Assembly (NCBI RefSeq): GCF_016469035.1
Contig: NZ_JAEHJZ010000039.1
Coordinates: 32,150-96,149, forward strand
Length of the DNA: 64,000 bases
Direction of reading: 5' to 3'
Origin: Gelidibacter salicanalis
GTDB lineage: Bacteria; Bacteroidota; Bacteroidia; Flavobacteriales; Flavobacteriaceae
Numbering within the stretch: the stretch's first letter is position 1; every line of letters starts with the position of its first letter. This document shows positions 1 through 64,000 of this stretch, piece by piece. The notes under the pieces are model-generated. The model saw nothing but the letters and a program-made list of their open reading frames with translations, ran no database searches and was not told the DNA's origin. The position numbers and the translations under genes are program-made.

Positions 1-321
1 ACCCCTGAAAACACAAGCACTAGCGTCCCGCGACTTATAGCCGGTATCAACGGTCCGAGCATGCCTCAAAATTCAACCACAAGCTATTGGTTGAGAAGCA
101 CCGATTATCTAAGAATGAAAAACCTTCAATTAGGATACACGATTCCAAGTGATATTTTAGACAATTGGGGTGTTTCAAGACTTAGAGTGTATTACAGTGC
201 TCAAAACTTATTTACGGTAACCAATTATCTTAAAGGATGGGATCCGGAAGCACCTTCGGGACGTGGTAGTAGTTATCCTGTTGTGATGACGAATTCATTC
301 GGAGTTAATTTAACTTTTTAA
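1..321 (+). CDS. SusC/RagA-type TonB-dependent outer-membrane receptor, C-terminal fragment
   Basis: The reading frame is open from the first base, so this is the 3' end of a gene that begins before the window; the internal Met at base 61 is not the start. The visible ~106 residues have the end-of-barrel pattern of SusC proteins: a YWLRSTDYLRMKNLQLGYT stretch, then LRVYYSAQNLFTVTNY, a DPEAPSG turn, and a final strand ending in aromatic Phe (NLTF). SusC forms the barrel that imports glycans under a SusD lid, and a SusD gene follows 13 bases later. The substrate cannot be told from this piece. Confidence 0.9.
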   Translation, partial: TPENTSTSVPRLIAGINGPSMPQNSTTSYWLRSTDYLRMKNLQLGYTIPSDILDNWGVSRLRVYYSAQNLFTVTNYLKGWDPEAPSGRGSSYPVVMTNSFGVNLTF

Positions 322-334
322 TACATAGTACAAG

Positions 335-1921
335 ATGAAAAAATTAATATACTTATTAGGAATAGTGGTTATATTCAGCGCTTGTGACGATTCCTTCTTA
401 GAAACAGCACCTGATGACGCACTATCACCTTCCACGTTTTGGAAGTCGAAGAAAGATTTGGATCTGGCCTTAACAGGTTGCTATAGCGGCTTCCAAAGCG
501 GAGACGATATCATGTATCGCGATGCTGGATCAGATAATGCCTACAATAATTTCCCTTGGGAAGGTTGGACGAACATTGGAAATGGGAAACTATCTGCGGC
601 AGACGCAGGTGCATCATATTACGGCTTTGGAACCATCAACAGATGTAACGAGTTTCTTGCAAATGTTGATAAAGCAACTGCAGTTTCAGAAACAGATAGA
701 GCGGTTTATAAAGCGCAAGTACGTTTTATTCGCGCCTATAAATATTATGTATTGACCACAAATTATGGTGCCGTTCCTTTAATCCAGCAAAACTTTGCTA
801 CTCCTGAAGAAGCTAAAGTTCCAAGAGATTCACAAGACGTTATTCGTACATTTATTGAAGACGAATTGACAACGGTAATTGGCATGTTGCCAGATTCTTA
901 TTCTGGTGGTGAATATGGTAAAGCTACCAAAGGAGCTGCACAAGCGCTTCTAATGCGTTACTATCTTTACTTTGAGGATTATGACAATGCATTAGCTACC
1001 GCCCAAAGTATTTCTGGCTATTCGTTACATCCTTCGTTTGAAGGGCTTTTCGACCCAGCCAATGAGCAAAACGAGGAGATCATATTATCAGTACAGCAAA
1101 CACCAGATTTTTATGCGGTCAATTTCACCCCATTTATGCCCAACGGCCTTGGCGGTTGGTCTTCTGTAGTGCCTACACAATCGTTGGTTGATGCTTTCGA
1201 AATGGCAAATGGTAAAACCATTCAAGAAGCTGGCGAATATGATCCAAACAATCCATATATAAACAGAGATCCTCGATTGAGAGCCTCAATAGTGTATCCG
1301 GGTCAGGTATTTGCAAATAAGGTTTACAGTTCAATTGAAGATACTAGTCCTGATTATTATAACAAAGCTGATAATGCCACAAAAACGGGTTACAACTTTA
1401 AAAAGTACACTACTTTTTTAGATTTAAACCCTAGTTCTCCTTACTGGAACATGGGGAACGATATCTATATCTTTAGATACGCTGAAGTGCTTTTAACCAT
1501 TGCAGAAGCAAAAATTGAATTAAGTCAGATTGATAATGAACTTTATGACGCTATGGATGCCGTTAGATTAAGAGCAGGAATGCCTGCTGTTGACCGCGTT
1601 AAATATGCTGATCAAACAAGTTTAAGAAAACTACTAAGAAATGAGCGTCGCGTTGAGTTTGCTATGGAAGGTCTTCGGAGAGATGACATTATCCGTTGGG
1701 GTATAGCTACAGAAGTTCTTAATGGCGACCTCATGGGCACAAAAAGAGGAACTGTGTTAGAAACCACACAGCCAAACGGCGATCATAATGTGTCTCTAAC
1801 CTTACCATCAAATCTGATTGAGAACAGACAATTCCAAGCTCCTAAAAACAATCTTTTGCCTATTCCACAAGGAGCAATTGATAAAAATCCGAGCTTAACC
1901 CCTAATAATACTGGGTACTAG
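335..1921 (+). CDS. SusD/RagB-family glycan-binding outer-membrane lipoprotein
   Basis: This 528-residue protein has a lipoprotein signal (MKKLIYLLGIVVIFSAC, lipobox Cys at about residue 17). It continues with the usual SusD start, SFLETAPDDALSPSTFW, an alpha-helical TPR-like body (RAYKYYVLTTNYGAVPL; AKGAAQALLMRYYLY type helices) and the C-terminal RNERRVEFAMEGLRRDDIIRWG motif region diagnostic of RagB/SusD. SusD caps the SusC barrel on the cell surface and binds the oligosaccharide. It pairs with the partial SusC just upstream and ends this locus, since a terminator-like hairpin follows. Substrate unknown. Confidence 0.95.
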   Translation: MKKLIYLLGIVVIFSACDDSFLETAPDDALSPSTFWKSKKDLDLALTGCYSGFQSGDDIMYRDAGSDNAYNNFPWEGWTNIGNGKLSAADAGASYYGFGTINRCNEFLANVDKATAVSETDRAVYKAQVRFIRAYKYYVLTTNYGAVPLIQQNFATPEEAKVPRDSQDVIRTFIEDELTTVIGMLPDSYSGGEYGKATKGAAQALLMRYYLYFEDYDNALATAQSISGYSLHPSFEGLFDPANEQNEEIILSVQQTPDFYAVNFTPFMPNGLGGWSSVVPTQSLVDAFEMANGKTIQEAGEYDPNNPYINRDPRLRASIVYPGQVFANKVYSSIEDTSPDYYNKADNATKTGYNFKKYTTFLDLNPSSPYWNMGNDIYIFRYAEVLLTIAEAKIELSQIDNELYDAMDAVRLRAGMPAVDRVKYADQTSLRKLLRNERRVEFAMEGLRRDDIIRWGIATEVLNGDLMGTKRGTVLETTQPNGDHNVSLTLPSNLIENRQFQAPKNNLLPIPQGAIDKNPSLTPNNTGY

Positions 1922-2000
1922 TTTTCTCTATCCATCGTGTGAAAAAAATACGATGTTTGAAAAAGTTAATATTTTTTATTTTTTTGAGTTAGTTAGTCAG

Positions 2001-2033
2001 AAAACCCGGAAACATTGTTTTTCGGGTTTTTTA
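2001..2033 (+). terminator. Intrinsic terminator after SusD
   Basis: AAAACCCG at 2001-2008 pairs with CGGGTTTT at 2023-2030 and is followed by T-rich sequence, about 80 bases after the SusD stop codon. Confidence 0.75.
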
Positions 2034-2236
2034 ATAGGCTAATTGCTGCTGTGATTCTGAATTTACGCAATTATTGCACAAAACATCCAAGAGCCTAATT
2101 TTGCATATCTTCATAAATTTAAAGTAAAACATTACACCACTTTAGCTTCTTTTGTGCGGTTGTTTTGAGAGCGTTTATAACAAGTTAATAGTATTGTTAG
2201 GTGTAACTTTCTAGTTTTCAGGTTGGTGTGTCAAAA

Positions 2237-2273
2237 TATTTCAATAAAATAAAATTGAAATTTTATTGAAATA
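2237..2273. promoter_or_regulatory. Perfect 14-bp inverted repeat upstream of nhaA
   Basis: TATTTCAATAAAAT at 2237-2250 is the exact reverse complement of 2260-2273, with a 9-base A-rich spacer. It ends 48 bases before the nhaA start. It could be an operator for a regulator or a hairpin; the sequence alone does not decide. The rest of the 1922-2321 gap holds only the SusD terminator. Confidence 0.55.
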
Positions 2274-2321
2274 GAAAATATTAAATCGGAAATTGTACTT
2301 TGAACGTAATAGTGTCCAAAA

Positions 2322-3656
2322 ATGAGCAACCTAACAAAAAAAATAGAGACCTTTTTCAAAAATGATTCCGCACCGGGAATATTGTTAATCATTGCCACAA
2401 TTAGTGCGTTAATTGTTGCTAACACGCCTTTAAATAGCTTTTATCATACAGTCATGCAACTCAAATTTGAAATGGGTTTTGAAAACGTCTACATTTCCAA
2501 AACCTTGCACCACTGGGTAAATGATGGCTTAATGGCCCTTTTCTTTTTATTGGTAGGGCTTGAAATTAAGAGCGAATTGAAATTTGGACGGCTGACCTCA
2601 TTTAGATCGGCCACATTTCCTGTGGTTGCCGCAATAAGTGGCGCCTTATTTCCTGCGCTTATATATCTAGCCTTCAATCAGGGAACTGATTATGTAAAAG
2701 GTTGGGCGATACCAATGGCTACTGACATTGCATTTGTTATTGGTATCCTCGCCATGCTCGGGTCTCGAATGCCTTCCTGGGCTAAGGTGTTTATTACCAC
2801 TATTGCTGTGGTAGACGACCTTATTGCGGTATTGGTAATTGCATTTTTCTATACTGACGAAATCAATTTTGGAGCTTTAGGCATAGCCGGGGCCTGTACC
2901 TTGATTCTGCTGATCTTTAATTATAAAGGAGTCAACAGATTGACACCTTATCTCATTGTTGGTTTTATAATGTGGTGGGCTGTGTTGACCTCGGGAATTC
3001 ACGCAACCATTGCTGGTGTCATCTTGGCCTTGACATTACCGCTGCGGCAAGAATGGGAGCTCGATAAAATTCGGCGGTATGCGCTACGCGGTTACCACTT
3101 ATTTAGAGAAGCAAAAGATCATAAACTGGCAATGACCAGTACAAAAGTGCACGATTATCTTGAAAGAACCCAACGGGAGATGGAATCGCCATTAAAACGT
3201 TTGGAGCGTAAACTACACGGACTGGTTTACTTTTTTATCATGCCGCTCTTCGCCTTTGTTAATGCCGGAATTATATTTGATTCGCAAATTCTTAATGAAG
3301 CCTTTCATATCCCCATCACTTGGGGGATCATCGTAGGATTGTTGATTGGGAAACCTGTAGGCATTATGTTAGCTATTTGGATCCTTTTGAAATTTTTCTA
3401 CAAAAACATGCCACAAACCCAAGAAATATGGCGCTTGCTCTTTGGTATTTCGTTGCTCTGTGGTATTGGTTTTACCATGTCGTTGTTTATCGTAAACCTA
3501 TCGTTCGATGATCGTGTGATTCAGGAAGAAGCGAAAATTGGGATTCTACTCGCCTCTATTTTGAGCGGAATAATTGGTTATATGGTACTGCGTAACGCCA
3601 CTAGAAAACCAGAGGCAATTACTGAAGATAAGATGAGTAAAATGGGCTATTATTAA
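2322..3656 (+). CDS. nhaA: Na+/H+ antiporter NhaA
   Basis: This is an inner-membrane antiporter that expels sodium in exchange for protons, for salt and pH homeostasis. The 444 residues contain about a dozen hydrophobic segments. NhaA hallmarks are the LHHWVNDGLMALFFLLVGLE block (residues ~62-81), MATDIAFVIGILAMLGSRMP, and the ion-binding AspAsp pair in TTIAVVDDLIAVL. GVILALTLP and the C-terminal GIGFTMSLFI segment also match. There is an insertion of charged residues at about 250-300 (the REAKDHKL...MESPLKRLERK region), as in other Bacteroidota NhaA. It is a single gene with its own terminator downstream and a perfect inverted repeat upstream. Confidence 0.97.
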   Translation: MSNLTKKIETFFKNDSAPGILLIIATISALIVANTPLNSFYHTVMQLKFEMGFENVYISKTLHHWVNDGLMALFFLLVGLEIKSELKFGRLTSFRSATFPVVAAISGALFPALIYLAFNQGTDYVKGWAIPMATDIAFVIGILAMLGSRMPSWAKVFITTIAVVDDLIAVLVIAFFYTDEINFGALGIAGACTLILLIFNYKGVNRLTPYLIVGFIMWWAVLTSGIHATIAGVILALTLPLRQEWELDKIRRYALRGYHLFREAKDHKLAMTSTKVHDYLERTQREMESPLKRLERKLHGLVYFFIMPLFAFVNAGIIFDSQILNEAFHIPITWGIIVGLLIGKPVGIMLAIWILLKFFYKNMPQTQEIWRLLFGISLLCGIGFTMSLFIVNLSFDDRVIQEEAKIGILLASILSGIIGYMVLRNATRKPEAITEDKMSKMGYY

Positions 3657-3734
3657 TCGGTAATACAAGTAAATAGGGTGCCACTTAGTTATAAAATGTA
3701 AATTTTAACGCACGTTTGGTGTTGCTAAAAATAT

Positions 3735-3768
3735 AAAAGGAGACTATTTTCTAATAGGTCTCCTTTCT
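3735..3768 (+). terminator. Intrinsic terminator after nhaA
   Basis: AAAGGAGAC (3736-3744) pairs with GTCTCCTTT (3758-3766); the 13-base loop begins and ends with the short complement TAT/ATA. The symmetric A-rich and T-rich flanks would also allow use on the other strand. Confidence 0.7.
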
Positions 3769-4076
3769 TGATTTTAGGGTGATTCTTGCCATTCTGGTTA
3801 TGATTAATCTGCTTGTGTAGAATTTTAATGAGAGTCCTTTTCTACTATAACTATCGCAAGGATTACAGTATGCACAGTCCGTAGCTATAGAGGTCATTTT
3901 TATAGGGATAAGATTCGTAATGACTTCTAAAATGCCTAACTTTAGACAACTCATTAGGACATATGTGCTCTAAAACGTGGTGGATGCTTGATCGTATTGC
4001 ATCGCTTTGATTATGGAACCATTTCAAAATTTTAAATAGACCTATCACAATTCACTAAAACTCAAATACTAACCCT
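3769..4076. other. Intergenic region before acnA, no gene recognised
   Basis: About 300 bases between the nhaA terminator and acnA. Minus-strand open frames of 60-67 codons pass through it, but they lack a recognisable family, a convincing start and coding-like composition. It presumably contains the acnA promoter, but no clear TAnnTTTG element was found. Confidence 0.4.
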
Positions 4077-6857
4077 ATGGAAAACGATGTATTTAAAACT
4101 AAAAAGCAATTAACCATTGATGGTAAAACCTATGATTATTACAGTCTTGAAGCGCTTGCCAAACAGGGTTATGATATAGATAAACTACCATTTTCAATTC
4201 GCATACTCTTAGAAAATGCCGTGCGTCATTTTGATGGTTTTTCGGTTACTAAAGAAAATATTGAAACCTTGTTGAATTGGGAGCCAAAAGGAATAGATAA
4301 GGACATTCCGTTTAAACCTGCAAGGGTATTGATGCAGGATTTTACGGGAGTTCCCGCAGTGGTAGATATTGCTGCGCTTCGGGCAGAAGTGGCAAGGAAA
4401 GGTAAAAACCCGGATCATATAAATCCTCTCGTACCTGTAGATTTGGTCATTGACCATTCTGTTCAAGTAGATTATTTTGGAACGGAATATTCCTATCAGC
4501 GTAATATGGAGGAGGAATATAAGCGCAATAAGGAACGCTACCAATTCTTAAAATGGGCGCAACAGTCTTTTGATAATTTTAGTGTGGTTCCTCCTGGGAT
4601 GGGAATCTGCCATCAAATTAATTTAGAATATTTTTCCAAAGGCGTCATTGAACGCGACGGCCAATTGTTTCCAGATACCGTGGTGGGTACGGACAGTCAT
4701 ACCCCAATGGTCAATGGGATTGGCGTTGTGGCGTGGGGTGTTGGTGGTATTGAAGCGGAAGCGGCAATTTTAGGGCAACCGCTTTATTTTATAATGCCAG
4801 AAGTGATTGGATTAAAACTGACCGGTAAGTTGCCCTTAGGATCTACTGCCACAGATTTGGTATTGACCATTGCCAATATTCTAAGAAAGCAAGGCGTGGT
4901 GGGCAAATTTGTGGAGGTGTTCGGTCCAGGATTAGATCATTTATCGGTTCCTGATAGAGCTACCATAGGTAATATGTCTCCAGAATTTGGATGTACCATC
5001 ACCTATTTCCCAATTGATGACAAAACATTAAAATACATGCGGGAAAGTAACCGCTCAGAAGAACAAATCAAGTTGGTAGAAACCTACTGTAAAGTCAATA
5101 TGCTCTGGCGAGAGAATGAAGACCGAATTACCTATACTGAAGTTGTAGAGCTCGATGTGTCTACTATTGAACCGACCGTTGCAGGACCAAAACGACCTCA
5201 AGATAAAATACTCTTAAAGAATTTTAAACCGAAATTTATCGATTTGCTGAGTTCATCGTTTGAACGCGAATACATTGAGCATGAAGATCGGGAGTCGGTT
5301 ATTAGGTGGAAGAATGAAGGGGGCAATCAACCTACTTCTCCGCCTAAAGAAATCTCTGATGGTACAAAAATTGAAACCAAAGAGAAAAACGGGCTTAAAA
5401 CCGTTTGGATTGATAAAGGCGAACAGAAATATTCATTATCAGACGGATCAGTGGTTATAGCGGCCATTACTTCGTGTACCAACACGTCCAATCCGTTTGT
5501 GATGATAGGTGCTGGATTGGTGGCCAAAAAGGCACGAGAAAAGGGTATTGACGTCAAGCCCTGGGTAAAAACGTCTTTAGCGCCAGGCTCTAAAGTGGTG
5601 ACGGATTATTTGAAAAAAGCCGATTTATTAAAAGATTTGGAAGCCTTGCAATTTCATTTAGTGGGTTATGGCTGTACCTCTTGTATTGGGAATTCAGGAC
5701 CGCTGCCACCGGCTATTTCTAAGGCGGTAGATGACAATCAGCTGGTGGTGTGCTCAGTGCTTTCGGGCAACCGGAATTTTGAGGCCCGTGTGCATTCACA
5801 AGTTAAAATGAATTACCTCATGTCGCCCATGTTAGTGGTCGCGTTTGCAATTGCAGGACGCGTGGATATTAATCTGACTACAGATCCTATTAGTTATGAT
5901 AAAAATCAACTCCCAGTATACCTTAAAGACATCTGGCCAACGGATGATGAAATCAATGCGGTGCTAAAAGAGGTATTGACGCCAAAAGATTTTCATAAAA
6001 ATTATTCTGAAATTTTTGAAGGGAATGAGATTTGGAGAAACTTGGAAGTTCCTAAAGGCAAACTGTATGAATGGGACCAAGACTCAACATATATTCAAGA
6101 AATCCCCTTCTTTAAAAATATTTCAGAGACAGCACCAGCACTTCAAAACATTACAAATGCACGTGCATTGTTAGTTTTGGGAGACAGTATTACTACTGAT
6201 CATATCTCCCCAGCGGGAGCTTTTGATGAACATTCTGCTGCAGGACAGTATTTAATAGAAAAAGGAGTCAAAAAAGAAGCGTTCAACTCCTACGGAAGTC
6301 GCCGTGGCAATGATGAAGTGATGGTGCGTGGCACTTTCGCTAACGTTCGAATCAAGAATAAACTTGCTAAACAGGAAGGCGGCTACACGGCGTATTTACC
6401 AACAGGGGAGGAAATGAGCGTCTATGATGCGGCGATGAACTATCAGAAAGATAATACGCCTTTAGTGGTGCTGACGGGCAAGGAATACGGAAGTGGATCT
6501 TCAAGAGATTGGGCAGCAAAAGGTACCTTTTTATTAGGCGTCAAAGCGGTCATAGCGGAGAGCTATGAGCGTATCCATAGAAGTAATTTAGTAGGCCTTG
6601 GTGTCTTGCCACTGCAATACGAAGTGGGCGATACCGCGGAAAAATTAGGATTAACCGGAACAGAAATTTTTACTATTTCAGGAATAGCGGAAGGATTGAC
6701 GCCACACAAATCTGTAGATGTGAGTGCAGAAAATGACAAGGGTGAAATCATTAAATTTAAAGCCATTGCCCGATTGGATTCATTGATAGATATTGAATAT
6801 TACCGCAATGGGGGCATCCTCCAATACGTGCTTCGTCAGTTTTTAGATAACGCATAA
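4077..6857 (+). CDS. acnA: Aconitate hydratase AcnA (IRP-type)
   Basis: This cytoplasmic 4Fe-4S enzyme of the TCA cycle converts citrate to isocitrate. The 926 residues are close to the AcnA/IRP1 length. Visible hallmarks are RVLMQDFTGVPAVVDIAALR (~residues 82-101), DLVIDHSVQVD, GTDSHTPMVNG..GVGGIEAEA, and the cluster ligands in AAITSCTNTSNP and YGCTSCIGNSGPLP. The C-terminal swivel domain carries LGDSITTDHISPAG, the SRRGNDEVMVRGTFANVR region and GSGSSRDWAAKG. All three cluster Cys are present, so it should be active. It stands alone, and its start is set by MENDVFKTKKQL, which matches the usual N-terminus. Confidence 0.97.
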   Translation: MENDVFKTKKQLTIDGKTYDYYSLEALAKQGYDIDKLPFSIRILLENAVRHFDGFSVTKENIETLLNWEPKGIDKDIPFKPARVLMQDFTGVPAVVDIAALRAEVARKGKNPDHINPLVPVDLVIDHSVQVDYFGTEYSYQRNMEEEYKRNKERYQFLKWAQQSFDNFSVVPPGMGICHQINLEYFSKGVIERDGQLFPDTVVGTDSHTPMVNGIGVVAWGVGGIEAEAAILGQPLYFIMPEVIGLKLTGKLPLGSTATDLVLTIANILRKQGVVGKFVEVFGPGLDHLSVPDRATIGNMSPEFGCTITYFPIDDKTLKYMRESNRSEEQIKLVETYCKVNMLWRENEDRITYTEVVELDVSTIEPTVAGPKRPQDKILLKNFKPKFIDLLSSSFEREYIEHEDRESVIRWKNEGGNQPTSPPKEISDGTKIETKEKNGLKTVWIDKGEQKYSLSDGSVVIAAITSCTNTSNPFVMIGAGLVAKKAREKGIDVKPWVKTSLAPGSKVVTDYLKKADLLKDLEALQFHLVGYGCTSCIGNSGPLPPAISKAVDDNQLVVCSVLSGNRNFEARVHSQVKMNYLMSPMLVVAFAIAGRVDINLTTDPISYDKNQLPVYLKDIWPTDDEINAVLKEVLTPKDFHKNYSEIFEGNEIWRNLEVPKGKLYEWDQDSTYIQEIPFFKNISETAPALQNITNARALLVLGDSITTDHISPAGAFDEHSAAGQYLIEKGVKKEAFNSYGSRRGNDEVMVRGTFANVRIKNKLAKQEGGYTAYLPTGEEMSVYDAAMNYQKDNTPLVVLTGKEYGSGSSRDWAAKGTFLLGVKAVIAESYERIHRSNLVGLGVLPLQYEVGDTAEKLGLTGTEIFTISGIAEGLTPHKSVDVSAENDKGEIIKFKAIARLDSLIDIEYYRNGGILQYVLRQFLDNA

Positions 6858-7085
6858 GGATGCACTAAGGATCAATATCTTGAATAGAAATTTAGAATTT
6901 AAAATAATTCATTAGTGTCCGGTTAAAATAATTTTAGTGTAATAAACCCTATCTTAATAAGGGATTTTACAAGTTTTGTTAAATGACACCTGTCTTTTTC
7001 GAAATGATGTTATGGAGGTAGAGTTGTCAAGTCTATCCTTAGATCATATGTGTTTATCAGTTTGTGATGTGCAATTTGAGCAAAT

Positions 7086-7116
7086 TTTGCTAACATACCA
7101 ATTTTTGGTATATTTG
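7086..7116 (+). promoter_or_regulatory. Bacteroidota-type promoter of the ParDE-like operon
   Basis: TTTG at 7086-7089 (-33 element) is separated by exactly 19 bases from TATATTTG at 7109-7116 (-7 element, consensus TAnnTTTG). Transcription would start near 7122, only about a dozen bases before the antitoxin start codon. Two palindromes overlap it (separate entry). Confidence 0.8.
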
Positions 7117-7135
7117 AATCAAATAGTATTCAAAT
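7095..7135. promoter_or_regulatory. Two palindromic operator candidates over the toxin-antitoxin promoter
   Basis: ATACCAA-TTT-TTGGTAT (7095-7111) is a perfect 7-bp palindrome reaching into the -7 element. ATTTGAAT (7112-7119) and ATTCAAAT (7128-7135) form a second perfect 8-bp repeat, whose right arm includes the antitoxin start codon at 7134. This is the expected architecture for autorepression by a ParD-type antitoxin. Confidence 0.7.
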
Positions 7136-7385
7136 GAACAAAAACACATCAATATCACTCGGGAATTATTTCGACCAATTCGTCCAAAGTAGCATAAGTA
7201 AAGGAAGATTTAAGAATGTTAGCGAAGTCATACGGGCTGGTTTAAGACTTTTAGAAGAAGAAGAAAATAAAGTTATTGCTTTAAAAAACGCAATTCAAGA
7301 AGGAATTGACAGCGGAATAGCGCACGACTTTGACCCTAAAAAACATCTTGAAACTTTAAAGGCAAAAAAACACTCGAATGGCTGA
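7134..7385 (+). CDS. ParD-like type II antitoxin (ribbon-helix-helix)
   Basis: An 83-residue protein of the CC2985/ParD family. The N-terminal MNKNTSISLGNYFDQFV is the DNA-binding beta strand and helix, followed by GRFKNVSEVIRAGLRLLEEEE, typical of ParD dimerisation helices. The C-terminal tail (IQEGIDSGIAHDFDPKKHL) is the part that normally wraps the toxin. It overlaps the toxin gene by 8 bases, so the two are probably translationally coupled. It should neutralise the toxin and repress its own promoter through the palindromes just upstream. Confidence 0.92.
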   Translation: MNKNTSISLGNYFDQFVQSSISKGRFKNVSEVIRAGLRLLEEEENKVIALKNAIQEGIDSGIAHDFDPKKHLETLKAKKHSNG

Positions 7386-7677
7386 ATATAAGTTAACAAA
7401 CAAAGCTGTTGAGGATGTATCAAAGATTTGGGATTATACATTTGAAGTTTGGTCGGAAAAACAAGCTGACAAATATTACGATGAACTAATTTTAAATTGT
7501 CAAGAAATTTCTGAAAATCCAGATTTGGGAAAAAGCTACGAAGGCATATCAAAGCAACTTCTCGGAATGAAGGCAAATCGGCATATAATATTTTACAGAA
7601 CTTTAAGCGAGGGCTATGTTGAAATAACGAGAATATTACACGAGAGAATGGATTTGAAGAAAAGAATAACGGAATAA
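7378..7677 (+). CDS. ParE-like toxin (RelE/ParE superfamily)
   Basis: A 99-residue basic toxin. The opening EYKLTNKAVEDVSKIWDYT, the middle WSEKQADKYYDELILNCQEI and the C-terminal block ANRHIIFYRTLSEGYVEITRILHERMD match ParE toxins, most of which poison DNA gyrase; the HIIFY core strand and RILHERMD end are the best markers. It lies directly behind and overlaps the ParD-like antitoxin. Family membership is clear, but whether gyrase is the target cannot be read from the sequence. Confidence 0.92.
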   Translation: MAEYKLTNKAVEDVSKIWDYTFEVWSEKQADKYYDELILNCQEISENPDLGKSYEGISKQLLGMKANRHIIFYRTLSEGYVEITRILHERMDLKKRITE

Positions 7678-7837
7678 AAACTATACACAAAATAGTATAG
7701 TTAGATTGAGTTTAAATAAAGCAGATTCTGCGCAGCACGTATAAGATGTGGCAAATCAGTAATAGCTCGGTTTGGAAATTTATATGACAGATGGAATGCT
7801 TTAAGATATAAAATGAAAGAATGTTAAATAGAAATCC

Positions 7838-8509
7838 ATGAAAAATCAAGTTGTACATATAAAATCAATAGCGCATGCCACTCATGATGTGTTACATATT
7901 GTAACCGAAAAACCAGAAGGCATGACTTTTAAACCAGGTCAAGCCACAGAACTGTTTGTAGATGAGTCTGGATGGGAAAATGAAGGACGTCCATTTACCT
8001 TTACGGGTTTGCCTGAACAGGAACATCTTGAGTTTATGATAAAAACCTATCCGTCCCATAATGGCGTTACCGAAAAACTACTGTCCTTAAAGGCAGGAGA
8101 TCGGGTGATCCTGAATGATGTGTTTGGTGCGATTGCCTACAAAGGTGAAGGAACATTTATTGCCGGTGGGGCAGGGGTGACGCCTTTTATTTCAATTTTA
8201 AGACATTTGAAATCGCAGGGTAAATTAGGGGATAACAAACTTATTTTTGCAAATAATTCGGAAAAAGATATCATTCTTAAAAATGAATTTCAAACCATGT
8301 TGGGTGATAATTTTATTAATATCCTGTCGGAAGATACGGTTGGAGGCATAGCGCATGGACGCATCACAGAGAAATTCTTAAAAAATTGCGGACTGGCCTA
8401 TGATAAACCATTTTACATTTGTGGCCCGCCGCCAATGATGGAAGCTGTAGTAGAGCAGTTAGCGCATTTGAATGTGTCTAAAGATCAGATGGTGACCGAA
8501 GCGTTTTAA
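7838..8509 (+). CDS. FAD-binding ferredoxin/flavodoxin reductase-like oxidoreductase
   Basis: A 223-residue two-domain flavoprotein. The N-terminal beta-barrel has GRPFTFTGLP in place of the RxYS FAD-binding motif. The C-terminal nucleotide-binding half has FIAGGAGVTPFISILRHL and ends with the NAD(P)H motif YICGPPPMMEAVVEQL. No ferredoxin or other redox domain is fused to it, so the electron partner is unknown. A DUF488 gene follows after 5 bases, and the pair probably forms an operon. The start at MKNQVVHIKSI gives the full barrel. Confidence 0.85.
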   Translation: MKNQVVHIKSIAHATHDVLHIVTEKPEGMTFKPGQATELFVDESGWENEGRPFTFTGLPEQEHLEFMIKTYPSHNGVTEKLLSLKAGDRVILNDVFGAIAYKGEGTFIAGGAGVTPFISILRHLKSQGKLGDNKLIFANNSEKDIILKNEFQTMLGDNFINILSEDTVGGIAHGRITEKFLKNCGLAYDKPFYICGPPPMMEAVVEQLAHLNVSKDQMVTEAF

Positions 8510-8514
8510 ATCTT

Positions 8515-8865
8515 ATGAAAAACATCCAAATAAAGCGTATTTATGATGTTCCTGCCAAAGATGATGGGTATCGGGTTTTGGTGGATAGATTATGGCCGCG
8601 AGGAGTTTTAAAAGAAGATGCGCAATTGAACGATTGGCTTAAAGAGATTGCGCCTTCAACACAACTCCGAAAATGGTTTGACCATAAGCCTGCAAAATTT
8701 GAAGTATTCACTGAGAAATATACGGACGAATTGGAGGATAAATTTGAGATTTTGAGGGAGCTGAAAAACAATACGAGAACTAAAACACTTACGTTACTGT
8801 ATGGCGCAAAAGACACTGAGCATAATCAAGCGGTGGTGCTTAAAACGGTTTTAGAAAACCTTTAA
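8515..8865 (+). CDS. DUF488 family protein
   Basis: A 116-residue protein with the DUF488 signatures RVLVDRLWPRGV (residues ~20-31), LKEIAPSTQLRKWFDH, FTEKYTDEL and the C-terminal TLLYGAKDTEHNQAVVL. Members are small cytoplasmic proteins often found beside redox or metabolic genes, with no settled biochemical role. It starts 5 bases after the flavin reductase-like gene. Confidence 0.92.
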   Translation: MKNIQIKRIYDVPAKDDGYRVLVDRLWPRGVLKEDAQLNDWLKEIAPSTQLRKWFDHKPAKFEVFTEKYTDELEDKFEILRELKNNTRTKTLTLLYGAKDTEHNQAVVLKTVLENL

Positions 8866-8914
8866 AAGTACAATTAGGAGGTCAGTTTATGCGGCTATGT
8901 CAGTTTGAGTGCCT

Positions 8915-8990
8915 ATGTCAGTTTGAGCGCAGTCGAAAACCTTAGTATTTGGGGTGTCACAGTATTTCGACTGCGCTCAATATGACATTC
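8915..8990. repeat. Intergenic palindromic repeat element (type 1)
   Basis: TTGAGCGCAGTCGAAA at 8923-8938 is the exact reverse complement of 8965-8980. The match continues imperfectly outward to ATGTCA/TGACAT. The CTATGTCAGTTTGAG half-motif is also repeated directly just upstream. It sits between the convergent DUF488 and amylase genes. Elements with the same TGTCA..TTGAG..GTCG core occur at 12.0 kb, and more distantly at 34.4-35.2 kb. Confidence 0.75.
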
Positions 8991-9003
8991 GTTTTTATAA
9001 ACC

Positions 9004-11892
9004 TTACATCTTAATCAATTTAGAAGTAGACACATGTCCGTTATAATCATTAATTTTAATAACATACAAGCTCTGGTCTAAATCAGAAACATCAAAACTA
9101 TCTTTTTGTGTAAAGTTGCCTTTAAAAGATTTGATGTGTTTCCCCGTAAGGTCATAAATATCTAAGCCATTAAAATCTCTATTTACTTTAAACCTGCTGT
9201 TTGACGGATTTGGATATAGGGTAAAACTGGAAGTGCTTTCAAAACCATCAGTGCTTAATGTAGAAGGTTTATTTCCAAATATTCTAAACTGACCTGCAGC
9301 GATAGATATTGTAGCTTGGTTGTAGCTTGTCTTTCCTGTATCATCCATTAAGTCATACCAAGTTTCTCCGGAAGGGATGGTCGTATTTAAAGTTTTAGAG
9401 GTCACATCAAAATTCGCCAAAACAATCACATTCTTAAGGCTACTGCCCGGCAATGCATTATTGAAAATTTCAATGGAAGGGGTAAGGGTATTGGTGTTTA
9501 TTTTATAGTCGCCTTCAAACACATCTTCTTCTGTTTTTAGCTTAATTAGCCGTGCCCAGTCGTTATAGACCTTATTTCTATTAGTGTCTCCCAACCAGTT
9601 TTGTGTCCATTGTGGTTGTGGCTTGGTGGCCAATTTACAGTCTCCCGGTGGGTTGCCAGCATCCCCACCTTCTTCTAATGGAGCGTCAGGTATATTTAGT
9701 GTACCATCATTACAGGTAAAAATTGAATTTTGCATTCCTAATTCGCCAAAATGCCAGATCATTTTAGGTCCTGGTACAGTTAAAGTAACAGCACCCAAGG
9801 CGGACATTCTTGATAAAGCGGTATTTAAATCTTTAACATCATGAACACTGTTGGTGCTATTGCCATACATCAAATTTTTGTACATCAAACGCTCCTCATC
9901 ATGACTTTCTGCATAGCCTATAACACGTAGACCTTGAAATTGCGGTCTTGATTTATGACCAATACCACTAATATCAGCGGTATAACCCATAGTCAATTCG
10001 TTATAAGCACGGTTCATATTACCCCACATCATGATGCCTTTTCCCTCGTCATATTTATAATTAGCCCATTCTTTTTCTTCATTCTCTGAACCTAAATGCT
10101 CAAAAATGACATAATGGTTGGGATCTAAGGACCACGAGTAATCCGCATATTCTTTTAAAACCGCTACACGATCTGCTTGATAAGCATTGGTACAGCCTTC
10201 ATCGTTGGCAGTGCAATTTTGGGTAAATCCTTTAGTCAAATCCCAACGGAAGCCATCAATCTTAAATTCTTCAATCCAATGCTTAACAATCCGTTTTGCA
10301 TACGCTTTAGTGATCGCGTTTGAATGGTTAAAATCAGACCCCACATTATAACTGTGTCTTGCTTCTGTATTGAAATATGGATTTTCACTGCTCGGACCGC
10401 CCCAACCATCACCATCAGGATCATCCATCCACATCCTGACCATTGGGTTTCTTCCATAGGCATGATTGAGGGCCACGTCAAGAATGACTGCGATTCCGTT
10501 TTGATGACAGAGATCTATAAATTCTTTCAACTTGTTCTCGGCCCCATAAAACTTATCCAAAGCCATGTGAAACGAAGTGTTGTACCCCCAGCTTTCGTTG
10601 CCTTCAAATTCCATTACAGGTAAGAGTTCAATAGCGTTGATGTTGAGGTTTTTAAAATACTCAATTCTATCGATTAGATCTTGGTAGTTCCGGTCTGAAT
10701 CAAAGTCTCTGATTAAAACTTCATAAATAATGAGGTCTTCTTTTTTTGGTTTCGTAAAATTGTTGACCTGCCAATTATAAGGTGTTTGACCTGTTTGTAA
10801 AACAGTTACTTCACGCTCTTGACCTGCTGGATAGGCAGGAAGATTAGGATAAGAGCTTGCAGGAATGTATGGATCGTCAAATGGTGATAACACTAATGTA
10901 GAATAAGGGTCTGCCGTTTTTACCAAAGCAGGTGAATTTGTAATTGGTGTTTTTTCAAAAACCCAGTATTGATAAGTATAAGTCTGACCAGAAACCAAAC
11001 CTGTCAATTCTAACCAAAATTTTCCAGTTGTAGGATCTCTTTTCATGGCGTAGTTGCTGTTTGGCTCCCAATTGTTAAAGGTTCCTGCCACATCTACAAA
11101 ATCTTTATTTGGTGCGTCAAGCACTAAAGTAGCCTTGGTGTTATCTGAAGTATTATAATTAATGCCGTCAATCATTCCAGAAGGTAAAGTTGCCGAGATC
11201 GTAGTAGGCTTTATAACAACCGAAAATAATTTAGTGATTGTTGTTCCCGCCAGGGTAACTTCCAGTTTATAATTTTGGTTTGACGTAATATTTGAATGGG
11301 TAAAAAGATAATTGGAGGTGTCCACATTGGTATTAATGCTTGCACCATTGGCTATTAAATTATAACTCGCATTACCGCCAGAGTTTGTGGCGGAAATATT
11401 CAAACTGCCACCGGTAGTTAGGATGGTGGTGCTATTTTGTTGTGGTGAAGTTAAGGTGACTTGAAAACTTCCTACATTTAATAGTATGTCTTGGCTTTTT
11501 TTATTGCCGTCTCCGTTTTTAGCCTTGATTAAAAAACCTATTCTGCCAATACCATTTCTCTGAAAAAAAGTAGTAGGCGTAAAGGAAATACTATAGGTGT
11601 CATTGCTGCTATTATAGCTGAGTTTATTGGTCTCGCTAGAGGCCGTCCAAGCACCATTAGTTGGGCAATCTTGTTGGTTGGTGAGATTAACATCATAGGA
11701 CCAGGCCCAAAGATAAAGCGAGTTTGTTGTCACGCCCCAAGTTGCTTCATTAATGCTGTTGCCATTAAATGTAATTGTGATATTCTGATTTTCCTCAAAA
11801 GTCGATGGCGCAACTGTATAGGTCACATTTTGCTGTTGCGCAAAAGCGAACGAACACATGAAGAGCATTATGTAAAATGTAATTTTTTTCAT
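9004..11892 (-). CDS. Secreted GH13 alpha-amylase with T9SS C-terminal sorting domain
   Basis: About 962 residues, starting at MKKITFYIMLFMCSFAFAQ, which is a clean signal peptide without a lipobox; the 18 codons upstream add nothing signal-like. Order: an N-terminal Ig-like domain, a second beta domain, a CBM48-like domain (VDVAGTFNNWEPNSNYAMKR), and a GH13 barrel with nucleophile Asp551 in GFRWDLTKG, acid/base Glu598 in IFEHLGSE and Asp665 in ESHDEERL. A type A sorting domain (SFTLYPNPSNSRFKV to the end) would send it through the type IX system to the surface. It would cut starch-like polymer outside the cell. Its first domain resembles the whole of the small secreted protein encoded at 14089-14880. 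Confidence 0.93.
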   Translation of the reverse strand: MKKITFYIMLFMCSFAFAQQQNVTYTVAPSTFEENQNITITFNGNSINEATWGVTTNSLYLWAWSYDVNLTNQQDCPTNGAWTASSETNKLSYNSSNDTYSISFTPTTFFQRNGIGRIGFLIKAKNGDGNKKSQDILLNVGSFQVTLTSPQQNSTTILTTGGSLNISATNSGGNASYNLIANGASINTNVDTSNYLFTHSNITSNQNYKLEVTLAGTTITKLFSVVIKPTTISATLPSGMIDGINYNTSDNTKATLVLDAPNKDFVDVAGTFNNWEPNSNYAMKRDPTTGKFWLELTGLVSGQTYTYQYWVFEKTPITNSPALVKTADPYSTLVLSPFDDPYIPASSYPNLPAYPAGQEREVTVLQTGQTPYNWQVNNFTKPKKEDLIIYEVLIRDFDSDRNYQDLIDRIEYFKNLNINAIELLPVMEFEGNESWGYNTSFHMALDKFYGAENKLKEFIDLCHQNGIAVILDVALNHAYGRNPMVRMWMDDPDGDGWGGPSSENPYFNTEARHSYNVGSDFNHSNAITKAYAKRIVKHWIEEFKIDGFRWDLTKGFTQNCTANDEGCTNAYQADRVAVLKEYADYSWSLDPNHYVIFEHLGSENEEKEWANYKYDEGKGIMMWGNMNRAYNELTMGYTADISGIGHKSRPQFQGLRVIGYAESHDEERLMYKNLMYGNSTNSVHDVKDLNTALSRMSALGAVTLTVPGPKMIWHFGELGMQNSIFTCNDGTLNIPDAPLEEGGDAGNPPGDCKLATKPQPQWTQNWLGDTNRNKVYNDWARLIKLKTEEDVFEGDYKINTNTLTPSIEIFNNALPGSSLKNVIVLANFDVTSKTLNTTIPSGETWYDLMDDTGKTSYNQATISIAAGQFRIFGNKPSTLSTDGFESTSSFTLYPNPSNSRFKVNRDFNGLDIYDLTGKHIKSFKGNFTQKDSFDVSDLDQSLYVIKINDYNGHVSTSKLIKM

Positions 11893-11999
11893 CTTTAAGA
11901 ATTTTAAGGATTCAATGTATGGCTGCAACCATATCTTGTTTTTCAACAGAAATATGCTTTGAGCGTATTAAAAAAGGCTATCTAAAAAAAAAATCCTTT

Positions 12000-12090
12000 T
12001 AATTTGATGTGGCAGGTTGAGCCTGTCGTAACCGATATTAATTGTCATCAGGTTGCACTATTACGACAAGCTCAATATGACATCACCTTA
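12000..12090. repeat. Intergenic palindromic repeat element (type 1) inside a terminator-like stem
   Basis: TTGAGCCTGTCGTAA (12017-12031) and TTACGACAAGCTCAA (12061-12075) form an inverted repeat with one mismatch, followed by ATATGACATC as in the 8.9 kb element. It is enclosed by ATTAAAAAAGGCTA (11967-11980) and TAGCCCTTTTATTTTTAAT (12102-12120), which are complementary and look like the two arms of a minus-strand terminator after the SusE/F-like gene. Confidence 0.65.
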
Positions 12091-12121
12091 TACTTTTCAA
12101 ATAGCCCTTTTATTTTTAATC

Positions 12122-14077
12122 TTAAAGAATGGTAACCGTACCTTTATTAAAGTCAGCTTTAATTGTGTAAGTTCCATCTCCAGGAGCACCCACATTTTGT
12201 TCTCCGTCTCTTATCAACATGCCTGAATAAGCTGGATTTACTCCCCAATCATTATCCCAAGCACCTTGTACAGGTAAGAACTTAAACTCATCTGAAGCCA
12301 CTAAAACTTGACTGATTTCAAAGACACCTTCTGAGAGTTTTGTGAAAGCAGGTGCCGTTGCATTGTTCCACCCATTAGGAGAACCAACCAAATATAAATT
12401 ATCTGGTATTTCAGTTAGGCTGTAGGACAGCGTGTTGAAATCAATACTAATCATATACGTACCGGCATTTGCTACTGGAATATTATTTTCGCCATCTTGA
12501 ACCAACTTTCCAGGTGAATCAGGATTTTCACCCCAATCATTATCCCAAGAGCCTGAAACCGGTAGCAATTTAAACTCTGATCCTGCATCAAAAGTTTGAA
12601 CTCTTACAAACACACCATTTCCGGTGGTATTAAATTGTTGTGTTGCATCTGTATTATTCCAACCATTTTGTGATCCTACAGTAAACAGGTTATTAATGGC
12701 TGAAGTTTTTACTGTTAAATTATTGAAATCTACAATTACAACATACTTTCCAGCATCTGCTATTTTGATATTTTGTTCACCATTTTGAATTAAACTACCA
12801 GGATTTTCTGGGTCTTCTCCCCAGTCTCCATCCCAAGCTCCTAAATTTGGTAAAAATTTAAATTCAGAATTAGCATCAAAATCATAAGTTAAACTAAAAA
12901 CACCATTACTATCATTATAGAATGGAATGGCTGTAGCATTGTTCCATCCATTAATAGAGCCAACCATAAATAAATTATCAGGTGCTTTGAATTCTGTAAC
13001 TGTAAGACTTAATGTTGGAAAATCGACCGTAATAATATAAGTTCCAGCAGTAGTGACAGTAAGATTTTGTTCCCCATCTTGAATTATTTTACCAGGATTA
13101 GCTGGGTCTTCTCCCCAATCGCCATCCCACAAACCTAATGTTGGTAAAAACTTAAATTCGCCATTTTCTGGAAGATCAATTTGTAATTTAAAATTACCAT
13201 TCCCATTATTTACAAAAGGTACTGCCGTAGCATTATCCCATCCATTATGACTCCCTACTAAATAAAGCTCGTTAATTACGAAAACATCCCAGTTAATGTA
13301 TTTCTTTGCTGCATTAAGCACCGTAACACCATCAGTTACTTTCGCTTGTACTGTCCATATAACATTTTGGGTGTTGGCAAACTCTGCCCCTATTTGAGCA
13401 TTGGTCATTGTAAAGGATGTTCCAGAATCTATAGGAAACGTTATTAATGGTTCAGAAAAATCACCATCCAATTCATCGAATAATAAAGTATACTCTATGG
13501 TTCCAGAACCCATAGTAGTTTCTGCTGGTTCCCATTCAAATGTAACTTCTCCATCTGGGTCTCCATAAATATCTGCCTTAATAAGGTTGTTATTGTCTGG
13601 TGCTAAAAGATTAAAATCTTTAATACCATTATCAGAAAATCTTGTAAAAGAGATATTGTTTTTGGCACTAAAAACTTCAACATCGCCATTAGTTGCAACC
13701 ACTTGCCATTGTAATTCTGCAATGGCCCCAGAAGCAAAGCCAGCAGCATTTAAAGCTTCATCAATTTGAGCAAATGTGAGTGTTGCTTGATTTTTCTTGC
13801 CTTCATCATCACTAATAAACATGGCTAATTCTCCATCAGCATTAAAGAATAGCACTTTATAAGTTGGCACTTTCGAAACACCTGGTGCTGCTGCATTCCA
13901 ATTTAATACAATGGCTTTGTCTGGAGTACCAGAATTTAACACATAGGATGTTACATTGTTCTCTACAATATTGAAACCATTAAGAGCCTCAGTGTCTGAA
14001 CTGAATTCAACATCATTGGAACAAGACGTGAATAATGCTAAGAGAATTATCGATATTTTGTATACTAGTTTTTTCAT
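12122..14077 (-). CDS. SusE/SusF-like starch-binding outer-membrane lipoprotein with four tandem domains
   Basis: A 651-residue lipoprotein (LLALFTSCSND lipobox). The N-terminal ~270 residues are SusE-type Ig-like domains (TSYVLNSGTPDKAIVLNWNAAAP; TYKVLFFNADGE). Four repeats of 92-98 residues follow, at about 270-367, 368-462, 463-559 and 560-651. Each opens with a (N/E)L(Y/F)xVGSxNGW motif and carries FKxLPxxGxWDxDWGxNP and a (D/N)GEQN or DGENN block. The conserved Trp residues fit carbohydrate stacking as in SusE/SusF starch-binding modules. It would hold alpha-glucan at the cell surface near the SusCD pair encoded upstream. It starts 11 bases after the preceding gene, so it is in the same operon. 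Confidence 0.9.
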   Translation of the reverse strand: MKKLVYKISIILLALFTSCSNDVEFSSDTEALNGFNIVENNVTSYVLNSGTPDKAIVLNWNAAAPGVSKVPTYKVLFFNADGELAMFISDDEGKKNQATLTFAQIDEALNAAGFASGAIAELQWQVVATNGDVEVFSAKNNISFTRFSDNGIKDFNLLAPDNNNLIKADIYGDPDGEVTFEWEPAETTMGSGTIEYTLLFDELDGDFSEPLITFPIDSGTSFTMTNAQIGAEFANTQNVIWTVQAKVTDGVTVLNAAKKYINWDVFVINELYLVGSHNGWDNATAVPFVNNGNGNFKLQIDLPENGEFKFLPTLGLWDGDWGEDPANPGKIIQDGEQNLTVTTAGTYIITVDFPTLSLTVTEFKAPDNLFMVGSINGWNNATAIPFYNDSNGVFSLTYDFDANSEFKFLPNLGAWDGDWGEDPENPGSLIQNGEQNIKIADAGKYVVIVDFNNLTVKTSAINNLFTVGSQNGWNNTDATQQFNTTGNGVFVRVQTFDAGSEFKLLPVSGSWDNDWGENPDSPGKLVQDGENNIPVANAGTYMISIDFNTLSYSLTEIPDNLYLVGSPNGWNNATAPAFTKLSEGVFEISQVLVASDEFKFLPVQGAWDNDWGVNPAYSGMLIRDGEQNVGAPGDGTYTIKADFNKGTVTIL

Positions 14078-14088
14078 AACGTTTAATT

Positions 14089-14880
14089 TTAATTAGCTGC
14101 CTGTCTTAATACAATTTCCTCTTCAGTAGATTGGATTGTTGGATTATCTGTATCGAAAAAGTGGTATTTTAATGTAGACAATGTTCCTGCATCAAATAAA
14201 CCTTGAAAGGATTGAGCGGGAATTATAGCAGCCTCATAATATTGCCCATTAAACCTTGTTTCAATTTCAATAGCAAGTAAGGCATCTACTTCAGGTTCAA
14301 TATGCAATGTGATATTTTGAGCACCAATCATTGCTGGGTTGCTAATTTCAGGAAAGTTTTTGTTAAAACGGAATGTTACAACATCTTTGGTGGTTGCTTG
14401 AGAAGGAAATGTTCTCACCTCTTTTTCTATAAACTTAAAAGGTGCAAATGGAATTGTTAAATCATTTGTTTGAAACGTTCCAGCCTGATTTCTTAATAAG
14501 TATCCTATTGACGTTATCGAACCAGGGGCAGCCTCTGCACCATAAAGCTCAGCAAGTGTTCTGTAAGTGTTCACCCCATCAGTTATAGGAAACTTTATTC
14601 TATATTCAGTATCGCTTAATTTTTCTAATTTTGCCGAGGATTTAATATTGGTCCACTCACCATTCGTCTTAGAGTCTCCCGCATTAGAAAAACTCCAGAT
14701 ATAAAGATCTTTTCCTTCTAATGACTTACCGTCACGATCAGTGGCGCCAGCTACATTAAATAGGATTTCTATATTTTCGTCAATTACGGTATAACTAGCA
14801 GGATTACCTGTAATAACAGGATTTTGTGCTTGAACCAATAATGTCGGTAAAAAAAGTATAGTTAATAATAATTTTTTCAT
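14089..14880 (-). CDS. Secreted protein related to the N-terminal domain of the neighbouring amylase
   Basis: A 263-residue exported protein with signal peptide MKKLLLTILFLPTLLVQAQ and no lipobox. Residues ~25-135 (LYIWSFSNAGDSKTNGEWT..., DTEYRIKFPI, SIGYLLRNQAGT) align by eye with the first domain of the GH13 amylase at 9004-11892 (LYLWAWSYD, NGAWTASSETNKL, DTYSISFTP, GRIGFLIKAKNGD). The C-terminal part is a second beta-rich domain with no family I recognise. It lies in the Sus operon between a small lipoprotein and the SusE/F-like protein. A role in surface glucan binding is inferred from position and this similarity. Confidence 0.75.
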   Translation of the reverse strand: MKKLLLTILFLPTLLVQAQNPVITGNPASYTVIDENIEILFNVAGATDRDGKSLEGKDLYIWSFSNAGDSKTNGEWTNIKSSAKLEKLSDTEYRIKFPITDGVNTYRTLAELYGAEAAPGSITSIGYLLRNQAGTFQTNDLTIPFAPFKFIEKEVRTFPSQATTKDVVTFRFNKNFPEISNPAMIGAQNITLHIEPEVDALLAIEIETRFNGQYYEAAIIPAQSFQGLFDAGTLSTLKYHFFDTDNPTIQSTEEEIVLRQAAN

Positions 14881-14891
14881 AATTCGATTTT

Positions 14892-15437
14892 TTATTGTTT
14901 AGCTAGTATGTATTCATATCTCGTTACCGCATTACCTGAAGCATCTAGTCTTTCATAGTTTAAAGATAACTTTTGGTTATCTCCGGTTATTCCAGCGTAT
15001 GTTTTAATTAAAAACAAAACCGTGTTACCATTTATGATAGTTTCAATACCAGACGAAGCATTTATGCCTAGCTGCTGGTTTACTAAATTTACGGTGTCAT
15101 CAGAATTCCAAGTCCATGTACCAGTTCCTTCTGATATAACATAAGACATTGGCGAGTTTCCAACGGTTGTGGATAATGTTCCATCACCAATTTGTAAAGT
15201 AAAATCTGTAAAAGGCATACCTGAAATGGCGTTGGTAATATCTACTCGGGTTGCAAAATCAGGAAATCCTTTCTTTTCAGCATCTAAATCTATTTGAGAA
15301 ACGGTCTCAATAGACCACGTACCCGTTAATTGTTCACTTCTATCTACAATAGTTCCGTGCGTTCCTTCATTATCAGGAGAACAGTTTGTAAAGATTAAAG
15401 CTATACTTAATAATAAGCTATATGTTATCGTTTTCAT
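14892..15437 (-). CDS. Small lipoprotein of the Sus operon (DUF5004/lipocalin-like)
   Basis: A 181-residue lipoprotein (LIFTNCSPDNE lipobox). The body is beta-rich, with LTGTWSIETVSQIDLD near the N-terminus, GTGTWTWNSDDTVNLV in the middle and a final LNYERLDASG..RYEYILAK strand, a layout seen in lipocalin-like proteins such as DUF5004. It is encoded between SusD and the small secreted beta protein with gaps of about 11 bases, so it is co-transcribed. Function unknown; a surface or periplasmic accessory role is inferred from context only. Confidence 0.7.
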   Translation of the reverse strand: MKTITYSLLLSIALIFTNCSPDNEGTHGTIVDRSEQLTGTWSIETVSQIDLDAEKKGFPDFATRVDITNAISGMPFTDFTLQIGDGTLSTTVGNSPMSYVISEGTGTWTWNSDDTVNLVNQQLGINASSGIETIINGNTVLFLIKTYAGITGDNQKLSLNYERLDASGNAVTRYEYILAKQ

Positions 15438-15449
15438 AGTTCTATTTTT

Positions 15450-16904
15450 TTAGTTACAACCTCCTGTTGGGTTTTGAATAAATCCTGTAAATACTTCCGT
15501 TGCAGGGAATTGAAATAAAATACCATTACAGTTCCATGGTGCATTTCTTATAGTTAAACTATTTTCATCTATGCCAATTCGCTTTAAATCGCTTACACGA
15601 TTACCTTCTCCCAACAGTTCGATACGCCTTTGTTCTCTGATAAGATTGATTAATTGAGACTGGGACAAACCACTTATTGTGGATAAACCTGCTCGCTCTA
15701 AGATGCTATTTATATCATCTTCAGCTAGCAGTAGACTGTTTGTTTCTGCTGCAGCTTCCGCTCTAATTAAAAGTATTTCAGTATAGTGAACTAAAGGCAC
15801 ATTAAAGATTCCTTTATTAAATTTTAAAAGAAAGTACTCACCATCTATTTCTTCCAACAAATCTTTTCTTTTATCTGTTGAAGGAATAGAATTATATAGA
15901 TCTTGCATAATTCTAATGGTCGTATTAGAAATAGAAGTGTCTGTTCTATAACGTTGAAAGGTACCTCCTTTACTATTTGCTATTGATTCTGAAACAATAC
16001 CAAAAATGGTTTCTACGTTTGGAGATTCGGTATTGTTATTATCTAAAAGATTACCTGCAAATCGTTCTGTTCCCGTAGCTCCTCCTTGATATAGATTTAC
16101 ATCGAAGACAGCCGAAGTGTTCATTAAAGCTGCATCAGCATAATTATAAGCCATTTGGTAATTAGAGCCTTCAGTAGCTATATCGGGGCCAAATCCGGCT
16201 TGAAAAAACACTTTAGCTAAATAGGCTTGTGCAGCTGCTTTATCCCCATAGTTTTGATCGCTGGAGTTGGTTGTATTTAGTAAACTTTCAGCTTCTTTTA
16301 AGTCGCTTAATAAATCGGCATAGTTTTCTGCTACCGTTCCTCTAGTTTGACCAATGGCATTGTTAATCTCTTTTATGTACTGTATTCCTAAATGCGAATT
16401 GTCTGAGGAAAATCCAGGAGAGTGAGACATAAATCGTGACACTTCAAAATGAGCTATTGCTCTTAATAAAAGTGCTTCGCCTTTTATTTCTTGAATTCTA
16501 GCATTTGTTTCAGTAACACCGATAGCATCTAAGTTGTTTTCTATTTGGTTTAGCACAACATTGGCATCTAATACAATTCGGTAAAAACCACGATACATAT
16601 TATCTCTAATTGAATTATTAAAGAATGAAGTACTTCTATTATATATTTCAGTTTCATCAGAATTTAGTCCTCCTGGTCCGTTAATATTATCTCCGTTAAT
16701 TTCGGCGTATAACTGAGCATTTCCTCCTAAAGGCCAACCTAAATTATTATAACCCGCATTTAAAAGTGCTTCAAGATCAGCCAAACTTGTTGGGCCTACA
16801 ATATCTACATTTTCAGGAAGTTCTTCCAAATCACATGAAACAAATAATGAGATTGAGAAAAACAATCCTAATAATAATTTTATATTTCTTTTCATCGTTT
16901 CCAT
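15450..16904 (-). CDS. susD: SusD/RagB-family lipoprotein of the alpha-glucan locus
   Basis: About 484 residues from METMKRNIKLLLGLFF; the Met three codons later (base 16895) is an equally good start. The lipobox is SLFVSCDLEELP. SusD features are LEALLNAGYNNLGWPLGG, GFYRIVLDANVVLNQIENNL, a TPR-like helix GEALLLRAIAHFEVSRF, LIREQRRIELLGEGNRVSDLKR and the C-terminal IRNAPWNCNGILFQFPATEV. It should bind maltooligosaccharide above the SusC pore. It begins right after the SusC stop codon, as in all SusCD pairs. The symbol refers to family and context; substrate specificity is inferred from the GH13, GH31 and GH65 neighbours. Confidence 0.93.
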   Translation of the reverse strand: METMKRNIKLLLGLFFSISLFVSCDLEELPENVDIVGPTSLADLEALLNAGYNNLGWPLGGNAQLYAEINGDNINGPGGLNSDETEIYNRSTSFFNNSIRDNMYRGFYRIVLDANVVLNQIENNLDAIGVTETNARIQEIKGEALLLRAIAHFEVSRFMSHSPGFSSDNSHLGIQYIKEINNAIGQTRGTVAENYADLLSDLKEAESLLNTTNSSDQNYGDKAAAQAYLAKVFFQAGFGPDIATEGSNYQMAYNYADAALMNTSAVFDVNLYQGGATGTERFAGNLLDNNNTESPNVETIFGIVSESIANSKGGTFQRYRTDTSISNTTIRIMQDLYNSIPSTDKRKDLLEEIDGEYFLLKFNKGIFNVPLVHYTEILLIRAEAAAETNSLLLAEDDINSILERAGLSTISGLSQSQLINLIREQRRIELLGEGNRVSDLKRIGIDENSLTIRNAPWNCNGILFQFPATEVFTGFIQNPTGGCN

Positions 16905-16905
16905 T

Positions 16906-19900
16906 TTAAAAAGTTGCATTAATGATAAATGTGAATGATTTTGCTTGAGGTACACTTAAATAAGACACATTAGGAGATAGGTTTCTGTCTCTTTGAAATT
17001 GAAAATCTCTAGCAATTTCTGGGTCACCACCAGGAAACTTAGTCCAAGTAAATAAATTAGACCCTGTTAAAGCTACTTTGAAGGAGCTCAAACCAGTCCC
17101 ATTTAAAAAGGAAGATGGAATTGAGTAGCTAACTGTAATATTTCTTAACCTAAGGTATGAAGCATCATATAAAAATCCTGTATGATTGTATTGCCATACA
17201 CTAGATAGACCTTGCACTTGACTATGGTCATAGAATAAACGAGGTTGATTTGTAACATCCCCTGGATTTCTCCAACGGTCATAAATATCTGTCCTTACAT
17301 TTGTTGTATTACTGTCTCCATCAATAAATGTTCCTAAAGCTCTTTTAGCAAAACTATCGTAAATGTTTCCTCCAATTGTAAAAACAAAATCGGTATCAAG
17401 CCCCCAATTTTTATACTTGAATTTGTTTCCAAAACCACCAGTTGCATCAGGGATAACAGAACCAGCAGATACACGGTTTGCCAAATCAAACGTCTTGGTT
17501 TCATTACCTTCCTTATCTAAGAAAATAGGCAAACCATCTGTTTGATCTACTCTTGCAAATCTTACTAAATAATTTGTTCCAATTGGTTGTCCTTCAATAA
17601 CACGAGTATCATTAAAACCTCCTTCTAATAAATCTGGACTTACACCGCCCAAGCTAATTAACTTATTGGCATTGTGTGCAATGTTAAAAGTGGTAGTCCA
17701 TGAAAAATTGTTGCTTACTATGTTTTTTGAGGTGATATTAAATTCAACACCCTTATTTTCAATTTCAGCGGCATTTAACCACAGACTCTCACCAAATCCT
17801 GATGAAGGGATTTGAAATAAATCTAATAAAACATCTTTTGATTTTTTATAGTATCCAGAAAGTTCAGTTTCTATTCGATTATTAAATAAGTTCAATTCAA
17901 CTCCAAAATCTACAGTTTGAGCAGTTTCCCATTTTAAGTCTGGGTTATCTAATCTTATAATAGATTTGTACTCCTTGCCCAAATAAACGTTTCCTGAGTT
18001 TGGAATACTAAAAGCACCAAACCTTGAATCGTTTCCTATTTCAGAGTTACCTGTTATACCATAAGAAGATTTAATTTTGAAAAAGCTGATAGCTTTACTA
18101 TTTTTAATAAAATCGTGTTTTGAAAAGTTATAGGCAGCAGAAAATGTTGGAAAAAATCCGTATCTATTATTTTCGCCAAATCTAGAAGATCCATCAATCC
18201 TAGCAAGCGCCATTAAATCTAAAGCATCATTAAATGAATAGCTTACACGACCAAAATACGATGCAAATGAGAATGCTGATTTACCAGTACTTTCTCTTTC
18301 AAAATCGGGAGCGTCTGATTCGTAAAGCGGTACAGGACTATTTATAAAACCTTCTGGGTTTCCGAAACGATATAACAAACGTTCACTTCTTTGGTATTCC
18401 GTACCTAATAAAAAGTTAAAGGAGTTTTTATCGTTCAAATCCCATAGATACGATGCTGTAAAGTTTGTGTTATAGTTAGTTACAAAGAATGGAGTTTCTG
18501 AAGCATACGTGTTTTGCTCTTCTTCTGGTGTTCCATCAATTCTTCCTATTTCTAATGATTGCCAGTAGTAATCTCTAAAATCCATATAATCTAGAGATGC
18601 CGTACCTCTTAAATATAAGTTTTCAATAGGCTGAAAATCTATCGCAATAGAATTTATAGATCTCATTTCTTCAGATCTTCTGTCTCGGTACCTTAATTCC
18701 ACCAAAGGGTTTGCAAAAGTATTATCTACATCGCCATTAGTTTTAAACGGTGAATAAAACGGAAGTGAAAAACTTTGAGCATTACGCCATGTATCATTAA
18801 TATTTACTTTGTCATAAACACCTCTGGTTAAAGAAGAATTGATACCTAATTTTAGGTTTTTAAAAATTTGATAATCAAGGTTAAAACGACCACTTAATCT
18901 TTTATATTCATCGTTAATAATGAAAGACTCCGTATCATCATAAGATAAATTTAAGTAAGTTTTCAATTTACTTTTTCCATAATTAACAGAAAAACTATGT
19001 CTGTTGGAAATTCCTGTTTTGGTTACTAAATCTACCCAATCTGTATTTGTGTTTAATGCTTGCTCCCAAGATATGCCTCTTGGCAAAGGGACCAAACCTG
19101 TATTACCATCATTTTCCCAAGCTTCTTGATATACTTTTAATAAATCTTGATTGTTTAAAACTTGAGGATTATATGTTGGATCTGAAGTTGATACACTCCC
19201 TGTGTATGAGAATTTCAATCCTTCCTTACCTCTTTTTGTTTTTATCAGGATAACACCATTTGCTCCTCTAGATCCATAAATACCCGCAGCAGCGGCATCT
19301 TTTAAAACCTCAATACTTTCTATATCGTTCTGGTTTAGTGAGGCTAAAGGGTTATTGTTTTGACCATTTGAATCCCCTTGCAGAAAGTAATCTTGAGTAA
19401 TTGGAATACCATCTACAACATATAATGGATCACCACCAGCTGAAATTGAAGAAATACCCCGTATTCTAACAATATTGGCAGAGCCCGCTAATCCAGAACC
19501 TTGAATAACCTGAACACCAGCAGCTTTGCCTTGTAATGCCGCATCTATAGAAGGTACAGGTGTATCTTTTAAATCTTCTGAATTAATTCTAACGGCATTT
19601 CCAAGAACTTTGCTTTTCTTTTGAACGCCATACCCTATTAAAACAATTTCGTCCAATTGGGCAGCGTCTTCTATAAGCACCACATTAAACGGCCGTTGTC
19701 CATTATAGCTCATTTCCTGAGGTTTAAACCCGACATAAGAAAACACAACAATATCGCCATTTTTTAGGCTGATGCTGTAGTTGCCATCAAAATCTGTAGT
19801 AGTTCCAGTGGCAGTTCCTTTAATTAATATATTTACTCCTGGTAAAGGCACGTTAGCCTGATCTGTTACAGTCCCAGAAACAGTGGTTTGTGACCACATG

Positions 19901-19953
19901 ACTGTGGGTATTAAAAATACCAATAACAGCATGCTATTTAAAAATGTTTTCAT
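16906..19953 (-). CDS. susC: SusC/RagA-type TonB-dependent maltooligosaccharide transporter
   Basis: A 1015-residue outer-membrane receptor. After the signal peptide (MKTFLNSMLLLVFLIPTVMWSQ) comes a carboxypeptidase-regulatory-like domain (VSGTVTDQANVPLPGVNILI, ~residues 25-100). The plug follows (IRGISSISAGGDPLYVVDGI; IESIEVLKDAAAAGIYGSRG), then a 22-strand barrel ending in SFTFIINATF. It would import oligosaccharides released by the surface amylase. It is the first gene of the leftward operon, and a LacI-type operator lies about 110 bases upstream in the divergent promoter region. Substrate is inferred from neighbours. Confidence 0.94.
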   Translation of the reverse strand: MKTFLNSMLLLVFLIPTVMWSQTTVSGTVTDQANVPLPGVNILIKGTATGTTTDFDGNYSISLKNGDIVVFSYVGFKPQEMSYNGQRPFNVVLIEDAAQLDEIVLIGYGVQKKSKVLGNAVRINSEDLKDTPVPSIDAALQGKAAGVQVIQGSGLAGSANIVRIRGISSISAGGDPLYVVDGIPITQDYFLQGDSNGQNNNPLASLNQNDIESIEVLKDAAAAGIYGSRGANGVILIKTKRGKEGLKFSYTGSVSTSDPTYNPQVLNNQDLLKVYQEAWENDGNTGLVPLPRGISWEQALNTNTDWVDLVTKTGISNRHSFSVNYGKSKLKTYLNLSYDDTESFIINDEYKRLSGRFNLDYQIFKNLKLGINSSLTRGVYDKVNINDTWRNAQSFSLPFYSPFKTNGDVDNTFANPLVELRYRDRRSEEMRSINSIAIDFQPIENLYLRGTASLDYMDFRDYYWQSLEIGRIDGTPEEEQNTYASETPFFVTNYNTNFTASYLWDLNDKNSFNFLLGTEYQRSERLLYRFGNPEGFINSPVPLYESDAPDFERESTGKSAFSFASYFGRVSYSFNDALDLMALARIDGSSRFGENNRYGFFPTFSAAYNFSKHDFIKNSKAISFFKIKSSYGITGNSEIGNDSRFGAFSIPNSGNVYLGKEYKSIIRLDNPDLKWETAQTVDFGVELNLFNNRIETELSGYYKKSKDVLLDLFQIPSSGFGESLWLNAAEIENKGVEFNITSKNIVSNNFSWTTTFNIAHNANKLISLGGVSPDLLEGGFNDTRVIEGQPIGTNYLVRFARVDQTDGLPIFLDKEGNETKTFDLANRVSAGSVIPDATGGFGNKFKYKNWGLDTDFVFTIGGNIYDSFAKRALGTFIDGDSNTTNVRTDIYDRWRNPGDVTNQPRLFYDHSQVQGLSSVWQYNHTGFLYDASYLRLRNITVSYSIPSSFLNGTGLSSFKVALTGSNLFTWTKFPGGDPEIARDFQFQRDRNLSPNVSYLSVPQAKSFTFIINATF

Positions 19954-20063
19954 ACACTATTTTTAAAGTTAATTGTTTTACTAATTCACTTATATTTTCA
20001 CTTCTTGGGTTAAATCTATGTAAATTTTGTGTTAATCCACTAAATAGCATTATCATATAAGTA

Positions 20064-20079
20064 ACGAAAACGTTTGCGT
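20064..20079. promoter_or_regulatory. LacI-family operator in the divergent promoter region
   Basis: ACGAAAACGTTTGCGT is a near-perfect 16-bp palindrome with the central AACGTT typical of LacI/GalR operators. It lies in the 19954-20237 gap between susC (leftward) and the LacI-family gene (rightward). The encoded regulator is the obvious candidate to bind it. No good TAnnTTTG element was seen for susC in this gap. Confidence 0.7.
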
Positions 20080-20237
20080 GTTGACAACTTTTTTGTAAAT
20101 AGACGTTTTTATTTAAATATTATCATAAAAAAGTCAAATTGCTGGTAATTTCATACCTTTTGCGTTTGAGACGTGTAATGTGATGTGTAATTGCTAAATT
20201 ATCGGCATTAAAAACTAACCATTTGCCAGCTACTATT

Positions 20238-21278
20238 ATGAAAAAGAAGATCACCTTAAAACAAATTGCGAGAGAGCTGGATGTATCCATCTCAACTGTT
20301 TCTAAAGCCTTGAGAAATAGCATCGAAATCAGTGAAGATACCAGGCAAAAAGTACAAGCATTTGCCAAATTATATAATTACCGTCCCAATAATATTGCGC
20401 TGAGTTTAAAGAATAGAAAAACAAAAACTATTGGTGTTATCATTCCGGACATTGTACATCATTTCTTTTCAAAAGTGATCAGGGGCATTGAGTTGGTGGC
20501 CAATAAAAGAGGGTATAATGTTATTGTGGGACTTTCTAATGAATCCTTTGATAAAGAAGTGATCAATATGCAAATGTTGGCCAACGGTAGTATTGACGGA
20601 TTTATTCTCTCCATTTCAAAAGAAACCTTGCAACAGCAGGATTACCATCATTTTAAGGAAACCATTAACCAAGGGATGCCCATTGTGATGTTTGATCGCA
20701 TAGTCAATGAAATCAACTGTGATAAAGTTATTATTGACGATTTAAAAGGATCTAAAAATGCAGTTTCTAAACTCTTATCCAATGGATGTGAAAATGTAGC
20801 GATAATTACTACAAAAGATTATGTCAGCGTAGGAAAACTTAGGACTCAAGGGTATTTGAATGCCTTGGAGGATTTTAAGATGAGTCCCGAGACTGATTTA
20901 ATCTTAAAGGTGGATGACGAATTGGTGTCTGAAGATCATTTGGAATCTTTAGAACGCGAGATAGAAGGCTTGTTCAAAAGAAATAAAAACATTGATGGTG
21001 TGTTTGCGGTCAATGAATTGTATGCTATTATTGCCATGAAGGTGGCACGTAATTTAGGCATGAGAATTCCCGAAGATATTCAGTTTATTGGCTTTACGGA
21101 TGGGGTGTTGTCCAAACATGCCACACCTAGTTTAACCACAGTGAGTCAGCACGGGCAGCTTATGGGCGAAAAAGCGGCGGAACTGCTTATAGACAACCTT
21201 GAACGCGAGGATGAAATGGAACATTACACGACCATTGTTATCGAAACAGAACTCATCGAAAGAAATTCTACTAAATAA
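20238..21278 (+). CDS. LacI-family transcriptional regulator
   Basis: About 346 residues, starting at the ATG of MKKKITLKQIARELDVS; an in-frame TTG five codons upstream is less likely. The N-terminal helix-turn-helix (TLKQIARELDVSISTVSKAL) and hinge helix (YNYRPNNIALSLKNRKTKTI) are followed by a periplasmic-binding-protein-like sensor domain (GVIIPDIVHHFFSKVIRGIE; DGFILSIS; IQFIGFTDG). It probably controls the divergent Sus operon and the maltose genes downstream in response to a maltodextrin or its metabolite. The original Bacteroides Sus system uses SusR instead, whereas LacI control is seen in marine flavobacterial alpha-glucan loci. Confidence 0.93.
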   Translation: MKKKITLKQIARELDVSISTVSKALRNSIEISEDTRQKVQAFAKLYNYRPNNIALSLKNRKTKTIGVIIPDIVHHFFSKVIRGIELVANKRGYNVIVGLSNESFDKEVINMQMLANGSIDGFILSISKETLQQQDYHHFKETINQGMPIVMFDRIVNEINCDKVIIDDLKGSKNAVSKLLSNGCENVAIITTKDYVSVGKLRTQGYLNALEDFKMSPETDLILKVDDELVSEDHLESLEREIEGLFKRNKNIDGVFAVNELYAIIAMKVARNLGMRIPEDIQFIGFTDGVLSKHATPSLTTVSQHGQLMGEKAAELLIDNLEREDEMEHYTTIVIETELIERNSTK

Positions 21279-21306
21279 AAAAATAGTGCAGATTTAAAAA
21301 CTTTAC

Positions 21307-21314
21307 TATATTTG
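21307..21314 (+). promoter_or_regulatory. -7 promoter element before the maltose catabolism operon
   Basis: TATATTTG matches the Bacteroidota -7 consensus TAnnTTTG and lies about 90 bases before the transporter start; the -33 element is weak. A start site near 21320 would put the following inverted repeat at the very 5' end of the transcript. Confidence 0.5.
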
Positions 21315-21321
21315 CCACATC

Positions 21322-21362
21322 ATCAAAACTTTATTTTCACTTCTTACAAAATAAGTTTTGAT
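21322..21362 (+). promoter_or_regulatory. Long inverted repeat in the leader of the maltose transporter operon
   Basis: ATCAAAACTTTATTTT (21322-21337) pairs with AAAATAAGTTTTGAT (21348-21362), with a single bulged base and a 10-base loop. No strong T-tract follows, so it is more likely a 5' leader hairpin or operator than a terminator of the regulator gene. Confidence 0.6.
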
Positions 21363-21406
21363 AAGTTTTATCGCTTGTCAATAGTATTAATTTAAACATA
21401 CTATTA

Positions 21407-22774
21407 ATGAAAAAGCGTACGCTCGGATTTTGGGAAATCTGGAACATGAGTTTCGGTTTTCTGGGAATCCAAATGGGTTTTGCCCTACAAAATGCTAATG
21501 CCAGCAGAATACTTCAAATTTTTGGCGCTGATGTGCACGAACTGTCATGGTTTTGGCTCATTGCACCACTGATGGGTCTCATCGTGCAACCTGTTATTGG
21601 GCATTATAGCGACAATACTTGGACACGTTTTGGCCGACGTAAACCTTTCTTTTTACTAGGAGCGGTTTTGGCATCTGTGGGAATGATTTTTATTCCACAA
21701 GCCGATTTTATGATCGCTATTTTACCAGCCTTATGGGTTGGTGCAGGGATGCTCATGATTATGGATGCCTCCTTTAACATTGCCATGGAGCCTTTCCGAG
21801 CACTTGTTGCCGATAATCTTTCTGACGAACAAACCACAAAAGGATTTAGTATCCAAACCGCACTGATTGGTATTGGAGCGGTCATCGGATCGTGGTTGCC
21901 TTGGGTATTGAGTAATTGGTTTGGTGTTGCACAAACATCACCCGACGGATCGGTTCCTACCAATCTGTTATGGTCTTTTGTTATTGGTGCAGGCGTGTTA
22001 ATTGGCTCAATTTTAGTCACCATTTTTACCACCAAAGAATATTCGCCTGAAGAATTACAGCAATTTGAAGACGAAAAGGCGCTTCATAAAACAGTAGCTG
22101 ATGATGCCATCGTTCAGAAAGCAAAATTGTCAGACATTTTTGAGGATTTTAGAAAAATGCCCGAAACGATGCGCCAACTAAGTTGGGTACAATTCTTTTC
22201 GTGGTTTGCCTTATTTGGTATGTGGGTATTTGCCGTACCAGCCATTGCACAACATATTTACGGCCTACCTTCAACAGATTCTAGCAGTGAAACCTATCAG
22301 GAAGCAGGAAACTGGGTGGGGATTTTATTTGGAGTCTATAACGGGATCTCCGCTATTTTCGCCTTCCTATTACCGGCCATTGCCAAAAGACTTTCCAGAA
22401 AAAAAACCCACGCCTATTCTCTTTTTATTGGAGGGATAGGCTTACTGTCTATCTACTTCATGCCCAATGAAGATTGGCTGATTTTATCTATGGTATTTAT
22501 CGGTATCGCTTGGGCAAGTATTCTCGCCATGCCTTACGCCATGTTAGCGGGGTCCATCACGCCTAAGAAAATGGGTGTGTATATGGGTATTTTTAATTTC
22601 TTCATCGTAATACCACAAATCATCAATGGTATTATCGGTGGGCCTTTAGTAAAATACGCCTACAACAATGAAGCTATTTATGCTATTATGGTGAGCGGTA
22701 TAAGTTTTATTATCGCGGGTATTCTAGCATTCAAAATTAACGACAAAAAAGATTTGACTTTAAAACATGACTAA
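21407..22774 (+). CDS. MFS sugar transporter (maltose/maltodextrin type)
   Basis: A 455-residue inner-membrane protein with 12 hydrophobic segments. It begins KKRTLGFWEIWNMSFGFLGI and has LIVQPVIGHYSDNTWTRFGR, the GRRKPF loop motif after TM2, and FRALVADNLSDEQTTKG, all typical of the SLC45/GPH-like disaccharide carriers found beside GH65 phosphorylases. It would take maltose or short maltodextrins from periplasm to cytoplasm. Its stop overlaps the start of the beta-phosphoglucomutase gene by 8 bases, implying translational coupling. Substrate is inferred from the operon. Confidence 0.88.
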   Translation: MKKRTLGFWEIWNMSFGFLGIQMGFALQNANASRILQIFGADVHELSWFWLIAPLMGLIVQPVIGHYSDNTWTRFGRRKPFFLLGAVLASVGMIFIPQADFMIAILPALWVGAGMLMIMDASFNIAMEPFRALVADNLSDEQTTKGFSIQTALIGIGAVIGSWLPWVLSNWFGVAQTSPDGSVPTNLLWSFVIGAGVLIGSILVTIFTTKEYSPEELQQFEDEKALHKTVADDAIVQKAKLSDIFEDFRKMPETMRQLSWVQFFSWFALFGMWVFAVPAIAQHIYGLPSTDSSSETYQEAGNWVGILFGVYNGISAIFAFLLPAIAKRLSRKKTHAYSLFIGGIGLLSIYFMPNEDWLILSMVFIGIAWASILAMPYAMLAGSITPKKMGVYMGIFNFFIVIPQIINGIIGGPLVKYAYNNEAIYAIMVSGISFIIAGILAFKINDKKDLTLKHD

Positions 22775-23423
22775 AAAAGCATTTATATTCGATTTGGACG
22801 GTGTTATTGTAGATACCGCAAAGTATCATTTTTTAGCTTGGAAAAAATTGGCCAACAGCATCGGCGTCGATTTTACCCACACACAAAATGAACAACTCAA
22901 AGGCGTCAGCAGAATTAAATCTTTGGAGAAGATTCTAGCTTGGGGTAATAAAAGTATTAGTGAGGCTGAGTTTACGAGACTCATGAGTCTAAAAAATGAA
23001 GATTACCTGACTTACATCGACACAATGGATGAACAAGAGATGCTTCCTGATGTGACAAAAACCTTAGATTTTTTAAGAGAGGCAGGACAACACATCGCCT
23101 TAGGTTCCGCAAGTAAAAATGCGCGAATGATCTTAGAAAAAGTCAATATCCTCTCAAAATTTGATGTCATTGTGGATGGCAATGATGTAACCAAAGCCAA
23201 ACCAGACCCGGAAGTATTCTTAAAATCGGCAGAACAATTACAGGTCGCTCCCAAAGATTGTATTGTTTTTGAGGATGCTGTTGCCGGAATTCAAGCAGCC
23301 AATGCCGCAGGTATGGTATCTATTGGGATTGGAGATAAAGAAACGCTTCATGAAGCCGATTTTGTCTTTGCCGGTTTTCAGGATATGGATACTGATTTTT
23401 TAAATAAATTAATAAATAAATAG
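22767..23423 (+). CDS. pgmB: Beta-phosphoglucomutase
   Basis: A 218-residue HAD-superfamily enzyme that turns beta-glucose 1-phosphate into glucose 6-phosphate. The nucleophile and acid Asp residues lie in FDLDGVIVDTAKYHF. The cap domain contains LKGVSRIKSLEKIL, typical of PgmB substrate binding. Later motifs are GSASKNARMIL, KAKPDPEVFLK and VFEDAVAGIQAANAAGM. It sits between the transporter and the GH65 phosphorylase that would make its substrate, which is the classic maltose phosphorolysis arrangement. All catalytic motifs are intact. Confidence 0.95.
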   Translation: MTKKAFIFDLDGVIVDTAKYHFLAWKKLANSIGVDFTHTQNEQLKGVSRIKSLEKILAWGNKSISEAEFTRLMSLKNEDYLTYIDTMDEQEMLPDVTKTLDFLREAGQHIALGSASKNARMILEKVNILSKFDVIVDGNDVTKAKPDPEVFLKSAEQLQVAPKDCIVFEDAVAGIQAANAAGMVSIGIGDKETLHEADFVFAGFQDMDTDFLNKLINK

Positions 23424-23505
23424 AACATAGAGTAGAGATGTTAGAAAAGAGACTAATTAGTTATAGTCTTTATTCTCTTCTCTCTATTCTTTTATCTCAC
23501 AAGAA

Positions 23506-25812
23506 ATGAATCAAGATTATATACAACCAAACAATTGGTCCATTATAGAGGAAGGCTTTGATGCCGAACGTGTCAAATCTTCTGAAAGTATATTCAGTAT
23601 CGGTAATGGTGCCATGGGGCAACGTGCCAATTTTGAAGAGCAGTATTCAGGAAGCACTTTTCAGGGCAGTTATATTGCCGGCGTTTATTATCCAGACAAA
23701 ACCAGAGTGGGATGGTGGAAAAACGGCTATCCGGAATATTTTGCCAAAGTGATCAACGCCCCAAATTGGATTGGAATCAACGTGACTATTAATGGCGAAG
23801 CTTTAGATTTAGCAACTTGCAAGACCGTTAGAAATTTCAGAAGGGAACTCAACATGCAGGAAGGTTGGTTGTCTCGAACTTTTGAAGTGACCCTTCAAAA
23901 CGGAATCGATCTTAAGGTAAATGCTAAGCGTTTCTTAAGTATCGATATGGATGAAGTTGGTGCCATTCAATATAACGTTACCGCATTAAACACTGCTGCT
24001 GACATTATTTTTGAGCCCTATTTAGACGCCGGCATTACCAATGAGGATAGTAATTGGGACGATAAATTCTGGAATACGCTAAGCGTCAATTCTGAAGGAT
24101 CACAAGCCTTTATTTTATCGCATACGATGAAAACAAAATTTCATGTGTGTACCGCAATGCAAACCGAATTGTCTTTAAACGGACAGAAGTTAAATGAAAC
24201 GCCATCAGTTACAAAATCTGAACATAAAATATCCTTTACATATACTGCAAAGGGTGCCAAAGGTGATACGGTTACCATGACCAAGTTTGGTGGGTACACC
24301 GTCGATAGAAATCACGATAAAAATGACTTGGCGTCGGTTGCACAAAAAACCTTAGCTAAAGCGGCAGCACTTGGTTTTGATCAGATGTTGGCGCATCAAA
24401 AGGAAGCGTGGACTAAAATCTGGAAAATGTCTGACATCACTATTGAAGGCGATGTAAAAGCACAACAAGGCATCAGATTCAACATCATGCAATTAAATCA
24501 TACCTATTTAGGCAAAGATGCACGCTTGAATATTGGTCCGAAAGGTTTTACCGGCGAAAAATACGGCGGCAGTACCTATTGGGATACGGAAGCGTATTGT
24601 ATTCCGTTTTATATGGCGACGAAAGACCAAGAAGTGGCACGGAACTTATTGGAATACCGCTATAATCATTTGGAGAAAGCTATTGAAAACGCTGAAAAAC
24701 TCGGATTTAAAAACGGGGCAGCACTCTATCCAATGGTCACCATGAATGGGGAAGAATCCCATAACGAGTGGGAAATTACCTTTGAGGAAATCCACCGTAA
24801 TGGGGCTATTGCCTTTGCGATTTTTAATTACCACCGCTTTACGGGCGACTTTAGTTACATTCCAGAAAAAGGATTGGAAGTGCTTATCGCGATCGCTCGT
24901 TTTTGGAAGCAACGCGCCACCTTTTCGACCCTCAGAAACAAGTATGTCATTTTAGGTGTTACGGGTCCTAATGAATATGAAAACAACATCAATAATAACT
25001 TTTATACCAATTATATCGCGCAATGGTGTCTGAACTACACTTTGGAGACCATTTCTAAAATGAAGGAAGAGTTCGCATCTGATTTAATCCGCGTGATTGA
25101 CAAGGTGAAATTGACAGAAGCCGAAATGTCTGATTGGGAGCAAGTGGCTACAAATATGTATTATCCGTATTCAGAAGAGCATAACGTTTACTTACAACAA
25201 GACGGGTTTTTAGATAAGGAATTGATTACCGTAAAAGACTTGCCAAAATCAGAACGTCCTATCAACCAGAAATGGTCTTGGGACCGTATTTTACGTTCGC
25301 CATACATCAAACAAGCCGATACCTTACAAGGGTTTTATTTCTTTGAAGATCAATTCTCGACAGAAGAATTGGAACGTCACTTCGATTTTTACGAACCATT
25401 TACCGTTCATGAAAGTTCCTTGTCGCCGTGTGTACACAGTATTCAGGCAGCTAAATTGGGCAGAATGGAGCAAGCCTACCAATTTTACTTAAGAACATCA
25501 CGATTGGATTTGGACGATTATAATCATGAAGTGGAAGAAGGACTTCACATCACTTCAATGGCAGGCACTTGGATGAGCATTGTAGAAGGTTTTGGCGGTA
25601 TGCGCGTTATAGATAATAAATTATCGTTTGACCCGAAGATTCCTGAACAATGGGATGCCTACTCCTTCAAAATCAATTTTAGAAATCAGATTCTTAAAAT
25701 CAGTGTTTCTAAAACAGATACCACATTTGAATTGGAAGGCGATCATGCCATGGCTATTTTGATTAATGGAAGCGAAGTGACGGTATACCCGCAAGATGTC
25801 GTGAAGGTGTGA
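23506..25812 (+). CDS. GH65 maltose phosphorylase
   Basis: A 768-residue cytoplasmic enzyme splitting maltose with phosphate into glucose and beta-glucose 1-phosphate. The N-terminal beta-sandwich has SIFSIGNGAMGQRANFEEQY. The (alpha/alpha)6 barrel contains GGSTYWDTEAYCIPFY, EESHNEWEITFEEIHRNGAI and the catalytic acid Glu490 in GVTGPNEYENN. INQKWSWDRILRSPYIKQAD and HESSLSPCVHS follow, then a C-terminal beta domain. Length and motifs fit maltose phosphorylase rather than kojibiose or trehalose phosphorylase, and the neighbouring transporter and pgmB agree. Exact disaccharide specificity is inferred. Confidence 0.93.
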   Translation: MNQDYIQPNNWSIIEEGFDAERVKSSESIFSIGNGAMGQRANFEEQYSGSTFQGSYIAGVYYPDKTRVGWWKNGYPEYFAKVINAPNWIGINVTINGEALDLATCKTVRNFRRELNMQEGWLSRTFEVTLQNGIDLKVNAKRFLSIDMDEVGAIQYNVTALNTAADIIFEPYLDAGITNEDSNWDDKFWNTLSVNSEGSQAFILSHTMKTKFHVCTAMQTELSLNGQKLNETPSVTKSEHKISFTYTAKGAKGDTVTMTKFGGYTVDRNHDKNDLASVAQKTLAKAAALGFDQMLAHQKEAWTKIWKMSDITIEGDVKAQQGIRFNIMQLNHTYLGKDARLNIGPKGFTGEKYGGSTYWDTEAYCIPFYMATKDQEVARNLLEYRYNHLEKAIENAEKLGFKNGAALYPMVTMNGEESHNEWEITFEEIHRNGAIAFAIFNYHRFTGDFSYIPEKGLEVLIAIARFWKQRATFSTLRNKYVILGVTGPNEYENNINNNFYTNYIAQWCLNYTLETISKMKEEFASDLIRVIDKVKLTEAEMSDWEQVATNMYYPYSEEHNVYLQQDGFLDKELITVKDLPKSERPINQKWSWDRILRSPYIKQADTLQGFYFFEDQFSTEELERHFDFYEPFTVHESSLSPCVHSIQAAKLGRMEQAYQFYLRTSRLDLDDYNHEVEEGLHITSMAGTWMSIVEGFGGMRVIDNKLSFDPKIPEQWDAYSFKINFRNQILKISVSKTDTTFELEGDHAMAILINGSEVTVYPQDVVKV

Positions 25813-25852
25813 CCTTATATTAGTATTGTGAATATTTTAAAATTGAGATAAA

Positions 25853-27703
25853 TTGAAGACTATAACATTCATATTAATGGTACTTTTAAGCATGACAATA
25901 TTTGCGCAAGTAGAGAAAATAGAACCCCCTTTTTGGTGGGCAGGAATGCAACATTCCGAGGTACAACTGATGGTGTACGGTCAGGACATCGCCCAATATG
26001 AGGTGGCATTTGCAAACACCATTCAAATTACGGATGTTGTTAAAACCGAAAACCCCAACTACATGTTTGTTACCATCAACACCAAAAATGTTGATGCGGG
26101 TACCTATGAGTTGCAATTTTTAAAGGATGACACTATCTTAGGGACACAATCTTATGAGTTAAAAGCCCGCCGAGACCATTCGGCTTCAAGAAAAGGTTTT
26201 GATTCTAGTGATTTGATTTATTTGGTGATGCCAGATCGTTTCTCGAATGGAAATTCAGACAACGACAGCACTGACGACACCATTGAGGAGGTCAACAGAG
26301 CAGAGCTTTCAGGTCGTCATGGTGGCGATATTCAGGGCATCATCAATCATTTGGATTACCTGGATGAACTGGGCGTTACCGCCCTTTGGAGTACGCCGTT
26401 GTTGGAGGACAATGAGCCCATCCATTCCTACCACACCTATGCTCAAAGTGATTATTATAAAATTGATCCGCGTTACGGTACCAATGACGATTATAAACGT
26501 TTGGCTTCTGAACTGCACCAACGCGACATGAAACTCCTTATGGATTATGTCACGAATCACTGGGGAAGTAAGCATTGGATGATCCAAGATTTACCTTCCA
26601 AAGACTGGATTAACTTTTGGGACTCTGACGAAAACGGCTTTGAACGTAGCAGCCACAGGATGACCACCCAATTTGATTCCAATGCTTCAGAGTCAGACAA
26701 GAAAGCGTGTATGAATGGCTGGTTTGATACCTCAATGCCGGATATTAACCAGAAAAACCCTTTGGTGCTTACCTACTTGATTCAGAATGCAATTTGGTGG
26801 GTTGAATTTACAGATTTGGATGGCTTTCGGGTGGATACCTATTCTTATAATGATAAGGAGGGCATCGCAAAATGGACCAAAGCCATTATGGACGAATATC
26901 CTAAGTTAAATATCGCCGGAGAGGTCTGGATGCATAATCAGGCACAAATGGCCTATTGGCAAAAGGATAGTAAGATTGGCGCTATAGACAATTATAATTC
27001 GCATTTACCAACCGTCATGGACTTTACGCTTCACGATGCCCTTATACTCATGTTTGCTGAAGATGAGCAAGGATGGGACAAGGGCATGTTAAGAGCCTAT
27101 GAGAATTTTGCCAACGATTTTTTATACCCAGACATCAATAACATTCTTGTGTTTGCTGGAAATCATGATACCAATCGGATCAATGAAATCTATAAAGCAG
27201 ATCTGAATACTTATAAAATGATCATGACCATGGTGGCTACGGTCAGAGGCATTCCACAGGTATATTATGGTGACGAATTGGGCATGGGCGGTAATAAAGA
27301 TTTGAAAGGCGATGGGGACATCCGACATGATTTTCCCGGAGGATGGGAAGGCGATCCGATCAATGCATTTACCGCAGAAGGAAGAACCCCGGGTCAAACT
27401 GCATTTTTTGAATTTTCAAAGAAAGTTTTCAATTGGAGAAAATCGAAATCGGCCATTCATAAAGGAAAAACCATGCAATTTGTTCCTGAGAACAACGTGT
27501 ATGTCTATTTTAGATATACTGATGAAGAACGTGTGATGGTGGTGATCAATAACAATCCGGAAGCGCAGACTTTAGAGCTGAAACGCTTCAAAGAAATGAT
27601 CAAATTACATACTTCGGGTTGGGATATTCTTTCAGAACAGCAGATTTCCTTAGAAAACACCTTGCAAGTTGATGGCAAAACAGCCATGATTATTGAATTT
27701 TAA
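25853..27703 (+). CDS. GH13 neopullulanase/cyclomaltodextrinase-like amylase (SusA-like)
   Basis: A 616-residue enzyme starting with TTG, the only start that gives a proper signal peptide (MKTITFILMVLLSMTIFAQ); the next ATG would lack the basic residues. An N-terminal cyclomaltodextrinase-type domain (IEPPFWWAGMQHSEVQLMVY) precedes the barrel: YLVMPDRFSNGN, GRHGGDIQGIINHLDYL, LLMDYVTNH, nucleophile in GFRVDTYSYND, acid/base in NIAGEVWMHN and FAGNHDTNRI. It has no lipobox, so it is probably periplasmic and cleaves imported maltodextrins or alpha-1,6-branched fragments. It follows the GH65 gene after 40 bases. Confidence 0.92.
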   Translation: MKTITFILMVLLSMTIFAQVEKIEPPFWWAGMQHSEVQLMVYGQDIAQYEVAFANTIQITDVVKTENPNYMFVTINTKNVDAGTYELQFLKDDTILGTQSYELKARRDHSASRKGFDSSDLIYLVMPDRFSNGNSDNDSTDDTIEEVNRAELSGRHGGDIQGIINHLDYLDELGVTALWSTPLLEDNEPIHSYHTYAQSDYYKIDPRYGTNDDYKRLASELHQRDMKLLMDYVTNHWGSKHWMIQDLPSKDWINFWDSDENGFERSSHRMTTQFDSNASESDKKACMNGWFDTSMPDINQKNPLVLTYLIQNAIWWVEFTDLDGFRVDTYSYNDKEGIAKWTKAIMDEYPKLNIAGEVWMHNQAQMAYWQKDSKIGAIDNYNSHLPTVMDFTLHDALILMFAEDEQGWDKGMLRAYENFANDFLYPDINNILVFAGNHDTNRINEIYKADLNTYKMIMTMVATVRGIPQVYYGDELGMGGNKDLKGDGDIRHDFPGGWEGDPINAFTAEGRTPGQTAFFEFSKKVFNWRKSKSAIHKGKTMQFVPENNVYVYFRYTDEERVMVVINNNPEAQTLELKRFKEMIKLHTSGWDILSEQQISLENTLQVDGKTAMIIEF

Positions 27704-27762
27704 ACGGCCTACTTTCTCCAACAGATTGTTTAAATGCAGCGGTTGGAGGTTTTAATAATACT

Positions 27763-28740
27763 ATGAAAAAAAGCATCTATATACTGATCATTTTCGCTGT
27801 TTTGATGTCCTGTACGACCAACACTAAGAAGGCTAAAATAAAACCTGCGGACACCTCAAAAGCGGTTGTCGAAACTATTGAAGGCGATTTTGCAGGCGGC
27901 ACTTTACTGCGGATTGATGACTTTCCATCCAATTATATTCCACCGCGAAAAGTGGACATTTGGTTGCCAAAGGATTATTCCGAACGTAAAAAATATGCAG
28001 TCTTGTACATGCACGATGGGCAGATGCTATTTGATAGTAACATCACCTGGAATAATGAAGAATGGAAAGTGGATGAGGTGTCGGCTAAATTGATGAATGA
28101 TAGCATTACCAAAGATTTTATTGTGGTGGCACCATTTAATATTAATGAGTTGCGCCACAGTGAATATTTTCCTCAAAAGCCTTTTGAATCCCTTTCCAGA
28201 TCGGTTCAGGATTCTCTATTTGAAGAAGCGAGATTGAATAATTTTAAATTGGATTCGGTCACTTCCAATAATTATTTAGGGTTTCTGGTGCATGAACTTA
28301 AGCCTTACGTCGATGCCAATTATTCGGTGCTTACGGATAGGGAAAATACGGTGGTGGCTGGTTCAAGTATGGGCGGATTGATTTCAATGTACGCGGTTTG
28401 CGAGTACCCAGAAGTTTTTGGGGCTGCTGCTTGCTTGTCTACCCATTGGCCAGGTGGTAATCCTGACGATAGTGATGTGTTGGCCGATACTTTTTTTGAG
28501 TATATGGAAGACCATGTGCCTTCTCCAAAAACACACAGATTCTATTTTGATTATGGTACAGAAACCATGGATAAATTCTATCCTAAATACGCGCCAACAG
28601 TTGATAGAATATTTAAGAAAAAAAATTACGAATCCTCAAACTTTAGAAATTTAAAGTTTGAAGGCGGAGAGCATACGGAAGTCTCGTGGCAAAAGCGACT
28701 GCACATTCCATTGACGTTTTTGTTGAAGAAGACCGAGTAA
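27763..28740 (+). CDS. Lipoprotein alpha/beta-hydrolase (esterase D/Fes-type)
   Basis: A 325-residue lipoprotein (FAVLMSCTTN lipobox). The fold is that of the putative esterase family PF00756: VDIWLPKDY, YAVLYMHDGQMLFD, nucleophile Ser in VVAGSSMGGLISMYA, and a C-terminal His in GGEHTEVSWQKR. Proteins of this kind occur in flavobacterial maltodextrin loci beside GH13 enzymes, but their substrate is not established; it may remove acyl groups from modified glucans. The gene is downstream of the GH13 gene on the same strand. Confidence 0.82.
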   Translation: MKKSIYILIIFAVLMSCTTNTKKAKIKPADTSKAVVETIEGDFAGGTLLRIDDFPSNYIPPRKVDIWLPKDYSERKKYAVLYMHDGQMLFDSNITWNNEEWKVDEVSAKLMNDSITKDFIVVAPFNINELRHSEYFPQKPFESLSRSVQDSLFEEARLNNFKLDSVTSNNYLGFLVHELKPYVDANYSVLTDRENTVVAGSSMGGLISMYAVCEYPEVFGAAACLSTHWPGGNPDDSDVLADTFFEYMEDHVPSPKTHRFYFDYGTETMDKFYPKYAPTVDRIFKKKNYESSNFRNLKFEGGEHTEVSWQKRLHIPLTFLLKKTE

Positions 28741-28753
28741 ATGTCAGAATTGA

Positions 28754-28875
28754 AGACCTCACAGGTATTTAAAACCTGTGAGGTCTAGTTAATAAAAAAT
28801 CATCTAATTCCTTCCCTTATTTCAAGGGAAGGTGGCTTTAATTCCCGATAAGGAATTAAAGTCGGAAGGGTAAAA
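28754..28875. repeat. Three consecutive perfect palindromes between esterase and GH31 genes
   Basis: AGACCTCACAGGT (28754-28766) pairs with ACCTGTGAGGTCT (28774-28786). CCTTCCCTT (28810-28818) pairs with AAGGGAAGG (28824-28832). CTTTAATTCC (28836-28845) pairs with GGAATTAAAG (28852-28861), followed by CGGAAGGG. All three stems are perfect. They nearly fill the 143-base gap, and the first could act as a bidirectional terminator. Confidence 0.7.
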
Positions 28876-28883
28876 CACAAAAT

Positions 28884-31265
28884 ATGAAACAGTACTTAGT
28901 AATAACATTCCTACTCTCCTTAACCCTCGGATTCTCCCAAAACCCGAACCGAACGTTTGAATCCATCGCTTACAAAAACAATGTACTGGACATCAAAGTC
29001 AGTGACGGGGTTTATAAAATCATACCGTTTAGTGACCACATCATTGAAACCACTTTTATTCCTGAAGGAGAAGTCTACAATCCCAATTCGCATGCGGTCG
29101 TTTTAAAACCAGAACCAATACAAGCTAAGTTGCTGAATGTTGGGGAGTCGTTTAAATTTCAAACAGAGGGAATTACGGTAAATATCCAAAAACAGCCGTT
29201 TCAAATTTCCTACAGTTATAAAGGTAAACCCGTCATTTCTGAGAAAAAAGGCTATGTTAAAAATGACAGTTTAGAAACCATTCAATTCAATTTGACCAAG
29301 GACGAAGTGCTTTATGGTGGTGGTGCACGCGCTTTAGGCATGAACCGCCGTGGCTACCGATTGGAGCTTTATAACCGTGCCCATTACGGTTATGAAACCC
29401 ATTCGGAATTGATGAATTACACCATGCCTATAGTCCTGTCATCAAAGCAGTATATGGTTCATTTTGATAATGCGCCGATCGGATTTTTAGATTTGGACAG
29501 TAATAAAGACAACACCTTAACCTATGAAACCATTTCTGGCAGAAAAACCTACCAAGTTATTGTGGGCGATTCGTGGACCGATTTGATTGATTATTATACA
29601 GACTTAACTGGGAAACAGCCCATGCCACCACGTTGGGCCTTAGGAAATTTCTCTAGTAGATTTGGCTATCATTCCCAAAAAGAAGTGGAAGCAACCGTTC
29701 AGAAATTCAGGGATGAAGAAATACCGTTAGATGCCATCATCATCGATATTTTTTGGTTCGGAAAGGACATTCAGGGACATATGGGGAATCTTGAATTTTT
29801 AAAAGATTCGTTCCCAAATCCAACCCAAATGATCAAAGATTTAAAATCTGATCATGTAAACACGGTATTGGTTTCAGAGCCTTTTGTATTAACAACGTCT
29901 AAAAGATGGGAAGATGCTGTTGATAAAGGTGTTTTGGCAAAAGATTCAATTGGCAACCCATTCATCTATGATTTCTATTTTGGAAATACTGGATTGATCG
30001 ACATTTATAATCCGAAAGGGAAAACCTGGTTTTGGACTATTTATAAAGACCTTACAGATATAGGTGTGACCGGAATATGGGGCGATTTAGGTGAGCCTGA
30101 AGTCCATCCTTCAGCGTTGCTTCATGCTACAGGAACGGCAGACGAAGTCCACAATACCTATGGCCACGATTGGGCACGCTTGATTTCAGAAGGCTATAAA
30201 GCGGACTTCCCCAACCAGCGACCTTTTGTTTTAATGCGTGCTGGATATTCCGGATCACAACGTTTTGGGATGGTTCCATGGTCAGGCGATGTCAACAGAA
30301 CTTGGGGCGGTTTACAAAGTCAACCGGAAATTGCACTTCAAATGGGCATGCAAGGCTTAGGCTATATGCACTCTGATTTGGGCGGATTTGCGGGGAATCT
30401 TCAAGATCCGGAACTCTATACGCGTTGGTTGCAATACGGCGTTTTTCAGCCTATCTACCGTCCGCATGCGCAAGAAGATGTGCCTGCAGAGCCGATTTTT
30501 TGGGATGACCACACCAAAGCCTTGGCGAAAAAATCTATTGAATTGCGGTATAAATTACTACCGTATAATTACCATTTGAGTTTTCAAAACCATAAAAACG
30601 GCACACCATTAATGCGTCCGTTGTTCTTTGAAGACACTACTGAGGCGCTTAAGACAGAAGCGTCCACCTATTTTTGGGGCGATAATTTTCTGGTGTCACC
30701 AATCATGAAATCAAAGGTGACTAGCAAAGACCTCTATTTTCCAAAAGACAACGCGTGGTTCGATTTTTATACCGGCGAAAAATTTTTTGGCGGACAAACA
30801 GCAACCGTTAACGTGGCTGAAGATAACATCCCTACCTATGTGCGTGCCGGGGCATTCATTCCGATGGCAAAATCGATGCAAAGTACCAAGGATTATGACG
30901 GAAATGTATTTGAACTTCATTACTATCATGATGCATCTGTTGAAAAAAGTATAGGACAATTGTATAACGACGATGGTGTAACCGCTAATGCTTATAAAAA
31001 AGGCAACTATGAGCTATTGACCTTCGAATCAGAAACGACTCCTTCTAAAATTGAAATCGGATTCGAAGCTGAGATTGGATCGACCTATAAATCGCAATCT
31101 AAGATGATTGATCTTGTAGTACACCATATCGGCGGAAAACCAAAATGGATCAAAAGTAAACGTAAGAGACTAGAGTTCACTTATAATGAAAATAAAAACA
31201 CGGTGACCATTCCATTGGAATGGAACACGGCAAAAGAATTACAACTAAACATCAAATTAAAGTAA
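28884..31265 (+). CDS. GH31 alpha-glucosidase
   Basis: A 793-residue exported enzyme (signal peptide MKQYLVITFLLSLTLGFSQ). The N-terminal beta-sandwich includes KDEVLYGGGARALGMNRRG. The barrel has PPRWALGNFSSRFGYHSQKE, DAIIIDIFWFGKDIQGHMG, the nucleophile Asp in TGIWGDLGEPEVHPS, and the acid/base Asp region MVPWSGDVNRTWGGL. C-terminal beta domains follow. It would remove glucose from the ends of maltooligosaccharides or isomalto-branches in the periplasm. Bacteroides Sus uses a GH97 enzyme for this step; here a GH31 fills the slot. The next gene starts 6 bases downstream. Confidence 0.94.
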   Translation: MKQYLVITFLLSLTLGFSQNPNRTFESIAYKNNVLDIKVSDGVYKIIPFSDHIIETTFIPEGEVYNPNSHAVVLKPEPIQAKLLNVGESFKFQTEGITVNIQKQPFQISYSYKGKPVISEKKGYVKNDSLETIQFNLTKDEVLYGGGARALGMNRRGYRLELYNRAHYGYETHSELMNYTMPIVLSSKQYMVHFDNAPIGFLDLDSNKDNTLTYETISGRKTYQVIVGDSWTDLIDYYTDLTGKQPMPPRWALGNFSSRFGYHSQKEVEATVQKFRDEEIPLDAIIIDIFWFGKDIQGHMGNLEFLKDSFPNPTQMIKDLKSDHVNTVLVSEPFVLTTSKRWEDAVDKGVLAKDSIGNPFIYDFYFGNTGLIDIYNPKGKTWFWTIYKDLTDIGVTGIWGDLGEPEVHPSALLHATGTADEVHNTYGHDWARLISEGYKADFPNQRPFVLMRAGYSGSQRFGMVPWSGDVNRTWGGLQSQPEIALQMGMQGLGYMHSDLGGFAGNLQDPELYTRWLQYGVFQPIYRPHAQEDVPAEPIFWDDHTKALAKKSIELRYKLLPYNYHLSFQNHKNGTPLMRPLFFEDTTEALKTEASTYFWGDNFLVSPIMKSKVTSKDLYFPKDNAWFDFYTGEKFFGGQTATVNVAEDNIPTYVRAGAFIPMAKSMQSTKDYDGNVFELHYYHDASVEKSIGQLYNDDGVTANAYKKGNYELLTFESETTPSKIEIGFEAEIGSTYKSQSKMIDLVVHHIGGKPKWIKSKRKRLEFTYNENKNTVTIPLEWNTAKELQLNIKLK

Positions 31266-31271
31266 GTACAC

Positions 31272-32693
31272 ATGAAAAAAATTATGTTAGCAGCCTTCAG
31301 TTTAATGCTGATTACGGCTTGCAAGGAAGAACCGAAAAGAGACTTAACAGTTAATGAAAACACTGAAGAAACATTTCAAACGATCACTGACGACGTTCTA
31401 GAGACCGGGGTTATTTATGAAGCCAACATTCGTCAATATTCCCCATCGGGACATTTTGACGAATTCACTAAAGACATTCCGCAGTTAAAAGAATTGGGGG
31501 TAAAAGTCATTTGGTTGATGCCAATTTTTCCAATCAGCGAGACCAACCGTAAAGCTACGGGCGGTGCGGATAGTAAGTTTGCATCAGAATTTCCTGAAGC
31601 AGAGCAATCAAAATACTTAGGCAGCTATTATGCGGTATCCGATTTTACTAAAATCAATCCAGAATTTGGAACCATTGAAGATTTTAGAAATCTCATCAAA
31701 ACTGCGCATGATAATGGGATTTATGTCATCTTGGACTGGGTTCCAAATCACACGGGTTGGGACCACGAGTGGATCAGCTCTAATCCTGAGTATTACACCC
31801 AGGATAAAGATGGCAACGTAACCTATCCTGTAGAAACAGATTGGACGGATGTTGCTGACCTCAATTACGATAATAAAGACATGCGCAAAGAGATGATTGC
31901 AGACATGCAATATTGGTTAAAAGAAGAAGGTGTGGACGGCTTTAGATGTGATGTAGCGGCTTCTGTCCCAACTGATTTTTGGGTGGAGGCTATTCCGCAA
32001 TTAAGAGCAACCAAAGACATTTTTATGTTAGCGGAAGCTTGGGAACCAGAATTGGCTAAGGATGGACTTTTTGATATGGTTTACGGTTGGGATACGCACC
32101 ATGTGATGAATGATTTGGCCCAAGGCAAGAAAGGCTTGGAGGCTTGGAATGATCGTATGACGCAGATTGACTCCTTATACGAGAAGGATGATATCATTAT
32201 GAATTTTATTACCAATCATGATGAAAATTCTTGGAGTGGCACTATCAGTGAACGTATGAAAGACGCCGCACCGTTAATGACCGCGTTCAGTTATGTGATT
32301 CCTGGAATGCCACTTATTTATTCAGGAATGGAATACGATATGGACTACAGATTAAAGTTTTTTGAAAAGGATTCGATTCCTAAAACTAAAAAAACCATGT
32401 GGCCATTACTTGAAAAACTAGGCGAATTGAAAAACACAAATCCAGCGTTACATGGAGGTAAAAATCCAGCGTCTTATACAAACTTAGATACTACAAATGC
32501 TAAAGTCTTGGCATTTCAACGCGCCAAAGATGATCATACCGTTACATTTATTGGAAATTTCTCTGATAAAGATCAATCCGTTTCCGCACCGGTAACCGGA
32601 AACTTTAAAGATTATATGAATGGGGATACTATAGAACTTAAAGAAGAGGCAATGGTTTTAAAACCTTGGGCATATAAAATTTTAACTAATTAA
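31272..32693 (+). CDS. GH13 alpha-amylase lipoprotein
   Basis: A 473-residue lipoprotein (LMLITACKEEPK lipobox). The compact GH13 barrel starts at GVIYEANIRQYSPSGHFDEF, then DIPQLKELGVKVIWLMPI, VILDWVPNHTGWDH, nucleophile in GVDGFRCDVAASVP, acid/base in FMLAEAWEPE and NFITNHDENSW. A short C-terminal beta domain ends it. It is probably membrane-anchored and acts on short maltodextrins. Spacing of 6 bases upstream and 2 bases downstream puts it in a tight operon with the GH31 gene and the second GH13 lipoprotein gene. Confidence 0.93.
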   Translation: MKKIMLAAFSLMLITACKEEPKRDLTVNENTEETFQTITDDVLETGVIYEANIRQYSPSGHFDEFTKDIPQLKELGVKVIWLMPIFPISETNRKATGGADSKFASEFPEAEQSKYLGSYYAVSDFTKINPEFGTIEDFRNLIKTAHDNGIYVILDWVPNHTGWDHEWISSNPEYYTQDKDGNVTYPVETDWTDVADLNYDNKDMRKEMIADMQYWLKEEGVDGFRCDVAASVPTDFWVEAIPQLRATKDIFMLAEAWEPELAKDGLFDMVYGWDTHHVMNDLAQGKKGLEAWNDRMTQIDSLYEKDDIIMNFITNHDENSWSGTISERMKDAAPLMTAFSYVIPGMPLIYSGMEYDMDYRLKFFEKDSIPKTKKTMWPLLEKLGELKNTNPALHGGKNPASYTNLDTTNAKVLAFQRAKDDHTVTFIGNFSDKDQSVSAPVTGNFKDYMNGDTIELKEEAMVLKPWAYKILTN

Positions 32694-32695
32694 GC

Positions 32696-34357
32696 ATGAC
32701 AAAAGTTTTATGGTGCCTGCTTTGTAGTTTGGTAATATTGAGCTGTAAAGAAGGACATACGCAAATTACAATGGAAGAAAACAACGATGTGCCTTTTGTT
32801 TGGGAGGGTGCCAATTTATATTTTTTATTGACTGATCGGTTCAACAATGGCGATAGTGCCAACGACCTGAATTTCGATCGTACGCAGGAAGCGGGTAAAC
32901 TGAGAGGATTTGAAGGTGGCGACTTAAAAGGCATCACCCAAAAAATTGAAGAAGGCTACTTCTCTGACCTTGGTGTCAATGCCATTTGGATGACACCCAT
33001 TGTAGAGCAAATCCATGGTGGTACTGATGAAGGTACGGGTGTTACTTCCGGATTTCACGGGTATTGGACCAAGGATTGGACGGCAATTGACCCTAATTTT
33101 GGAACCAAAGACGATTTGAAAGCCTTGGTGCAAGCGGCGCATAACAAAGGAATTCGGGTAGTGTTGGACGCAGTGATCAATCATACGGGGCCAGTCACGC
33201 CCGTTGACCCTGTTTGGCCCGATGAGTGGGTTCGTACAGACCCTACCTGCGATTATAGTTCGTACGATGCGACGATTTCCTGTACGTTGGTTAAAAATCT
33301 TCCCGACATTAAAACGGAAAGTAATGAGCACGTGGAGTTACCACCGCAACTTGTGGAGAAATGGAAAGCAGAAGGACGTTATGATCAGGAGGTAGCAGAA
33401 TTGGATGCGTTTTTTGAACGTACAGGGCATCCTAGAGCTCCGCGATTTTATATTATGAAATGGCTTACGGATTTTATTACGGAATATGGCATTGATGGCT
33501 ATCGTGTAGATACCGTGAAACATACAGAGGAAACCGTTTGGCAGGAATTTAAAACCGAATGTGATTTTGCTTTTAAGGAATGGAAAACCAATAATCCAGA
33601 AGCGGTATTGGATGCCAATGATTTTTATTTGGTGGGTGAAGTGTATGGCTACGGCATTTCAGCTGTAAAAGCATATAATTTGGGAGGACAAACCATCAAT
33701 TATTTTGATAAGGCTTTTAACAGTTTGATCAATTTTGAATTTAAGTATGACGCTGCACAATTACACTACGAGCAGTTATTTAAGAAATATGGAGATGCGC
33801 TTCACAATCCGCTGAAAGGCTATGGCGTTCTGAATTACCTGTCGTCACATGATGACGGGCAACCTTTTGACCCATCACGTCAAAAGTCATTCGAAACTGC
33901 TACAAAATTATTATTGTCTCCTGGTACTTCACAGTTGTATTATGGCGATGAATCCGCAAGATCGTTGGTTATAGAAGGTACAAATGGTGATGCAACCTTA
34001 CGTTCAATGATGAATTGGGAATCCATCGCATCTGATGAAAACACCATAACCATTGTATCACATTATCAGAAATTGGGACAATTCAGAAAAAACCATCCCG
34101 CAGTTGGTGCTGGCGTTCATCAAATGATCACAGATAGTCCTTATGTGTTTTATAGACGTTACCAAAAGAATGATTTTGAAGATGTGGTAGTGGTAGGTCT
34201 TGAGTTGCCAATTGGAATGAAAACCTTAGACGTTTCGGGTGTGTTTAAGGAAGGTGCAATAGTGCGTGATGCGTATTCAAAACAAGAGTCAAAGGTTATT
34301 GACGGTCGCGTTCAAATAGATTCAGAATACGATATTGTCCTTTTAGAATTGAAATAG
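32696..34357 (+). CDS. GH13 alpha-amylase lipoprotein
   Basis: A 553-residue lipoprotein (SLVILSCKEGH lipobox). GH13 motifs: LYFLLTDRFNNGDSANDLNF, FEGGDLKGITQKI, VLDAVINHTGPVTP, nucleophile in GIDGYRVDTVKHTEE, acid/base in YLVGEVYGYG and NYLSSHDDGQPF. An insertion of about 90 residues between the NHTG and GYRVD motifs carries a Cys pair (DPTCDY...ISCTL) that may form a disulfide. It is the last gene of the alpha-glucan locus and differs enough from the upstream GH13 gene that they are not recent duplicates. Confidence 0.93.
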   Translation: MTKVLWCLLCSLVILSCKEGHTQITMEENNDVPFVWEGANLYFLLTDRFNNGDSANDLNFDRTQEAGKLRGFEGGDLKGITQKIEEGYFSDLGVNAIWMTPIVEQIHGGTDEGTGVTSGFHGYWTKDWTAIDPNFGTKDDLKALVQAAHNKGIRVVLDAVINHTGPVTPVDPVWPDEWVRTDPTCDYSSYDATISCTLVKNLPDIKTESNEHVELPPQLVEKWKAEGRYDQEVAELDAFFERTGHPRAPRFYIMKWLTDFITEYGIDGYRVDTVKHTEETVWQEFKTECDFAFKEWKTNNPEAVLDANDFYLVGEVYGYGISAVKAYNLGGQTINYFDKAFNSLINFEFKYDAAQLHYEQLFKKYGDALHNPLKGYGVLNYLSSHDDGQPFDPSRQKSFETATKLLLSPGTSQLYYGDESARSLVIEGTNGDATLRSMMNWESIASDENTITIVSHYQKLGQFRKNHPAVGAGVHQMITDSPYVFYRRYQKNDFEDVVVVGLELPIGMKTLDVSGVFKEGAIVRDAYSKQESKVIDGRVQIDSEYDIVLLELK

Positions 34358-34362
34358 TTGGT

Positions 34363-35245
34363 TTGTCAGTTCGAGTGTTTTTAAGGCTGTCGCGGTAGCG
34401 TCATCCTTAAAAATGTATCGAGAACCGCAGTGTTTTTAAGGCTGTCGCAGTAGCGTCATCCTTAAAAATGTATCGAGAACCGCAGTGTTTTTATGATTTG
34501 ATAAAGGCGGATTATGTTAAGGCTTTCGGGACATATCGAGAACCTTACATCATTAAATTTCAGGTTTTCGCACGCTTCTCGATACTATTTTCAATCACTA
34601 TGGCGCTTGAAAATCACTCGAAGTGACAATGTGTATCGGTTGTCAGTTCGAGTGTTTTTAAGGCTGTCGCGGTAGCGTCATCCTTAAAAATGTATCGAGA
34701 ACCGCAGTGTTTTTATGATTTGATAAGGGCGGATTATGTTAAGGCTTTCGGGACATATCGAGAACCTTACATCATTAAATTTCAGGTTTTCGCACGCTTC
34801 TCGATACTATTTTCAATCACTTTGGCGCTTGAAAATCACTCGAAGTGACAATGTGTATCGGTTGTCAGATCGAGTGTTTTTAAGGCTGTCGCAGTAGCGT
34901 CATCCTTAAAAATGTATCGAGAACCGCAGTGGTTCCGATTTTTCATCGGAACTGTATCGAGAACCGCCGTGATTCCGATTTTTAATCGGAATTGTATCGA
35001 GAACCACAGTGATTTTAAATTTGACATCGTCCAAGTCGTAAACAAGTAGTTTGGTTGTCAGTTCGAGTGTCCCGAAAGCTTCGGAAATGATTTGATAAAG
35101 GCAGATTATGTTAAGGCTTTCGGGACATATCGAGAACCTTACGTCATTAAATTTCAGGTTTTCGCACGCTTCTCGATACTATTTTCAATCACTATGGTGC
35201 TTGAAAATCACTCGAAGTGACAATGTGTATCATATCGAGAACCGA
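34363..35245. repeat. Mosaic array of palindromic repeats
   Basis: Four related units begin with TTGTCAG(T/A)TCGAGTG at 34363, 34640, 34862 and 35055. Units 1, 2 and 4 end with CACTCGAAGTGACAATGTG. Unit 1 (277 bases) equals unit 2 (222 bases) plus a 55-base internal duplication. TATCGAGAACC occurs ten times as a linker between hairpins such as TTTTTAAGG..CCTTAAAAA, GTTCCGAT..ATCGGAAC and ATTCCGAT..ATCGGAAT. There is no coding capacity. It fills nearly the whole gap between the last GH13 gene and the GAF gene. The outer ends resemble the smaller elements at 8.9 and 12.0 kb. Confidence 0.85.
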
Positions 35246-35320
35246 GTAACATCTTTTTTTAAATTTAATTACAAAGTTTACCAGAATCTAAAAGTAGAGA
35301 TGCTGCCGAAAAAATAGATT

Positions 35321-35363
35321 AGAATCGTGAAGCTCACATCGGACGTCACGATTCTTTTTTTTT
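35321..35363 (+). terminator. Strong intrinsic terminator after the repeat array
   Basis: AGAATCGTGA (35321-35330) pairs perfectly with TCACGATTCT (35346-35355), followed by eight further T residues (nine in a row counting the last stem base). It lies almost 1 kb after the last alpha-glucan gene, beyond the repeats. Confidence 0.8.
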
Positions 35364-35383
35364 ATACCCTTCTCAAAAATCCG

Positions 35384-35391
35384 TAGATTTG
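35384..35391 (+). promoter_or_regulatory. -7 promoter element of the GAF-domain gene
   Basis: TAGATTTG fits TAnnTTTG and is 16 bases before the start codon; the -33 region (TTTA about 20 bases upstream) is weak. Confidence 0.45.
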
Positions 35392-35407
35392 AATATATTA
35401 AGACCCT

Positions 35408-37789
35408 ATGACAGACATTAATGAGCATATCGATTCACCTTTTCTAATCAAGATAAGTTTTGAGAAACTCTTAAACTACTACGAGCAACTCGCTTTAAGC
35501 AAAGATCCTTTTTTAGTAGCGAAAGCGCAGCGTGTGTTGCAAGCTGGAAACGCTGCGTCTGAGCTCAGAGAGGGTTTTACCAATACTGATTTGTTGTATA
35601 CCTATCAAAAGGAAATCAACATTATTTTGGAGGATTCCTTTAATGAATTGCTGACCAAAAATGAAATCAAAACCGCATCCGTAGTCCTACATAGTTTGAT
35701 TTTTAACGCGTCCAAAAGATTCACAGCAATTATTGAAAATGCTGGGGATGATTTTGAATTGAAAATTTCCAATCAGCCTCAAGATGATATGTATAGAGAG
35801 GCTTGTGCAATTATCCTAAAGTTTCATTACGGTTATGATATCAATTTTAGAAGATCGTTTTTTTATGAAATTCCGGACGCTAATGGCATCTTAAGAACCT
35901 ACAAAATTTTGTATAATGCGGATTTTGTAGAAATTATAAAAACCCAAAAGGCACCAGACATAACGGACGCGGATCATAGATTATTACTAGAGAGCTATGA
36001 TAACATGGCGTTGTGGCGCGAGAAATTCCCAGCGCAAAGTTATATTTTTAAGGGTTTTACTATTAACAATATTTTTGATGTGACGAATGATCGTTCTATT
36101 TCAGAAATAAAATCTAGTTTATTGGCGTCTGCCAACAGCCAGAATAAAAATTTTACTGAAGATTTTAAACATTTGTTTGAATCGCTATTAAATCTGAAAG
36201 ATGTTAAAGTGGGATTTGTCGCTTATAATAAATCGGAAGAACAATTTGAGCGCATTACGGGTGAAGGGATTGATAGTTATTTGCTCTTTAATCAAGATGC
36301 TGGGTCTTGTAAAACCTTATTGTGTGAAGCGTCATATAAAGCACTAATTACAGAAAACACCTATTTCTCCATCCCTGATGTTGAAAAATACTACCAACTC
36401 ACCAACGGTAAGGCACAATATAAAACCTTGCATGACCACGGGATTAAAAGCGCGATACTAGCGCCAATTGCCTCAAATGGAGAACTCTTAGGAGTATTGG
36501 AGATTGTGTCCACCAAAGTTCTTGAACTGAATAGTATTAACGCCAATATTTTGATTGATGTGATGCCATTTATTGTGGCTTCTGTATTGCGATCCAAAGA
36601 GAGCGAAGAAAATTTAATCGAAGCGGTTATTCAGCAAGAATGCACGTCCATCCATCCGAGTGTGCGTTGGAAATTTGAAAGGGAAGCACGCATCTTTTTA
36701 GATAAAAAGAGGAGAGACGCGATCAGTGTATCTTTTGGTGAGATTGCATTTGCGGATGTCTATCCTTTATTCGGGCAAATTGATGTAAAAGGCTCTTCGG
36801 CTGCTAGAAATCAAGCCACACGCAAGGATCTGGCCTTGCAAATCAGCTTGGTTAGGAAGCTTTTGTCGACGGTATCAGAAACTGAGGGTTTGCCAATTTA
36901 TGAGCAGCTCAACTATCAAATGGATGAGCTATCAAAAGAAATGGAAGATCATTTTAAAGTTGATACTGAACAGGAAATTGTAAAGTTTTTTGAAAAGGAA
37001 ATTCATCCGTTGTTTGAGTTCATGAAAACTAAAAACGGTGCTATTGCGGATGCCGTCGAAGATTACTTCAGTAAAATAAATGAGAAGTTAGGTCTTATTT
37101 ATTACTACCGCAAATACTATGATGACACCATCGCATTAATCAATAAAAAAATGTCATTCGTGATAGATCAGAAGCAAATAGAGGCACAACTGATGTATCC
37201 GCATTTCTTTGAGCGCTACAAGACTGATGGCGTTGAGCATAATATGTATATTGGGGAATCAATTACAAAAGAGCAGAGTTTTAATGAGGTGTACCTCTAT
37301 AATTTAAGACTATGGCAACTTCAAGTTATGGCAGAAATGGAAAATGAATTTTACAAAAACCAGCATGAATTTCCGGCTACAGTAGAGGTCGCTTCCATGA
37401 TTTTAGTTTCACATCAACCGTTATCCATTCACTTTAGAATGGATGAAAAACAATTTGACGTTGATGGTTCCTACAATGCACGCTATGAGGTGGTAAAAAA
37501 ACGAGTAGACAAAGCGCTTATAAAAGGAACCGATGAACGGGTTACGACAAAAGGAAAGCTAACCATCATCTATTCTCAAAAAGAAGATGAAGAAGCGTAT
37601 CTTAATTACATCAAATTTTTACAATATAAGAAAGTGTTCGATACCGAAATCGAACTCTTAGAATTGGAAAATCTACAAGGTGTTACAGGATTAAAAGCTA
37701 TTCGTGTCCCTATTCTATACCACAAAGACTCAATAGACCAGCGCTATTATACCTATGACGATTTGATGAGTGACATCAAACAATCTTAG
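35408..37789 (+). CDS. Large GAF-domain protein
   Basis: A 793-residue, probably cytoplasmic protein with no signal peptide or membrane segment. Residues ~255-400 have the pattern of a GAF sensor domain (VGFVAYNKSEEQFERI, then SAILAPIASNGELLGVLEIV and LIDVMPFIVASVLRSKE). The N-terminal ~250 and C-terminal ~390 residues are mostly helical with no family I can name, and no kinase, cyclase or HD domain is visible. Similar long GAF proteins are common in Flavobacteriaceae and uncharacterised. Its stop overlaps, tail to tail by 4 bases, the convergent HD-Pycsar-effector gene. Confidence 0.7.
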   Translation: MTDINEHIDSPFLIKISFEKLLNYYEQLALSKDPFLVAKAQRVLQAGNAASELREGFTNTDLLYTYQKEINIILEDSFNELLTKNEIKTASVVLHSLIFNASKRFTAIIENAGDDFELKISNQPQDDMYREACAIILKFHYGYDINFRRSFFYEIPDANGILRTYKILYNADFVEIIKTQKAPDITDADHRLLLESYDNMALWREKFPAQSYIFKGFTINNIFDVTNDRSISEIKSSLLASANSQNKNFTEDFKHLFESLLNLKDVKVGFVAYNKSEEQFERITGEGIDSYLLFNQDAGSCKTLLCEASYKALITENTYFSIPDVEKYYQLTNGKAQYKTLHDHGIKSAILAPIASNGELLGVLEIVSTKVLELNSINANILIDVMPFIVASVLRSKESEENLIEAVIQQECTSIHPSVRWKFEREARIFLDKKRRDAISVSFGEIAFADVYPLFGQIDVKGSSAARNQATRKDLALQISLVRKLLSTVSETEGLPIYEQLNYQMDELSKEMEDHFKVDTEQEIVKFFEKEIHPLFEFMKTKNGAIADAVEDYFSKINEKLGLIYYYRKYYDDTIALINKKMSFVIDQKQIEAQLMYPHFFERYKTDGVEHNMYIGESITKEQSFNEVYLYNLRLWQLQVMAEMENEFYKNQHEFPATVEVASMILVSHQPLSIHFRMDEKQFDVDGSYNARYEVVKKRVDKALIKGTDERVTTKGKLTIIYSQKEDEEAYLNYIKFLQYKKVFDTEIELLELENLQGVTGLKAIRVPILYHKDSIDQRYYTYDDLMSDIKQS

Positions 37790-39063
37790 ACATAATAATT
37801 TTGAGACCTGTCTTGTCTCAGTTCAATCAGATTCATCGCCTTTTTTTCAGTTTTTAAAACTTCGTCCAAATCAGCTGCTGGTGAAAATTTAAATGAAATA
37901 GCAAAGGCTATTACAGAAATGATCATTCCCGTCATGAAAATGGTGTACGTCACTCTCAAAATTCGGTATTTTCTGTCCAACACCTTCCCTAAAAAGTAAA
38001 GATCCTTTGTTAAAGAGCTGTATACATAGTCTTTGTCTTTTAAGAGCTCATTAATGGCCCATTCAAAGTCCTCGAGTTTCATTTTATGAAAATTCCCAAA
38101 AAAGGTCAGGTTCACCTTTCTATTCTCCACATCCTCTTTAGTAAATTCGCCACTTGTAATATTAGGACGCGTTGCGATGATGGATAAAATCATTGAGGTA
38201 ATACTAGAGAGCATTAATATAATGGTAGGCACGATCAAAAATTGATTGGATGGATTGTCAAATTTCGAAAATAAAGTAGAGAGCATCAATGAAATGATAA
38301 TCGCATTAACTGATAGTAAGATGTTTGCTTTTGTATCGGCAATATCACTTAATTTTATATGGTTTCTGAGGGCCGTTCTGTAAAAGGATTGAATGGCACG
38401 TTCTGGGCTAGCATCTTTTGCCTTAGCTTTAAGTTGCGCCTTCATTTTTTCTTTCTGGCGTCTCTTTTTCTCTTTCTTACTGGATTTAATGAGTTCAGCT
38501 AAGTTGTCTTCTTTTTGTATTTGCCAATTTTTAAGAGCATAGTCCGTATAAAACTGATGGTTTTGAGAGAGTACTTCTATGTTTTCGGCAAGCCATTCTG
38601 AAGGAGAGTACTTCCTAACGTTTTGCAATTCTAGTTCTTTTCTTAAAAATTCGCTGGCTTCGTTAAAATAAGATTTGCCAAAATGGGAGGCATCCGCATC
38701 TCTTATAACCCTTTCCAATTCATTTTTTGGAGTGCCCTTAAATTTAGTTGCCATAATACACTCATTAACGGCGTTAATGATAGTTTGATCTACCTGTTGT
38801 GTTTCTAGAAAAGCGGTCGCTATCTTAACACTCTCTTCTTCGTGCCCATCTCTTAATTTGGTATAGCCCGTATCATGCAATAAGGCAGCTAATTGGAGTA
38901 TTGTGGATTGTTCAGTAGTGATATCTAAATTTTGAATAATTTCTTTCGTGCTCTTTAAAACACGCTTGGTATGTGTGAAGTTATGATATAGAAAGGTGTT
39001 TGGTAACTCCTCTTTAAAAAGATTAAATACAAAATCTTCAGTGTTTTTGATGATATCAGTCAT
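37786..39063 (-). CDS. HD-domain protein fused to Pycsar-effector-type transmembrane domain
   Basis: About 425 residues from MTDIIKNTEDFVF; the 20 upstream codons are hydrophobic but lack a sensible start. Residues ~20-185 are an HD phosphohydrolase: His31, His63-Asp64 in AALLHDTGY and Asp122 in VIRDADASHFG. A very basic linker (~194-218) leads to the Pycsar-effector (DUF5706/PycTM) domain: IKLSDIADTKANILLSVNAI, two transmembrane segments, a cytoplasmic stretch with FFGNFHKMKLEDFEWAI, and a final membrane pair. In Pycsar defence, such membrane domains respond to cCMP or cUMP. No cyclase gene is visible nearby, so a defence role is not shown. Confidence 0.85.
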   Translation of the reverse strand: MTDIIKNTEDFVFNLFKEELPNTFLYHNFTHTKRVLKSTKEIIQNLDITTEQSTILQLAALLHDTGYTKLRDGHEEESVKIATAFLETQQVDQTIINAVNECIMATKFKGTPKNELERVIRDADASHFGKSYFNEASEFLRKELELQNVRKYSPSEWLAENIEVLSQNHQFYTDYALKNWQIQKEDNLAELIKSSKKEKKRRQKEKMKAQLKAKAKDASPERAIQSFYRTALRNHIKLSDIADTKANILLSVNAIIISLMLSTLFSKFDNPSNQFLIVPTIILMLSSITSMILSIIATRPNITSGEFTKEDVENRKVNLTFFGNFHKMKLEDFEWAINELLKDKDYVYSSLTKDLYFLGKVLDRKYRILRVTYTIFMTGMIISVIAFAISFKFSPAADLDEVLKTEKKAMNLIELRQDRSQNYYV

Positions 39064-39209
39064 AAAATGTGTTGTAAAGTTGGTGCTACAAATTACTAAA
39101 AAATAAATGAAGTAAATGAACACTATGACGACTATTTGTAATGCAAAACGTTAAAATCCGTCCAAATGCATATTATAATTTTTAACTTTAAGAAAAATAC
39201 TTGAATTTT

Positions 39210-39668
39210 ATGCTTACATGGAAAAATGTGATGGATTTTGCCGTAAATGGCAATCCCAAACCCAATAGAAGAATTGAAAAATCAGAAGCAGAATGGCGCA
39301 AAATATTAACCCCAGAGCAATTTAAAATTGCACGAGGAAAAGGAACGGAAGCTCCAGGAACCGGCGCGCTATGTAGCGTGTATGAAGAAGGTCAGTACAA
39401 CTGCGTGTGTTGTGATACGCCATTATTTGACTCTACCATAAAATTTAAATCGAGCTCAGGTTGGCCAAGTTTTACGCAGCCCATTAAAGAGAACGCTATA
39501 AAATATGAGAAAGATATTTCGTTTGGAATGGTTAGAGTTGAAGTGATGTGCAATGTGTGTGATGCGCATTTGGGACACGTGTTTCCTGATGGTCCAGAAC
39601 CTAGCGGATTGCGTTATTGTGTCAATTCTGAATCCATGACGATGGATGCTTCTAAAAAAGAAGTTTAA
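39210..39668 (+). CDS. msrB: Peptide-methionine (R)-S-oxide reductase MsrB
   Basis: About 152 residues from the ATG of MLTWKNVMDFAVNG; a TTG three codons upstream is less likely. It reduces methionine-R-sulfoxide in proteins. Zinc ligands are CVCC near residue 67 and CNVC near 111; KFKSSSGWPSFTQPI and GHVFPDGPEPSGLRYCVNSES contain the catalytic Cys. GALCSVYEEG carries an extra Cys that could be the resolving one. There is no signal peptide. It starts a run of redox-repair genes and is 17 bases upstream of msrA. Confidence 0.95.
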   Translation: MLTWKNVMDFAVNGNPKPNRRIEKSEAEWRKILTPEQFKIARGKGTEAPGTGALCSVYEEGQYNCVCCDTPLFDSTIKFKSSSGWPSFTQPIKENAIKYEKDISFGMVRVEVMCNVCDAHLGHVFPDGPEPSGLRYCVNSESMTMDASKKEV

Positions 39669-39685
39669 CCAAATAGAACGAACAT

Positions 39686-40237
39686 ATGTCACATAAAAAA
39701 TTGGAAACCATGACTGTCGGTGGTGGCTGTTTTTGGTGCGTTGAGGCTGTTTTTAACGAAATAAAAGGGGTGCATAAAGTGGTTTCAGGGTATATGGGTG
39801 GTTCTGTTCCTGGAACGCCAACCTACCGCGAAGTCTGTTCTGGTTTAACAGGACATGCTGAAGTGGTGCAAGTGCATTTTGATCCATCCCTTATAACTTA
39901 TGAAGATTTATTGGTTGTTTTTATGACGAGCCATGACCCAACCACACTAAATAAGCAAGGAGGTGATGTTGGTACGCAATACCGTTCAGTCATTTTTTAC
40001 AATGATTTAGAACAAAAAGGAATTGCTGAAGTAGTGGTCGAAGAAATTGCACCCTATTATGAACATCCAATTGTAACTGAAATCAGTCCCGTGGAAACAT
40101 TTCATAAAGCAACTGAAGATCATCTAGATTATTTTGCCAATAACCAAACGGAGCGCTATTGTACAGCGGTCATCATCCCAAAATTGGCAAAACTGCGTAA
40201 CATGCATGCTGACAAATTAAAAAATGCGAGTGTTTAA
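39686..40237 (+). CDS. msrA: Peptide-methionine (S)-S-oxide reductase MsrA (first copy)
   Basis: 183 residues with catalytic Cys15 in VGGGCFWCVEAVF. The substrate-pocket and acid motifs are complete: GLTGHAEVVQVHFDP, FMTSHDPTTLNKQGGDVGTQYRS, and FHKATEDHLDYFANN. It reduces methionine-S-sulfoxide and complements the MsrB encoded just upstream. There is no signal peptide, so it is cytoplasmic. Its 3' end overlaps the leader of the GNAT gene. Confidence 0.96.
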   Translation: MSHKKLETMTVGGGCFWCVEAVFNEIKGVHKVVSGYMGGSVPGTPTYREVCSGLTGHAEVVQVHFDPSLITYEDLLVVFMTSHDPTTLNKQGGDVGTQYRSVIFYNDLEQKGIAEVVVEEIAPYYEHPIVTEISPVETFHKATEDHLDYFANNQTERYCTAVIIPKLAKLRNMHADKLKNASV

Positions 40238-40253
40238 TATAAATAAAAATTTT

Positions 40254-40523
40254 ATGAAAGTGATTCATGACAAAGACAAGCAACAATTTACTATGGAAGT
40301 CGATGGTGAAATTGCAAAAGTAGAGTATGAAATGCAAAACGGAAAAATGCATTTGGTTTACAGTGAAGTGCCATTTAATATCCGCGGTCAGGGCATTGGC
40401 AAAATGTTGGTTAAAAAAACCTTTGAAAAATTGACCGAAGAAGGCTATGAAGCCGTTGCGGTTTGTGGATATATAAAATTGGTAGCCAAAAGAAGTGACA
40501 AATGGAATAATATTATAGGATAG
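40254..40523 (+). CDS. Small GNAT-type N-acetyltransferase (COG2388-like)
   Basis: About 89 residues from MKVIHDKDKQQFTMEVDG; ten upstream codons run from inside msrA. Features are AKVEYEMQNGKMHLVYSEVP, the acetyl-CoA-binding loop FNIRGQGIGKMLVKKTFEKL and the ending VCGYIKLVAKRSDKWNNII. These very short GNAT proteins bind acetyl-CoA, but their targets are unknown. It lies between msrA and selO in a closely spaced run. Confidence 0.85.
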   Translation: MKVIHDKDKQQFTMEVDGEIAKVEYEMQNGKMHLVYSEVPFNIRGQGIGKMLVKKTFEKLTEEGYEAVAVCGYIKLVAKRSDKWNNIIG

Positions 40524-40541
40524 GTACCCAATAAAAAACGA

Positions 40542-42104
40542 ATGAAGCTTAACATTAAAAATAAATTTACCACGCAATTACCCGCAGATCCGAATCTCGA
40601 AAATAGCAGACGGCAGGTTACGGAAGCGTGTTTTTCTTATGTCACGCCAAAACACACCTCAAACCCTGAGTTGTTGCATGTGTCACCTGAAATGTTGAAC
40701 AACTTAGGTTTAACAAAATCCGATGCTGAATCTGAAAAGTTTTTAAACGTAGTTACAGGTAATATAGTACTTGAAAACACTACGCCGTACGCCATGTGTT
40801 ATGCAGGGCATCAATTTGGCAATTGGGCAGGGCAGTTGGGAGACGGGCGTGCTATTAATTTGTTTGAAGTTGAACATGATCAAAAAAACTGGGTAGTTCA
40901 GTTGAAAGGCGCGGGAGAAACACCCTATTCCCGTTCAGCAGACGGCTTGGCAGTCCTGCGTTCTTCCATTAGGGAATACTTGTGTAGTGAAGCCATGCAT
41001 CACTTGGGAGTGCCTACTACCAGAGCCCTATCTTTAGCCTTGACTGGAGATAAAGTGCTGCGGGACGTGATGTACAACGGCAATCCTGAATATGAAAAAG
41101 GAGCGATAGTCAGTCGCGTGTCTCCTAGTTTTTTAAGATTTGGAAGTTATGAAATATTCGCGGCACGACAGGATCATAAAAATCTGAAAATTTTGGTTGA
41201 TTTCACCATAAAAGAACATTTTCCACATTTAGGAGCGCCTTCTAAGGATATCTATACCCAGTTTTTTTCAGAAGTCTGTGCCCGTACATTGGAGATGATC
41301 ATTCATTGGCAACGTGTAGGCTTTGTGCATGGGGTAATGAATACGGATAACATGTCCATTCTCGGGTTGACCATAGATTACGGGCCATATGGTTGGTTGG
41401 AAGGCTTTGATTGTGGGTGGACACCAAATACGACGGATAACCAACACAAGCGCTACAGATACGGAAACCAACCCAATATAGGACTATGGAATTTGTACCA
41501 ACTCGCCAATGCACTGTATCCGCTGATTGAAGACGCGAAGGCTATGGAGGCGATTTTGGAAACCTATACCACCAATTTTGAATCGCAGTCCCTAGCCATG
41601 ATGCGGAGCAAATTAGGATTGCAATCTGAAAATGCGTCTGATGTGTTGCTGATTCAAGCGTTGGAAGATGCCTTACAACTGACGGAAACGGACATGACGA
41701 TTTTCTTTAGGCAATTGAGCAGCTTTAAACCAGGGAAAGCATCTGAAGGTTTACCTCTCGTCAACGACGCTTTTTATGCACCAACAGAACTTTCTGATAA
41801 AATTAAAGCCCAATGGAATGCATGGTTTGACCGCTATGCAGAACGCTTGTTAACAGAATCCATTTCAAATTCAGAAAGAGTAGTTAAAATGAACGCCGTC
41901 AACCCTAAATACGTGTTGCGCAACTACATGGCGCAATTAGCCATTGATGCAGCAGATAAGGGTGATAATACACTCATCGACGAATTGTTTCAGATGATGA
42001 AAAAACCGTATGATGAACAGCCCCAATATGAGCAATGGTTTGCAAAACGGCCTGAATGGGCCCGTGATAAAGTGGGATGCAGCATGTTATCCTGCAGTTC
42101 ATAA
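40542..42104 (+). CDS. selO: SelO/YdiU-family protein adenylyltransferase
   Basis: 520 residues of the kinase-like SelO family, which transfers AMP to protein hydroxyls and is linked to the oxidative stress response. Motifs are YAGHQFGNWAGQLGDGRAIN, LKGAGETPYSRSADGLAVLR, EAMHHLGVPTTRAL, GFVHGVMNTDNMSILGLTID and DYGPYGWLEGFD. The C-terminus is GCSMLSCSS, with Cys where vertebrate SelO has selenocysteine (USS). Its place among Msr genes fits a redox role. Confidence 0.95.
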   Translation: MKLNIKNKFTTQLPADPNLENSRRQVTEACFSYVTPKHTSNPELLHVSPEMLNNLGLTKSDAESEKFLNVVTGNIVLENTTPYAMCYAGHQFGNWAGQLGDGRAINLFEVEHDQKNWVVQLKGAGETPYSRSADGLAVLRSSIREYLCSEAMHHLGVPTTRALSLALTGDKVLRDVMYNGNPEYEKGAIVSRVSPSFLRFGSYEIFAARQDHKNLKILVDFTIKEHFPHLGAPSKDIYTQFFSEVCARTLEMIIHWQRVGFVHGVMNTDNMSILGLTIDYGPYGWLEGFDCGWTPNTTDNQHKRYRYGNQPNIGLWNLYQLANALYPLIEDAKAMEAILETYTTNFESQSLAMMRSKLGLQSENASDVLLIQALEDALQLTETDMTIFFRQLSSFKPGKASEGLPLVNDAFYAPTELSDKIKAQWNAWFDRYAERLLTESISNSERVVKMNAVNPKYVLRNYMAQLAIDAADKGDNTLIDELFQMMKKPYDEQPQYEQWFAKRPEWARDKVGCSMLSCSS

Positions 42105-42181
42105 AGGATGTTTTTCCAACCAAAACAATGCTGAAGGCAAAAATATTCAATTTAATAACAGATTAATTTAGATAAAACACA

Positions 42182-42676
42182 ATGAGTACATATAAAAAAG
42201 CATATATAGCCGGCGGCTGTTTCTGGGGGATGGAAGATCTTTTCAGAGAACGTCCGGGAGTAAAGGATACCGAAGTAGGATATATTGGAGGAGAAAACGA
42301 GCAACCAACCTATAGAAATCATCCTGGGCATGCTGAAGGTATTGAAATCACTTACGACCTTAATAAAACGTCCTTCAAACAACTCTTAGATTATTTTTTC
42401 AGAATTCATAATCCTACAACCCTTGACCGACAAGGAAATGATATAGGGACAAGTTACCGCTCTGCCATATTTTTTCAGAATGAAGAAGAAAAAGCTGTAG
42501 CTGAAGAAGTTATTACTATTGTCAATGCTTCCAATAAGTGGGATGGTGAAGTGGCTACAACGCTAGAACCTTATTCTAAATTTTGGGCGGCAGAACCTGA
42601 ACATCAAGATTATTTGCTGAGAAAACCGGACGGCTATACCTGTCATTATGAAAGATTTGATCAGCCATTTATTTGA
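42182..42676 (+). CDS. msrA: Peptide-methionine (S)-S-oxide reductase MsrA (second copy)
   Basis: 164 residues with catalytic Cys13 in [12 protein letters not shown], a variant with Gly in place of the second Cys of the first copy. Other motifs are intact: [42 protein letters not shown] and [20 protein letters not shown]. The length and the C-terminal GYTCHY Cys are those of single-domain MsrA with a different resolving-Cys layout from the first copy. The two are not recent duplicates. Confidence 0.94.
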
Positions 42677-42738
42677 TTTATAAGCGAGAGCGTTTCTAAT
42701 TTATCTGAGATTTTAGTATCATTGATAAAAAAATAAGA

Positions 42739-43020
42739 ATGAAAGCTATCTGGAACCACACCATTATTGCAGAAAATGATGCCACTGTAGTCGTAGAAAA
42801 CAACCACTATTTCCCACAAGACAGTCTCCATAAAGACTATTTTAAAAAAAGTGATACCCAAAGCACCTGTCCGTGGAAAGGGTTAGCTTCCTATTATACT
42901 ATAGAAGTTGATGGGAAGCAAAACAAAGATGCCGCCTGGTTTTATCCTGAAGTTTCTGAAAAAGCCAAAGCCATCAAAAACCACGTCGCTTTTTGGAAAG
43001 GTGTGGAGATCAAACCATAG
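42739..43020 (+). CDS. DUF427 family protein
   Basis: A 93-residue protein with the whole DUF427 pattern: MKAIWNHTIIAEND, VVVENNHYFPQDSL, STCPWKGLASYYTIEVDG, AAWFYPEVSEKAKAIKNHVAFW. The family is widespread with unknown function; the conserved CPWKG and WFYP motifs suggest a binding pocket. The next gene, a divergent MsrA, starts 6 bases later, so they are probably co-translated. Confidence 0.92.
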   Translation: MKAIWNHTIIAENDATVVVENNHYFPQDSLHKDYFKKSDTQSTCPWKGLASYYTIEVDGKQNKDAAWFYPEVSEKAKAIKNHVAFWKGVEIKP

Positions 43021-43026
43021 GATTTC

Positions 43027-43545
43027 ATGACACCAAACATCATTAAAATTGGTTTCGGTGGCGGATGCCATTGGTGTACAGAAGCGGTTTTTCAGTCCGT
43101 AAAAGGTGTAGAAAAGGTGGAACAAGGGTATGTGACGTCTACAAAATCCAATAGTGGCTTCTCTGAAGCTGTTATCGTTCATTTTAATATTAAATGCGTC
43201 ACGCTAACAACTTTAATTGAAATACATTTGTTTACCCATAAAAGTAAATCTGACCATTCCATGAGGGGAAAATACCGTTCTGCCATATACACTTTTAACA
43301 ACACTCAGCATGAAGACGTTGTACAGTTGCTTAAAGGCTTTCAGATAGAGCAGGATCAAAAATTCATCACTCAGGTATTGCTCTTTCAATTTTTTGAACC
43401 CTCTCGAGACGACATCACCAATTACTATTATAAAAATCCTAAGAAACCTTTTTGTGAGACTTATATCAACCCAAAACTGAAGGTGCTTTTACAGCAGTTT
43501 TCAGAACATGTTGATCAGGATAAAGTGATTCATTTAAAAGCTTAA
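43027..43545 (+). CDS. Divergent MsrA paralogue (third copy)
   Basis: 172 residues clearly of MsrA fold: FGGGCHWCTEAVFQSVKGVE holds the catalytic-position Cys14, but the usual Phe of GCFW is His15. The acid Glu survives (SGFSEAVIVHFN, with GHAE changed). The DPTxxNxQGxDxGTQYRS loop is replaced by THKSKSDHSMRGKYRSAIY, losing the Asp and the loop that shape the substrate pocket. The C-terminal part (YYYKNPKKPFCETYINPKL) keeps a family-like Cys. It may act on a different substrate or serve in regulation. It sits between DUF427 and the hydrolase-OsmC fusion. Confidence 0.82.
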   Translation: MTPNIIKIGFGGGCHWCTEAVFQSVKGVEKVEQGYVTSTKSNSGFSEAVIVHFNIKCVTLTTLIEIHLFTHKSKSDHSMRGKYRSAIYTFNNTQHEDVVQLLKGFQIEQDQKFITQVLLFQFFEPSRDDITNYYYKNPKKPFCETYINPKLKVLLQQFSEHVDQDKVIHLKA

Positions 43546-43557
43546 AAAACACCTATT

Positions 43558-44778
43558 ATGCAAAGTACAAAACTCAACATACAGAATTCAAAGGGCTTGC
43601 GGTTACAAGCGTATTTGGAGATGCCTGCCAACCAAAAACCTCATAACTACGCTGTTTTCGCACACTGTTTTACCTGTAGTAGCACCTTAAAACCAGTTAA
43701 AAACATCAGTAGAGCACTCACCACACATGGTTTTGCAGTGGTTCGCTTTGATTTTACGGGTTTGGGCAACAGTGAAGGCGAGTTTGCAGACAGTCATTTT
43801 TCTGCCAATGTGGAAGATCTATTGGCAGTTAATAATTATATGGCAGAGCACTATGAAGCACCTTCATTACTTATAGGGCATTCTTTGGGTGGAGCAGCTG
43901 TAATTGTGGCCGCATCACAACTTGATAATATAAAGGCCGTGGCCACTATTGGAGCCCCAGCCACCACAGAACATGTCAAACGGCATTTTTCGCACCAATT
44001 TGATGAGATTGCCGAAAAGGGCGATGTTGAGGTCAATATTGGAGGACGCCCCTTTAAGATCAACCAAGAGTTTGTGGAAGATTTTGATAAGACAGATTTG
44101 CCTGAAATTACCAAACAACTTCGGAAGCCTATCCTGATCATGCACGCTCCGTTTGACCAGGTGGTGGGGATTGACAATGCACAGCAGTTATTTATAAGTG
44201 CCTTCCATCCAAAAAGTTTTATAAGTTTAAATGATGCCGATCATTTATTGCTGAAGGAGAAGGATAGTATGTATGTAGGTAATATGATAGGGGCATGGGT
44301 GCAGCGGTATTTTGATACCCATGACAACAAAATTTTAGATACAGAAAACGAGCAATTGGTAGCGCATCTAAATCTATTGGAAGATAAATTTACGACCTCT
44401 ATACAAACAAAGAAGCACAATTTTGTTGCGGATGAACCACTATCTTTTGGTGGTGATGATTTTGGACCTTCCCCTTATGATTTTTTAAGCGCTGCGTTGG
44501 CGTCATGTACAGCAATGACCTTGAAACTTTATGCAGAACGCAAGAAATGGGATTTACAGGAAGTGTATGTATACATCACTTATTCAAAAAAACATAGTGA
44601 AGATTTAATGCAAGACAGAGAAAAGCCTACACGTTTTGATCATCTTCTTAAGAAACTTAAATTTGTAGGAAATTTAGATGCCACTCAAAAAGAAAAACTG
44701 GTTGAGATTGCTTCAAAATGTCCGGTTCATAAAACTTTATTGAGTGATATTGTTATAGATACTGAAGTTATTGTGTAA
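43558..44778 (+). CDS. Bifunctional alpha/beta hydrolase-OsmC family protein
   Basis: A 406-residue fusion. The N-terminal ~255 residues are an alpha/beta hydrolase: [27 protein letters not shown], nucleophile Ser in [29 protein letters not shown] and His in NDADHLLL. The C-terminal ~140 residues are OsmC/Ohr-like, with [40 protein letters not shown] and a second Cys in [12 protein letters not shown], the two-Cys peroxidase pair. OsmC proteins reduce organic peroxides. The fusion is a known bacterial family. It fits the redox-repair run that it closes. Confidence 0.93.
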
Positions 44779-44965
44779 ATAAAACTATCAATTCCATTTG
44801 ACAGGTGCCTGAAATAAATTAATTTGTAGCTTTTAAAAGAAGAGCTCTTTTAATAAAATTTTATGTTTACAAGCCGAGTGTTCATATTGTAATAGCCTAG
44901 TCAGAAATTTGTTTACTTTGTTTATCAGTATACACATCCATAAGCCCTTAAAATAATAGTCCTTA

Positions 44966-47900
44966 ATGAATACGATTAAAAACCTCTCCATTCTCCTTTT
45001 AGCTGCTGTTTTATTGAATGCCTGTGCATCCTACCAAGCGCAATATTTAGATAAGGAAGATCAACAAAATACGTTTCCAAATAAAGAAGTCGATAAGGTG
45101 TTTTACTTGGTGGGCGACGCAGGTTTGTCACCAATGAACGGCATGTCTCAGGGTTTAACAGCCTTTCAGAACTATATTTCAGATAAGGATACCAAAGGAG
45201 ATTACACCTTGTTTTTAGGTGATAATATCTATCCTGCTGGCCTTCCTATAATTGAGCATAAGTACCGAGGTTCTGCTGAAAACATGCTTAATGCCCAAGT
45301 AAAATCGGTTGAAAATTTTAAAGGCAAGACCATATTCATTCCTGGTAACCACGAATGGTACGCTGGTGGCGTCACTGGTGTGCGTTTGGAAGAAAAATAC
45401 ATTAAGGAAGCCCTTGATGAAAATAGTTTTTTTCCTGAAAACGGTTGTCCTCTTAAAAGTATTGATGTGAGCGAAACCATTCAATTGATTATTATTGACA
45501 CCCAATGGTATCTTGAAAATTGGGATCGTCATCCTACCATAAATGAAGATTGTGTCATAAAAACCCGAGAACGCTTGATGCTCGAGTTGGAAGGTGAGAT
45601 AAAGAAAGCCCAGGGCAAAACTATCGTATTTGCAATGCATCATCCTATGTATACCAACAGTACTCATGGCGGTCAATTTGCGTTAGAAAAGCATTTGTTT
45701 CCTATGCAGAGAAAAATTCCGATGCCAGGTTTAGCATCATTGGTAACTCAAATTAGGGCCCAAGGCGGTGTTTCCATTCAAGACAGATACAATGAACTCT
45801 ATAATGACTTGATGGATCGTTTGGAAAACTTGGCTACTGAAAATGGCAATATTATTTTTGTGTCAGGTCATGAACATACGTTACAATACATTGATAACGG
45901 AAACATTAAACAAATCGTCTCTGGTTCTGGTTCAAAAACAGGTCAAGTTAACTTAAAGACACACGGCGTGTTTGCCTATGGTCTTCAAGGTTTTGCTGTT
46001 TTTACAGTGTTTAAGGACGGCAGTTCTTGGGTACAAGTTTTTGGTTCAGAAAACAATACACCGCATTTATTGTTTCAAAAGGAGGTCTATCCGCCTACAA
46101 AAGCTTATGATTATTCTATTTTGCCGGATACTTTTCCAAAAGAGGTTGAAGTATCGATTTATTCCGATGAGGAAACCGATAAATCTTCCGTCTATAAAAT
46201 GCTTTTGGGAGATCGTTACCGCAGTGTTTATAGTAAACCCATTAAAGTGCCTGTGGCTACCCTAGATACGCTTTATGGCGGATTGGAAGTGGTAAGGGCA
46301 GGAGGTGGGCATCAGACCAAATCTTTGCGACTTAAAACTAAGGATGGAAGAGAATTGAATATGCGTGCGCTGCGTAAGAGTCCGACGCAATATTTGGAAA
46401 AAGTACTCTTTAAAAATTCTTACGTAGCAGATGCCTATGAACAAACCGAAATTGAAAGTCTTATTTTAGATTTTTATACCGCTGCTCATCCGTATGCGTT
46501 TATGGCCATTCCAGATTTGTCAGATGCTGCAAAAATTTACCATACCAATCCTCAAATATTTTACATTCCCAAACATAAATATTTAGAGGAATTTAATGCA
46601 GGTTATGGGGGTCAGTTGTACATGATTGAGGAGCGCCCCGAAGAAAATTATACGGACGAACGTAATTTCGGATATGCTGATGATATTGAAAGTACCTATG
46701 ACATTATTGAAAAGGTCAGAGAAGATGAAAAATACAGGATTGATGAAAACGCCTACATCAGAGCCCGCTTATTTGATATGTTAATTGGAGATTGGGACAG
46801 ACATCAAGACCAATGGCGTTGGGCGCAATTTAATCAGGAAAATGGAGACAAATTATACAAACCTATTCCAAGAGATAGAGACCAAGTATTTTCAAACTTT
46901 GATGGCACCATGTTGGATATCGTTAGAGTCATCTCTGGGGCTTCAAGACAACTTCAGGTGTACGATGCAAAACTAGCAGATATTAAATGGATGAACAGTG
47001 CGGGTGTAAAATTAGATCGTGTGCTTTTGCAACAATCTAATAGAGAAGCATGGTTAAAACAGGCCAAATTTTTAGAAGAAAATATAACAGATGAGGTGAT
47101 AGAAAAAGCGTTTAGTTATGTACCCGTTGAGGTTCAGGATAGTATCATTGAAGATATTAAGGTAAAGTTGAAAGGACGTCGCGGTAATATGCAGGACATC
47201 GCTAGTCGGTATTATGATTATTTAAATGAATTGGTCGTGTTGACCGGTACAGATAAAGACGATTATTTTGAAATTACGCGTTTGAACGAGAATTTAACTC
47301 AAGTTAAGATTTCGAGACTTAAAGATGGCGGTATCAGCGAGCCGTTTTTAGATCAGACTTTTGATAGTAACGTGACCAAGGAATTGTGGATATATGGATT
47401 GAACGACCATGATCAATTTGAAGTTAATGGAGAAGGCGAAAATTTAATTTTCACAAGAATCATAGGAGGGCAAGGCAATGATATTTACAATATAAAAGAA
47501 GGGAAGCGAGTTAAGGTTTATGATCATAAATCAAAAGAAAATACGGTCCTTTCAAAAAATGGAGCAAAAGTAAAATTCACTGATGTCTACACCTTAAATC
47601 TTTTTAATTTCGAAAAAAACAGGACCAAAGGCACCTCACTCACCCCAAATTTTAGTTATAACCCTGATGATGGGGTGTTATTGGGTGGTGCGGTGGTATA
47701 CACCATTAATGGGTTTCAGCGGAATCCGTTTTCGCAGCAACACGCATTTAATGCTAAATACGCTTTTGACACCAGCGGCTTTAAGTTAGATTATGATGGT
47801 GAATTTGCCAATTTCTTTTATGACTGGAATTTGAACGTTGGCGGTGCCTATACGAATGAAGCATATACCAATAATTTCTTTGGTTATGGAAATGAAACCG

Positions 47901-48667
47901 ATAATGATGCAGGTGCCTATGATTTTAACCGGGTTAAAAAAAGCATTTATAGAGGTCATATTGGGGTTTTAAAACGATCTGCTTTTGGTAGTGATTATGG
48001 GTTTAGAGCAATATTTGAAGGCATTCAACTGGATGCCTCACCTGATCGATTTATAACAACGTTTCGTCCAAAGAGCGATGAGGAATTTTATGAGCGCCAT
48101 TATTTTGGAGCATTGGAAGCCGAATATGACTATTTAAGTGCGGATAATAAAATAAACCCAACCAAAGGCATGACGTTTAATTTGGATGTGGGTGCCAGAA
48201 CTAATCTACAAGATGCTGATGAGGTGTACGGTTACATTAATGCTGATATTGGTTTTTATAATGCGTTAACCAAGGATAAAACCTTAGTGCTTAAAACCGA
48301 TGTGCGTTCGCAATTCCGTTTTGGAAATAACTATTTGTTCTATCAAGCGGCAAACATTGGTGGGGATTCTGGATTGAGAGGCTACAGGGCAGAGCGCTTC
48401 ACAGGAAAAAATGCCTTGGTTGCCAGCGCCGATTTGCGGTATAGTTTTCCTTCCATAAGAACACGTTTATTACCTTTACAAATTACTGTTTTTGGAGGTG
48501 GAGATGTAGGTCGCGTATGGTTTAGAGGAGATTATTCTGATAAATGGCATAATGATTATGGTGGTGGTTTAAGAATTACCGCAGCCAAATCGCTGTCGGG
48601 AACATTCAATTTATTTACAGGAGAAGACGGATCACGATTTTCATTTGGTTTAGGTTTTAATTTTTAA
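44966..48667 (+). CDS. Lipoprotein fusion: metallophosphoesterase, kinase-like middle region and outer-membrane barrel
   Basis: A 1233-residue lipoprotein (LLNACASYQA). Residues ~45-345 are a calcineurin-type phosphoesterase with all metal motifs: LVGDAGL, FLGDNIYPAG, IPGNHEWY, MHHPMY, SGHEHTLQY. The middle part contains LIGDWDRHQDQWRWAQF (Asp611-Arg-His613) and PIPRDRDQVFSNFDG, which resemble the catalytic loop and metal-binding motif of secreted Fam20/CotH/HipA-like kinases. The C-terminal ~350 residues are a BamA/TamA-type surface-antigen barrel (GGDSGLRGYRAERF; final RFSFGLGFNF). Such proteins are common but uncharacterised in Bacteroidota. Confidence 0.85.
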   Translation: MNTIKNLSILLLAAVLLNACASYQAQYLDKEDQQNTFPNKEVDKVFYLVGDAGLSPMNGMSQGLTAFQNYISDKDTKGDYTLFLGDNIYPAGLPIIEHKYRGSAENMLNAQVKSVENFKGKTIFIPGNHEWYAGGVTGVRLEEKYIKEALDENSFFPENGCPLKSIDVSETIQLIIIDTQWYLENWDRHPTINEDCVIKTRERLMLELEGEIKKAQGKTIVFAMHHPMYTNSTHGGQFALEKHLFPMQRKIPMPGLASLVTQIRAQGGVSIQDRYNELYNDLMDRLENLATENGNIIFVSGHEHTLQYIDNGNIKQIVSGSGSKTGQVNLKTHGVFAYGLQGFAVFTVFKDGSSWVQVFGSENNTPHLLFQKEVYPPTKAYDYSILPDTFPKEVEVSIYSDEETDKSSVYKMLLGDRYRSVYSKPIKVPVATLDTLYGGLEVVRAGGGHQTKSLRLKTKDGRELNMRALRKSPTQYLEKVLFKNSYVADAYEQTEIESLILDFYTAAHPYAFMAIPDLSDAAKIYHTNPQIFYIPKHKYLEEFNAGYGGQLYMIEERPEENYTDERNFGYADDIESTYDIIEKVREDEKYRIDENAYIRARLFDMLIGDWDRHQDQWRWAQFNQENGDKLYKPIPRDRDQVFSNFDGTMLDIVRVISGASRQLQVYDAKLADIKWMNSAGVKLDRVLLQQSNREAWLKQAKFLEENITDEVIEKAFSYVPVEVQDSIIEDIKVKLKGRRGNMQDIASRYYDYLNELVVLTGTDKDDYFEITRLNENLTQVKISRLKDGGISEPFLDQTFDSNVTKELWIYGLNDHDQFEVNGEGENLIFTRIIGGQGNDIYNIKEGKRVKVYDHKSKENTVLSKNGAKVKFTDVYTLNLFNFEKNRTKGTSLTPNFSYNPDDGVLLGGAVVYTINGFQRNPFSQQHAFNAKYAFDTSGFKLDYDGEFANFFYDWNLNVGGAYTNEAYTNNFFGYGNETDNDAGAYDFNRVKKSIYRGHIGVLKRSAFGSDYGFRAIFEGIQLDASPDRFITTFRPKSDEEFYERHYFGALEAEYDYLSADNKINPTKGMTFNLDVGARTNLQDADEVYGYINADIGFYNALTKDKTLVLKTDVRSQFRFGNNYLFYQAANIGGDSGLRGYRAERFTGKNALVASADLRYSFPSIRTRLLPLQITVFGGGDVGRVWFRGDYSDKWHNDYGGGLRITAAKSLSGTFNLFTGEDGSRFSFGLGFNF

Positions 48668-48695
48668 TGTGGATTTATCGAGAAGTATCTCATTT

Positions 48696-50009
48696 ATGAA
48701 AAATCAATTTTACCGCATTATTGAATATATCATTAAGCTAGAAAGCAATATTGCGTTCTATCCCTCGCTTATTAGTTTGTTGGGGCTTTCATTTGCATTT
48801 TTTATGTATTATTTGGAGAGCTGGGGCGTCTCGAAATACTTAATTGAAAATGCCCCACTTTTGGTAATTAATAATACAGAAACGGCGAGAAGCTTATTAT
48901 CCACTTTTATAGGAGGCTTAATTTCTATCATGGTATTTAGTTTTTCTTTGGTAATGATTTTGCTCAATCAGGCCTCGAGCAATTTTTCACCACGGTTACT
49001 GCCCGGATTGATTTCTAATAGAAGACATCAAATTATTTTAGGAATCTATAATTCTACACTTTTATACTGCATTTTCACTTTGGTATCCATAACACCAACC
49101 GGCGATAAATATCAACTTCCTGGGTTTTCAGTATTACTGGCCATTGTTTTTATGACCTTATGCTTAGGGGCATTCATTTATTTTATCCATTCCATTTCAC
49201 AACAAATACAGGTTGGGACGATTATGGATAAAATCTATGATTCAGCTTATGACAGATTAAGTCGATTGATAGAAAATGAGAAATCAATCGAAACCCAATT
49301 TCCAGATACGTCAAGTTGGAATGAAGTAATTTCAAATAAATCAGGTTATTTTCAGGATATTAGCTTAAATGCACTTGCCTCTTTTGCCAAAGAAAAAGAG
49401 ATTAAGATTGAGATATCACAAATAAAAGGCACCTACATTTTAAAAAGTCTTCCGTTATTTAGATATTCTGGTGCTGAATTGGATGGAGATACCTTAGACC
49501 ATGCACTCCGAGCTTTTAACTTTTCAAAAAATGAAATCGTAGAGGAAAATTACGTCTTGGCATTTAAGCAAATTACAGAAATTGCGTTAAAAGCCATGTC
49601 CCCCGGTATCAATGATCCAGGTACGGCAATTAATGCCATTGATTATATGACGGAATTATTTGTGCTCCGTATGAAAAAGCGAGACAGCAGTTATCTCTTT
49701 GATGATGACCATGCCTTTATAAGCATCAAAACAGTAAGTTTTGAAATGTTGATGTATAATGTGATGGCCGCCTTACGTACCTATTGCAAACATGATATTA
49801 TTGTAGTTCAAAAACTATTCATGATGCTCGAGTATTTATTAGGACATGCTGAGGCTTTTGATCAGCTCTATAGAAAAACAATTGTCAATGAGATTGGTAC
49901 ATTGTACCAAGATGCTATCGCCAATCAGAAAAATGAAACGGATTTGTCGGTAATAAAAAAACAGATGGAGAAGTTAAAAACTTTAAATGAATCAGATTTT
50001 ACAATTTAA
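48696..50009 (+). CDS. DUF2254 family membrane protein
   Basis: About 437 residues from the ATG of MKNQFYRIIEYIIK; a GTG nine codons upstream abuts the preceding stop and is less likely. Four hydrophobic segments fill the first ~170 residues (PSLISLLGLSFAFFMYYL; STFIGGLISIMVFSFSLVMI). The DUF2254 signature FSPRLLPGLISNRRHQIILG follows, and KAMSPGINDPGTAINAIDYM lies in the soluble C-terminal half. Function is unknown; it is an inner-membrane protein. Confidence 0.88.
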   Translation: MKNQFYRIIEYIIKLESNIAFYPSLISLLGLSFAFFMYYLESWGVSKYLIENAPLLVINNTETARSLLSTFIGGLISIMVFSFSLVMILLNQASSNFSPRLLPGLISNRRHQIILGIYNSTLLYCIFTLVSITPTGDKYQLPGFSVLLAIVFMTLCLGAFIYFIHSISQQIQVGTIMDKIYDSAYDRLSRLIENEKSIETQFPDTSSWNEVISNKSGYFQDISLNALASFAKEKEIKIEISQIKGTYILKSLPLFRYSGAELDGDTLDHALRAFNFSKNEIVEENYVLAFKQITEIALKAMSPGINDPGTAINAIDYMTELFVLRMKKRDSSYLFDDDHAFISIKTVSFEMLMYNVMAALRTYCKHDIIVVQKLFMMLEYLLGHAEAFDQLYRKTIVNEIGTLYQDAIANQKNETDLSVIKKQMEKLKTLNESDFTI

Positions 50010-50043
50010 TACTTATTTAAATTTAGAAGTCCCCCCATTTAAA

Positions 50044-50051
50044 TACCTTTG
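50044..50051 (+). promoter_or_regulatory. -7 promoter element before the thioesterase gene
   Basis: TACCTTTG fits TAnnTTTG, 23 bases before the start codon; the -33 element is only approximate. Confidence 0.45.
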
Positions 50052-50074
50052 AAAAGCTTAAACACGTTAAGACA

Positions 50075-50938
50075 ATGACTGATGTAACCGATTTAATTGA
50101 GCTTATCGCTTTAAAGGAAATTCATCCCGCTCAATTTGAAGGCTTTAGTAAAACTGTAGGTAGTCCTAATGTGTTTGGAGGTCAAGTGTTGGCCCAAGCG
50201 CTTAATGCTGCAGCCAGAACTATAAGCAATAAACGAGTGTTACATTCCATGCATTCCTATTTTTTGGAAGCGGGAGATTTAGAACTACCTATAATTTATA
50301 CGGTAAACATCACCAGAGATGGCGGGAGCTTTTCTGTAAGACGGGTTACTGCAGAGCAAAATGACGTCACGATCTTTATACTTTCTGCTTCCTTTCAGAA
50401 TCAAGAAGAAGGTCACAACCATCAAATCAGCATGGCAGAGGGCATCAAACAACCTGAAGAGTTAATGGGTTGGTCAGAAATTTTAGAACAGTTTGGAGAG
50501 GTCATTCCAAAAAAAATGAAAAGCTTTTTGGAAGTCGATCGTCCGGTAGAATTCAAGCCTGTTGAACTAGTCAATCCTTTCAATTCAGAAGATTTACCTG
50601 CTTTCACCAATGTATGGTTTAAGCTAAAAGGGGATGCTTCTCATTTAGATCTGGCATTAAAACAACAGATTTTAACCTATGTTTCAGATTATAATATTTT
50701 AGCTGCGGCCATGAATCGTCATGCCAGTAAAGCACATTGGGGTAATACCCAAACGGCAAGTTTGGACCATTCTATGTGGTACTTTAGAGATTTCGATTTT
50801 GACGATTGGATGTTGTATTCTATGGAGTCTCCTAATGCTTCTGGCGCGCGCGGATTTGCAAAAGGAAACATCTTTACTAGAGACGGAAAACTTGTAGCCT
50901 CCGTAGCGCAGGAAGGATTGATGCGTCCTAAGAATTAG
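50075..50938 (+). CDS. tesB: Acyl-CoA thioesterase II (TesB)
   Basis: A 287-residue double-hotdog enzyme that hydrolyses acyl-CoA. Motifs are VFGGQVLAQALNAAARTI, LHSMHSYFLEAGD, ITRDGGSFSVRRVTAEQND, FILSASFQ, ASLDHSMWYFRDFDFDDWML, and a C-terminal ASGARGFAKGNIFTRDGKLV. The catalytic Asp/Gln/Thr positions look intact. It is cytoplasmic, with a TAnnTTTG element just upstream. Confidence 0.94.
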   Translation: MTDVTDLIELIALKEIHPAQFEGFSKTVGSPNVFGGQVLAQALNAAARTISNKRVLHSMHSYFLEAGDLELPIIYTVNITRDGGSFSVRRVTAEQNDVTIFILSASFQNQEEGHNHQISMAEGIKQPEELMGWSEILEQFGEVIPKKMKSFLEVDRPVEFKPVELVNPFNSEDLPAFTNVWFKLKGDASHLDLALKQQILTYVSDYNILAAAMNRHASKAHWGNTQTASLDHSMWYFRDFDFDDWMLYSMESPNASGARGFAKGNIFTRDGKLVASVAQEGLMRPKN

Positions 50939-50979
50939 AATAACATTTCAAAACTAAAACTTCAAACAACCACTTTTAA

Positions 50980-51666
50980 GTGAACAACATACAAAAAATA
51001 GGACATAGAGGCGCCAAAGGTCATGTGGCAGAAAACACTTTGGAATCTATCCAAAAAGCGTTGGATTTAGGTGTGGATGGTATTGAGATTGATGTGCATT
51101 TATGCCAAACTGGAGAGTTGGTGGTGTTTCATGATTTTACTTTAGAACGCTTGACGGACGGATTTGGCGAAATTGCCATGAAATCTCTTGAAGAGTTGAA
51201 AGACTTGAAAGTCCACGGACAATTCAAAATTCCGACCTTGCTTGAAGTATTGGATGTAATTGATAAAAAATGCATACTGAATATAGAGCTGAAAGGCGAC
51301 CGCACGGCTTTTGAAGTGTGTAAGAGCATACAGCTTCATACAGAAACAAAAGATTGGAGTTTTAAAGATTTTAACGTGTCCAGTTTTAATCATGAAGAAT
51401 TAACCACGGTATTTAATATCAACAAAAATATTCCGTTAGCTGTGCTTACTGAAGGTAATCTTAATGTAGCGCTAGATTTTGCTAAATCTATAAATGCGAA
51501 AGCCATCCATCCGGAGTACCATCTGTTAACGAAAGAATCTGTGCTAAACATTCAAGATTTAGGTTATAAAGTCAACACCTGGACCGTCAATACTGTTGAA
51601 GATATTACGCTTATAAAATCGTTTGGCGTAGATGGCATCATCTCAGATTTTCCAGACCGCTTATGA
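50980..51666 (+). CDS. Glycerophosphodiester phosphodiesterase
   Basis: 228 residues starting with GTG; no ATG lies upstream of the conserved IGHRGAKGHVAENTLESI motif, so GTG is required. The GDPD features are the HRG...EN motif, GVDGIEIDVHLCQTGELVVF and HDFTLERLT, with metal-binding Glu/Asp and the second catalytic His. It ends with NTWTVNTVEDI and VDGIISDFPDRL. There is no signal peptide, so it would act in the cytoplasm on deacylated phospholipid. Its stop overlaps the next start by 4 bases (ATGA). Confidence 0.94.
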   Translation: MNNIQKIGHRGAKGHVAENTLESIQKALDLGVDGIEIDVHLCQTGELVVFHDFTLERLTDGFGEIAMKSLEELKDLKVHGQFKIPTLLEVLDVIDKKCILNIELKGDRTAFEVCKSIQLHTETKDWSFKDFNVSSFNHEELTTVFNINKNIPLAVLTEGNLNVALDFAKSINAKAIHPEYHLLTKESVLNIQDLGYKVNTWTVNTVEDITLIKSFGVDGIISDFPDRL

Positions 51667-52892
51667 ATTTTAAAGATGTAATAATTATTGGAGGCGGGGC
51701 GGCAGGGTTTTTTGCGGCTATCAACATTGCTGAAAAACAGCCACATTTAAAGGTAGCCATCCTAGAACGTGGTAAAGAAGGTCTGCAAAAGGTAAGGATT
51801 TCTGGTGGTGGTCGGTGTAATGTGACCCACGCTGAATTTATCCCTTCTGAATTGGTCTTGAACTACCCTAGAGGTGAAAAGGAACTGTTAGGTCCTTTCC
51901 ATAAGTTTATGACTGGAGATACCATCGATTGGTTTGAAAAACGAGGAGTTGCACTTAAAATAGAAGAGGATGGGCGGATGTTCCCGATTTCCGATTCTTC
52001 GCAAACCATCATCGATTGTTTTTTAACCGAGGCGGATAAGCATAAGGTTGAGGTGTGCTATAATGAAAGTGTAAAAAAGATAGAACCGTCTTCTCAGAAT
52101 GAATCCGGAGATATAGAGCATCATTTTAAAATCGAAACACACTCCGACACATTTTTCTGTAACAAACTGGTTGTTGCTACAGGAAGTAATTCTAAAATAT
52201 GGAAATTGTTAGAAGATATGGGGCATAGTATTTCTAAAGCTGTTCCCTCACTTTTTACATTTAATATAAAAGACCAACGAATTAATGACATTCCGGGCGT
52301 GGTCGCTCAAAACGTGGACATTAAAGTTGTCGGTACAGATTTGTTTTCTGAAGGCCCATTACTGATGACACATGTGGGCATGAGTGCGCCCGCCATTTTA
52401 AAGCTTTCTGCCTATGGTGCGATTGAACTGGCACAGCGGAACTATAAATTTGAAATTGAAATTAATTTTGTCAAACAAACTTTTGAAGCGTGTATACAGT
52501 GTTTAAAAGAAAGTAAACTCAACTATGCTAAAAAAACGGTTTTTAAGTCGCCACAATTTGAGCTTCCAAAACGCTTATGGCAGAAATTGGTTTTAGCATC
52601 AGATATTTTGCAAGACACACGATGGGCGGAGTTGAACAAGCAACAGCTCGACAACCTATCTGGTCAGCTTACCAAGGCGGTTTTTAATGTAGATGGCAAA
52701 AGTACTTTTAAAGAAGAGTTTGTTACCGCAGGCGGTGTAGACCTCAAAGAAATTAACTTTAAAACCTTTGAAAGTAAACGTTACAAACATCTTTATTTTG
52801 CGGGCGAAGTCCTAAATATTGACGCGGTTACGGGAGGTTTTAACTTCCAAAATGCCTGGACGGGGGCTTATATTGTCTCTCAATCCATATAG
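51663..52892 (+). CDS. BaiN/HI0933-family NAD(P)/FAD-dependent oxidoreductase
   Basis: A 409-residue flavoprotein with the FAD motif IIIGGGAAGFFAAINIAEKQ at the N-terminus. It has VRISGGGRCNVTHAEF, EDGRMFPISDSSQTI, LVVATGSNSKIWKLLEDMGH and the C-terminal FVTAGGVDLKEINF and FAGEVLNIDAVTGGFNFQNA. These are the signatures of the HI0933-like family, whose physiological substrate is usually unknown. It is translationally coupled to the phosphodiesterase gene by a 4-base overlap. Confidence 0.93.
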   Translation: MNFKDVIIIGGGAAGFFAAINIAEKQPHLKVAILERGKEGLQKVRISGGGRCNVTHAEFIPSELVLNYPRGEKELLGPFHKFMTGDTIDWFEKRGVALKIEEDGRMFPISDSSQTIIDCFLTEADKHKVEVCYNESVKKIEPSSQNESGDIEHHFKIETHSDTFFCNKLVVATGSNSKIWKLLEDMGHSISKAVPSLFTFNIKDQRINDIPGVVAQNVDIKVVGTDLFSEGPLLMTHVGMSAPAILKLSAYGAIELAQRNYKFEIEINFVKQTFEACIQCLKESKLNYAKKTVFKSPQFELPKRLWQKLVLASDILQDTRWAELNKQQLDNLSGQLTKAVFNVDGKSTFKEEFVTAGGVDLKEINFKTFESKRYKHLYFAGEVLNIDAVTGGFNFQNAWTGAYIVSQSI

Positions 52893-52898
52893 TTTAGC

Positions 52899-55103
52899 TC
52901 AATCCTGCTGAACATTGCGGTACTTTAGGATAATAGATTTAAACTCCTCAAAATCATAGGGTTTCGTGATAACATGATTCATGCCACAAGCCATTGCTTT
53001 ACTATGAATTTCAGAAGAGTTTAGGGCAGTTAAGGCCAAAATTGGAATGTTAGGATTAAACAATCTGATATGCCTAGTGGCTTCAAACCCGTCCATATCT
53101 GGCATATTGATATCCATTAAAACCAGATCAAAATCTTTTTCTTTTACAAGGCAAATGGCCTCCTTGCCATTTGTGGCAGTACCAGACATATAGCCAGGAA
53201 TTTTCTCCACGTTTTTTTGAGTGATCATCAAGTTGATGGTATTGTCATCCACAACAAGTACTTTGGTAGGAGTATCGTTTAATTGAGCGGATTGGTGGTA
53301 TATTTCTTCTAATGATTTGGCTATTTCAAAGTCGATGTCAAAGTAAAACGTACTGCCTTCATTAGGTTTTGATAAAAATTTGATATCCGCATTGTAACTT
53401 TTAAGCAAGGTTTTTACAATATAGAGTCCTAAACCTGATCCGGAACTGTTTTTTTCTAGAAAGGTTTTGTTTTCAAAAGCATTAAAAATAATATCCCTGT
53501 GTTTATTTTGAATTCCTATTCCTGAGTCTTTAATCTCAAAAAGTATATTAACATGAGTGTTGGTGCGCTTTTGTTCAGTAAGTTCAATAGATACAGAGCC
53601 TTTGGAGGTATATCTAATGGCATTATAAGATAGGTTGATTAATATTTGACTTAAAACCACTTTGTCGATGAGTAAATATTCATCCCAATTATTTTTTTCT
53701 ACATTGGTGTAAAGTATCAGTCCTTTTTCATCCGCCGAAACTTTTATTGAACTCGAAATTCTATTAACCAACTTTAGTATGTCGGTGGGTTTGAGATGTA
53801 GTTTTTTATTTTCAAACTTTAATTTTGAGATTTGTAAAACATTGTCGATAAGTACTGAAATATAATTACTGGAAGAAATAAGTGCGTTCAAGTATCCTTT
53901 TCTTTTTTCAGGTGATTGTTCCTGTTCAATTAATGTGGCAAGACCATTAATGCCATAAATAGGAGTTCTGAGCTCATGACTTAAGATAGAGAAGAATTCG
54001 AGACGTTCTTTGTCAATAATTTTCAACTTCTTATTGGACTCCTTTAACGTTAAATTCATTTTTTGGATGCGTTTTTTAATCTTATTGTAATAAAAAAATA
54101 AAATTACCAATGCACCGAGCAATAAACCCAACACTATCGTAGCCACTAAAAAGATTTTGGACAAGGCTTGGTCTTGTTTTGTTGTAGAATTGGCAAGTTG
54201 AAGCTCATTTTCAGTACTAATGATTTTGTAAATAAGATCGCCGTTTTTGGAGAGTTTATTTTGATATTCCTTAATAGTAATATATTTTAAGGAATCTGAT
54301 TTTAGAAGATAATAATTAGCCGAATCTGCATGTTTAGTGCGTTCGTTAAAATATCTGAACTTGTAATAATTTAAGGTGGCAAGTTGGTTTAAAGGGATGG
54401 TATTGTGTTTCTTTTTAAAATGAATTTGATCAGGATCTATTGTAAAGAGAAGCCCGTATCCTTCCTCAAACTGATTTAAATTAATCAGAGATAATGCTTT
54501 GTAGTAAGAAAAAGTCATTCTCATTCTTTCCTTTTCAGCCATTTCATCTTCAGTGGCAAACGTATAAGTGTCTAATCTGAGAAGAGCTACATTTGAAAAT
54601 TTTAAAGAAACGTCATATTTTCTGAGAGCATAGTTTCTGATCAGCTTTGATCCCAAATTATAAAAAATATTAATACTATTAAGTTGATAGGAGTGTTTTA
54701 GGGCAATAGGGCCAAGACTGTCAAATTTTTTGTAATTTCTTGCGTTCACATAAGTTCTTGACAAATCAGTCAATGTATGGTCAACCTCAACTTTATTATT
54801 AAGGGAGTCAAAAAGTTGAAAAGCCCTAAGGTAGTATGACTCTGCAGTTTCATAACTTTCTATCCCCGAAAAAATAGTGCCTAATTCTTGATTTGTATTG
54901 GCTAATAATAATGGTAGGTTATTTGTTTCTGCATAGGTAATATCATTATTTAAAAGCAGGGTTGCTTCATATATACTATCTGCAGAAATAAGTTGATTTA
55001 ATCTGTCATTCTTGTAAGTATGCTCCGTATTGAGTTGCGAAAAACTACAATAGGGCATGCAAATCAGGGTTATTAAGATCAAAATCGATTTTAAAAAATT
55101 CAT
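52899..55103 (-). CDS. Hybrid sensor histidine kinase with TPR-like sensor region and receiver domain
   Basis: About 734 residues from MNFLKSILILITLI, which gives a signal peptide ending near CSFSQ. A periplasmic helical TPR-like region (~25-320) precedes one transmembrane segment (IFLVATIVLGLLLGALVILF). Then come HisKA with FFSILSHELRTPIYGINGLA, HATPase_c with NLSYNAIRYT, DSGIGI and GSGSGLGLYIVKTLLKSY, and a receiver domain with VLVVDDNTINLMI and phospho-acceptor Asp in VLMDINMPDMDGFEA. No DNA-binding domain is present, so the output must pass to another protein. It is convergent with the flavoprotein gene. Confidence 0.93.
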   Translation of the reverse strand: MNFLKSILILITLICMPYCSFSQLNTEHTYKNDRLNQLISADSIYEATLLLNNDITYAETNNLPLLLANTNQELGTIFSGIESYETAESYYLRAFQLFDSLNNKVEVDHTLTDLSRTYVNARNYKKFDSLGPIALKHSYQLNSINIFYNLGSKLIRNYALRKYDVSLKFSNVALLRLDTYTFATEDEMAEKERMRMTFSYYKALSLINLNQFEEGYGLLFTIDPDQIHFKKKHNTIPLNQLATLNYYKFRYFNERTKHADSANYYLLKSDSLKYITIKEYQNKLSKNGDLIYKIISTENELQLANSTTKQDQALSKIFLVATIVLGLLLGALVILFFYYNKIKKRIQKMNLTLKESNKKLKIIDKERLEFFSILSHELRTPIYGINGLATLIEQEQSPEKRKGYLNALISSSNYISVLIDNVLQISKLKFENKKLHLKPTDILKLVNRISSSIKVSADEKGLILYTNVEKNNWDEYLLIDKVVLSQILINLSYNAIRYTSKGSVSIELTEQKRTNTHVNILFEIKDSGIGIQNKHRDIIFNAFENKTFLEKNSSGSGLGLYIVKTLLKSYNADIKFLSKPNEGSTFYFDIDFEIAKSLEEIYHQSAQLNDTPTKVLVVDDNTINLMITQKNVEKIPGYMSGTATNGKEAICLVKEKDFDLVLMDINMPDMDGFEATRHIRLFNPNIPILALTALNSSEIHSKAMACGMNHVITKPYDFEEFKSIILKYRNVQQD

Positions 55104-55548
55104 TATTTGGGTATGGATTTTAAAAAAAAACAATAAAATAACGACAAACGTACAAATTTTATCGATTAGTGTCAGTTGCTGTGATAATAAAAGATTTGGA
55201 AATATGAATAAATACTATGGCATAATACAGATGTTTATAAATCAGCAAGGCGTCTCTGTCTTGTGTAGATTGTGAGATTTAGGTTTATATTCAGTTCATT
55301 CATTGACTGTTTGCTCAATTTTCTGCGTAAAAGTGCCTTAAACTGAACCTTAGTGTTCAAAAATTAAATAGAAACACTTTTGAGCGACCATTTAAAATTT
55401 AGGTGCAACCTTAAGCTATAATTACATGATGAAATTGATGGTTGTGCTATTTAACTGTGGAAAAGACGAATCGGATTTCTTATTTTTGTAGGCACTACTG
55501 TGAAAATTTGTCTATTGAGATTACTTTTTTTCCGAAAAAAAACTGCAC
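55104..55548. other. Intergenic region between histidine kinase and mevalonate genes
   Basis: 445 bases between divergent genes with no open frame I can support. TATTTTTG at 55481-55488 fits the TAnnTTTG promoter element and would drive the mevalonate genes. No other structure was recognised. Confidence 0.5.
55481..55488 (+). promoter_or_regulatory. -7 promoter element of the mevalonate operon
   Basis: TATTTTTG matches TAnnTTTG, 60 bases before the decarboxylase start; TGTGG about 21 bases upstream is a weak -33. Confidence 0.45.
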
Positions 55549-56661
55549 ATGACTGAACACGATTTTGTATCACTTACCTATGACACCAACATCCAAGATG
55601 GAAAAGTTACTTGGGAATCTCCCAGTAATATAGCCCTAGTGAAGTATTGGGGCAAAAAAAAGGATCAAATTCCTGAAAACCCATCGTTGAGTTTTACCTT
55701 AAGCAACTGCAAAACAATTACCACATTAAGTTTTACTAAAAAGGAGACTTTAGATAAGTCCTTTACTTTTGAGGTGTATTTGGATGGTGGGTTAAAGGAA
55801 GATTTTAGACCTAAAATTCAGACTTTTTTTGAACGTATAGAGCAGTATATGCCTTTTTTACGTCAGTATGCCTTTAAAATTGAAACAAAAAACACCTTTC
55901 CGCACAGTTCAGGCATTGCGTCCTCAGCCAGTGGCATGAGTGCTTTGGCCTTGTGTTTAATGAGTGTTGAAAAACTATTAGCTGCTGAGAGTACGGTGCA
56001 AGTGCCGGAAGATTTTTTTAGCGCCAATTATTTTAATCAGAAAGCTTCTTTTTTAGCGCGTCTAGGATCAGGAAGTGCCTGTAGAAGCATTGAAGGCGAT
56101 GTGATAGTTTGGGGTAACACAGTGGTTATTGAAGGCAGTACCGATTTGTTTGGTATCAAATATCCTTATCAAGTTCATGGAAATTTTGAGAATTATCAGG
56201 ACACCATTTTATTGGTGGATAAAGGCGAAAAACAAGTGAGCAGCACGGTAGGTCATGATTTAATGCACAACCATCCTTATGCCAAAAATAGATTTCGGCA
56301 GGCTCATGACAACTTAGCCGATCTTAAGGTGATTTTAGAATCGGGAGACTTAAATGCCTTTAATGCATTGGTTGAGAGTGAAGCGTTGACATTACACGCC
56401 ATGATGATGACCAGTATGCCCTATTTTATACTGATGAAACCCAATACTCTAGAGATTATTAATAAAATTTGGAGTTTCCGACAAAAATCAGGGTTACATA
56501 TTAGTTTTACGCTAGATGCAGGAGCTAATGTGCATGTGCTTTATCCGCAAGATCAAAGTCAAGAAGTCCTACAGTTTATTAAGAGTGAGTTAGTTGCGTA
56601 TTGTCAAAACGGGCACTATATTTGCGATCAAATTGGTTTCGGTGCCATCCAAAACCAATAA
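55549..56661 (+). CDS. mvaD: Diphosphomevalonate decarboxylase
   Basis: 370 residues of the GHMP superfamily. It makes isopentenyl diphosphate from mevalonate diphosphate with ATP. Motifs are SPSNIALVKYWGKKKDQIPE, PSLSFTLSNCKTITTL, FPHSSGIASSASGMSALALC (phosphate loop), RLGSGSACRSIEGDVIVWG and catalytic Asp in FTLDAGANVHVLYP. It shows that this organism uses the mevalonate route, as other Flavobacteriaceae do. It heads a cluster with the GHMP kinase and prenyltransferase genes. Confidence 0.95.
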   Translation: MTEHDFVSLTYDTNIQDGKVTWESPSNIALVKYWGKKKDQIPENPSLSFTLSNCKTITTLSFTKKETLDKSFTFEVYLDGGLKEDFRPKIQTFFERIEQYMPFLRQYAFKIETKNTFPHSSGIASSASGMSALALCLMSVEKLLAAESTVQVPEDFFSANYFNQKASFLARLGSGSACRSIEGDVIVWGNTVVIEGSTDLFGIKYPYQVHGNFENYQDTILLVDKGEKQVSSTVGHDLMHNHPYAKNRFRQAHDNLADLKVILESGDLNAFNALVESEALTLHAMMMTSMPYFILMKPNTLEIINKIWSFRQKSGLHISFTLDAGANVHVLYPQDQSQEVLQFIKSELVAYCQNGHYICDQIGFGAIQNQ

Positions 56662-56668
56662 TAATGCT

Positions 56669-56676
56669 TATATTTG
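56669..56676 (+). promoter_or_regulatory. Possible internal promoter (-7) before the GHMP kinase gene
   Basis: TATATTTG fits TAnnTTTG in the 54-base gap after mvaD; no clear -33 partner. Confidence 0.35.
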
Positions 56677-56715
56677 CCCAGTAAGGCACTGCAACAGTAA
56701 ACTGAAGATTATACA

Positions 56716-57645
56716 ATGAAAGGACCTCTATTTTACTCTAAAATTCTACTTTTTGGCGAGTATGGTATCATAAAAGATTCCAAAGGCTTATCTATACCTT
56801 ATAATTTTTATAACGGTGCGTTGAAAACTGACGGACTTCAATCAGAGATTTCCATCAAATCTAATGAGAATCTTAAGAAGTATGTAGCATTCTTAAAAGA
56901 CATCAGCCCAGAACTGGTAACTTTTGATCTAGAGATTTTAGAAAAAGACATCAATGCAGGCATGTATTTTGATTCCTCAATTCCGCAAGGATATGGTGTG
57001 GGGAGTAGTGGTGCCTTGGTTGCAGCAATTTATGATAAATATGCGTTCGATAAAATTACTGTTTTAGAAAACTTAACGCGTGAAAAACTAATGACCTTAA
57101 AGTTGGTTTTTTCTGAAATGGAATCGTTTTTCCACGGAAAATCTTCAGGTTTAGATCCTTTAAATAGTTATTTGAGTATTCCTATTTTAATTAATTCCCA
57201 AGATCATATTGAAGCTGCGGGTATTCCGTCGCAAAAAAGTGATGGAAAAGGTGCCGTGTTTTTATTAGACAGTGGTATTATTGGAGAAACAGCACCAATG
57301 GTAAGCATTTTTATGGAAAAAATGAAACAGGAAGGGTTTCGTAAAATGCTTAAAAATCAATTTATAAAGCATACCGATGCTTGTGTGGACGACTTTCTAA
57401 AAGGAGATTTTAAATCCTTATTCGGCAATACCAAGAAACTTTCAAAAGTGGCTTTGAATCACTTCAAACCGATGATTCCTCAGCAATTCCATGCTTTATG
57501 GAAAAACGGACTGGATACCAATGATTACTATCTTAAATTATGCGGTTCAGGCGGTGGCGGTTATATTTTAGGTTTTACTGAAGATATAGAAAAAGCGCGA
57601 CAGTCTCTTAAAGATTACAAACTGGAAGTGGTTTATAATTTTTAA
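56716..57645 (+). CDS. GHMP kinase, probably mevalonate kinase
   Basis: A 309-residue kinase with ILLFGEYGIIKDSKGLSIPY (normally LxGEHxVxxG), the phosphate loop PQGYGVGSSGALVAAIYDKY, MESFFHGKSSGLDPLNSYLS, a match to the mevalonate-kinase motif with its catalytic Asp, and the C-terminal KLCGSGGGGYILGFTED. Position beside mvaD supports mevalonate or phosphomevalonate kinase; which of the two phosphorylations it does is not certain. It lies in the same cluster as the UbiA prenyltransferase. Confidence 0.88.
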   Translation: MKGPLFYSKILLFGEYGIIKDSKGLSIPYNFYNGALKTDGLQSEISIKSNENLKKYVAFLKDISPELVTFDLEILEKDINAGMYFDSSIPQGYGVGSSGALVAAIYDKYAFDKITVLENLTREKLMTLKLVFSEMESFFHGKSSGLDPLNSYLSIPILINSQDHIEAAGIPSQKSDGKGAVFLLDSGIIGETAPMVSIFMEKMKQEGFRKMLKNQFIKHTDACVDDFLKGDFKSLFGNTKKLSKVALNHFKPMIPQQFHALWKNGLDTNDYYLKLCGSGGGGYILGFTEDIEKARQSLKDYKLEVVYNF

Positions 57646-57710
57646 ATTCCTAATGATGCCTTTTCAAACTCCATTCCATAGTCACTGGGTTTTACTTTAA
57701 ACCGGTCTTT

Positions 57711-58613
57711 ATGCTATCCAGAAAACAAAAACACCTATTACTTAAGTTTTTTAGCATGTTTTCTGTGGTTAGGGGCTATAACATTCTGGTCATGGTCTTT
57801 GCCCAATATTTGACCTCCATTTATATATTAGCACATGACAAACCTTTACGGGAAGTGGTGCTCGACCTGAATTTATTCATGTTAGTACTGGCTTCAGCGT
57901 CTACAATTGCGGCGGGATATATCATCAATAATTTTTATGATTCTGAAAAGGATTTAATCAATCGGCCCAATAAATCAATGCTGGACAGATTGGTGAGCCA
58001 AAATACTAAGTTATCCTTCTATTTCGTCTTGAACTTTTTGGCCGTGGTTATGGCAAGTTATGTATCGTTTAATACGGTTATTTTCTTTTCACTATATATT
58101 TTCGGGATTTGGTTTTATTCACACAAATTAAAAAGACTGCCTTTTATAGGGAATCTCACTTCTGCAGTTTTGACCATTACCCCTTTCTTTGTGATTTTTA
58201 TTTATTATAGAAATTTTGAAACGGTAATCTTTTTTCATGCCATGTTTTTGTTTTTAATCATTTCGATGCGCGAATTGACCAAGGATTTGGAGAATATTAA
58301 AGGCGATTTAGCTCAGGGGTATCGCACCATTCCGGTAGTTTATGGAGAAAATGTTTCAAAAATAATGTTGTCGGTTTTGGCTATTTTTACCCTGATACCA
58401 ACACTCTTGCTGATCACCTATTTTGATATTGGATACATGAACTATTTCTTTTATTTAAGTACTTTTTTGTTGGTTGTAGTGTTCTTAATGTTATGGAAAT
58501 CAAAAACCAAAACACATTATCTCATATTGCACAATATTTTGAAATTTATCATTGTAGCGGGCGTGTTTTGCATTGTTTTGATCAATGTAAACGTTGTATT
58601 GAATAGGATTTGA
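57711..58613 (+). CDS. UbiA-family prenyltransferase (geranylgeranylglycerol-phosphate synthase-like)
   Basis: A 300-residue inner-membrane protein with seven to nine hydrophobic segments. The first Asp-rich motif is NNFYDSEKDLINRPNKSM. The second is MRELTKDLENIKGDLAQGYR, close to the DxxxD pattern that binds prenyl diphosphate. Flavobacterial homologues are usually annotated as geranylgeranylglycerol-phosphate geranylgeranyltransferase, but the true acceptor in these bacteria is not established by the sequence. Isopentenyl-making genes directly upstream fit a prenyl donor role. Confidence 0.85.
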   Translation: MLSRKQKHLLLKFFSMFSVVRGYNILVMVFAQYLTSIYILAHDKPLREVVLDLNLFMLVLASASTIAAGYIINNFYDSEKDLINRPNKSMLDRLVSQNTKLSFYFVLNFLAVVMASYVSFNTVIFFSLYIFGIWFYSHKLKRLPFIGNLTSAVLTITPFFVIFIYYRNFETVIFFHAMFLFLIISMRELTKDLENIKGDLAQGYRTIPVVYGENVSKIMLSVLAIFTLIPTLLLITYFDIGYMNYFFYLSTFLLVVVFLMLWKSKTKTHYLILHNILKFIIVAGVFCIVLINVNVVLNRI

Positions 58614-58656
58614 TGAAAATCGTAAATTCAAGCTCTAAAATAGTGATATAATAAAG

Positions 58657-58664
58657 TATCTTTG
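58657..58664 (+). promoter_or_regulatory. -7 promoter element before the pseudouridine synthase-like gene
   Basis: TATCTTTG matches TAnnTTTG, 16 bases before the start codon; no good -33 was seen. Confidence 0.45.
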
Positions 58665-58680
58665 CCTAAAATTTTAAGTC

Positions 58681-59592
58681 ATGAGTAGACATCAAGGGAG
58701 TAGTGGAAAAGGAAAATCTTCAGGAAGAGGTCAGGGCAAAAGTGGTTCTGCCGCTTCAGGAAGAGGAAGTGATAGCCCTAAAAGTAAGAGCTATGCTAGA
58801 GGGAATGCTCCGATGAAAAAAGACTCAAAAGACGTTTCAAGACCATCTTTTGATAAAAAAGCACCCGCTAAAAAATCCAATCCAGATGAAATTAGATTGA
58901 ACAAATACATCGCCAATTCTGGCATTTGTTCACGTCGTGATGCTGATATGCATATTTCTACCGGGAATGTGACCGTTAATGGAAAGATTGTTTCAGAAAT
59001 GGGTTATAAAGTGAAATTGGATGATGATGTTCGTTTTGATGGCGCACGGATCAATCCAGAAAAGAAGGCTTATGTTTTACTTAACAAACCAAAAGGCTTT
59101 GCAACTACAACCAGCGAGGGTAAAGGGAGAACAGTGATGGATTTAGTGGCTAATGCTACAACATCACGTATTAAACCAATTGGTCGTTTGGGAAGAAACT
59201 CCTTAGGATTGATTTTATTTACTAACGACGATGTGTTGGCACAAAAATTCACCAATTCCAAAAAAGGGGTGCCAAGAGTGTTTCAGCTAGAACTTGACAA
59301 GAACTTAAAGTTTGAAGATCTTAAGAAAATCCAAGAGGGACTGACTATTGAGGGTAAATTCATCAGTGTGGAGGAAATTAGTTTTGTGGACGGTCAGGCC
59401 AAGAACTTTATTGGTTTAAAAATCAAAAATACGGGTAGTACAATTATTCGTACCATTTTTGATCATTTAAACTATGAAATCGTAAAATTGGACTGTGTGG
59501 CAATTGCCGGTTTAACCAAGAAAGATATTCCTCGTGGCCATTGGAAACACCTTACAGAACAAGAGATCAACACCTTAAAAATGCTTCCCTAA
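58681..59592 (+). CDS. RluB/RluF-family pseudouridine synthase homologue lacking the catalytic Asp
   Basis: 303 residues. Residues 1-70 are a low-complexity Ser/Gly/Lys extension. An S4 RNA-binding domain follows (IRLNKYIANSGICSRRDADM to ~120). The synthase domain has AYVLLNKPKGFATTTSE and TVMDLV, but the active-site motif normally reading GRLDxxTxGLLL is GRLGRNSLGLILFTND: Gly171 replaces the catalytic Asp (codon GGA at 59191). The Tyr of the later K(V/T)Y motif is Phe (RVFQLEL). It probably still binds rRNA but may not form pseudouridine. The C-terminal LNYEIVKLDCVAIAGL is family-like. Confidence 0.88.
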   Translation: MSRHQGSSGKGKSSGRGQGKSGSAASGRGSDSPKSKSYARGNAPMKKDSKDVSRPSFDKKAPAKKSNPDEIRLNKYIANSGICSRRDADMHISTGNVTVNGKIVSEMGYKVKLDDDVRFDGARINPEKKAYVLLNKPKGFATTTSEGKGRTVMDLVANATTSRIKPIGRLGRNSLGLILFTNDDVLAQKFTNSKKGVPRVFQLELDKNLKFEDLKKIQEGLTIEGKFISVEEISFVDGQAKNFIGLKIKNTGSTIIRTIFDHLNYEIVKLDCVAIAGLTKKDIPRGHWKHLTEQEINTLKMLP

Positions 59593-60039
59593 TTTTAAGG
59601 AGCTATAAACTTAAATTACAAAGCAAAATATCCACTCATTATACGGCTTTAATGATCACAGGACTAAGGTCTTATGGGTCTTTCTGCTGTATTTTTTTTC
59701 AAGCATTACTGACTTCAGCTATTGAGGGCAAATTTTTATCCTTTGCATCTTGTTTTTTAAATTTTTTATACTTCTTTTGCACTTCATTTGCTGAACCCTT
59801 GAATCGTGTTTTTACGTTTGGGCTTTTGAATTTTAAGAAGTCAATTTCAAAAGCAACTTATAAGATAAGTCACCAGATTTTAAAGCTTACTTCTAATTAT
59901 CGAATTTCCGATAGCAAGCACCTCGATTTCGTGTGTGTTCCTTCGCATCAGCAAATTCAGGTATGATTTTCATTATTTATCAGGAATTTATAACTCTAAT
60001 TGATTTTTTTTTCAGAATTTTAAAACTTAATAACCCATA
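59593..60039. other. 447-base gap with possible gene remnant
   Basis: No complete gene is supported. On the minus strand, 59699-59857 is open for 53 codons with coding-like composition (ends QKKYKKFKKQDAKDKNLPSI...), and 59890-59967 can encode a short Met-led peptide in another frame. A + strand frame of 141 codons passes through the same bases but is Cys/Phe-rich with no family. The region may hold a decayed small minus-strand gene. Confidence 0.3.
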
Positions 60040-61449
60040 ATGAATACAAAATATATTGATCTCATCAATCAAACCTTTTATTTTCCACAAGATGAATTTA
60101 AACTGGAAGACAAAACCCTTCAGTTTCACGATATCGATTTGATGCAATTAGTGGAAGATTACGGGACACCATTAAAGTTTACCTACCTACCTCAAATCTC
60201 AAATAATATAGGACGTGCCAAAACCTGGTTTAACAAAGCCATTAAAAAGCATAAATACAAAGGGAAGTATCATTATTGTTACTGTACTAAAAGCTCTCAT
60301 TTTAAACATGTCTTAAATGAAGCTTTAAAAAATGATATCCATATTGAAACCTCTTCAGCTTTTGATATTGATATTGTTGAAAAATTAAAGAGTGAAGGTA
60401 AAATTACAGATAAGACCTATGTGATCAGTAATGGTTTTAAACGTGCACAATATGTTACAAACATTGCGAGATTGATCAATAGCGGACATAAAAACTGTAT
60501 TCCAATTATTGATAATTATGAAGAAATTGATTTGCTGTCCCAAGAAATTAAAGGCAAGTTCAATATAGGTATTCGTATTGCATCAGAAGAGGAGCCTAAG
60601 TTTGAGTTTTATACCTCTCGTTTAGGTATTGGCTATAAAAATATTCTCCCTTTTTACAGAAACCAGATTAAGGAAAACAAAAAAGTAAAGTTAAAAATGC
60701 TTCACTTTTTTATCAATACCGGCATCCGTGACAATGCCTATTATTGGAATGAACTTTCTAAATGTTTAAAAGTGTACACCAGTTTAAAACGCATCTGCCC
60801 ATCCTTGGATAGTTTGAACATTGGTGGCGGTTTCCCAATTAAAAACTCCTTGGCATTTGATTTTGACTATGAGTACATGGTGGATGAAATCATCAATCAA
60901 ATCCAATTGTTCTGTGAACAAGAAGAAGTAGATGTGCCAAATATCTTTACAGAGTTTGGAAGTTTTACCGTAGGAGAGAGTGGCGGTGCCATTTATGAGG
61001 TACTGTACCAAAAACAACAAAATGACAAGGAAAAGTGGAACATGATCAATTCATCGTTCATTACCACGCTTCCTGATACCTGGGCCATTAACAAACGTTT
61101 TGTCATGTTGCCTATTAACCGTTGGAATGATAGTTATGAGCGCGTATTGTTGGGCGGATTAACTTGTGATAGTGATGATTATTACAATAGTGAGCAGCAT
61201 ATGAACGCTATTTACCTTCCTAAGTATAATAAAGAGAAACCTTTGTATCTTGGCTTTTTTAATACAGGAGCCTACCAAGAAACCATTGGTGGATTTGGCG
61301 GATTGCAACATTGTTTGATACCTTCGCCAAAACATATCCTGATTGATAAAGATGAAGATGGTAATTTTACAACCAAAGTCTTTAGCGAACAACAAAAAAG
61401 TGAAGATTTACTAAAAATATTAGGTTACAACGACACGGATGAGAGCTAA
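60040..61449 (+). CDS. speA: Arginine decarboxylase (alanine-racemase-fold, biosynthetic)
   Basis: A 469-residue PLP enzyme that converts arginine to agmatine. The N-terminal part has VEDYGTPLKFTYLPQISNNI and KYHYCYCTKSSHFKHVL, where the Lys of CTKSSH is the likely PLP Schiff base. HIETSSAFDIDIVEKLKSEG, VISNGFKRAQYV, SLNIGGGFPIKN and TEFGSFTVGESGGAIYEV follow. It is shorter than the E. coli type SpeA but matches the Bacteroidota form. Agmatinase is encoded next, 69 bases downstream, so the two steps arginine to agmatine to putrescine are adjacent. Confidence 0.92.
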   Translation: MNTKYIDLINQTFYFPQDEFKLEDKTLQFHDIDLMQLVEDYGTPLKFTYLPQISNNIGRAKTWFNKAIKKHKYKGKYHYCYCTKSSHFKHVLNEALKNDIHIETSSAFDIDIVEKLKSEGKITDKTYVISNGFKRAQYVTNIARLINSGHKNCIPIIDNYEEIDLLSQEIKGKFNIGIRIASEEEPKFEFYTSRLGIGYKNILPFYRNQIKENKKVKLKMLHFFINTGIRDNAYYWNELSKCLKVYTSLKRICPSLDSLNIGGGFPIKNSLAFDFDYEYMVDEIINQIQLFCEQEEVDVPNIFTEFGSFTVGESGGAIYEVLYQKQQNDKEKWNMINSSFITTLPDTWAINKRFVMLPINRWNDSYERVLLGGLTCDSDDYYNSEQHMNAIYLPKYNKEKPLYLGFFNTGAYQETIGGFGGLQHCLIPSPKHILIDKDEDGNFTTKVFSEQQKSEDLLKILGYNDTDES

Positions 61450-61518
61450 AAGCTTCTCAATATTAATAACATTCTAACACCAATTGTATTTTACTTTTAA
61501 AATAATAATTATTACAAA

Positions 61519-62463
61519 ATGAACAGTAATATAACGTATGCGGGAATACCTGAGGAATATTCCAAATTAGACAATGCCAAAATCGTATTGATTCCTGTGC
61601 CTTATGATGGTACCAGTACTTGGCAAAAAGGTGCCGACCAAGGTCCAAAAGCGTTTTTGGATGCTTCTGAAAACATGGAGCTTTATGACATTGAAACAGA
61701 GACCGAGGTTTACAAACAAGGTATTTATCTTGCGGATGCCGTGACGGAAAATTCATCTCCAGAAAAAATGGTTGATGCCGTACACCAAACGGTAAAGAAA
61801 TATATTACTCGCAACAAGTTTGTGACCGCTTTTGGTGGAGAACATTCCATTTCTATCGGCACCATTCGTGCTTTTAATGAGTGTTTTGATAATTTGACCG
61901 TGCTTCAAATTGATGCACACGCTGACTTGCGTAAAGAGTATCAAGGTTCAAAGTGTAACCATGCTTGTGCCGTTTATGAAGCAAGTCAAAACACCAATTT
62001 GATTCAAGTGGGGATCAGAAGTATGGATGTTATTGAGACCACGGTGATGGACAAAGAAAAAACTTATTTTGCCCATGATATGGTCAGTGATGAGTTTTGG
62101 ATGGACAGCGCCATTGATCAAATGACCGAGAACGTGTTTATTACTATTGACTTGGATGCTTTTGATCCTTCTATCATGCCATCCACAGGAACACCTGAGC
62201 CAGGTGGACTGCTTTGGTATGAAACTTTAGACTTTTTACGCAAAGTCTTTGAAGAGAAGAATGTGGTAGGGTTTGATATTGTGGAACTATGTCCAGACGC
62301 GGAAGAAAAATCGTCAGATTTTCTTGCCGCAAAATTATATTACAAAATGTTAAGCTATAAATTCTTGGATGATAATGTAGAAGACGGGTACGAAAGTACC
62401 TTTAACGACTCAGCTTCAAGTACAAACAAATTTTCTAAATTCGATAATGATGACGACAACTAA
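61519..62463 (+). CDS. speB: Agmatinase
   Basis: A 314-residue ureohydrolase that hydrolyses agmatine to putrescine and urea. Mn-binding motifs are complete: FGGEHSISIGTIRAF, VLQIDAHADLRKEYQG, NHACAVYEA and FITIDLDAFDPSIMPSTGTP, EPGGLLWYE. The absence of arginase-type residues and the speA neighbour favour agmatinase over arginase. The last 17 bases overlap the start of the deoxyhypusine synthase-like gene. Confidence 0.94.
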   Translation: MNSNITYAGIPEEYSKLDNAKIVLIPVPYDGTSTWQKGADQGPKAFLDASENMELYDIETETEVYKQGIYLADAVTENSSPEKMVDAVHQTVKKYITRNKFVTAFGGEHSISIGTIRAFNECFDNLTVLQIDAHADLRKEYQGSKCNHACAVYEASQNTNLIQVGIRSMDVIETTVMDKEKTYFAHDMVSDEFWMDSAIDQMTENVFITIDLDAFDPSIMPSTGTPEPGGLLWYETLDFLRKVFEEKNVVGFDIVELCPDAEEKSSDFLAAKLYYKMLSYKFLDDNVEDGYESTFNDSASSTNKFSKFDNDDDN

Positions 62464-63427
62464 AGGACCTATTTCCAATTTTCTTGAAAAATATTACTTA
62501 CATTTTAACGCTGCGGCGTTAGTAGATGCAGCCAAAGGCTATGAAGCACAATTGGAAAAAGGCTCAAAGATGTTGGTGTCTTTGGCTGGTGCAATGAGTA
62601 CAGCGGAGATAGGTAAGATTTTTGGTGAAATGATCCGTCAAGATAAAGTGCAGATCATTTCATGTACAGGTGCCAATCTTGAAGAAGATATCATGAACTT
62701 GGTAGCGCATTCACATTACAAACGTGTGCCTAACTACCGTGATTTAACGCCTCAGGAAGAGTGGGATTTAATGGAAAAAGGATTGAATCGTGTTACAGAT
62801 ACCTGTATCCCAGAAGAGGAAGCCTTTAGACGTTTACAAAAACATATTGTCAAGATCTGGAAAGATGCTGAAGCTAGTGGTGAACGCTTTTTCCCACATG
62901 AATTTATGTACAAAATGTTGTTGAGCGGTGTGCTTGAAGAGTACTATGAAATTGACATTAAAAATTCTTGGATGTATGCTGCAGCAGAGAAAAATTTACC
63001 TATAATTGTACCAGGTTGGGAAGATAGTACCATGGGTAATATTTTCGCCAGCTATGTTCTTAAAGGAGAATTGAAAGCAAGTACCATGAAATCTGGAATA
63101 GAATATATGACGTTCTTGGCCGATTGGTATACAAATAATTCAGAAAACGGTATTGGTTTCTTCCAAATTGGTGGCGGTATTGCGGGAGATTTCCCAATAT
63201 GTGTGGTTCCAATGCTTTATCAAGATATGGAGCGTAAAGACACGCCATTCTGGAGTTATTTCTGTCAAATCAGTGATTCTACTACAAGTTACGGTTCGTA
63301 TTCAGGAGCCGTGCCGAATGAAAAAATAACCTGGGGTAAATTAGATATTGACACCCCTAAATTTATAATAGAAAGTGATGCTACCATTGTAGCGCCACTT
63401 GTATTTGCCTACCTATTAGACATGTAA
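62447..63427 (+). CDS. Deoxyhypusine synthase-like protein, possibly homospermidine synthase
   Basis: A 326-residue NAD-dependent enzyme of the deoxyhypusine synthase fold. Signatures are MLVSLAGAMSTAEIGKIFGE, IISCTGANLEEDIMNLVAHS, NSWMYAAAEKNLPIIVPGWE, FFQIGGGIAGDFPICVVPML and the C-terminal GSYSGAVPNEKITWGKLDID, in which Lys298 matches the active-site lysine of eukaryotic DHS. Bacteria have no eIF5A, so hypusine formation is unlikely. Homospermidine synthase arose from DHS in plants, and homospermidine is reported as a main polyamine of flavobacteria, so aminobutyl transfer to putrescine is a plausible role. It overlaps speB by 17 bases. Confidence 0.85.
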   Translation: MMTTTKGPISNFLEKYYLHFNAAALVDAAKGYEAQLEKGSKMLVSLAGAMSTAEIGKIFGEMIRQDKVQIISCTGANLEEDIMNLVAHSHYKRVPNYRDLTPQEEWDLMEKGLNRVTDTCIPEEEAFRRLQKHIVKIWKDAEASGERFFPHEFMYKMLLSGVLEEYYEIDIKNSWMYAAAEKNLPIIVPGWEDSTMGNIFASYVLKGELKASTMKSGIEYMTFLADWYTNNSENGIGFFQIGGGIAGDFPICVVPMLYQDMERKDTPFWSYFCQISDSTTSYGSYSGAVPNEKITWGKLDIDTPKFIIESDATIVAPLVFAYLLDM

Positions 63428-63429
63428 TT

Positions 63430-63768
63430 ATGAGTAACAAAAGAGACAATCTAAAACGCGTAATCGTCGACTTTAAAAAATTGACACCAGAAATTCTCTC
63501 GTTGTTGGTAGAGAAATATCCTGATGGATATGATGATGATAATATCATTACCTTTAAGAATGCCAATAATGAAATTGTAGAAGCGGTTGAGGTGACTACA
63601 AAAGACACTAAATATTTAGTGAAAGTCAGCACGAAGCTTCAGGTTACTATGGAGAATTATGATGAAGATGACTATGAGAATTTTGAGGGCGATGATCCAG
63701 ATGCAATTCAAGACCCTGAATTGGGTGAGGATGATCCGGAGGTTGAAATAGACGAAGACGTTGATTAG
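63430..63768 (+). CDS. Small acidic protein downstream of the polyamine genes
   Basis: A 112-residue protein starting 2 bases after the DHS-like stop. The first ~75 residues look folded (LKRVIVDFKKLTPEILSLLV; IVEAVEVTTKDTKYLVKVS). The last ~35 residues are almost all Asp/Glu with few other residues (DEDDYENFEGDDPDAIQDPE to the end). No family function is known to me. An acidic tail beside polyamine genes could bind polyamine or nucleic-acid-binding partners, but that is speculation. Confidence 0.8.
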   Translation: MSNKRDNLKRVIVDFKKLTPEILSLLVEKYPDGYDDDNIITFKNANNEIVEAVEVTTKDTKYLVKVSTKLQVTMENYDEDDYENFEGDDPDAIQDPELGEDDPEVEIDEDVD

Positions 63769-63826
63769 TTAAAAGGTAAGAACAAAATTTATAGTGCCAA
63801 TGAGATTGGTGCGACAACATACAATT

Positions 63827-63859
63827 GAAAAAGTTGCCTACATATGGGCAACTTTTTTT
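63827..63859 (+). terminator. Intrinsic terminator after the polyamine operon
   Basis: AAAAAGTTGCC pairs with GGCAACTTTTT around a short TACATAT loop, with a T-tract following. It is 59 bases after the acidic-protein stop. Confidence 0.85.
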
Positions 63860-63937
63860 GTTTAAACCATTTTAAATTAGTGAAACTCAATTTTTAAAAG
63901 TTGCGAAGCAATGAATTAAAAATTGTTAGTTGAACTA

Positions 63938-63997
63938 ATCCCGCTTTTTAGCGGGATCCTTGGGTTTTATTCCCCGACGCTCTGCGTCGAAATAAAA
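63938..63997. repeat. Two adjacent perfect hairpins at the window end
   Basis: ATCCCGCT (63938-63945) pairs with AGCGGGAT (63950-63957). CGACGC (63975-63980) pairs with GCGTCG (63984-63989), flanked by complementary TTTTATT and AATAAAA. They may be an intergenic repeat or a bidirectional terminator for a gene beyond the window. Confidence 0.6.
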
Positions 63998-64000
63998 AAG

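Follow-up and report, generated by a model that had tools for sequence, protein, structure and literature searches.

Repeated replacement of the catalytic aspartate in an RluB-like pseudouridine synthase homologue of Flavobacteriaceae, a probable pseudoenzyme maintained alongside RluF

Why would a bacterium keep, in an undamaged reading frame, a pseudouridine synthase homologue that has lost the residue on which its chemistry depends? The question is raised by a 64,000-nucleotide stretch of the Gelidibacter salicanalis genome (hereafter the window), in which an open reading frame on the forward strand (58681–59592; ATG start, 303 codons, no internal stops) encodes a 303-residue protein identified as RluB-like from its Pfam domains, its alignment and its positional orthologues near a UbiA gene. 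In Escherichia coli, two members of the RsuA/RluB family act on neighboring bases of 23S rRNA, RluB on U2605 and RluF on U2604. A preliminary description, made from the letters of the DNA, had reported a glycine in place of the catalytic aspartate and a phenylalanine in place of a conserved tyrosine, in an otherwise well-preserved frame, and both substitutions were confirmed. The position equivalent to Asp110 of E. coli RluB is occupied by Gly171, which sits in KPIGRLGRNSLGLILFTND; as its codon (59191–59193, forward strand) is GGA, motif II reads GRLGRNSLGLILFTND. The position of Tyr140 is occupied by Phe201 (codon TTT, 59281–59283, forward strand). The S4 RNA-binding domain (residues 72–117, 58894–59031, forward strand; PF01479, E = 1.6e-9), within which the alignment places the retained equivalent of E. 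coli Arg17, and the part of the catalytic domain matched by Pfam (residues 131–223, 59071–59349, forward strand; PF00849, PseudoU_synth_2, E = 1.1e-12) are both recognized, in agreement with the earlier view that the fold is kept.

The changes extend beyond what had been described. Alignment to E. coli RluB (from NC_000913) gives the substitutions D110G, Y140F, R192G, R194T and R212C, with arginine present at positions 17, 108, 138 and 197 (E. coli RluB numbering is used for positions hereafter). Motif III, of the NRIVRR type, has become STIIRT, the altered stretch GSTIIRT (59434–59454, forward strand) carrying glycine at Arg192 and Thr254 at Arg194 and keeping Arg197, and the position of Arg212 is occupied by Cys272 (codon TGT, 59494–59496, forward strand). 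E. coli RluB and RluF are its closest known counterparts, from which the protein is set apart by the replacements at 110, 140, 194 and 212 and by a Ser/Gly/Lys-rich N-terminal extension (residues 1–68, 58681–58884, forward strand) that is predicted to be disordered, the predicted model having pLDDT below 50 at residues 4–37 and 39–66. The preliminary description had suggested that the extension may add RNA binding. A link between the extension and the loss of the aspartate did not survive comparison: counted from the first methionine of the open frame, the extension has about 68 residues in the window protein and a median of 51 in the Gly types, and it was rejected as a new feature since the Asp types of the family carry it at the same length (median 52).

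Profile searches place the protein in the family by structure but not as an active enzyme. Its S4 domain and pseudouridine-synthase fold assign it to the RsuA/RluB/RluF structural superfamily, but the three hallmarks of an active synthase, the motif II Asp, the Tyr and Arg194, are replaced by Gly171, Phe201 and Thr254. With 82.2 bits it does not reach the curated TIGR00093 synthase cut-off of 109.3 bits, which the Asp-type orthologues L068, L116 and L046 exceed (154.7, 149.2 and 158.6 bits, respectively), and with 69.8 bits it stays far from the 290 bits of the RluB equivalog NF007976, its best score being to the RluF model; the three Asp-type orthologues scanned also fail NF007976 (134.5–138.4 bits). 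The name RluB-like therefore rests on the domain layout, the separation from RluF in the tree and the HP pair at 131–132 of the Asp types; U2605 is a putative target of the orthologue in Bacteroidota.

A sequencing error or private mutation was rejected as the source of the glycine, as all 80 named relatives (the best 80 of 485 candidates) and all 145 members of the clade described below share it. These relatives include Gelidibacter, which provides the nearest ones, Formosa, Psychroserpens, Bizionia, Winogradskyella, Algibacter, Mangrovimonas and Lacinutrix. Across the family, orthologues were obtained from 284 of 299 Flavobacteriaceae genomes, and 283 were readable at the catalytic position (that of G112 is a fragment that lacks the motif): glycine in 165, aspartate in 88, glutamate in 16, serine and histidine in four each, asparagine in three, and glutamine, alanine and lysine in one each. 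Among the 15 genomes from which no orthologue was obtained, five of which are at least 90% complete, one (G186) has a fragment at a contig edge, 13 match via RluF only and the last (G067) lacks any match, so the RluB-like protein is not indispensable everywhere. Of the 80 named loci (again the best 80 of 485), 75 have a UbiA gene within 2.5 kb; among unnamed loci, 79 of 97 Gly-type and 72 of 128 Asp-type ones (some of the latter outside the family) have one within 1.5 kb. This adjacency indicates that the Gly and Asp loci are positional orthologues and not a separate paralogue. Outside Flavobacteriaceae, aspartate was found at 36 of the 37 loci read among the best matches listed (at most 30 each) from overlapping samples of 90 and 79 genomes. 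The sole non-Asp locus among these, L052, has glutamate (GRMERETTG) and possibly represents a separate loss elsewhere in the class.

With aspartate as the ancestral state, as determined by the outgroup, gene trees of the RluB-like protein itself require many changes. At least 21 changes between Asp and non-Asp within the family were counted in the FastTree topology (325 sequences, three active-site columns omitted) and 20 in that from IQ-TREE (five active-site columns omitted); branch-disjoint, strongly supported contrasting pairs number 12 and seven, respectively. The aspartate appears to have been lost many separate times among Flavobacteriaceae, although regains are formally possible. The largest of the losses, which includes the window protein, is represented by 145 Gly sequences that form a clade at a support of 100. 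The preliminary description had asked whether the glycine is fixed in a clade, and it is, in 145 of 145 members, with orthologues at large by no means all Asp.

The same description had called the protein intact and not simply decaying, and selection on the Gly clade bears this out. Nine pairs, all within the clade, gave dN/dS values of 0.011–0.058 (those from the several pairs with dS above 2 being rough), which rejects simple decay for this clade. Core columns conserved at 95% or more number 93 in the clade; the Asp set, of wider diversity, has 37. Altered residues have become fixed along with the glycine: Phe at position 140 in 143 of 145, Cys at 212 in 144 of 145 (where 126 of 129 Asp types have Arg), Thr or Ser at 194 in 134, and Arg at 138 in 142, where the Asp types have Lys. 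Arg17 and Arg108, whose counterparts in E. coli RluB hold the RNA loop in place and fill the position of the flipped base, are retained in 145 of 145, and Arg197 in 134 of 145. The bulge loop, by which E. coli RluB holds the A2602 bulge, is altered (H131N, P132S, S133K and E135G), and RNA contact may accordingly differ there.

The genome itself supplies a candidate for the missing chemistry. It contains six PF00849 matches, and the preliminary description's question of whether a second RluB/RluF-type protein with the aspartate exists was answered by L005, encoded on another contig, which is an RluF (332.6 bits against the NF007784 cut-off of 318) with the motif GRLDKPSEG that groups with E. 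coli RluF at a support of 100. The aspartate is kept in all 73 RluF sequences read, L374 (GRLDKPSSG) included; 52 of these are from genomes with a non-Asp RluB-like protein, 20 from Asp-type genomes and one from G088, from which no RluB-like gene was obtained. The dN/dS of RluF was 0.046 in the window genus (one pair, the only computable one of three). In the 299 genomes the RluF search split cleanly, with best E-values of either ≤4e-77 or ≥5e-44, and absence, as used here, is defined by this gap and depends on genome completeness. Where RluF is present (n = 250), the RluB-like protein has Asp in 59 and another residue in 191; where RluF is absent (n = 33), the counts are 29 and four, three of the four being in genomes that are 76–80% complete and the fourth in a 1.9-Mb genome at 93%. 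In genomes at least 90% complete the corresponding counts are 57 and 164 with RluF and 24 and one without it. The two losses, of the aspartate and of RluF, are seldom seen together and show mutual avoidance.

Analyses that take the tree into account support the link. Likelihood ratios favor mutually dependent losses (p = 7.4e-6 and 3.4e-6 for FastTree, 6.8e-6 and 3.1e-6 for IQ-TREE), although tests of this dependent-rate kind may be misleading where there are few events, and the RluF losses counted here number 15 to 21. By parsimony, RluF was lost 14 times on an Asp background and once on a non-Asp background in the complete set, the two backgrounds having almost equal branch lengths, and 17 and four times in the full set; for sign tests, the independent pairs that were informative were too few to give any power to show the link. 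The Asp-bearing orthologues follow the same pattern, the quartet R108/D110/Y140/R194 being complete in 27 of the 29 from genomes that lack RluF and in 27 of the 59 from genomes that have it (p = 1.5e-5, a value that ignores the tree and scores Lys at 108 or 194 as incomplete). Relatives at the order level with a second match that suggests RluF keep the aspartate (among the matches listed). The presence of RluF is thus permissive, but not sufficient, for loss of the aspartate. When 20 RluF sequences from Asp-type genomes were compared with 53 others, the filter applied left no position at which the two non-Asp groups had made a common switch, so a gain of dual specificity by RluF is not visible.

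Its sequence gives strong grounds to regard the RluB-like protein as a pseudoenzyme. RluC(D144A) makes no pseudouridine in vivo (PMC11194073), and the Y140F substitution alone lowers the activity of E. coli RluB to about 3% (PMC3919597). The combined loss of Asp, Tyr and Arg194, the purifying selection, the retention of the RNA-gripping residues and the near-restriction of Asp loss to genomes with RluF lead us to favor, as reasonably probable, a dead protein retained for a function that involves no catalysis, most likely that of an assembly factor binding the rRNA at the H93 stem-loop, with RluF covering the chemistry. An RNA-binding assembly factor had also been suggested in the preliminary description; rRNA binding, the assembly role and the cover are what we infer. 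In such a scheme, the S4 domain and cleft would bind the H93 stem-loop of 23S rRNA (the U2604/U2605 site) during 50S assembly, the retained arginine would be inserted where the target base would otherwise flip, and the protein would act as a folding or checkpoint factor. RluF, with its aspartate, would supply the pseudouridine that the stem needs, or make a second one unnecessary, and its cover is proposed to have left the RluB-like active site free to erode. In the two of five genomes searched in which 23S rRNA was found (it was not found in the window's own genome, G013 or G201), the H93 stem-loop with both target uridines is identical between L389 (Gly-type, with RluF) and L390–L392 (Asp-type, without RluF). 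Counter-evidence comes from E. coli (PMC11194073): expression of RluB or RluF in a strain with ten enzymes deleted did not significantly affect growth or gradient profiles, and inactive RluC(D144A) did not improve assembly. The altered bulge loop, the genomes that gave no orthologue, the lack of a shared switch in RluF, the score below the RluB equivalog cut-off and the powerless sign tests also count against this reading. Literature searches returned no flavobacterial data on rRNA binding, assembly or pseudouridine, and two pseudouridine-mapping papers, examined by term, do not mention Bacteroidota or Flavobacteria.

The same observations must be weighed under other explanations. The dead protein might have turned to a different RNA, as a regulator on an mRNA, an sRNA, a tRNA or another rRNA site and not on H93, as would be allowed by the lack of the protein in some genomes and by the bulge-loop and motif III residues, in place of which the Gly clade conserves new ones; we consider this unlikely, since Arg17 and Arg108, the two RNA-contacting arginines, are kept throughout the clade and the mutual avoidance with RluF ties the protein to RluF's job. 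That avoidance could itself indicate a partnership, in which the dead protein guides, competes with or stabilizes RluF on the same stem. Only one of 165 Asp-less genomes that are at least 90% complete is missing RluF, as such a partnership would predict, but RluF shows no accompanying sequence change and is the only route to a match in 13 of the 299 genomes, which makes this explanation quite improbable.

Two further explanations, both very improbable in our judgment, deny that a dead protein is being kept at all. The protein could still be an enzyme, with another residue standing in for the aspartate or a different reaction being catalyzed; the glutamate of 16 orthologues might be nearly functional, and Cys272 is newly conserved in all but one of the clade. 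However, the aspartate has been replaced by eight unlike residues, of the 145 members of the Gly clade 143 have changed Tyr140 and 134 have Thr or Ser for Arg194, and the mutant data for RluC (PMC11194073) and RluB (PMC3919597) argue against activity with such substitutions. A redundant gene on its way out, on the other hand, would account for the graded erosion of the active site that tracks the presence of RluF, for very divergent copies in several small genomes and for absence from some genomes. The low dN/dS of every Gly-clade pair and the fixation of the glycine already make slow decay unlikely for that clade, although it could hold for some small-genome lineages.

For the favored reading, a kept pseudoenzyme that binds rRNA, parallels exist. 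Assembly roles independent of catalysis have been described for RlmB and RlmL (PMC11194073) and for METTL15 (PMC11197891), and a non-catalytic binding mode on the mitochondrial small subunit for PUS1 (PMC13294482). In these systems the presence or binding of the protein matters and not the modification, as would be the case here; however, they are active enzymes whose second role emerged from mutants or a binding mode, whereas here the residue has been removed repeatedly by evolution. Synthase-fold chains also occur in entries for ribosome particles, judged by their titles: PDB 9cl9 (WT 12C IM fraction, B-b3 with RluB bound), 7bl5 (pre-50S-ObgE particle) and 7am2 (Leishmania mitoribosome large-subunit assembly intermediate).

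A pseudoenzyme derived from a modification enzyme is already known in principle; the novelty lies in its having arisen repeatedly and in its dependence on a paralogue. Natural loss of the catalytic aspartate in bacterial rRNA pseudouridine synthases was not reported in the titles and abstract openings surveyed. One practical consequence is that synthase-like genes in many Flavobacteriaceae probably make no pseudouridine. A wider one concerns the open question of why rRNA-modifying enzymes are kept when their deletion is barely felt, to which one answer is that the protein is needed and not the mark. If chemistry has been removed some 20 times with the protein kept, then the RluB type may have an older, separable building job in the peptidyl transferase center region, where RluF alone would suffice for the chemistry; we offer this tentatively, as a proposition that falls a little short of probable. 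If true, evolution has run the experiment of a catalysis-dead allele in many parallel lineages. An apparently dead clade under strong selection, with Asp-bearing sisters and a condition set by RluF, makes the matter directly testable in culturable marine bacteria.

Several observations in other lineages stand apart from this argument. In one genus (g127), the loci L037–L041 keep Asp and Tyr and have motif III as NVK(I/V)VR, with Lys at Arg194, an active site that has been altered with the aspartate still in place. The RluB-like proteins of L217–L225, L244–L245 and L260–L265, from genomes of about 1.3–2.2 Mb, are very divergent, several having GDMG or other motifs, and these may be decaying slowly or serving another role.

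Turning to the neighborhood of the window gene, TATCTTTG (58657–58664, forward strand) fits TAnnTTTG, the consensus of the Bacteroidota −7 element, and is a possible promoter of its own for the RluB-like gene. No Rfam family matched positions 55000–64000 at the gathering score. Upstream (55549–58613) lie genes for a diphosphomevalonate decarboxylase, a GHMP kinase and a UbiA prenyltransferase, and downstream (60040–63427) a row of genes assigned by Pfam to the Orn/Arg decarboxylase type, the arginase family and the deoxyhypusine synthase family resembles a polyamine cluster. The assembly (G000) comprises 5.16 Mb in 682 contigs, against 3.6–3.8 Mb in two congeners, and may include foreign contigs.
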